Shown: piece after piece, positions 1-64,000 of the stretch | Position numbering within the stretch: the first letter of the stretch is position 1 | How the letters are laid out: every line of letters begins with the position of its first letter | Assembly (NCBI GenBank): GCA_963457665.1 | Contig: OY735207.1 | Location: 45,008,679-45,072,678 of the forward strand | Direction of reading: 5' to 3' | From: Thysanoteuthis rhombus | Taxonomy: Eukaryota > Mollusca > Cephalopoda > Oegopsida > Thysanoteuthidae | DNA: 64,000 nt | Position numbers and translations under genes: made by a program | The notes under the pieces: model-generated | The model's input: the letters and a program-made list of their open reading frames with translations, nothing else | Databases searched by the model: none | What the model was told of the DNA's origin: nothing

Positions 1-439
1 ATAAGTGAAAATCACAAAATTTTCTTTTGATACCTCAAATCATAAAACTTATTGTGGAGGTTTGTAGCTTCCTCAAAGCTGATGAAAAAAATATTGTCAG
101 ACAGTTTGCTAAGGAAGGTTTCTTCAGAAAGTAGCTGAGAACTACTGCTGCTGAGATATCAAGGGAATCATCAGTGGCCCAAGGGTCCAATGAGCCCTGT
201 TGCACCCCAAACATTTTTCTAGATAAATGGCATGAAAATCTAGATAATTATAGATATGATTTGAGACAATTCTTGATTGAAACTAAAAAAAATAAGGTGA
301 CCTATAGGGTAAGAGGGTTGAGTGACACCAATTTTTCCTTAAAAAAATTTTGGTGAGGAATCCTAATTTGAAAGAATGATTAAATGATTTAAATGCTAAG
401 AAAACTGCACAAATTTATAACATTTAAAGATTTGAAAGA

Positions 440-445
<6 letters not shown>

Positions 446-487
<42 letters not shown>

Positions 488-488
488 G
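446..488. repeat. (TA)n microsatellite
   Basis: Near-pure TA dinucleotide run with one CA interruption. It directly abuts the 5' side of the SINE-like copy that follows. Confidence 0.9.
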
Positions 489-803
489 ATAATTAACGCT
501 ACTCTATTCAGGGTTGAGCACTCTTCAAGTGAGGTATTTTGTCCATTGTACGCATTATGCAATGCTCTTCCATAGGACTAGAGCACTCTCTCTGATGGAT
601 GGAGAATTTAAAGTAAAATGAATATATCGCTTAACTATCGCTGACTATCCAGTTTCGTAGCTCAGCGGTGTGATACCGGCCTCCAGGTCTGAAGCGAAGG
701 TTTCAATCTTGCCTCATGGTACTGGATGAGATAATAGATTGTCTGTAGCCACACTGAAGAGTTGTAATATGACGGAACAGCTGTCTGTGGATGACACAAT
801 AAT
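488..803 (+). mobile_element. tRNA-derived SINE-like repeat, copy 1
   Basis: The block begins with a taattaaYgct motif and a segment containing gggttgagcactctt. It contains a tRNA-like stretch at about 651-715, with an A-box-like GTAGCTCAGCGGTG and a B-box-like GGTTTCAATCTTG, and ends in cagctgtctgtggatgacac followed by TA repeats. Two further copies with the same order lie at 21591-21910 and 28311-28628. The tRNA-like part is internal, so the true 5' end of the unit is unclear. The repeat status comes from comparison inside this window; the SINE label is inferred from the pol III-type boxes. Confidence 0.7.
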
Positions 804-1125
804 ATATATATATATATATCCATGTTCAATAAGGAATGAAACAGATTCAGGAGTAAAAGTTTATGGTGACTTTATTTGTTAATTAATCAATTTGTAAATG
901 AATTAATTAATATGCTATACATTTTCAGTAGCATATGTGTACCTTTCAGTGGTTAAATGGATTTCATAGAAAACAAATTTAGTATCAGATGTTTTGCTCT
1001 GGAGGCAAAAATAGAGATCAAGATATATACATAGCTTTAAGCAATGAAAAATTTTTCAAAAAATTCATTTTAGTCAAATATTTCCCAATATCCATTGATG
1101 TAATTTATGTATTTTTTCCAGTTGG

Positions 1126-1203
<78 letters not shown>
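1126..1203. repeat. (TA)n microsatellite
   Basis: Uninterrupted TA array of about 39 units. Confidence 0.95.
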
Positions 1204-1206
<3 letters not shown>

Positions 1207-1267
1207 CTGTATAATAACAGGAGATCATTTCAAATAAGAGTTTCAATATAATATAATACAATTTATA

Positions 1268-1270
<3 letters not shown>

Positions 1271-1308
<38 letters not shown>
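1271..1308. repeat. (TA)n microsatellite
   Basis: Second TA array, 67 bp after the previous one. The sequence following it belongs to a dispersed repeat shared with 48.2 kb. Confidence 0.95.
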
Positions 1309-1311
<3 letters not shown>

Positions 1312-1317
1312 AAAGTG

Positions 1318-1448
1318 TGTGACTTTTCTGTTTGTTTTTATGTCCATTACAATGTACTCTTCCACTTGAAGGTAAAAATCTTGCTGATATCCTCCTAACC
1401 ACCGATTTGAAACAGTAGACTCTCCCACTTCAACTAGTTCAGTCACTT
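1318..1448 (+). repeat. Diverged dispersed repeat, copy A
   Basis: This segment shares a tract with 48208-48330: ctcttccactt-gaaggtaa, then ttgctg, then accgaYcatttgaaac, then gactc-tccac, then attcagt. Two diverged copies in one window indicate an old interspersed repeat. The family is not recognised. Confidence 0.5.
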
Positions 1449-1980
1449 TTTAATGAAACCCCAGACAGAATTGACATGACATTAACATTTATTTCCACCA
1501 TCAACAGCTTTAGAGTAAAGAATAGTTGAGTCTTGAAATTAATTTAAAAAATCCAAAGGAACCACTAGAACTATACAGAAATACAGGTATATATTTCTAC
1601 CAAATGCATTACATCCTCCGTTACAGTATCAATATACAATGTAAATAAAATCTTATATAAAATGACAAACTACATCTATGTCATGAACTATTGAAAGGGA
1701 GGCAGTGTTTGATCGACACTGCTGGGAAGCCATGTTAATATATCTTATGTTTTTAAAATACCTGAAACGGTTACATGGTAAACAACTGATGATTCCAACA
1801 AGAGACAACTTATACATTTTACCATAATAACAAAGTATATGTGAAACGGGAAAAAACACTGGAGAAAATTACATGAATTACATTGACAGATATTGGGAAA
1901 TAGGTGACTGAAGTAACCCCAAAAAAATATTTTTAAAAAGTCCTCTAGTGTTTGGTGTTTAAAGCTGTAAAACTTTTGAG

Positions 1981-1984
<4 letters not shown>

Positions 1985-2048
<64 letters not shown>
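1985..2048. repeat. (TA)n microsatellite
   Basis: Pure TA array of about 32 units. Confidence 0.95.
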
Positions 2049-2051
<3 letters not shown>

Positions 2052-2249
2052 ATGTACACTTTTCATATTGTAATACTGAAAAGGAACAACTTCTTTAGTC
2101 AATTTTTATGTATAGTCTCAAAGTATCCACCATCATGTTGCGTAAACCACTTTTAGTCCAATCCATGTTATTTCAATGTTGTTTTATAACTGTTCATCAT
2201 ATCTTGTTAGGTTCTTATTTTTATTTTTTATTGGTAATTTCATTATATA

Positions 2250-2251
<2 letters not shown>

Positions 2252-2319
<68 letters not shown>
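2252..2319. repeat. (TA)n microsatellite
   Basis: Pure TA array of about 34 units, lying just before the fold-back element at 2367-3077. Confidence 0.95.
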
Positions 2320-2327
<8 letters not shown>

Positions 2328-2366
2328 TACATATAAACAGCCACTAGTAATGCAAAGGCGAAATAA

Positions 2367-3077
2367 CTGCTTTCAAACTAAATTCTTATACTGTTTATTC
2401 TCGGCCCATTCGCCTCTTTCAACACGGCAGTAATGTATTTAAGAAATGGACATATTTGGTACGACAGAATGAATTATAAATTGCGTTATATTTTGTAGAA
2501 ACTTATTTGAAATGATCTCCCATGGTTACACGATTGATACATCACTCAATTTAGACAACGTAAATAGAAGAAACAATTAGAGAAAATCGTGCTGCTGCAG
2601 GAATCGAACCTGCCACCGATAGGATAGCCGCTTCAATGTAGCAATACTCTTACCATTGAGCTGAATAGCCGCCAGTAATGCAAAATTTTCTTTAATCATG
2701 TATTCTATTTACACTGAATTGAATTATAAATTGCATTATATCATATAGGAACTTATCTGAAATGATCTCCTGTCATTACTCGGTCAAGATATCATTCAAT
2801 TTAGAGAGCGTAAATAGAATAAACAATTAAAGAAAATGGGGCTGCTGCAGGAATTAAACCTGCCACTGATAGGGTAGCTGCTTTAATGTAGTAATGCACT
2901 TACCATTGAACTAAACAGCCGGCTGGTAATGCAAAGGCCAAATAACTGTTTTCAACCCAATTCATTATTCATTCTATCAAGCTAAATATGTCTATTTTTC
3001 AAGTACATAACTGTTGTGTTGAAAGAGACAAATAGACCGAGAATAAACAAGATGAGAATTTGGGTTGAAAGCATATA
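2367..3077. mobile_element. Fold-back element with two tRNA-like units
   Basis: The outer arms (about 2367-2480 and 2960-3077) are imperfect inverted repeats: tgtttattctcggcccattc on the left is matched by gaccgagaataaaca on the right. Between them are two direct copies, about 250 bp apart, of a unit whose minus strand is tRNA-like. Copy 1 (2589-2673) has an A-box-like CAGCTCAATGGTAAGAG and a perfect T-arm around GGTTCGATTCC. Copy 2 (about 2838-2922) is more decayed. Each unit shares flanks such as aattataaattgc and gaaatgatctcc. It is probably a non-autonomous tRNA-derived repeat that was duplicated and inverted; the family is unknown. Confidence 0.6.
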
Positions 3078-3185
3078 TTTATGTATATATATATATATAT
3101 ATATACTATTATTATCATTTTTTGAGGGTTGAGTTATCTATGAATGGAGAGTCGATATAAGGGATAGAGCATACCTAAATAGGTG

Positions 3186-3288
3186 TATATAGAAAGTTCA
3201 GTGCTTCACAGTGACTAAGTGTCATGCCAATGTATGCAATTGGCATAAAACTCAGAGTCACTGTGAAGCACTGAATTTTCTATGTACA
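3186..3288. repeat. Imperfect hairpin, MITE-like
   Basis: An inverted repeat of about 48-bp arms around a short loop near 3232-3238. The left arm contains gttcagtgcttcacagtgac and the right arm its near-complement gtcactgtgaagcactgaat. It could be a small MITE or a decayed hairpin. No target duplication was identified. Confidence 0.6.
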
Positions 3289-3299
3289 CTGAGTCATAT

Positions 3300-5007
3300 A
3301 TATATAGTTTCTTTTCTTAAAAAGCATCTCATAGAGATTCAAATAATTCCGTGAATTTTTTCTCATCTAATAAGTAGTACATTTATGATAAAACAGGTGG
3401 CAGGTTGTTCAAAAAGAGAAGGAACATAATTGAATTTCTGCCAGAGGGAATGTTTTTGGATGAAAGAGATAAGTTCTTTGTTACTGAGGAAGTGATTTCA
3501 TCATACTAATAATGAAGGCTGATAATAGTATTCAATAACAAAGTTAGCTGAAGCTATAAATAAAAATACACAACTGAAAAGCTATTTTTTTATTATTGGA
3601 AAATCTAATCAATAAAGAGCTTATATTAATAGAAGTCATATTATTATACCAATAAGTTTGATCAAAAAAATAACTACACAAAGAAGGTCAATGCAGGCTA
3701 GCCCTGCTCTCTGAAAGTAGAGCATTTCTATAAAAACCTTCCATAAGATGAAATGACGTACAGCGGTTACCAATCATTTAAATGGGAAATATTTTGTGCA
3801 TTTCTAGACTGAAAAAAATGGTGATGACAGTGTATAAGGCTGAGATCAGGAGTTGAGGTTTGGTTGGAGGTCTGGGAGACCTATGTGTAGGAGAGAGAGG
3901 AAGAGGGTGTGTGGTGCCTCTATAACAACTCACTGCAAAACAAATGCTGAACGCTATTTTTGCTTTTTATCTTTTTACATAAAAAACAAAAAAGAGGCAT
4001 GAGGTGATCTTACTTTCGTGGTTCTTATGAAAAAGAGGTTTGGGGATATTACTGTTCAAAAAAGCACAGATCTCAGTAAAGGGACATGAAACTAAAAATC
4101 TAAAAATATTTAAATCAAGTTTGTTTGTTTTTTTACAGTTATATAATCAGAAATTAATACATTTTTTCAGTTTGTTTCTGGATAAAAGTCAGTGAAAATT
4201 CCCATTATTTGATTTTAGGCTACATTTTTGAGAAATGCAGAAAATAAAACTAGTGCTACCATCAACACTTAGTCATCATTAATAAAACTCTTAAAGATAT
4301 CAATTATATTCATTCTCGTCTGAAAAAAGAGTGCATAAACAAATATATTTCTCCAGATATTGAAAAGAAAAATATTTCCTTTATATTTTTAAAGTATGTA
4401 ATCAATGATAATTATGAATGCTTATATTCAAAGGTATCGAAGAGTAAAAAAAAATATCTAACCAAAGACCAGAACTTCCTTCAGATAAGACCAGTGTTGA
4501 ATTTTTAAGGTCTATACTAGTTACCACTTGGTAAATTATATGATAATTTCCGGCGGCATTCCTGTGCCTCCCCATATCTCCCCTTGAAAAACCCTAAAGA
4601 GAATCATTCTGTAAACTTAATGAAATGTGTTTATGACAAACAAAAAAATTATAAGAGAAAATATTTATGGTTATAATTTATTCTCATATTTCATAGGGTA
4701 TTTCTTAAAATCTCTACAATTTGTTAGATTAACGACTGGGTGTGTTTGCATATAAAATCCTACAGATTTCCTATTGAAATTGTGAAAAAATTCTTACAGT
4801 CGATCAAAACATAATGACTCAAATCTAAATATGCAACATGCTGAGATTTTTGGACTAATCACAAGTCACTTTGAAAATATTCAAACAACCTTAATTTCGA
4901 TTCTACCAAGAAAATATGAAAGAGACAACACAGAATTAATCTTTAGTCAGTTGTGCCCAACACTCACTGGGTATTGGATGCTGACTCTCATTATACTTGT
5001 TTCTTTT

Positions 5008-5070
<63 letters not shown>

Positions 5071-5570
5071 TTCTATAATGAACAAGTAACTCCACTTTTT
5101 CTCTGTACACCCTTTTGACCAAAAACTTTTCATATACTAAACATTTCAAGAACATCAAATAAGTGATTATTCAAGTACTTTTAAAGGCAAGCAATCCTTC
5201 ATAACTAAACTTTGGCATGATTTTCCTTACACTCATCTTTTTTATAGAAGCTTATTCCATTGTTTAAGCATAAAGTTTCATCATCCATCATTCAATCAAA
5301 AAGTTTTGAAATCAACTAAAATGAGACTTTATCTTCTACTTATTACTGTCCTCCGAAACATACTATTTGAAGAATTAGAAACATAGACAAATAAATACAC
5401 AGAAATCATTATTCCACTAGTGCTAATGATATGTCCATTCATACATTTCTCAAACAACTATTAATTCTACTTTTTCTATGAGTAAACAGGCCAAATTCAT
5501 TGTAGGAGGATTAGATCAAATAGAATGTATAGAGTTCAGATAAACCATAATTATTGATTAATGATAAAAT
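3300..5570. other. Gene-free AT-rich stretch
   Basis: No convincing coding exon, RNA gene or mobile-element protein was seen. Apart from the CA array at 5009-5066 the stretch is unique-looking AT-rich sequence. Confidence 0.5.
5009..5066. repeat. (CA)n microsatellite
   Basis: Pure CA array of about 29 units. Confidence 0.95.
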
Positions 5571-6519
5571 TATTAGGTTGATACAAACATTACTGGCAAC
5601 ATCTTTTGCACAATGTTTGGGAAATCTTAAAAGTTTCTTTGATGTTTACTCAGCCCTTTTTTTGCTTGTGCAATCAATCAACTGTAGTATATAGGAAACA
5701 TTTAAAAAGGAAGAAATAGGTTCCACATGAGCTATGGGAATGAGTATTAGTCAGTGTTTTAGTCACTTGTTTTTCTCTGCTAGCTCAACACAGAAGTCAT
5801 ATTTGGACAAGATAGCCACTAGCAATAAAAATAGATTTATTAATAGAATACAGAACAGAAAAACATTTTTACCTAGATTGAATCTATTGGAGGAAAAGTT
5901 CTCTTTGTTTGGTGGGATTTAAAGGGGATTCTTCATTATAAATTGCTGGAAGCTGGACAAATTTTTACTAAGCAATGAATGATGAACTGGAATAAAAAAG
6001 ATCTTTTACTGGGGAAGGAAATTGTAATTATTTCAAATTATTCAAAGTAAACAAAAGGTCAGTATAAAGAAACAAACAAATTTAATGATTAAAAGTAGCA
6101 TTTTTCTTCCTTTTGTAAGAAATTACGGCACCAGATATTAGCTCCAAAATAGACCCAGACTTCCAGCGATTCTCTGGTATAAAAGGACTGTTTCCAACTC
6201 CTTCTTCCTCTCACTCCTTTGGGACACACACTCTGAAAAGGAGTAGACGCCTTTTTAATCCAAAACGTATGTACTATTTGATTTTATTCTGCTATCAAAA
6301 ACATATACGAACTTGTAAAAAGACAATCGATAAACTTACATTCATTTTTACCTTCAGAGACAACACTAAAATATTACTAGGACTTATGTACAAAGACATT
6401 CAACAAAATATGTATTTTCTTGTTTGTTGAAAAATGAACAAGGTTACATTCTTCTTTTATTATAATCCCTCACAGCTGACCACATGAGAACAAAGATTTC
6501 AGTTTATCACATGCTTCAG

Positions 6520-6932
6520 CTTGGTTGTTTTTCATACAACGTTTCAGCCGTTGTACTCTACGGCCTTCATCAGGTATCATCTGGTAGGTGTGGGGAAGTA
6601 ACGAACCGAACCCTTTATTTAACCGACGGGGATATATTGACCACATTCCCCTCTTAGCATTGGTAGTATTAATATTGTCTCATACTGGGATTTAACTTAG
6701 AACCATCAGATTACTTGCAGTAATTTTGTCTGATTCTGGAACCACTATGCTATGTGTCCAATCCCAGTGTGAGACAATAATAATACTACTAATGCTAAGA
6801 GGGGAGTGCGGTCAATATAACCCTGTCGGTTAAATAAAGGGTTCGGTTCGTTACTTTCCCACACCTACCAGATGATACCTGATGAAGGCTGTAGAGTACA
6901 ATGGCCGAAATGTTGTATGAAAAACAACCAAG
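6520..6932. repeat. Large inverted repeat, 173-bp arms
   Basis: The arms 6520-6692 and 6760-6932 are reverse complements at roughly 90 per cent identity with no net length difference, around a 67-bp loop. Each arm carries a CTGATGA ... GAAA block (right arm 6879-6885 and 6907-6910) that resembles a hammerhead-ribozyme core, although a good cleavage triplet and third stem are not evident. The repeat lies inside the mariner copy at 5573-7542. Confidence 0.8.
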
Positions 6933-6962
6933 ATGAGGATAGTCTGAATAATAATAGAAATA

Positions 6963-7046
6963 ATAATAATACCTCATCTCAAAAATTCAGAGATATACAT
7001 GCTGAAGCATGTATATCTCTGAATTTTTGAGATGAGGTATTATTAT
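6963..7046. repeat. Near-perfect palindrome, 41-bp arms
   Basis: The arms 6963-7003 and 7006-7046 are exact reverse complements with only a 2-nt centre. The left arm is part of the sequence (about 6917-6990) that matches the 75-bp unit of the tandem array at 12113-12685, so both derive from one element family. So perfect a palindrome indicates recent formation or ongoing copying. Confidence 0.9.
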
Positions 7047-7984
7047 AATTTAATTTATTTAATTCAATTTAATTATTTAATACTAAATATAACCTATTCT
7101 TAACATACTAAAGTGACCATCCTATTACCGTACAGTTGACATGATTTTGCTGCATGACAATACCTGTTCTCGTGATGTAAATGCAATACAGCAGATGATC
7201 ATAGATCTAGAATAGGAAGTTCTTCTACATGCAGCATATTCTCCGAACCTATCGCCTTCAGACTATTCTTGTTTCACTCCATTCAACACTATTTATGTGG
7301 TCAGTGATTTCAATATGCAATTCTTCAAAACCTGGAACAACTTCAAGATATCGAAGAATTCCTTGAAGGATTCATCGAATCAAAACTAGAATCATTGTTT
7401 TACAATGGAATAAATAATTTAGCTGAAAGGTGGCGTAAGGTCATAGAATGCCAGGGGGTATACTTATCTAACAATATTAATGACAAAAATCTGTGTATAA
7501 GAAAAATTGTAAAAAAGGCTGGGAACTTTTGCATCAACCTAATATAATGCAAAGTAACAATCATTAAAAGCTTCAAAAATATTTTAAATCCAGACATTCA
7601 CAAGAAAATTTTAGAAATTAACGTGTTTAATACTGTTTTAATTTTTCTTGACATTTTTACTTTGCTCATAGTTATTTTTCCTATAATATATTTTTTTCTT
7701 TAAAACTTCTTCAACTAGTATTAATTGCAATACTTCATGAGACATCCTTATTAAAAAGCTTTTATTTTAGTAAACTTAGAAATTAGTGTGAACAATAAAA
7801 ACAATGGCGAAATGAGGTATTTATTATTTCAAGATTGAATTAAAGCGAAGGTATTTAATTACCTCACAGAGGTGAATACTATGTCGAAAAAGAGAATCGA
7901 TCTCTTATGTAATAGACTATGATTAAGCATGATTTGTTAGGAAAGGAAAAAGGGAGGTAATTCTATTTTCAAGTTGTTGACTTG

Positions 7985-8060
7985 AGAGTTGAGACACAAC
8001 AGGGAGTTGTTGTAATGGTAATAATCTCGATACAAACGTGGTTCAAACCCTCTTGTACTT
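7985..8060 (+). repeat. tRNA-like repeat remnant
   Basis: Contains an A-box-like GTTGTTGTAATGGTAATA and a B-box-like GGTTCAAACCC at tRNA-like spacing. The stems do not close well, so this is a SINE head or tRNA pseudogene rather than a working tRNA gene. Confidence 0.35.
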
Positions 8061-8514
8061 TCTTACAGAGATATCCATGTGTGTGAATAATGCATAGGAA
8101 ACAGAGACTCTTACTTGATCTGATATCAGCAAATGATTTGACACAGGTAATGGTTTCAGTTATTAGATCGAAGCTTTGAAATGACAGAAAATTGTTTTTT
8201 GTTTCTTCACTTAAGTTTTTGAAAAGAGCCGAAGTGAGTCGTTGGAAAAAAAGAAAAAAAAAAAGAAAGTATTTCTACGTTCGGTTGAATTGGTCAAAAT
8301 TTTACTGCCGCTTGATAGAAGACTGAAAAGAATTAAATTTATACTTTTTTCATCAATAGCCAAAAAATAATGAGTTCCATTTATCTTGTTGAAATTCTAG
8401 AATTACTTTTTCCGTTCAAAATATTCCAAGCAGAAAAGAATAATGGAACTTTATTTCTGTTAATTTTATTTTTTTAAACGATAGGTATTTAATTTGTTTG
8501 AACTTCGAGACAAG

Positions 8515-8603
8515 GCTTCATTGGGGAGTTTGCAAAAGAATCGAACTAATTTCTCTATGATTAGCGAGACCTGCACGCTAACCACTGCGATTGGACTAAC
8601 TAC
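8515..8603 (-). repeat. tRNA-like repeat remnant
   Basis: The reverse strand shows an A-box-like CGCAGTGGTTAGCGTGC and a B-box-like AGTTCGATTC. The acceptor ends do not pair, which argues for a SINE head or pseudogene. Confidence 0.4.
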
Positions 8604-8609
8604 TTCGCA

Positions 8610-9253
8610 TAATATTTTCTTCGAGATTCTTTCAACTTTAATTTCCTTTGCATTGATTTACTTGGATCTTCAGAAAGAAATACGCAATTATTTTTTTTTC
8701 GATCGAAAGATAATGTGTTGGAAGTCCACACGCTAAAATTTTTGTTTCAAATAATTTTTCTCGTGTTTTTATAATATATCTTTCCCGCAATAATTTTCAT
8801 CATTAATAAAAATTATCGTTTTACATGACTTTCTCTTTTAGCGTCTCAAATCCTCGACAAATGTTTACTGTCAAGGGAGGTAATAAAAATTACATACTTT
8901 CTGCCTGGGTTCCATACTAAGACGATGTCACTCTACTGCAATCATATCAGCCTTCTTTTGAGGGCATGGCATGCAAACCCAATGGGGTCAGTCACACGTA
9001 AGATGAAATCCACTTTAAAACTCCATAGCTCAGGGCTGTGGACTATTCTATAAACTTCTCCCTTATAGGCCTTGCTGGCCATCTGAAGACTTACAACTGT
9101 GGAAAACCCTCTTGAAACTGTTCACATACTTGAGCCATTATACAAGCATAATGATGTGAATGGGTTCCTTGGAAAAATAAAGTGAATTAACTCATGTTTC
9201 AAGATACTAGATGATGAGTGACTTACAACGATTTCTCATTTTCCTCTGTCTAG
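8610..9253. other. Non-coding stretch before the SOCS-box gene exons
   Basis: No upstream exon of the ankyrin/SOCS-box gene could be recognised here. The frame of the 9254 exon meets a TAG at the splice acceptor, so the sequence before it is intronic. Confidence 0.4.
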
Positions 9254-12200
9254 GTGGATTTGCTGTGGCAAGATCATGGGTGTAGTCTTGATAAACCTGT
9301 GCACATCCAGTCAAATGATACTTGTGCAAAGTGGCCACCACTTTGCTTTGCGGTTGAATGTGGACACAGCGATATTGTACAGTATTTAATCAGCAAAGGT
9401 CAGTGATCAACAGAGTTGAATTCCGTCGCTTCATTATTTATGTAACGCCTGATATCATGCGTAGGATTTAATAATTAATACATCAAAACTTTCATTCATT
9501 CTAATGATTATATGTATGATAGGCCATACATTATAAGTGCCCAATGCACCATCTCTTACCAAAATGCTTTTATGGTAGATAACATTATTTCAATCCTTCA
9601 TCTATCTTTAGTGATCAAAATCAAGAGAGTTATTTCACTGGAAATAGGTATTATAGTAATGCACACAAAAAACCCCTCTCAAACGCACCTTATTACTGAG
9701 CGGACAGTCATGTAACCCATTGCAGAGTATAGTATCAGCTAGTACATTTTGTTCAGTCAGTGAGATGATAAGAACGCTGTAAATGCCTGGTGGTCAATGT
9801 CTTGGACAATCAGTGAATAGTAAGTTCCCAATGTACTATTTCTAAGAAGTTGAGAGAGTTGCAATCAAAGATTTCTCTAACTGTTGCTTGCAATATTTTT
9901 GTTATTTTCAGAGCTACAATGCTCATTTTCTGATTCATTGTGAAGCTTGAACTCTCTGCATTATAATTCTGATGCATATTTCTAAAATAAAACTGCATAT
10001 TTTAGCTCTAAAAATTACGGAAACATCGTAAGCAAAAGTTCTTCAAACTTCATTAGTGATTTTCTCAACTTTTTAGAAATGGCTTGTTGTGCACCGATCA
10101 GGCATGGCCTCTCATATACCTCTGCCAATGTCATACACTAAAAACTAAATGAAAATCAATCTATATATAGGGAGATGACTGTGTAAGTTTCGATGTTCCA
10201 TAATTGAACTATTATCTCAAAATATGAATAAATATCTGCATATTGAAAAAAAAATTCCTGGTTCTGTCCCAAAATTTAATCAATTTCCCCTTAGCCCTTA
10301 GCCCTCACTTCCACAAAATGTCATTGAAATTCATTTAGTACTTTTGGAGATATTGTTCAGATAGGCAGATAAACATGAATGAGATACATATATAAATATG
10401 AAAAAAACAAACACCCTGTCAGTTTCGTTGAAATGAATTGCTTGATGAATGATTTGCTACCTGTATCTATTAATATGTGTTCAATATTATTTACTTTTCT
10501 TAGGTTGTAGCACAAAATGTCAGGGCTGGATGTCAAAAAAAGGTGTAAGAGAATATTTCAACCCCCTCTCTTTGGCCTGTAAAGGAAAAAAAATTAACAT
10601 TTTAAACATGTTAGTTGAAGCTGGTTTGTATTATCAATTAAAATTTATTTTCTACTCTCTTAGCTTGATAACTATTCGCCTCAAATTGTTACAGCATTTG
10701 AGGTTAACAAAAAGACAAGCCTATCCTATTTTTTTCTTTTGTTACAACTTTTCTATGCTGTATATTATTAGAAAAAAATTATTTGATATTATTTAAACAA
10801 TAATGGCTTATTATTTATGGGATCAAAATATTGAAGATATTGCATCTTTCATGCATGTTGTCAGTCTTGTACTCATACCTTTGGGAAAGGTATGGGTCAA
10901 ATTATCTCTTGTATGTCTTCTTTGACCAAAATCTTGACACAGGTACACTCCAATAGTAGACAGAAGAAAAAGATGAATGAGTATACGTACTGAATCTATT
11001 CTCCTGTAATTACCTGATCAGGGTTCACAAATTATGGCAGTCATGCTGCTCAACACTTGTAATGGATAAACAAAATTTATCTTTAAGAAATTATATATAT
11101 ATATATATACATACACACACAAGGCCCATTTTGAATATCTCGATAACTGATTGCACGTCCTTGATGTTACTTGGCAAATAATTAGAGAGATGGACACTCT
11201 TCTGTGGGGTTACTCAGTCAGCAGTGAGATGCCATTGTGTACAGTGTGACCGTCAGGAGTTTTTGGCAAAATATTGCATCAGCCAAGTCAGTCAGCTCAG
11301 ACCCAGATTTGCCTCCCTGTGACTGGTTCTTCCCAAAGAGATTTCAGACTGTGGATTTGATTAAGGAGAACCTAAAGAGGCAGTTGATGGCAATCCCAAA
11401 AGAGGACTTTGCAGACTGTTTTGAAAAATGGAGGGGATGCTTGGATAAGTGTGTGAGATCCCATGAGGAATACTTTGAAGAAGACTAAGGTGCCATTGTC
11501 TTAGGTTAGCTATTTCTTTGTTAATATTAAATGGACGGATACATTCTGGACATACCTTTTATTTATTACTGTGACATGGGGTGATAATTACTGCAATATG
11601 TACTTTTTTCTCAACATACAGTACCCATTTCTCAGTGAAAGTAAGGAAGAAAAAAAAGGAAGTTATGTTTGCTGGTCAGTTTACTGCTGCACTCAGTTCT
11701 CTGTTGAGAGTTCATGAAGAATCAAATTTCTCTCCTAGAATTAATTTTCAATTGACTTGATGCTTGTATCTTGTTGAACATGATGCATTGTGCCTTTTTT
11801 GTTCAATCACTAATGCTTTGATGAGGATCTACTTCAAAAGATACCCAAGTGGTTGCTATTCTAGAGCAAAGTATATCAGAAAGATCACAGTCAGTTTTTT
11901 TTCAAAAACTTGTTAGAAATCAATGGACCTGGGAAAACAGTGCAAATCTCCTTGTATTGTATTGCTGCCTTTATGAAATTTATACAACATGCAATGACAA
12001 AAGTATCACCCATTGGTGTCATGAGAACTACACAGAGATATTGGAATGCAATAGAAACAGTTTATGCTCAATTCATAAGCTACCCACTCCCTACAGAAGT
12101 AATGTGTAAGTATTTCTATTATTCAGACTATTCTCATTTTTGTTGTTTTTCATCCTAAATTTTTGAGATGAGGTATTATTATTATTTCTATTATTATTCA

Positions 12201-14167
12201 GACTATCCTCATCTTGGTTGTTTTTCATACTAAATTTTTGAGATGAGGTATTATTATTATTTCTATTATTATTCGGACTATTCTCATCTTGGTTGTTTTT
12301 CATATTAAATTTTTGAGATGAGGTATTATTATTATTTTTATTATTATTCAGACTATCCTCATCTTGGTTGTTTTTCATACTAAATTTTTGAGATGAGGTA
12401 TTATTATTATTTCTATTATTATTCGGACTATTCTCATCTTGGTTGTTTTTCATACTAAATTTTTGAGATGAGGTATTATTATTATTTCTATTATTATTCG
12501 GACTATTCTCATCTTGGTTGTTTTTCATACTAAATTTTTGAGATGAGGTATTATTATTATTTCTATTATTATTCAGACTATCCTCATCTTGGTTGTTTTT
12601 CATACTAAATTTTTGAGATGAGGTATTATTATTATTTCTATTATTATTCGGACTATTCTCATCTTGGTTGTTTTTAGAGAAACACTAATGTGTAAGTACT
12701 TGCATAATACAGTAAACCATCACGATAACAAATTGGGGAGAAGGGAGGGGTGTTCATTAAAGCTGAAAGTTTTTTTATACCTGATGGTTGCCCTTAGTTT
12801 GGTAAATAAGTTTGGTAGTTCATCATATTTAGTGAACATCATTCGGTAAATTCAAAAACAGTTTGGTTGCGCCCCCATTCTTTTTTCAAAGTAGGAAAGT
12901 TTGGGACAATAACATCAAATGGAGGGTCCTCACCAGTTGTCATATAGTATATTGTTTATCTTTAGAGATTTGCGTCTTAAAAAAAAAAAAATAAATGTAT
13001 GTGTAGTTTTAATTCAGTCAAAATTCGATTTAATCTAAACAAGGATGTCAATGAAAGTCTACTGATCCGAGATAAGGGGTGAAAGTTAGTTTATCATGTA
13101 AATTATAGCTGCAAAAATTATTTGACCAAATATTTGGACATTTCAACACAAATATATGACTTTTCAATAGCTTTTAACCAACTCATTTGTTCTAGTATTC
13201 AATTGTTTTAGGATCACTCAAAATAAGTAAATAAGTAGCACTTTTTTTCCCTTTATTACTGACTAGTCTAATGCATTCCAAATACCAATGTAATTTGAAT
13301 TGAATAAAAACTCAGATTTTTATTCTGTGGTTGTTTCATTACAAATTCATTCTTTTAAATGTTTGTGTCAGAAAATAAAAAAATCCTTATGGCCAGTTAT
13401 ACTGCTCCTTCTTTCAGTTTTGCTTTTAAAATGTTCAATTATTAATCACAAATTTATACAATATCATTATTGCTTCAATTTCAGGTGTTGATGTGAACAG
13501 TCAACTGCCTGGGGATCAGATTGAAGAAGAGGAAGGAGGGAGCATCGACTATAAAGATGTTCGAAACACTTGTCTACATTGGGCAGTCCAATATGGTCAG
13601 GTTGAAGTTGTAAGGGCTCTTCTACAAAATGGTGCTAACCCCAACATTCTAAATGGTTTCATGGAGACCCCACTGCATGTAGCTTGTGACTACTACAATC
13701 CTTTAATTATTAAAGACCTAATTCTCTATGGTGCAATATCAAACAATACAAATCATGCTGGCATAACCCCTCTTGGTATGCTCATTTCATATGAATCAGG
13801 TTCTGATCTTGTTGAGTATAAAAACAGCATAAGGCTCCTCGTGAGAGCAGGCTATGATATGCAACACGATCTTTGCTGGCAAAAAATGCTCTTTGAAGAT
13901 TGTTCCGGTAGTCAACTTTTAAAAACGTTCCCTGATCAACATTTCATCCATACACTCAAATACATCACACACAATCCTAAAAAGCTGTCACACATTTGTC
14001 GTCTGCAAATAAGGATAACGTTCCACTATGAAGCAGCTGCTTTACAATCTCTTCCCATCTCAAAAGCAATGAAAGAATTCCTTTTCCTGCCGAACTGTTG
14101 CCTTGAATTATCAGATGTTGTTGTTGCAGAAACAGCACCAAAAGAAATGAAAACATCTAATTCTTGA
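9254..14167 (+). CDS. Ankyrin-repeat and SOCS-box protein (ASB-like), 5' partial
   Basis: Three exons join in frame: 9254-9398, 10504-10623 and 13485-14167, giving 315 codons and a stop. Each junction is a canonical AG acceptor / GT donor with matching phase 1. The first exon has an ankyrin-like PPLCFAVECGHSDIVQYLISKG and the second FNPLSLACKGKKINILNMLV. The third has clear ankyrin repeats (TCLHWAVQYGQVEVVRALLQ, then TPLHVACDYYN). The last 60 or so residues contain LSHICRLQIRITFHYEAAAL and LPISKAMKEFLFLP, the pattern of a SOCS box. ASB proteins use ankyrin repeats to bind substrates and the SOCS box to recruit elongin B/C and cullin-5 as a ubiquitin ligase. No start codon was found, so at least one 5' exon is missing or beyond the window. 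The particular ASB orthologue was not resolved. The two introns contain a mariner fragment and a tandem array. Confidence 0.8.
10090..10410 (-). repeat. Inverted copy of the ~130-bp dispersed repeat family
   Basis: On the minus strand this reads like the repeats at 15.1-15.8 and 43.6-44.1 kb (attgattaaattttggg, aatgaatttcaatgac, agatat before the next unit). It sits in the first intron of the SOCS-box gene. Confidence 0.4.
11237..11488 (+). mobile_element. Mariner-type transposase, C-terminal fragment
   Basis: The reading frame ends in PDLPPCDWFFPKRFQTVDLI and later AIPKEDFADCFEKW and EEYFEED, followed by a stop. This matches the C-terminus of mariner transposases (PxLAPCDFFLFPxLK ... AIPxxxFxxCFExW ... 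GxYFEGD). Only the C-terminal third remains, with no visible terminal repeats. It is an intronic DNA-transposon relic, different in sequence from the mariner at 5.6-7.5 kb. Confidence 0.75.
12113..12685. repeat. 75-bp tandem repeat array, about 7.6 copies
   Basis: A unit starting catactaaatttttgagatg recurs exactly every 75 bp (12151, 12226, 12301, 12376, 12451, 12526, 12601), with few differences. On the minus strand it is open in frame, giving a 25-residue Asn-rich repeat, but there is no sign that this is translated. The unit matches the stretch at about 6917-6990 in opposite orientation. The array is flanked by a 13-bp direct repeat, TAATGTGTAAGTA, at 12100-12112 and 12686-12698, which looks like a target-site duplication. 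Confidence 0.95.
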
Positions 14168-14758
14168 CTTACATGTGTATAGAATTCGTTTGGCAATTCA
14201 GAATTACAGACTTTAATTTTTATCACTGTATATGCTGGACTATATGACATGGTTTACATAGATCTTTGGAGGTCTATCACTTACTGCAACACTTCCAAGT
14301 CCCATAACGAGCTTCAGTAAATGGCTTCCTAGTTATAATACCAATGCATTGTATGCCATGTAATTTGCATAGATCATTTTTTCATATTAAATCAAATGCT
14401 TGTCTTCTATAATGGGTCGTGATAAAAACAATTCTATTTCCAAATAGCTGACACTTATTGCCAAATACATTCAAAACATTTGTCTTTAGTGTGAGCCTAG
14501 TGTTCACAGTTTTTCATAAGTATCAGTTGGCTAAAAATTTTTCCTTAGTCGCTGATACATCAGTGATGGGTTATGAATGAGGGCATAATGTAGTTTAATA
14601 ATTGAATGATATCAGAAGAAAAATCCTGTTGAAATTTTTGCTATTATCAAGCTACTGATCAACGACAATATCGGGATTTTCCATTTCTCCTATATTTTTC
14701 ATTCATTACCGGTCTATTAAGCTTCTACAAGTGCACTGTATTTATTTAATATAATAAA
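14168..14758 (+). other. 3' UTR of the ASB-like gene with poly(A) signal
   Basis: After the TGA at 14165 there is about 590 bp of non-coding sequence to an AATAAA at 14753-14758. This is a likely 3' end for the transcript. It is inferred from motif and position only. Confidence 0.4.
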
Positions 14759-15109
14759 TGATTTCATAATATAATTTCTTTTGTAATTTATTCATGTAAT
14801 GAGCTTAGCGTTTCAATGCTTACCTTCATTTTTGACACTGACAATCCCTTTTTTTTCTGATATGACACAGAAAGTGTGCTGAAACAAATTTTAGGTAAAA
14901 AAAACAAAAAACAATTGCAAAAAAAAAGGTGTTTCATCCTCTAATTTTTTGCTACCACCAGAAAGAGTTTGTTAACACAGAAAATGAGTAATAGTCCTGC
15001 AGAATTAGGAAGAGAATTTGAACAAATTTGCATTAAGATGAAAGTCAGTTTATCATGAAAGGAAAAAAGAACATATCCGAAGTCCCCCAAACATGATTAG
15101 CCTAATAGA

Positions 15110-15800
15110 GGTGTATGCATGTCTAGGGCGAGATACAAACCGTATATATGGGGGTGTAACAGGAGTTCTCAATGAATTTCTGTGGAAGGGTGGACAATAC
15201 TGATTAAATTTGTGGTGGTTCCATGCACGATTACCTTCCCTATTTCGTAGTTATATGTCCACATGACATAATATAGCCAAAACTTCACGTCTGTCAACGA
15301 ATTATCTCTGAGATTTTGTTGAAAGATGGACATTAGACTACGATCAATTTTTTTCGGTAGATCCATGTAAAATTCTCATTATTCTAGGTCCACATGATAT
15401 CTCTAAAAGTTCTCAATGGATTTCAGTGGAAATTTTATGGAAGGGTGGGCAACAGGCTTCAAAAGAAATTTTGGTGTGGATCCATACATAATTATCTCCT
15501 CTATGTTCTAGCTTACTGTTGGTAAACACAAAATACATCAATGGATTTCATTGAAATTCCATGAAAGGCTATGGGAGAACTGATTGAATTTCGGGGTGGA
15601 TCCAGGATTTTGGGGGGGATTGAGATTTTTTTCCCCTATATATCTACATATATATATATATGCTCATGTCAGAACATATGATATCTCTAAAAGTTCTCGA
15701 ATTTCAATGACCTTATTTGGAAGAGAGGGAAATGGGCCATAGAAGTGTTTAAATTTTGGGGGTGGATCAGTGCATAATTACTTCTCTTGATCATGGCAGA
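15110..15800 (+). repeat. Diverged ~130-bp tandem units of a dispersed repeat
   Basis: At least four degenerate units, starting near 15165, 15408, 15540 and 15690, share the order gttctcaatgRatttc, tggaagggtggRcaa, gattaaattttgggGtggat and an AT-rich end. The same family is present in + orientation at 43560-44065. It is not recognisably coding. Confidence 0.6.
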
Positions 15801-17433
15801 GGTATGCACCAGCTGATTGCTTTCTAATTTTATCATTATTATTAAACTTTGAATTATGACAGAAGAAACTTAAACTTCTCAAAAAAATTCTTGGATTTTG
15901 CAGGAGCTTTGATGTTTAGACCTATACACCAAGTTTCATCTTTATGCAAATTTGTTCAAGGTCCAAGTATAAATCCTGACTAGTTCTACTGGACGATAAA
16001 GTCAAGTGAGACTACCAAATTGAGATTTTAAAAGAATTAAAAAAAAGAAGCTGAAACCATGTCTCCCAGGTTCAAATGCAGTGGGTACGGAAATACTAGG
16101 GATTATTGTTCCCTCACCCTGACATTTGCTGTTTTATTATACTTATTATCGTTAGAGTGAATGGAAGTTATGATGTATTTGTTCACTAAATTCTATCAAT
16201 GATAAAATTGGTTATATAAAACAGCTAGTTAATAACACAAGTACTATACATCCCTAAACGCACTATAACATAAATCCGGCTCTTCATTAATAATTTTGTT
16301 ATGAAATATTACAGAGCCAGATGTCCGACTTTATGAAATAAGTATTCAGTTTTATTGATGTTCATTTTTTTGTTTGAATTTATTGCTTGCAGAATGTTGG
16401 CAAGAATACATTTCTTGAATGAGAAAGGATTTCAAGAATCGTACAGAATTTCTGACTTCCTTTTCAATGAACTTAGCATCACAAATTTAGAATTACTGGT
16501 TATTACCACATTTACAAGTACACTTATTCATTTCATATAATTATGAAAATCTTGGGGGGGAAAAAAAAGGAAAAAAAGTTAAATGCACACAGCATAACAG
16601 AAAAAAAAGAGTCTTTCTTTCATTTGAGAGCAAATATTGTATGCTTACTCTCCTCTTGTCACTATGAACAATACAAGTCCCCCACTTGACCTGCACCCAG
16701 AGGATCCAACTGAAAAAGCACGCACAAATAGAAACGTTCATTTTAGCATGAATCAAAAGTAGTGTTTGGCGTCCGTTTTCAGAGATCCATTAATGGGCAG
16801 CATACCCCCTCTTCTCCACCTCCCACCAAAGCCTCCGGTGACTCAAGCTTCATGCCATCTGAAAGGCTATTATAGGAATCGTTATCTATATAATACTGAA
16901 ATTCTCTTACAAGAGATAACAATCAAATGCTAATGGTGGAGTTCTTTTGCAGTCAAGCCTTTGAATTTAATGTTCATTCTGGTCACACCAGATTGAACTA
17001 CTTTCCTTTCAAAGAGTGATCCAATGGATCACTGGTTTGTCTAGTAATGAATAAAAATTAATTGTGTTTGCTTACGCTTTTTTATTGATTGTATTTAAAA
17101 TAATTTATAAGATTAAGAAAAAATTAGAAATCTGAATTTATGCTCAAATAAACATTAGTAGTTGTTGAATTTAGCCTTCAATTAACAGTTATGTTTTCAC
17201 ACGTTTGGTTTTACACGTCAGTTTATTAACAGTTATATTCAGTTTCAAACCATGATTTGAGAATTGTGGTGGCAGATTCAAAACGTGCTAGACCATGGAA
17301 GTTGCCGAACTACAGGAGGCTGGATTATAGAGGTAAAACCTGTATTTGTGGATATTAAATCTTTTTTCCAGGTGAACAATAGTTTTGATAAAAAAAAAAA
17401 AAAAAGAGACTTATTGCAAATGAAAACTTTGTT

Positions 17434-17439
17434 TTTATT
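17434..17439 (-). promoter_or_regulatory. NSUN2: Candidate NSUN2 poly(A) signal
   Basis: The minus strand reads AATAAA about 33 nt after the NSUN2 stop codon. A second AATAAA lies at 17081-17086, so a longer 3' UTR is also possible. Confidence 0.4.
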
Positions 17440-17471
17440 GTGATTATCACAGCAAACCATCGAGAAATGTT

Positions 17472-42421
<24,950 letters not shown>

Positions 42422-42925
42422 CTGAAAATAAAGAAAAAGAAAATGAAATATGAGCTCATACGAGAAAAAAAAAAAAAAAAAGACTATGCACAATACAGCA
42501 AAAGTAAAATACAAACTGCAGTATAAAATAAGAGCAATCTCGTGATAATATTCGCAGGAAATAATATTGTGTATTATTTAAAACTAGCTTCATATAAGAC
42601 CAGGTTTTAAAAACATTTATATAATAACAGGAAAAGAATCAAATGCCATGGCTTTCCATCTTTCATTGTTCTTAGAACCAGCTGTTAATAACAAATTTTT
42701 TTCCCATGTTAGTAATTAATTGCATTATTTCCCCACAGAATATTTGCCAATGCAATGCAGCGCATTTCTTATATCAAAAATGACTAGCTCAAGAAAAACC
42801 ACCATTATTCCCCGACTTCTAAAAACCATGACACTCATTGCATACAAAATCTATAAATAATGGGCTATCAACTGGTGCAAACATCAGGCTTCTATCTTCT
42901 ATAAGTTTCAGAGTTATTAAGCTTA

Positions 42926-42932
42926 AAAAAAA

Positions 42933-42992
<60 letters not shown>

Positions 42993-42998
42993 TATATA
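42926..42998. repeat. poly(A) followed by (TA)n
   Basis: About 25 A residues, then TA repeats with a CA interruption. Possibly an old retroposon tail. Confidence 0.9.
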
Positions 42999-43391
42999 AT
43001 ATCTTCAAGACTCGTTATTGAAAGGTGGAAAACATCTGCTACATAAATGCACTCGATAAGAGCAACCTTACCTATGGCTTGGTTGCTATAATGTGAAAAC
43101 TTATTTCATAAAAGACTCTCCCAGAATTACCTGGTATTGCCCTTGGTTAGAGTATGTGATTGGGATATTGTTAAATATTCAACAAGAAAACTTGCTAAAA
43201 TTAGTTTACACTGAATAAACTAGTAATTTGATGAAATATTGACTTTATGATCTCAATGAAGCTTTATAAAATCAGTCTTAATGTTTATTTGAGGATCTTC
43301 CCTCTTTCAAGGTTAAGATTCTGAATGTTTTTTTTTGTTTTTTTGTGGATCAACTCCATGCATTCTTCCTTTGACAGGAGCAGAAATTTAT

Positions 43392-43395
<4 letters not shown>

Positions 43396-43434
<39 letters not shown>
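43396..43434. repeat. (GA)n microsatellite
   Basis: Pure GA array of about 19 units. Confidence 0.95.
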
Positions 43435-43438
<4 letters not shown>

Positions 43439-43559
43439 AGAAGATATTTTTATGTTTATCTTTCATATTCAATCTGATCTGTCCATACAATATCTCCGTA
43501 ATTTCTCAACAAATTTATGGAAAGGTAAGCCAAGGGGTAATAAAGAAGTGATTAAATTT

Positions 43560-44065
43560 TGGAGCAAATTCATCCTTGATTGAGAGATATTTTTCCAATA
43601 TTTTAGACACCTCCATATTCGCTCACGTCTGCCCACACGGCATCACTGAAAGTTCTATGAAATTTCGTGGAAGGGTAGGGCATGTATCACACAAGATGTG
43701 ATTAAATTTTGGGGTGGATTTGAGTTTCAATTTTTTCCCCCCAGAAATTTCAGTATTTGATCTTATTTGTTCATGTGATGTCTCCAACAGTTCTTAATAA
43801 ATTCCAACGATATTTCATGGCTAAGCCATATTGTAAGGAAGAAGTGATCAAAATTTTAGGGTGGATCCAAGAATTTTCTTTTGATTGAAAATTATTCTTA
43901 TGCTTTTTTTTCTTCCTACATTCATGTATTCATTCCTGTCAGTTTACACGATATCTCAAAAAGTTTTCAATACATTTCAATGAAATTTAGTGGAACGGTG
44001 GGCAATAGGCCATAAAAGAAGTGATTACATTTTGGTACAAATTCATGCACAATGACTTAGACATG
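43560..44065 (+). repeat. Diverged ~130-bp tandem units, second locus
   Basis: At least three degenerate units begin near 43653, 43795 and 43965. Each has gttctYaatRaatttc-like, atttcRtggaagggtRggc and gtgattaaattttggggtgg, the same family as 15110-15800. Confidence 0.6.
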
Positions 44066-45781
44066 ATTGGAAGGAACATACATTCAGTCATCCATTTTGA
44101 ATTTCAAAATGGGTGCACTCAAAGTTTGTAGAAAAACTGGCAACAATTTTTCTTCTTAATTTGGATGGTTTTTAGATATGATTCGATTGGGTTGCCAAGA
44201 TTCTATTCCCCTAAAAATTATAAGTTCTACTTGGACAGATTGGTGACACTTTTACTTCTCTTCAGAATCTCAGCCATTTCAGTTGCTCCTGCATTAATAT
44301 TAGGAAAATATCCTACTGTGTCACTTCCAGGCCTTTACGAACAGTAATATGAAATTTCCAATGAATTAAAATGAGGCACAGAGAGATTGAGAGATGCAGA
44401 AATAGCAACAAAATGAACATAGTACTGATATTTAGTACTAACAAAATCAAGTCTTAATCTGGCAACCATATTCAATTTTTCAGGATATCATTTATACACA
44501 GGAAGTAATCGTCTCAATTGCATAAAAATTCTTTTATCTCATTCACTGAACAGAAAAATGTGGGTATAGGCACTAGAATCATCACAATAGATAAATCAGT
44601 TAGTGAGATATTGCCAACATAAGATTTCATAGTAGTCATCTTCAAAATATTGAGCAAAAATGTGAAAAGCTGCCACACTGATAATGCTATCATGCTATAC
44701 TTTTCCTAGCTCTACAGTAATAAACCTAACAAAAAGTCATAGAGAGAATTTGCCCTTAATTTGGTCCCCAAATACACTATAATATTCAAGTAGTGAATCA
44801 CCCATGGTAATACAGACCAGTAGTTCTTTTTCAGCTCCTCTTATATAGAAATCATATCAAAGTGACTTACATAACCAAGCTGGTGCAAATGATTTTCAGG
44901 GCTTGACTAGGATATTTTGAATAAGTTGGGCTACTTTCTGTAGTGGATAATATTGATTATTCTCAAGCTATATCTTCATTTGATTGTTATCAAATGGTGT
45001 AACTAATTGTGGTGCATTGTTTAGCAATAAATCTCCTCCATGAAACTTCACAAATCACTTCTGATATGTTTGATCATTCACAGAACCTTTTCAATAAAGT
45101 GTACAATCCTTTTTTTTGTATTCTAAACACAATTTTACTTTTTACTTTATACAAGGAAGAAAAAAAATAGGCAATGATTGACGGCTGTCACAATAATATC
45201 AAAAGTGATAATTTTGAATGTATAGTAGTTCCTTGAATTTTGTGAGGTGTCAGGGTGCTGACGCAATGTGAAATTGATATTTGATGAATATCCTCTGACC
45301 TCAACCTCGTGGAAAAAAATAAAATTGAAAAAATTGAGTGCTTCGATATGTTAAAAACATACAAGTTTTTGGAACTGCTGACAGAAAAAAAGTGAGTGAT
45401 ATCTCTCAAGAGTTTCCACAACTTGTAAATCAAAATTAAAAATTAAGATCTTTTTGGGCTACTTTGTATTCAACTTCTGTTATTGCTCATGCTAATTTTC
45501 AGATCCTCTCCAGTAGATGATCTAGATCTTGCTATTTTTTGTGCATTAACCCTTCAAGTCTGTATCTAGCCCTTAGTTCCTTTCCAATTTATCGAACTGT
45601 ATTACTCTTATTTACAAAGCGATATATTTTGCCACATAAAAATTTTTTTGTGTGATTCACAAACCCAGGCATTTTCATCAAAATATGTTACTTTTTCACA
45701 GTAATCTGTAAGAGTTGCTTCCCTTGGAAAGAAAAAACAAAACATACTGCAAACAATCAAGTCCACAAAATGGGGACAGAC

Positions 45782-46130
45782 ATCCACTCTTTCTCTGGCC
45801 TTTCCTTCGGGATCAATGTGTAGTATCTGTTCCACGGCAGCGCCCGAGGCGCAGGTACGGACACTTGCCCGTCGAATGGGTCAGAGATTGTGTGCTGGTT
45901 GACATCAAAGACCGAGTGCGCCGGTGCAAGCATTAGCCAATGAGGTTTTACTAAGGCTGCGCTTTGCTACTCGTCCTTCGGCACTCCTATTATTACTCGG
46001 CCCAGCTGCGGGGGGTTGGTTTCCCCGGAGGAGCACTGCTCCATTGCACTTGAAGGTGCAGGTCCCCTGGTTCCAAAGTAAACCGTAGCCGCGTCAGCTG
46101 GAGCCATTTTTGGAAGGGTTGATCCTATTT
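45782..46130 (+). ncRNA. Mosaic of snRNA-like segments (U2, U4, U6, U1)
   Basis: Segments of one GC-rich block on one strand resemble different spliceosomal RNAs. U2 5' end: 45793-45832, with exact GTGTAGTATCTGTTC (45818-45832) including the branch-site-pairing GTAGTA. U4 5' domain: 45917-45969, with exact AGCCAATGAGGTTT (45935-45948). U6 5' end: 45970-46000, CTCG-CTTCGGCA. U1 stem-loop II: 46017-46073, with exact TCCATTGCACT (46040-46050), the U1A-binding loop. An ATTTTTGGA Sm-like site is at 46106-46114. The piece at 45888-45912 (GACATCAA) is weakly U11-like. It could be a chimeric retroposon (snRNA-headed SINEs exist in crocodilians), an snRNA pseudogene cluster, or a transcribed chimera. 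Resemblance is by recall of human snRNAs, not alignment. Confidence 0.55.
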
Positions 46131-46465
46131 TCCCCACGTTAAGCCCGACCTTGTGTCAAATTCCGCTGTGGTGGGACACTGATTAAATAGATACTCAAGT
46201 TAAAAGTAAATGCTCCAAATGCCATCCAATGACAAACACAATCAATTTTTCTATCAACCCAATACAAATTACTCGAGATAAAAATAGGACAACTAAGGAT
46301 AGAAGCTGTCAATTGAATTCATGGACCAAAATTTCTAAATAGAAATTATTGTGATAAAAAATGCATTTTATAATTTATGTTAACATTGTAACTATGCAAG
46401 TTGGATGGAAAGGAAATTGAATGATCATGCTGATCATTACTTTGGAAGAAAATTTTTTCTTCATA

Positions 46466-46470
<5 letters not shown>

Positions 46471-46524
<54 letters not shown>
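46471..46524. repeat. (TA)n microsatellite
   Basis: Pure TA array of about 27 units. Confidence 0.95.
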
Positions 46525-46527
<3 letters not shown>

Positions 46528-47649
46528 CCATTGTCTTTTGCTTTGTAATACATGACATGCTATATTTCTGGTAATACATAGGAGTGCAGACCTGATAATT
46601 TTGCATACACAACTCGCAATCAGACATTCTTATAAAAAATTCAAAAACATATTGCAATTATATAAATATCTTCTTTTCAAGTTTTAATTTTGGAAAATAC
46701 CATCAAGTTATTCATTCGAATGAAAAGAAAAAAAAAAATTACTTTTGCATACTTGAAAAAGATTTTAGGTTCTTTTCAATGTTGATTAATCAAAAATTAA
46801 CTTTATTATCTGATTGACTTCTGCCAACAGAAAAATTTCTACTCTAAATATCTTCTCAAACTAAAGTAATTGTTACATCAAAAAAGGAATTAACAAAAAT
46901 TTTTTGATTTGATGATTACTTGACTGGATTTCGAGAAACATATTACTAACTTTTTTCAAAATGTAGTGAAAGAAATTGTATTTTCTGGCATATAATCTGC
47001 ACTGGTAAAAATTCAAGTCCAAAGTACGCCAGTATTGTTATATAACCAGCATCCTAAAAAATTTTTCCCTTAATTGTTTATATTGTTAGATCACGTTCAT
47101 TTTGGGACCCATCTTCACAAATCAGTGATGAATATATATGTGCAACCAAAGCAAATACAAATCTTGAATGAAAAATCACATCACATTTAATTGAATCAGC
47201 ATGTCTAAGCACTGACAAAAAAATGTTGCCTCAACGAAACGAATATCAGTAGTCAAGCTAAAAAGAAAGTCTGCAACTTCAATCGATCATTTACTTTAGT
47301 AGTCTACCAATGTGTTAGAGTATGGTAAGGTAATCCTATGTTATATTGCCATTCTCACCTATTTGCCATGTTATAATCATTATTACGGCTGTGTGTTGAA
47401 GAGGAAATGTATACATCCAAACCCAGCTTAAAAACACTGCGTGTGTAACCCACAGGTTATATACACTGGAAAATATGGTATATATGTTCAGTGTGCTTCG
47501 TCTGTATATCAAGAGATAGTAGGCAACCATTATGTGGAGTCAGTTCTAAAGTGTGTATTGAGTCAGCTTTCCTTACCTATGTGATGAGAGCCCATTTAAA
47601 CGGAAGACAACAATGTTGACCAACATGCATGAATTTCAACTTTTCATTT

Positions 47650-47960
47650 TCTCTTCCAGACCACTGCCTACATCAAGGTCCTGGATCAAGAAGATGGCCC
47701 AGGAAAGGCTGTAAGTGTTCTAGCAGGACTCCCCCTCCAGCCTTTGTGATACCAGAGTAGCTGTCTGAGAATTTTCACTATCATGTGATATCCTTGCTTT
47801 CCTGATTTGAATCCCCCTAGACTACTGCTTCTGGGGTATTGTCAGCCACAATACCATTGACAAGATGGTCAACATGAATGTGAACCACCTGATTCCAAGG
47901 CTGTATTATGGGTGGTTTCGCTGTATCATCCATTCTTTTATATCTAGTTGAATCATGAAA
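47650..47960 (+). mobile_element. Tc1/mariner-like transposase, C-terminal remnant
   Basis: Broken frames contain LSENFHYHV followed by a region corresponding to PDLNPLDYxxWG (tttgaatccccctagactac). A further segment corresponds to MVNMNxxHLIxxxxxxFRxxI. This is the widely distributed lineage with NSPDLNPLDYYVWG. Several stops; only the end of the gene is present. Confidence 0.6.
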
Positions 47961-48207
47961 ATATATGAATCTTTCTTTTGAATATCTATTTCTCAATATA
48001 TTATAATTTGTTCGATTACCTGATGTACCCTACCCTGTAAATGCAGTCTCACAATAAATATTTAATAAAAATTGTAAATCTTATCCCCAAAAGATTTAAT
48101 GTTTTTTTTTTTTGTTTGTTTTTTTTCGGAGGTGTGGGGTGACTTATAAGTAGCATAATGATAAATTTGGAATTTCTTATAACCTGGGTCATCTATCTAC
48201 TTTTTTT

Positions 48208-48330
48208 TCTTGTTTCTGTCCTTATCACTCTTCCACTTAGAAGGTAACAATTTTGCTGTTGATCATTATGTACCGACCATTTGAAACAATGGACTCATCC
48301 ACTGGAGCAAATTCAGTAGTTTCGAGAATA
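48208..48330 (+). repeat. Diverged dispersed repeat, copy B
   Basis: Partner of 1318-1448, with ctcttccacttagaaggtaa, accgaccatttgaaac and gactcatccac in the same order. Confidence 0.5.
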
Positions 48331-48895
48331 TCATCTCAAAGAAATTTAAATATGTCCATTACATATTTTCAGTGTTATTTACTCCGTGTGGTACAAGATA
48401 AATCCTCAAAGCCGAATTTGCATGTTGACTTGTTTTAATGCAGCTCAAGTTATAGTATTGCTGAACTGAATTGTTGAGTGTATCAAAATGTTACGGTTGA
48501 TCTTTATCATACTCGAGTCACACTTGTAAGCTGATCTAGTGAATGGCTTTATACTGATCTTGCAATATCTTGTAGACAAGTTTCCTTTCTTGCATGATGC
48601 TTTTGATTACCAAACTCATTACTTAGTTGTACATAAAGGATGACTCATTTATGATTATTTCATGGTCTTATTTCCCCAGCAAGTGATTTTCTGGCTCAAC
48701 TCAATTATCCCAACATCCATACATTTTAATAAATTAAATAAACCCCCATTTCATATGATAGTGTCTATGGTTAAGATAATTTATAAAGGGGAAAAAAAAA
48801 AAAAAAATTCCCTCAGTTGAAGTCATCGTTTTTAGGAACCTTACCTGACCACAAAATGGTGGAGTTTGGATATCATGCGAGGAAAACACCATGAA

Positions 48896-48970
48896 ATGAA
48901 AAAAAAAAAAAAAAAAAAAAAAAAAACAAAAAAAAAAAACAAAAAAAAAAAAACAAAAAAAAAAAACAGA
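48896..48970. repeat. A-rich low-complexity run
   Basis: Long poly(A) broken by single C residues at roughly 10-bp spacing. Confidence 0.9.
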
Positions 48971-51872
48971 AGTCATGGTGTGATTACTTCTAGTTAACTT
49001 GAGCTATCTTAGTCATTTTATAGCTAACCAAAATTTGGTCTCGTCAAACCAAGGATTACCCATAAATTATTTGTTGGTTTCTACATAGAGTAAGTGAGTT
49101 TTTTTTTCTAACTATATTTAGTAGACTGGGAAAGTAACTGTGAAACCAAAATGATCCCTAAACCTTCATGTGGAAAAAAGAATGAATTAATGAACCGCAG
49201 TAAAGGTTTTTTCTATTGTGTTCCTTCAACCATATTTGCACTGTAAATTGATCTTTGGGTGTCACAAAATCAGGGTTAAATTTAACACTGTTGTAAATTA
49301 ATCAGAGATTCAGAGCAAATCCACTTACTTTCCGTATGAAAGTGACTCTAAGAGGTTTTTTTTTTTTACTTTATAGCCCTGCTACGATCTAACAGAATCG
49401 GATTTAAAATGGATTAATAAAAATTTTTTTAAAAGTTTAAGATAATTTCTAAGACACTTTATTTAAGGTATGTTGAAGAATGGATGTGTGATTAGCTACT
49501 ATCTTATTCTTCTATGATTGGAATTCATCTTTTGAACATTTCTTGGATATCAAAATTGCTGAAGCAGTGGTTTTTATTTTGATAAATCTTTCCAAATCAA
49601 CTTTGTTGGATTCTGTAAGCTGAATAGAATTTGTCTGGAGTAAGGCTAACAGGGTGGTGGAGGACACCAGAACAACTGCCTGTTATTTTTCACTTATTTG
49701 TATCATGTTTCCTCTACAAACTCAATAGATATACACTAATTGCAGAGAATTGTCATCTTGCTTATGGCTTCGAACACAAAGATAGACCTTTCGAAGACAC
49801 TCTAGCTTTTCTCTTATTTCTTCAGACAATTGCAAGTCCAGCTAATTTCTCATGTAATTTGTGCTAATACTTTCTCAGATCCTTTTCAAAAGATTACCAA
49901 AGTGGAGAAAAGAAATTTCCAAAGGCAAATGAGTGATCTCTGCTTAAAAAGATGTGAAATATTTGAATTTCTAACAGACATTCACTAAAAAGTTTTGTTT
50001 AATAACACTTCATTTTTGCTTGGGTAGTAAATTTGAAAAATCATTGCTTCTCTCACTCAGCCATCTTGGAATTAGGCAAAATTGAAGTACAACATTTTTT
50101 CAAGTCGGTTGACTTGGTACACCTTAGCGTAGTCTTGACTTTGAGTGACATACCAGGAAGGACTATAGTAAACATTGAGCACTTGAAATATTTGAATTGG
50201 GAAATCACACTCATAATAAGCAAGATTTGTAACATTTGATGTCCCTCTACCAGTTGAGGTTTCAGATACCAAAGTGGGCATCTTTGCCTTGGTTCATTTC
50301 CAACATCCATGATCTGTAAAATACCACATAGGAGGGTGCAACAGCAGATCTGCTGGAAATAATTTACTTGAAAATGTAATCAGAAAACTATGAAAATTGG
50401 AGTTATCCACACATTGTTTCCCCCCACTCTACAATTTACTGACAGGGTGGATATTGGTTTTGTAAGTTGTGGCTGGATAGCAAGAAAAATATTTACTAGA
50501 AGCATTTTTGTGATCAAGTACCAAAGATTTAGGCTGCTATGCTAGATTTAAAAAAATTAATTTTTTCTTGACATCAACTTTTGTTTCATAATGATTGTAA
50601 TATTTACCAACAAATTTTCACACCATCAAAACCAGTCTCTTGATTTATTAAATTATTAGGATGATTATGATATTTTCTAAAACACCCTGCATTTTGTTGA
50701 TTTTTTGAGATTTTATGATATTTCTTCTTCATCATACCATGTCTGAACATAAAAATGATGAATGCAGAGAATGTTCAAGTTACTCCTGATTCTAGAACTA
50801 TTTTCTCGGCAGTATTTCAATGCATTACTGAGAGAATTCATTTATAATGATCTTTTGGTGACATTGGAAATTTTCATTTTTATTTTCACTAAATTTTCAT
50901 TTTTATTTTCACTAAATTTTGAATATGTTATTTGAAAAAAAACCAATACTATATATGCTGAACTATAAGACTAAAGATTAACAAAAGGTACTTGGAGGGA
51001 CTGCAAGCAATAATATTCCAACTGATATGCAGAGATAAAATTTCAAATGAAATGTTGGGATTTAAAAGGCCTCAAAAAGTAATATCAACTATTGGGTAGG
51101 TATGAAAATAGTGGGCATTCTGAAATTTTGAGTATCAAAAGCTGTAATTAGAAAAAAGGGGGGGAGGGATTCTATGGCAACTTTTTCTATTATCGATTTA
51201 CCAAGCTGCACATAATGTGTTAGACACAGGTATCGTATTGAGGATATCTAATAACGGTATGTTTGTGCCAGACATATGTAGTCATTACTTTCATGAGGGG
51301 AACAGTAAAAGCTCTTCATTTTCATTATTTCTGTTAAAAATATTTTGGAATCCTATAGAATATTTACCATACAGGTAAACAGTGGAAAATTTTACATGTT
51401 AGAAGTGATGTGGAAAAAAACAAAAAAAAACAAAACAAAAAAACACCGATCCAAAAGTGATAATCATTGGCTTCCTCATGTTCCGTCAATTACTGTGGTC
51501 ATTCTGTAGTATGACTGAGGAGTTAATTTCTATGTATCATCACAGTATAACTGTACCTGCTTCCTCTGATGAACCATAGAGTTGGATACCAACTTGGTTA
51601 ATCCAAGATGGTTTGTAGGAAACTGTCCAGCAAGGATTTTATCTTCTACATAGTAGTTTCTGCAGGAACATTCATTTCAAATGAAATGGATGAGAGTTGA
51701 ACAGCTGTTGATATCCACAAGCTAGAGCTGATATTGCCCATTCTACTTATATTTCATTAAAAATCTTACAAAAAGGAAAAAGTACAAGCTACATACATGA
51801 AGTGCGATTAACATTTATATATGCATAAGAAACATTATCAAAAATCCAGAAGGTAGATGCAGTCAAAGCAGG

Positions 51873-51875
<3 letters not shown>

Positions 51876-51966
<91 letters not shown>
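51876..51966. repeat. (TA)n followed by (GA)n
   Basis: TA to 51947, then GA to about 51966. Confidence 0.95.
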
Positions 51967-51967
<1 letters not shown>

Positions 51968-53072
51968 CACTTTTAGAAGTTAGAAGTCTCTTGTTTGGGG
52001 GGGGGGTACATCTGGGTTAAGAAATTTAAAGGAAGGTTCTATCGATAGCATTACAAGAACATCTTCCAATTTTCTAACTTTAAATATGGTGTTTTAAAAA
52101 TCCAGGTTTAGAAAAGTACTTCCTAAGAATTGAAAATCTAGAAATCAAGACAGTATTATTGTTCTCATAATTTTATTGAAAATCTATGCAATAGTTGAGC
52201 ATTTTCATTATAGTATTAAGCACCTAAAATTTTAAAACTCAAATTCAATAACTTCATTTAATTAACAGATCATTCAAGAAAAAATAACTCATCACAGGTA
52301 TTGTACAACAAACTATGAAAAGAAAACTTATTTCAATATGATAACAATCCTAAGAAAACAGACAGATTTCATGTAAAATCAGAATAAAATGCCAGTTTAA
52401 TATAAATAACAAATGCAAATACAAGAAAAAGAAGTTACATTCAAAATTAACAAAGTAAATCCCAAATACCAGGAGATTAAGCACAAGATAGCATATATGA
52501 TAGTTATGTAATCAAGGAAATTACCAAAAGTTTTCTCAATTCTGTTTTCCAGTTATCTATTCTTTTTAGTTATATAAATTAAAAACAAAAACCAAAAATC
52601 TTCAATAAACCAGGGGCTGATGCCAAAAATATCACTGCGATCCACTATATCCCTAACTTCTTAGTGTTCTTTGGAGAGCTGGGAGGATTATTTTGACATA
52701 CATAAAACTAACATAAAATAAAACCAAAGAGAAAATTAGGTAAAGAAAGCTACATAGCGGAAAGGAAAGAAAAAAAATTAAAAAAAATTCTTTTTTAAAA
52801 TTGATTTCCAGGTATATAGTGAACTGCTAATGTTATTCATAAATCATTTCAAATTTTAAGGTCAAGTATTTCCACTAACAATTTTTGACCAGTCTTAATC
52901 TTTCATCAAAACTGGTGAAAAGTTGGTAAGTGAAAAGAAAATAATAAATAAATAAAAAAAAATAATAATGATCAAGGTATTGCTTTCATATTTCGATCAA
53001 AGATATACAGCACAAAAAAAAAAAAAATTTCCAGTACAAAAAACAAGTGTATCAAGTACATTCTTTTCTTTT

Positions 53073-53078
53073 TTTATT
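53073..53078 (-). promoter_or_regulatory. MDN1: Candidate MDN1 poly(A) signal
   Basis: The minus strand reads AATAAA about 310 nt beyond the MDN1 stop codon. It is a plausible 3' end and leaves over 1 kb before any candidate NSUN2 first exon. Confidence 0.35.
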
Positions 53079-53385
53079 ATTGATATACGATGGTACATTT
53101 TATAAATCAGCAATGAATGTGTGGCTCAATTATCCAACATGTAAAACAGAATTAACACAGTTACGTCAATCTTGTTTTAAAGATTTTTTTCAAAATCTTT
53201 AAAAAATTTTTTTTTCATTACAATCTCCATAGAATGATAATTTTACAAGACTGGATTGGACAAGACTGGTACACGCCATAATATCAAGGTACAAGTAAAT
53301 AATCTAAAAAAAGCTCAAATTTGAAAACTGAAGATTGTGTTTTCAATAGACAATTAATGTGATCTCGCCGAGTACATTTCATCTT

Positions 53386-56300
53386 TCAATGTTGTTCAAT
53401 GGTGACTAATTCAAACCACTGACGCAGAGCATCACTGAGTGTCTGGGGTAATGAGTCTATGTCTCTTAAAATGATATAGAATGGAAAGGGGAAGTGGTCC
53501 ATGTAGGATTTGATTTCTGGTAACTGACCGGCTGCTTTGAATACTGGGATCCTAATGTCAAGTATAGAGTCTTTATTTAATGGATTATCAAGCACCACAA
53601 AAACCACAAAAATATTGGAATTGTGTGCCTGTCGAACAGCAGCTTTGACAAAGTCCACACCTTCAGCAAACAAGCCTCGCCCATCAGAGACAATAAGTAA
53701 GAGTTGAGAAAGATCGGGATTGCTCATTTGACCTTGGTGGTGCTGACGGGTTTCTAGTAACATCGATGTTGACTGTTGTAATAACTGGGCAATATTAGTC
53801 TTTTTCTGGCTGAATGTGAAGTGCTGTAGAAGGCGAGCACCAGATTGGCAGCTAAAAGGTTCGTTGAATGGATGTACAACTTGTACACATTCGCCAAAAC
53901 TGCAAATAGACAGCTCCCCAACTTCAAGCAGGCTCAAAGCGTTTGCAATGACAGCCAAAGATTCAAAAGCAAGTTGCTTGGAATGGTTATCTATCATACT
54001 GGAAGAATCATCAATGGCCAATAGGATCTGGTAATCGCGTTTGCTTGGTTTAGTGCGACGAAGCCAAATCTTGTCCTTACGGAACTGGCTAGCAATATAA
54101 GGAATTACTTTTTTCATATTGATTCTCTTGCCTGTTCTATAATCTCCTCTCAGTTTGGTAGCGCGGGACGGTTCAAGAATAAGACGTAACTGTTCACAGA
54201 GTTCTTGTGACAAACTGCCAGTCACTTGTTCATAAAGCTGCCACAAATCATTGGCTTGCCGTTCCATAGCTACTGTGTTGCCATAAAGTTGACCATTAGA
54301 CCAAACAGACAACTGTTCCTCGATCTCGGCCCGCAGCTCTTCAATGTCTACCAAATAATCTCTGTCGAAGTATTTCATTTGTGTGTGTATTGTAGATTCA
54401 GGAGGTCGACTGGCTCCAGCTGTCATTATCTTCTCAGAAAGTTCAACTGTACTAGGCTGAATTTGAGTATCTTGCTCTTCTACTATATCTTCATCATCTT
54501 CCTCTTCATCTTCCTCATCCTCTTCTTCATCGTCATCAACATCAACAACATATTCTTCTCTTACGTTTGCAGTCAAGTTGCCTTTCACAATATTTGATTC
54601 TATCATTTCAACATCATCATCATCATCGTCCTCCTCATCTTCATCATCAATATCCTCTTCAATGGAGTAATCAGAATCTTTGATGGATTCAATATCATCA
54701 TCCTCATCATCATCTTCCACATCTTCATAATGTGGAATATTCGACTGCTGTTTTTCGGTAGCCACATCCAGCATTTGTTGATTGTAATGTGATGAGGAGT
54801 CAGACACATGCTGATATAGATCAGACTTCTCATTCCGTTTATCATCCTCATCTTCATCGTCATCCCTTTGTTGATCAGTGTCACTCTGGTCATGGACCTC
54901 CAGAGTCTTCATGTGCTTCTGGTACTGCTCTTCTTTGTTGCCGAGACTACGCTCATTGTCGTTGCTACTAGGCTTGAGACTTTCCGGTTTTTGCCGGCCT
55001 TCGGAACTTGAACCCCTCGTTACATCTGTAGCAGATTTGCTGGGGAAGCTCTCAATTTCCTCAGTAGGAGCACTGGCACCTTCAGACTGTTGCTGCTGTT
55101 CTTGTTGGCCATTATTTTGACCACCGGTATCTTGTGCCAATTCAGATTGTTCAGCATTTTGTTTTTGGTCTTCACTGATCCCATAAAATTTATCTGACTG
55201 GGTTTCAGGAGCATCATGATCATCGTCATCATCATCTATGTTCTCTTCTTCACTTTCTATTTTCTTGTCCTTAATCTGAGGAGCTGCAGAAGCCTCCTCT
55301 TCTTCAATTCCATTCTTTTTGTATTCATCATCATCATTGGCCACATCACTGGCATCTTGTTTCTCTTCATCGCCATCTTCATCATCAACATCCATAGGGG
55401 CATCAGCATCATCAGCGGTTTGGTTTTCATCCTCTCGAGAAGAATCGTCTTTCTCGGAAGAATCATCTTTTTTATCTTCATCACTTTCTTTTGATTCAAC
55501 ATTTTCCTTGTGGTCATCTGTTTTAGCTTCTTCGATGTTTGGAGGACTCTCAGCAGACATGTCTTCATCCTTGTCATTACCAGCTTCTGCCTCATCGAGT
55601 TTCAAATCCTCCGGAAGATCAAGATTTTCAACCTTCTCTTCCTGTGCCTGATCCTTACCATGATGTGGATCCACTTTGTCATCATACTCACTCTCGTCCA
55701 TTGCTTCAGGTTCATTTACCTTCTCTTCGACATCATCTTTCGTTTCACTCTCCTCTGGCTTCTCATCTTTATTTGGTTTGTCAGATTTCTCATTTTCATC
55801 CTTGGCAACAATCTGACTTTCACCCTCTTGACTAGCACCAGGGCCAGTTTCCTCTTTTTCTTCAGACTGTTGCTCTTCTTCATCTGATCCCCACAATTGA
55901 TCATCAAGTTTATCAGCATCTTTGCCCTCAACATCACCCATTTTTTTATCTAGTTCATTATCATCTTCATCTTCGGATTCTTCATTTTCATCAAACTCCT
56001 CATCAGGGTCATGAGTTTTGCCATCAAAGTCCTCAGACATTTCAATGGCATTATCTTCAGGAGGAATATCTGACTGGTCTTCTGAATCTTGGCTTGGTTT
56101 CTGCTTATCTTTCTGATTCACATCCTCTAACTGGTCTTCAGTTTCTATCTGGTCAGAAACGTCTTTAACACCTTCCCCTTCACCCATTCCTCCACCTTCT
56201 TGATCATCAAACTGAGTTGCTCCTTCTTGAGTACCTTCTGAAAGTTCTGGCAGCACAAAGAATCCTTTGGTTGCAAGCTCAATGAAGTGAATCAAAAGGT

Positions 56301-59300
56301 TATCGTAAAGTTTGCCAGTGATTTGGTGGGTAATGAGTAAGTACAGAAGATAATTCTCTATCAAGCCACTGAACAGTTCAAGTAAAGGGAGGCAACCCAT
56401 CAAAGATTGTATCCACATGGATTTCATGGAGACAACTGATGCAATTTGTTGGTGGTTGCTCTTTAAAATATGGTCACAGGATGAAGTCAATGTACTAATA
56501 ACTTGGTTTGTAGTCTGCATGAGAGATTCACAGTTTAATCTTTTTATATCATCAAATAGAATTTTATGCAGATGTTGAGTTAGATGTCCAGTCAAGATTT
56601 CAGTGTCACTTTCACCCGAAGGAGCACCTTTCTCTGTGGTCTTCTCAGATTGTGTCTCCTTTGCCCTTTCTTCAGTTTCCTTGTGGTTTTCCAGTAATTT
56701 CTGAACAGGCAAGAGGACCTTAGCAATAAGACTATCAAAATAATCTTTAAGTAGATTATCATCAGGAAGTGGATCAGATTTCTCACCCTGTTGTTCCAAA
56801 GAGGTTAGCTGTCTAGCTTGGCCTTCACACTGTTTTATCAAAGCATTTATTTCATCAGGTTTCTGTCTTTTATGCCAGAAGAAAAAGGCGTCAGTGTTGG
56901 TTTGAATTTCTGACTGTAAGAATGATAGACACTCACTGAAAGAACTGTCAGACCCACATTCAGGTTCCAGAAACATCAATTCAATTTGTTGCAGAGGAAC
57001 AAGTGATTCACGCAAACGCATGTAACCAGATTCAAGCATATACAAATCATTCCAAGAGTAGAGACTTTTGTTTCTCAACTTGGTCAATGGCTTCTTAAAG
57101 ATGGTTTTCACTCTAGATAAAACTTCATCAATTTTCTCCATGCACAGATTCCAAGTAGGGTCATTAACATACATGAAAGAAGTCTGTGGCAGAGTGTGTG
57201 CAGGAAGAGGCGTGCGACATAAACTAGGGTCTGAAGAGTTGGGGACGGGACAACATTCAAGTAGAATCTGGAATTGGCTTAAACCTTGGAAACAATTCAC
57301 TGCCACTCTTTCTAGACTGCCCAACCAATCAGAAAACTCATTCTGAGGTGGTAAGGATACAGATTCCTGCAGTCCAGCACATTTCAGGTTGTTTAAAATT
57401 TTGCGCAATTCAAAAAAGCTGTCAGACAATTTAGCCAACATACAATGTTGGTCAAGGAGGATCTGCTTGATATGTTCACTGAATCCACAACATCGATCGA
57501 TGTTGGAAAGACCAAAATCTTTTGCTTCTGGGTTCTGCAGAATGGATTTCAACAGGTTGTGACGTGCTAAACAGTCAAGATAAAATTTTTGACTAGACTT
57601 CCACATGCTTTTAAAGACTGGCCCATGTTGAACAGAAGTGGTACCCACCGTTTCCACAGTGGCCTGAATATCAACCGAATTTATGTATAAAAAGGCATCT
57701 CCATGATCTTCTTCTGATCTTATCAGGCCTTTTTTATAAGACAAGCCTATTTTTGCCAAGTGTTTGTACAGATTGGCCAATCCCTGTCTTTGCTTCAAAT
57801 TTATGTGCTTGGCTTCTTTCTTCTTTTTGTCCAAATCTGCAGAAGGTGTGACTGCCATTCTTTTTCGTTCTTCAATACCTTCAATGACCTCACACGTGAA
57901 TTCATCAAATGCCAAAAGCAGTTTAGGATATGGAATTCTTTTTTGGAGATTTGTGTAATGCTTGCCTAACTTCGGTAAAAGACTGCTTAGTCGAGATAGT
58001 AAGCTCCCTTCAGGCACATCAGACAAGCATATATCAGAGTCAGCACCAACATTACAGTCTCCTCTCCATTCTAATGGTTGCAGCCAAATTTCAGGTTTTA
58101 ATTCTTTTGATTCTGACTGGGGTAGTGTTAATGCTGAGTTGCTTACAAGTACGCTTTTAACAGATTCCAGGAGAACTTTCCTGAATGTCCGGATGTGTTT
58201 ATGGACAGTTCGATGCGTTTTTTCTGTGGATTGTTTTAGTGCCCAATAATTCATGTCAGTCCATCGAGCTATTTTCACAAAGCCTTTCAACTCTTTTTCA
58301 ATTGGAATTCTTCTCTTCTCAATTTCAGATTCAACAGCTGGCAAAAATTGTTTATAAAATTCATGGATGTTCCATAATAGTTTCATTAAGAGTTTTTGTT
58401 TGGGAGATGACTCCAGGTTTGTAAGCTGGCAGTGAAATGCATATACTATTCTCAGTCGGACTTTGAATTCTCCAAGACAGGAATTTTCAAGAAACTGTTT
58501 GAGAGATGCAATAAGTTCTCTCTCTAAATCCGAAGCTGGCTTGGAGACATCCGTTTCTGGTGTAGGCTGGATGAAAGCAAAAACTAGTTGGTAAAGATGA
58601 AACCACCAACGTGAAGCTTCAACTTCAACTTCATGAGAAGTTATGTCCAAAGAATTTTTCCAGTAGCCAAGTTCAAATTTGCGCCAATCCACAATCAAAT
58701 TGGAAATATCATGCAGTTCAGCCTCTAAAGACACATGTTTAGCTGCTACACTTTCCCAATCTTGGGCCTTATGTAACAGTAATTCCAGACCAGAGAGCAC
58801 TTTCATAATAGGGCTGGTTAGTGGGAATGAGAGAATTCTGTTGGCTATTGTTTCTAATTGTTTCAAAGCAGGATGCTCAGGCCATTCCTCTTGTAGTTGA
58901 TTCAATCTTTGCAATAGACGTCGGATAACAGGCTCACACTGGATAATCTCAGTGATATTGGCATCCCGATAGACATCATAGCAATGGTCAACCACAGGGT
59001 TCTGCACAACACCTAATTGGGCAGAAGATTGCTGATTAATCACTTCTTCCAAAGCAGCAGATACCAAAAGGTGGCCCCCAACAACCTGAGAATCGTAAGC
59101 CTCGTGCCAACAGTTAACAAGTTCTGAAGACAAGCTTGTAATTGTCTTGTAAGTAAGGAGGAATGGTTTCAGTAAATCTGCTCCAGTGCCAGGGTCTTTT
59201 GGTTCATGATTAGAAACAATCCAATGCACTGGCTTGGAGAAGTTAGTGAACAACTCGTAATGAATACTGTAAATCTCCTTCATTTCCTCTTTAGATAACA

Positions 59301-62300
59301 TCAAAGGAATATTTTCATCATTATGGTTACTGTTATCCGCCTGTTTACTCTCCTCGGGTTCACTCATTTTTCCCATAACGTCACTTGGCATAAGATCAAA
59401 GAAGTCCTTCTGAAAGTTGGGAAATCTCTGTTGGAAGTCAGTTTCACTGACTTTTTCATCATCCGGTCCACTGTCATGGTACACAGTTTTAAATCGATAC
59501 AGGCTTTCTTTTTCTTGTTCCAATTTCTTTTTCTCATCTTCCCTCTTTTGCCAGGCAGACACGAACAAATCAAGAATATAAGAAAGATGAAACAGATCAT
59601 CCAGTTGCCGAGAGGTCAGAACATGGTTTTTAAAATGCAGAAGGCCACTAAGCAGAAGCTGCGACATAATTTCTTGACCAGTTTTTGATTTTTCGATCTT
59701 TTTGTTCATAAGAATCTGACTCAAGTGAAGAGAAGGGTTGGATGTCACTGCAATGGATAACATCAGAAAGTTTGGAAAACTGCGGCTGCAGCTGGGAAAT
59801 TTACTCATGCATACATACAAATCTTCAAGCCAGGAAAATTCTAGTTCCTTAGGTAGGTCAGACAGTTTGGCCAGTTGGCTGCGGTTGTTAGTAATCTGTA
59901 AAGTTTGAGCAATCAAACCAAATCCATGGCTCATTTGATGAAGAGAAGTGTAAAATGGCATCAGGATATCTTTGTACATCGAGTAATTATCCTGCATTCT
60001 CTGGAGGAAATTGTGCATTGTCCTTTGCCAAGTGTTAAGCTCTTGAAGAAACTGAGAGAGGTCATTCTCTGCGGCAGCATTTGAAGATGCAAGAGTTTTA
60101 GCTTTGTGCAGAAGGTTCAGGATGAACTCATAAGAGCCTCCTGTCTGCAAGAAGTTTTGATAATCTTTTTTAAGCATTGGGAAAAGAGACACGTCAGGTC
60201 TGTACGCTGTTCTTCCTAATAAGCAGTGAACTTTGTTGGTTAGTTTCTCACGGTGTTCCATGAGCCAGATGATATGTGGGTGCAACTGATTGTGACAAGT
60301 TTCAGAAAATGAGTGCCCAGTCATCAGTTCAGCAAATACATTTTCCATGTCAAGCTCAAGGCTGATCATTTCCAAGTCCTCTTGAACATTAGACAGCTTC
60401 AATTTGTCTCTTTCCACAGGGTCCAGATGACCACGGGGGCCAAGAAGGTAACTCTGTAAAAGACCAACAAGGACTAAACTGGAACCTGTGGCCATTACAA
60501 ATGATGGGTCCGAGACCCATACAGATGACTGGTCATCATACATAAGCATTTCTTGGACACTAGTGATAGCCTTCTTGGTCAAACTGATCACAACATCATC
60601 AAAATAAGAACAATCTTTGATCTGAGAGATGAAGGTTTCTAGTTTTTCAGTAAAATGATATGGATTCATCTCGGATTGATTGGTTAATACGTGTAAATCA
60701 GGAATATCAGAATCACAGAGCTGAGGCAAACTCAATCCAATTGCAGTAAGAGTATGCTGAAGAGTTTCCAAGATGTTTTTTCGTTCAATATTCCTTCCAT
60801 CGAACTGGGGTCCAGAGAGGGATGCTGTATGCACCCAAAGATGGTTTCTGATTTGGCAAAAAAGTTGAGCTGTATCCTTATGATGACCAATTCCAACCTG
60901 AGGAAGCAGAATACTGCTGTCACTGAGAAAGCGCACATTACTCTTATTGGCTGATTCCGTGCCTATATGATCAGAGATCAACTGCTTGAGGATTTCTGAT
61001 AAACAACCGCTGATTGCTATTCCAGGTCCCCTGACATCAGGTGAAAATAAAGTCAACTGGTTACTTTTCAAATCTGTATTGATATTGTTGATAGAATTTT
61101 GCCACCAATGCAGATAGTAACGCAAGAAAATTGTTGAGTAGAAATTTTTGGAATTCCCCTGACCCAAGCAGGTAAAAAGTTTCTGATATTCAGCCAAATT
61201 TAATGGTGACAATGGTAAATGCTGTTTCATGAACTCTACCAGAGGAGGAAGCCAAGTTGCCAACTGTGGCTCTTGTTGTTCTAATAATAAATTCAATACT
61301 CTTCTTTCCACTGCCAAGACAATATGTTCATATAAAGGCCAAAGCTGTTGCTTGATATTCATGGCTTTAGAGATAGTAGAAACTGGGCATGTCTCAGATG
61401 TCTCTTCAACATTATCTTCTGTAACAGAACTACAAGGACTAACAGTATTAATCTCGTTTTCCAAATCTTTGAAGAGGGACTCAAACAAATTACTACTTTC
61501 GGTAGATTTCAGGTTTGTGTTTGAGCTAATTTGGGAAATTAGTTGCAAAAACTGATCTGTAATGGAAGCTCTGTCCAGCTTAAGGATGTCTTGTAGAGTA
61601 AGACTAATCTGTTGGCTCTTTCCTCTACCATAGAGCTCAAGGCATTGAGCCAAATCCTCTATTTTTTTCCATTGTCTGTATTCAAGTTCGGAATAAAATG
61701 GCAGTGGATTACCCCAGCCAGCCAGCATTTTTTTGAACAACTTAGAAGCAGAGTTTTGATCACTGAGTAATTTATGAATGTGATTAATAACTTTCTCAAT
61801 TTTCTCTGAAAGTTTCACTGGGCTGTTATGTTCAAGAAGAGGCAAAAGCAACTTGCAGAATGTCCAGTTCCAAATCAAACTGAGTTTGGCTTCAGTCGGT
61901 GGAGATAGATCCTTTTCCCAATGCTGTAAAGCAACATCTAGAAGACGATTCAACCAAGCCAAACCACAATAAATCTGGTAGAATTGCTTGTCAGAGCAAT
62001 CTCCTTGTTCAGTGAATGCGGCCCGCAATTCTTGTCGGAGAAGCATAAGGACACTGTTAATATAGACAAATACTTCTAAATGAGCAGATTTTTCAGATCC
62101 CAAATGCTGGGCTCCTTCACAAAGTACTTCCCATTTCTTGAATTTTTCTTGACTCAATTGCCATTCAACAGTGAGCACTTGAGAGAGCCTTATTCTGTTG
62201 ATGACCCCAGTCAGTTGGTCAAGCAAGCAAATCGTGGCATTGGATTCAGATTTACTAGTGGATATCATTTTGTGCAAAGCTTGACGGTTCCATCTGAAGT

Positions 62301-64000
62301 CATATGGACCGCGCATCAAAATTTCAACACTATTGTTACTTGTCTTCATGCTATTCAAATAATTTTGGAGAATTTCTTTAAGTGGATGGTCAAACAAAGC
62401 AACAAGGGTAACCTGAGTCAATTCTGGGAGGTCATGCTGACCACATACAGATTTCCAGCCACCAAAAGTGGACACTTCAGAACAATTCACTTCCAACTGG
62501 ACTTCAGTTAGGAGAGGCGAGATGAGCTCACTGCAAAACTTCCAGTTTTGGCTGTGGACATGGTTGGACACCAGTTGGATGAAGTTGACCAAAGGCCAAC
62601 GAGATGCAGATACATTTGGGCAGCTATACTGAGAAGAGAGCAGTTGCCTGAGAACTTGGATGTAGACACTGACCAAATGTTGAGCTTGAGTCAGCAGAGG
62701 ATGTGAACAATATTGGTGGGCAAGTGGAAGAGAAGATGATGGTAGCTGAGCGACTGTTTTAGTGGTTCCATAATTATTCACATCAATATTAATGGTCTCC
62801 ACTTTCTTATTAGACTTGTTTAGAATGAAAATCTCAATGCCTCTATTCCGCATAGCACGAGAGATATTTCCATATTTAGGATCCATTGTGAAGAAAAGTC
62901 TGAAGTTGGGGTGAGGCACAATTTCGGGAATGTCACCATCAATAACACCGCGTTCACTCACTGTCAGCACTCCAGATGGTTCCAACAAAGCATTTAATCG
63001 ATCTAATACGGATGCGCTGCAGAAGTTCACATTGTCGATTAATAACCAATCTCCTGACAGCAATGCTTTGACCAAGACACTATTGATCCATTCAAACACG
63101 TTACCATTGGTAGTATTCTCTAACTGTTCCAATGACTGCTCCAAACTGTTTAGCTGACTATCTAGCTCTAATAATTCATCACTCTCTTCATCATTCAAGT
63201 CAAGCAATTGGACGAGTATGACTTTCAGATCTTTGAGTTGTTTTTTCATGTAATTCAGCTCTTCAGTATTGGTCAGGTTTGCACTCTGACGTTTCTGCAC
63301 ACCCCTGCAATATTTGTGCCACATGTGATGAATGCAGGCAATATTGTGTTCAACATCTATGAAATGTTGAAGTGGAAGGAGTTTACGGGAGAAACCGTCA
63401 ATCGACAGTTTGAGGCTCGTCGCAACCTCTTCAATGTGACAACTGATATCAATCTGTTCGAACCCCCCGAGAAGCTCGGTTGTGTCCATAGAACTGTTAA
63501 TGGGCAAGATCTGGAGATTATTGCCCGTTAGATCGGCAAGCATTTGAACGGTGCTTGTTTTACCACTCCCTCGCTCACCAATGAGAATGGTGAGCCAATT
63601 CATCTGGACGCACTTCATGACAGATTCGAGAACCGGAAGCATGCTGGGCAACATTTTCAGATCTTTATTACCGTCCACATGCATGGAGTGCTCCGACTGA
63701 CGCTGCAGAAAAGAATGACCACACTGGACCCAGTCCAAGCTCAAAGAGAAAAGTCCACTCGGGCGATAGATGGGAGCAATGCATGAGAATGTACGCTGGT
63801 AAAGTTCGACCACTTTGTCTCGATCTGCCTGGGTTTGCATCCGATCTATATAAATGAGGCTGAGATATTCACCTGGATCAAAAGAATCTGGGGGTTGGTT
63901 TTCAATAAGCAATTCACACCAGCGGAATAGGTCCCGGAGGTTAAATTCCCAAGGCCCACCCTTGTGGCCCCATGAATGAGAAGCAACAACTTCATTGTGG
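53386..64000 (-). CDS. MDN1: Midasin (MDN1), C-terminal two thirds, single giant exon, 5' partial
   Basis: One frame is open from the window edge to the TGA at 53386-53388, more than 3,530 codons. Midasin is a nuclear dynein-like AAA+ ATPase that pulls Rsa4/NLE1 and Ytm1/WDR12 off pre-60S ribosomes. The edge begins with WEFNLRDLFRWCELL, as before the last AAA module. That module has Walker A GERGSGKT (about 63556-63579), NSSMDTTELLGGFEQ, a Walker B-like WLLIDNVNF near 63040, and RAMRNRGIEI. A long helical linker follows, then an Asp/Glu-rich region (about 54470-56220), then the C-terminal MIDAS domain with AIDDSSSM (near 54000), ending DALRQWFELVTIEQH. The length matches the corresponding part of the 5,596-residue human protein. 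The N-terminal AAA modules lie outside the window. No intron interrupts it, unlike vertebrate MDN1 with about 100 exons and unlike its neighbour NSUN2. Confidence 0.98.
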   Translation of the reverse strand, partial: HNEVVASHSWGHKGGPWEFNLRDLFRWCELLIENQPPDSFDPGEYLSLIYIDRMQTQADRDKVVELYQRTFSCIAPIYRPSGLFSLSLDWVQCGHSFLQRQSEHSMHVDGNKDLKMLPSMLPVLESVMKCVQMNWLTILIGERGSGKTSTVQMLADLTGNNLQILPINSSMDTTELLGGFEQIDISCHIEEVATSLKLSIDGFSRKLLPLQHFIDVEHNIACIHHMWHKYCRGVQKRQSANLTNTEELNYMKKQLKDLKVILVQLLDLNDEESDELLELDSQLNSLEQSLEQLENTTNGNVFEWINSVLVKALLSGDWLLIDNVNFCSASVLDRLNALLEPSGVLTVSERGVIDGDIPEIVPHPNFRLFFTMDPKYGNISRAMRNRGIEIFILNKSNKKVETINIDVNNYGTTKTVAQLPSSSLPLAHQYCSHPLLTQAQHLVSVYIQVLRQLLSSQYSCPNVSASRWPLVNFIQLVSNHVHSQNWKFCSELISPLLTEVQLEVNCSEVSTFGGWKSVCGQHDLPELTQVTLVALFDHPLKEILQNYLNSMKTSNNSVEILMRGPYDFRWNRQALHKMISTSKSESNATICLLDQLTGVINRIRLSQVLTVEWQLSQEKFKKWEVLCEGAQHLGSEKSAHLEVFVYINSVLMLLRQELRAAFTEQGDCSDKQFYQIYCGLAWLNRLLDVALQHWEKDLSPPTEAKLSLIWNWTFCKLLLPLLEHNSPVKLSEKIEKVINHIHKLLSDQNSASKLFKKMLAGWGNPLPFYSELEYRQWKKIEDLAQCLELYGRGKSQQISLTLQDILKLDRASITDQFLQLISQISSNTNLKSTESSNLFESLFKDLENEINTVSPCSSVTEDNVEETSETCPVSTISKAMNIKQQLWPLYEHIVLAVERRVLNLLLEQQEPQLATWLPPLVEFMKQHLPLSPLNLAEYQKLFTCLGQGNSKNFYSTIFLRYYLHWWQNSINNINTDLKSNQLTLFSPDVRGPGIAISGCLSEILKQLISDHIGTESANKSNVRFLSDSSILLPQVGIGHHKDTAQLFCQIRNHLWVHTASLSGPQFDGRNIERKNILETLQHTLTAIGLSLPQLCDSDIPDLHVLTNQSEMNPYHFTEKLETFISQIKDCSYFDDVVISLTKKAITSVQEMLMYDDQSSVWVSDPSFVMATGSSLVLVGLLQSYLLGPRGHLDPVERDKLKLSNVQEDLEMISLELDMENVFAELMTGHSFSETCHNQLHPHIIWLMEHREKLTNKVHCLLGRTAYRPDVSLFPMLKKDYQNFLQTGGSYEFILNLLHKAKTLASSNAAAENDLSQFLQELNTWQRTMHNFLQRMQDNYSMYKDILMPFYTSLHQMSHGFGLIAQTLQITNNRSQLAKLSDLPKELEFSWLEDLYVCMSKFPSCSRSFPNFLMLSIAVTSNPSLHLSQILMNKKIEKSKTGQEIMSQLLLSGLLHFKNHVLTSRQLDDLFHLSYILDLFVSAWQKREDEKKKLEQEKESLYRFKTVYHDSGPDDEKVSETDFQQRFPNFQKDFFDLMPSDVMGKMSEPEESKQADNSNHNDENIPLMLSKEEMKEIYSIHYELFTNFSKPVHWIVSNHEPKDPGTGADLLKPFLLTYKTITSLSSELVNCWHEAYDSQVVGGHLLVSAALEEVINQQSSAQLGVVQNPVVDHCYDVYRDANITEIIQCEPVIRRLLQRLNQLQEEWPEHPALKQLETIANRILSFPLTSPIMKVLSGLELLLHKAQDWESVAAKHVSLEAELHDISNLIVDWRKFELGYWKNSLDITSHEVEVEASRWWFHLYQLVFAFIQPTPETDVSKPASDLERELIASLKQFLENSCLGEFKVRLRIVYAFHCQLTNLESSPKQKLLMKLLWNIHEFYKQFLPAVESEIEKRRIPIEKELKGFVKIARWTDMNYWALKQSTEKTHRTVHKHIRTFRKVLLESVKSVLVSNSALTLPQSESKELKPEIWLQPLEWRGDCNVGADSDICLSDVPEGSLLSRLSSLLPKLGKHYTNLQKRIPYPKLLLAFDEFTCEVIEGIEERKRMAVTPSADLDKKKKEAKHINLKQRQGLANLYKHLAKIGLSYKKGLIRSEEDHGDAFLYINSVDIQATVETVGTTSVQHGPVFKSMWKSSQKFYLDCLARHNLLKSILQNPEAKDFGLSNIDRCCGFSEHIKQILLDQHCMLAKLSDSFFELRKILNNLKCAGLQESVSLPPQNEFSDWLGSLERVAVNCFQGLSQFQILLECCPVPNSSDPSLCRTPLPAHTLPQTSFMYVNDPTWNLCMEKIDEVLSRVKTIFKKPLTKLRNKSLYSWNDLYMLESGYMRLRESLVPLQQIELMFLEPECGSDSSFSECLSFLQSEIQTNTDAFFFWHKRQKPDEINALIKQCEGQARQLTSLEQQGEKSDPLPDDNLLKDYFDSLIAKVLLPVQKLLENHKETEERAKETQSEKTTEKGAPSGESDTEILTGHLTQHLHKILFDDIKRLNCESLMQTTNQVISTLTSSCDHILKSNHQQIASVVSMKSMWIQSLMGCLPLLELFSGLIENYLLYLLITHQITGKLYDNLLIHFIELATKGFFVLPELSEGTQEGATQFDDQEGGGMGEGEGVKDVSDQIETEDQLEDVNQKDKQKPSQDSEDQSDIPPEDNAIEMSEDFDGKTHDPDEEFDENEESEDEDDNELDKKMGDVEGKDADKLDDQLWGSDEEEQQSEEKEETGPGASQEGESQIVAKDENEKSDKPNKDEKPEESETKDDVEEKVNEPEAMDESEYDDKVDPHHGKDQAQEEKVENLDLPEDLKLDEAEAGNDKDEDMSAESPPNIEEAKTDDHKENVESKESDEDKKDDSSEKDDSSREDENQTADDADAPMDVDDEDGDEEKQDASDVANDDDEYKKNGIEEEEASAAPQIKDKKIESEEENIDDDDDDHDAPETQSDKFYGISEDQKQNAEQSELAQDTGGQNNGQQEQQQQSEGASAPTEEIESFPSKSATDVTRGSSSEGRQKPESLKPSSNDNERSLGNKEEQYQKHMKTLEVHDQSDTDQQRDDDEDEDDKRNEKSDLYQHVSDSSSHYNQQMLDVATEKQQSNIPHYEDVEDDDEDDDIESIKDSDYSIEEDIDDEDEEDDDDDDVEMIESNIVKGNLTANVREEYVVDVDDDEEEDEEDEEEDDEDIVEEQDTQIQPSTVELSEKIMTAGASRPPESTIHTQMKYFDRDYLVDIEELRAEIEEQLSVWSNGQLYGNTVAMERQANDLWQLYEQVTGSLSQELCEQLRLILEPSRATKLRGDYRTGKRINMKKVIPYIASQFRKDKIWLRRTKPSKRDYQILLAIDDSSSMIDNHSKQLAFESLAVIANALSLLEVGELSICSFGECVQVVHPFNEPFSCQSGARLLQHFTFSQKKTNIAQLLQQSTSMLLETRQHHQGQMSNPDLSQLLLIVSDGRGLFAEGVDFVKAAVRQAHNSNIFVVFVVLDNPLNKDSILDIRIPVFKAAGQLPEIKSYMDHFPFPFYIILRDIDSLPQTLSDALRQWFELVTIEQH

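Follow-up and report, generated by a model that had tools for sequence, protein, structure and literature searches.

SINEs that begin with a spliceosomal snRNA are said to have been described in crocodilians by Kojima in 2015. These SINEU elements reportedly occur as several families per genome with a preference for a site in another repeat, and are said to be mobilised by Tx1-Mar into Mariner-N4. Squids and cuttlefish also carry SINEs of their own, the Ceph-SINEs, which have a conserved central domain and a tRNA-derived head. Two papers cite U1- and U2-headed SINEU elements of crocodilians (PMC8010984, PMC7245038), and a 2026 paper gives tRNA, 7SL, 5S, 28S and U1/U2 snRNA as sources of SINEs (PMC13174262). 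This last paper also describes chimeric snRNA/LINE-1 insertions, including U2 and U4, formed by template switching or ligation. Other mobile elements target snRNA genes: the LINEs Keno and Utopia target U2 genes at nt 38/39, with downstream U2 resuming from nt 39 (PMC4640811), and Dada DNA transposons target U6 and U1 genes (PMC3706591). Among the best-ranked literature matches listed (for example the best 20 of 838), no U4-containing SINE is described in titles or abstract openings.

We analysed a window (the whole stretch of DNA presented here, 64,000 nucleotides) from the cephalopod Thysanoteuthis rhombus, in which the original prediction had seen a block built from four spliceosomal RNAs. 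This block is one worn, old copy of a high-copy SINE family, which we call family A. The best-supported classification is an snRNA-headed SINE of the SINEU kind in a mollusc, with a combination of U2 and U4 that is new to the literature searched. Like crocodilian SINEU elements, family A has an snRNA-derived 5' head (U2 nt 6-46). It differs from them in its mollusc host, in the addition of a U4 5' domain and a U1-like hairpin, and in its recurrent target, a presumably RTE-like LINE frame; it is of the same kind, but does not belong to the crocodilian families. The snRNA/LINE-1 chimeras likewise join snRNA to retrotransposon sequence, but they are single bipartite insertions, whereas family A is amplified and carries two snRNA domains. 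Keno and Utopia also connect retroelements with U2 genes; however, the family-A head reaches U2 nt 46 and lies inside a SINE, and we did not adopt their insertion as the origin of the U2 heads because their site is at nt 38/39. Ceph-SINEs and family A are both SINEs of cephalopods and, compared by description, differ in their heads (tRNA vs U2). No link between Dada transposons and family A was found.

Family A in the window and in the genome

The block is indeed one element, although the actual unit is longer than the one originally delimited, running from 45791 to 46193. A family-A profile of 461 positions, built from 34 copies including the window copy, has its sole match in the window here (nhmmer, model 2-461 to window 45791-46192, E 5.6e-130). 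Of the aligned bases, 372/403 are identical to the consensus of the same 34 copies. The features of the window copy are:

45791..46193, plus strand: SINE family A copy, with two larger internal deletions (nhmmer and alignment)
45793..45832, plus strand: U2-derived head, host U2 nt 6-46 (shuffles, host-gene comparison and alignment)
45917..45968, plus strand: U4-derived segment, U4 nt 6-60, 5' domain (shuffles and U4 model matches)
45936..45957, plus strand: U4 5' stem-loop kink-turn motif, GCC-AAU-GA-GG...CU-GA-GGC in the consensus (sequence)
46036..46061, plus strand: hairpin with an AUUGCAC loop, resembling U1 stem-loop II (the U1A site)
46105..46113, plus strand: putative Sm-like site, CATTTTTGG (sequence)
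46130..46193, plus strand: 3' tail in common with SINE family B, ending in TTAAATAGAT (family-B model and tail alignment); the family-A tail sequence reads GACCTTGTGTCAAAT...TAAATAGAT

The three exact words behind the original prediction are all present, each once on the plus strand of the window: GTGTAGTATCTGTTC at 45818-45832, AGCCAATGAGGTTT at 45935-45948 and TCCATTGCACT at 46040-46050. The Sm-like site it proposed was also found, in the region where the family-A consensus and host U2 have the 10-nt word ATTTTTGGAA in common. In the head, the consensus and host U2 have 22 identical nucleotides in common (GATCAAAGTGTAGTATCTGTTC), one of which is changed in the window copy. Its kink-turn has AA in place of the second GA, and its AUUGCAC hairpin has one mismatch in the stem. 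As described, the block is GC-rich within AT-rich DNA, with a GC content of 0.49-0.56 (200-bp steps, 45700-46199) against 0.29-0.35 upstream (44700-45799) and 0.21-0.31 downstream (46200-47199). It has no stop-to-stop frame of at least 120 aa. ARAGORN found no tRNA gene in the window, and no promoter was identified in the block, including internal RNA polymerase III boxes inspected by eye.

Elsewhere, the window contains an inverted repeat (6516-6936; 177-nt arms, 93% complementary, 67 nt apart) and a 75-bp tandem array (12042-12750) whose minus strand reads through as an N-rich frame of 197 aa. By eye, a 269-aa frame (21902-22711) looks like the terminal part of a Penelope-like element and includes a GIY-YIG-like stretch.

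Copies in the animal's own genome, which the original prediction had proposed looking for, are abundant and dispersed. In the 2.73 Gb searched, the U2 15-mer occurs exactly 3,917 times (vs 5 for the reversed control), and a 22-mer consensus word from the U4 part (AGCCAATGAGGTTTTACTGAGG) occurs exactly 994 times (vs 0), with no exact copy of the latter in viral contigs. This genome also has 52 matches to PF14830, a haemocyanin domain of molluscs, against none in 14 control genomes, and one of its haemocyanin exons aligns with mollusc haemocyanins of solved structure, best with 6r83, from squid (best stretch 536 bits), ahead of 3j32, from abalone (350), and 8trz (330). A DNA search with the block gave 4,876 first-look candidates; in the 40 of these that were scored, 41 of 51 match rows span at least positions 48-413 of the 441-nt query. 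The profile gave 239 matches over the fetched loci, or 235 after removal of L009, which is the window itself, and of the duplicate L034. These correspond to 201 distinct copies, of which 76 are at least 90% complete, and tandem copies are frequent among the fetched loci. At non-CpG positions, 77 copies differ from the majority sequence by a median of 11.6% (range 7.2-25.1%, the DNA-search loci having been selected by likeness to the window copy), indicating that the copies are not very young. Family A is thus short, dispersed, high in copy number and without a reading frame, as SINEs are.

Ancestry of the U2 and U4 parts

The family-A consensus aligns to host U2 with a score of 44 and to host U4 with a score of 35, and neither score was reached in 1000 dinucleotide shuffles. 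Their reverse complements lie at background (404/1000 shuffles for U2, 587/1000 for U4). Under two further scorings, shuffles reached the host U2 score in 12/1000 and 0/1000 cases, the host U4 score in 4/1000 and 1/1000, and the score of human U4 in 0/1000 both times. In the element, the head (U2 nt 6-46) is followed by about 85 nt of other sequence and then by U4 nt 6-60. The U4 match is collinear over 55 nt, with TGCGC, 12 identical nucleotides, GAGGC and TTGCTA in that order. Human U4 fits family A better than host U4 does, suggesting capture from an older U4, which must be assumed.

Covariance models were less favourable to the single copy. Nothing in the 64 kb reaches the Rfam gathering thresholds, an outcome that the original prediction had named as speaking against it. 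At permissive settings, correctly placed matches to U2 and U4 (14.7 and 12.9 bits; E 1.9 and 2.4) appear among others at chance level; measured against a threshold of 46 bits, these fall short of full-length, functional snRNA genes. Rfam misleads here because the window copy is degraded, and for U2 and U4 the family and the host genes overrule the single-copy result. We ran cmscan on 18 loci, 16 of them with family A, 15 of these 16 covering the U4 part. In 7 family-A loci it reported U4 at the place of the U4 segment, with 16.7-23.3 bits (E 0.16-8.9) against a gathering score of 46, and each match begins between model positions 112 and 122. Five of the 16 gave U2 matches, six in total and all weak, close to the 5' end of the element. 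None of the scanned family-A copies reaches the gathering score.

The 5' segment of U4 holds a kink-turn bound by Snu13/15.5K. In family A, the kink-turn shape alone is reached by 112/5000 shuffles, and its pairs show no covariation among the copies; the case for U4 is therefore one of sequence similarity and not of kink-turn shape. Of the three cores whose joint occurrence the original prediction put beyond chance, those of U2 and U4 do exceed chance; the U1 word, as sequence, does not.

The AUUGCAC hairpin and the extent of the chimera

As plain sequence homology, we rejected a U1 part, keeping it only as a look-alike hairpin. The score of host U1 against the consensus is reached by 94/1000 shuffles, and in two further scorings by 325/1000 and 353/1000; a second host U1 gave 149/1000 and 518/1000. 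Human U1 scores 27, reached by 1/300 shuffles, with 132/1000 and 15/1000 in further scorings. The U1 covariance model has no match at E<=10 in the window or the family loci. The hairpin itself is unusual: an AUUGCAC loop closed by a C-G pair has a stem of at least 7 bp in 0/5000 shuffles, and of at least 4 bp in 1/5000. Across 58 aligned copies, 93.8% of 369 cells are paired. Of these cells, 19 are changed on both sides and still paired, against a shuffled mean of 5.0 (0/500 as high) and 1-9 in slid controls. There is no excess of doubly changed pairs (2) or of additional pair types (7), for which 458/500 and 498/500 shuffles are as high; the compensated changes sit at two pairs and may reflect few events. 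In a wider set, the alternative pair occurs in 21/87 and 10/88 copies. RNAalifold was uninformative, predicting 12 pairs for the 58 copies at -4.1 kcal/mol, the AUUGCAC hairpin not among them. Taken as a whole, the consensus has a more stable fold than its shuffles (z -2.7, 2/200 as low), while the U4 part (z -1.7) and the hairpin (z -1.6) folded alone are each matched by 14/200 shuffles.

The proposed U6-like 5' end did not survive, as 113/300 shuffles reach its score (389/1000 and 108/1000 with human U6) and the U6 covariance model has no match at E<=10 in the window or the family loci. Of the four spliceosomal RNAs originally proposed, U2 and U4 are thus upheld and U6 is discarded, while for U1 the support extends no further than a structured hairpin of similar appearance.

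How much of the element descends from snRNA can be read in several ways. Family A is very probably a LINE-dependent SINE family whose 5' half consists of fused snRNA 5' domains, a U2 head and then a U4 segment. A full triple chimera, with the hairpin as a true fragment of U1 stem-loop II, would account for the rarity of such long AUUGCAC stems in shuffles, for the 19 doubly changed cells that still pair and for the human U1 score of 27. It fits poorly with host U1 sequences that shuffles match easily, with the further human U1 scorings, with the silent U1 model and with counts of doubly changed pairs and pair types no higher than in shuffles, and we hold it only tentatively, as somewhat doubtful. 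The opposite extreme is a U2-headed SINE whose resemblance to U4 and U1 arose by convergence, a structured central domain having formed a kink-turn and an AUUGCAC hairpin by chance. Such convergence could draw on a kink-turn shape that is not rare and lacks covariation, on U4 matches that all stay below the Rfam gathering score and on the insignificance of host U1 as sequence; against it stands the collinear 55-nt U4 match, with at most 4 in 1000 shuffles reaching the host U4 score under any of three scorings and none reaching that of human U4 under two. We consider it quite improbable.

The host has many snRNA genes of its own, some of them in arrays (at least 46 U2, 42 U4 and 42 U1 matches), which might point to a cluster of dead snRNA pseudogenes or to the rearrangement of an snRNA gene locus. 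This is refuted by the dispersed family, since many scattered copies, part of them with target-site duplications, repeat the same order of U2, spacer, U4, spacer, hairpin and tail, and its probability is close to nil. The U2 genes form a large tandem array at C36:371045-601796 (unit about 1.95-2.1 kb), and the U4 genes another at C35:43592388-43710911 (unit about 2.1 kb). The fused-domain SINE remains our preferred reading, and the suggestion of a new chimeric retroposon family holds for U2 and U4: family A is dispersed, has duplicated target sites and carries both snRNA parts in sense orientation and in order.

Retroposition, related repeats and significance

Among 73 copies with both ends, 20 have flanks that share an identical stretch of 9 nt or longer, compared with 2.5% of 730 mispaired flanks; the other 53 have no flank repeat of that length. 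Inspected by eye, 11 of these flank repeats look clean, such as those of 17 nt in L016 and 15 nt in L021; the remaining 9 are CA-rich or the leaders of tandem copies. Target-site duplications of 10-17 nt thus mark some family-A copies, and like other SINEs the family has them, though the window copy shows no clear one of its own.

In 6 of 74 full copies, the same LINE site forms the 3' flank. We take the reading frame of this abundant target LINE to be RTE-like, and the genome contains 2,713 occurrences of a 31-mer from the site. As one of the six (L073) belongs to a distant subfamily, family A probably inserted there on more than one occasion. The remaining five are close to one another, their nearest relatives including copies elsewhere, and in these the LINE may have been copied together with its SINE. 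A target-like leader precedes the U2 head in 11/74 copies, some of them at the target itself, a weak hint that transcripts can start upstream of the head.

The tail connects family A with a second U2-bearing repeat, family B: the family-B model matches the window at 46106-46182 (E 1.3e-5), and the tails of the two consensuses align with a score of 41. No partner LINE bearing the tail was found among tail-only matches in the fetched loci, which are SINE pieces, family-B tails or matches of unclear kind. We envisage that a LINE reverse transcriptase recognising this tail could have joined U2 and U4 fragments by template switching; alternatively, ligated snRNA could have been reverse transcribed. 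The fused element would then have spread by target-primed reverse transcription, with the LINE acting through the tail.

To place family A among other U2-bearing sequences, we read 94 places of the U2 15-mer on contig C1 (at least 5 listed places were left out, and L008 was dropped as it overlaps L057). Of these, 50 belong to family A and 21 to family B, 11 match the U2 stretch only, and 12 match neither. Family B (L070, L075, L076 and L080) carries U2 nt 1-54 at about 85-96% identity in arrays with units of about 409 bp, and in two loci 5 of 7 of its U2 matches exceed the Rfam gathering score (cmscan). By reading of the sequence, L070 has family B antisense inside the tail of a family-A copy, and the target recurs between the units. 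In L005, L057 and L066, elements of about 440-630 bp have U2-like inverted termini and are perhaps foldback or DNA-transposon-like; L002, L060, L117 and L127 start similarly. In a further repeat (L067, L112, L113 and L134), a GTACACTCTTTGGTAGTTTTGC-like body comes after the U2 15-mer, and L059 and L131 are other U2-headed sequences, the latter with a family-B-like tail. Given family B and these further U2-bearing repeats, retroelements seem to have captured U2 5' ends repeatedly. A 5S rRNA-like stretch on the minus strand of L062 (823-923; 34.5 bits vs a gathering score of 38) is possibly another small-RNA-derived repeat.

Speculatively, the SINE RNA could act as an snRNP mimic, with a U2 branch-site domain, a U4 kink-turn, a U1A/SNF hairpin and an Sm site on one transcript. 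Spliceosomal proteins would then be recruited for stability, nuclear return or access to the machinery of the partner LINE, a scenario we regard as unlikely. The RNA may also serve as a putative splicing decoy.

The U4 domain, and the presence of two snRNAs in one SINE, extend the list of SINE sources. Copies of this sort can also swell the number of snRNA genes counted in such genomes, as those of family B score above the Rfam threshold for U2. If the retained protein-binding motifs are used, family A would allow the recruitment of snRNP proteins by SINEs to be tested directly.
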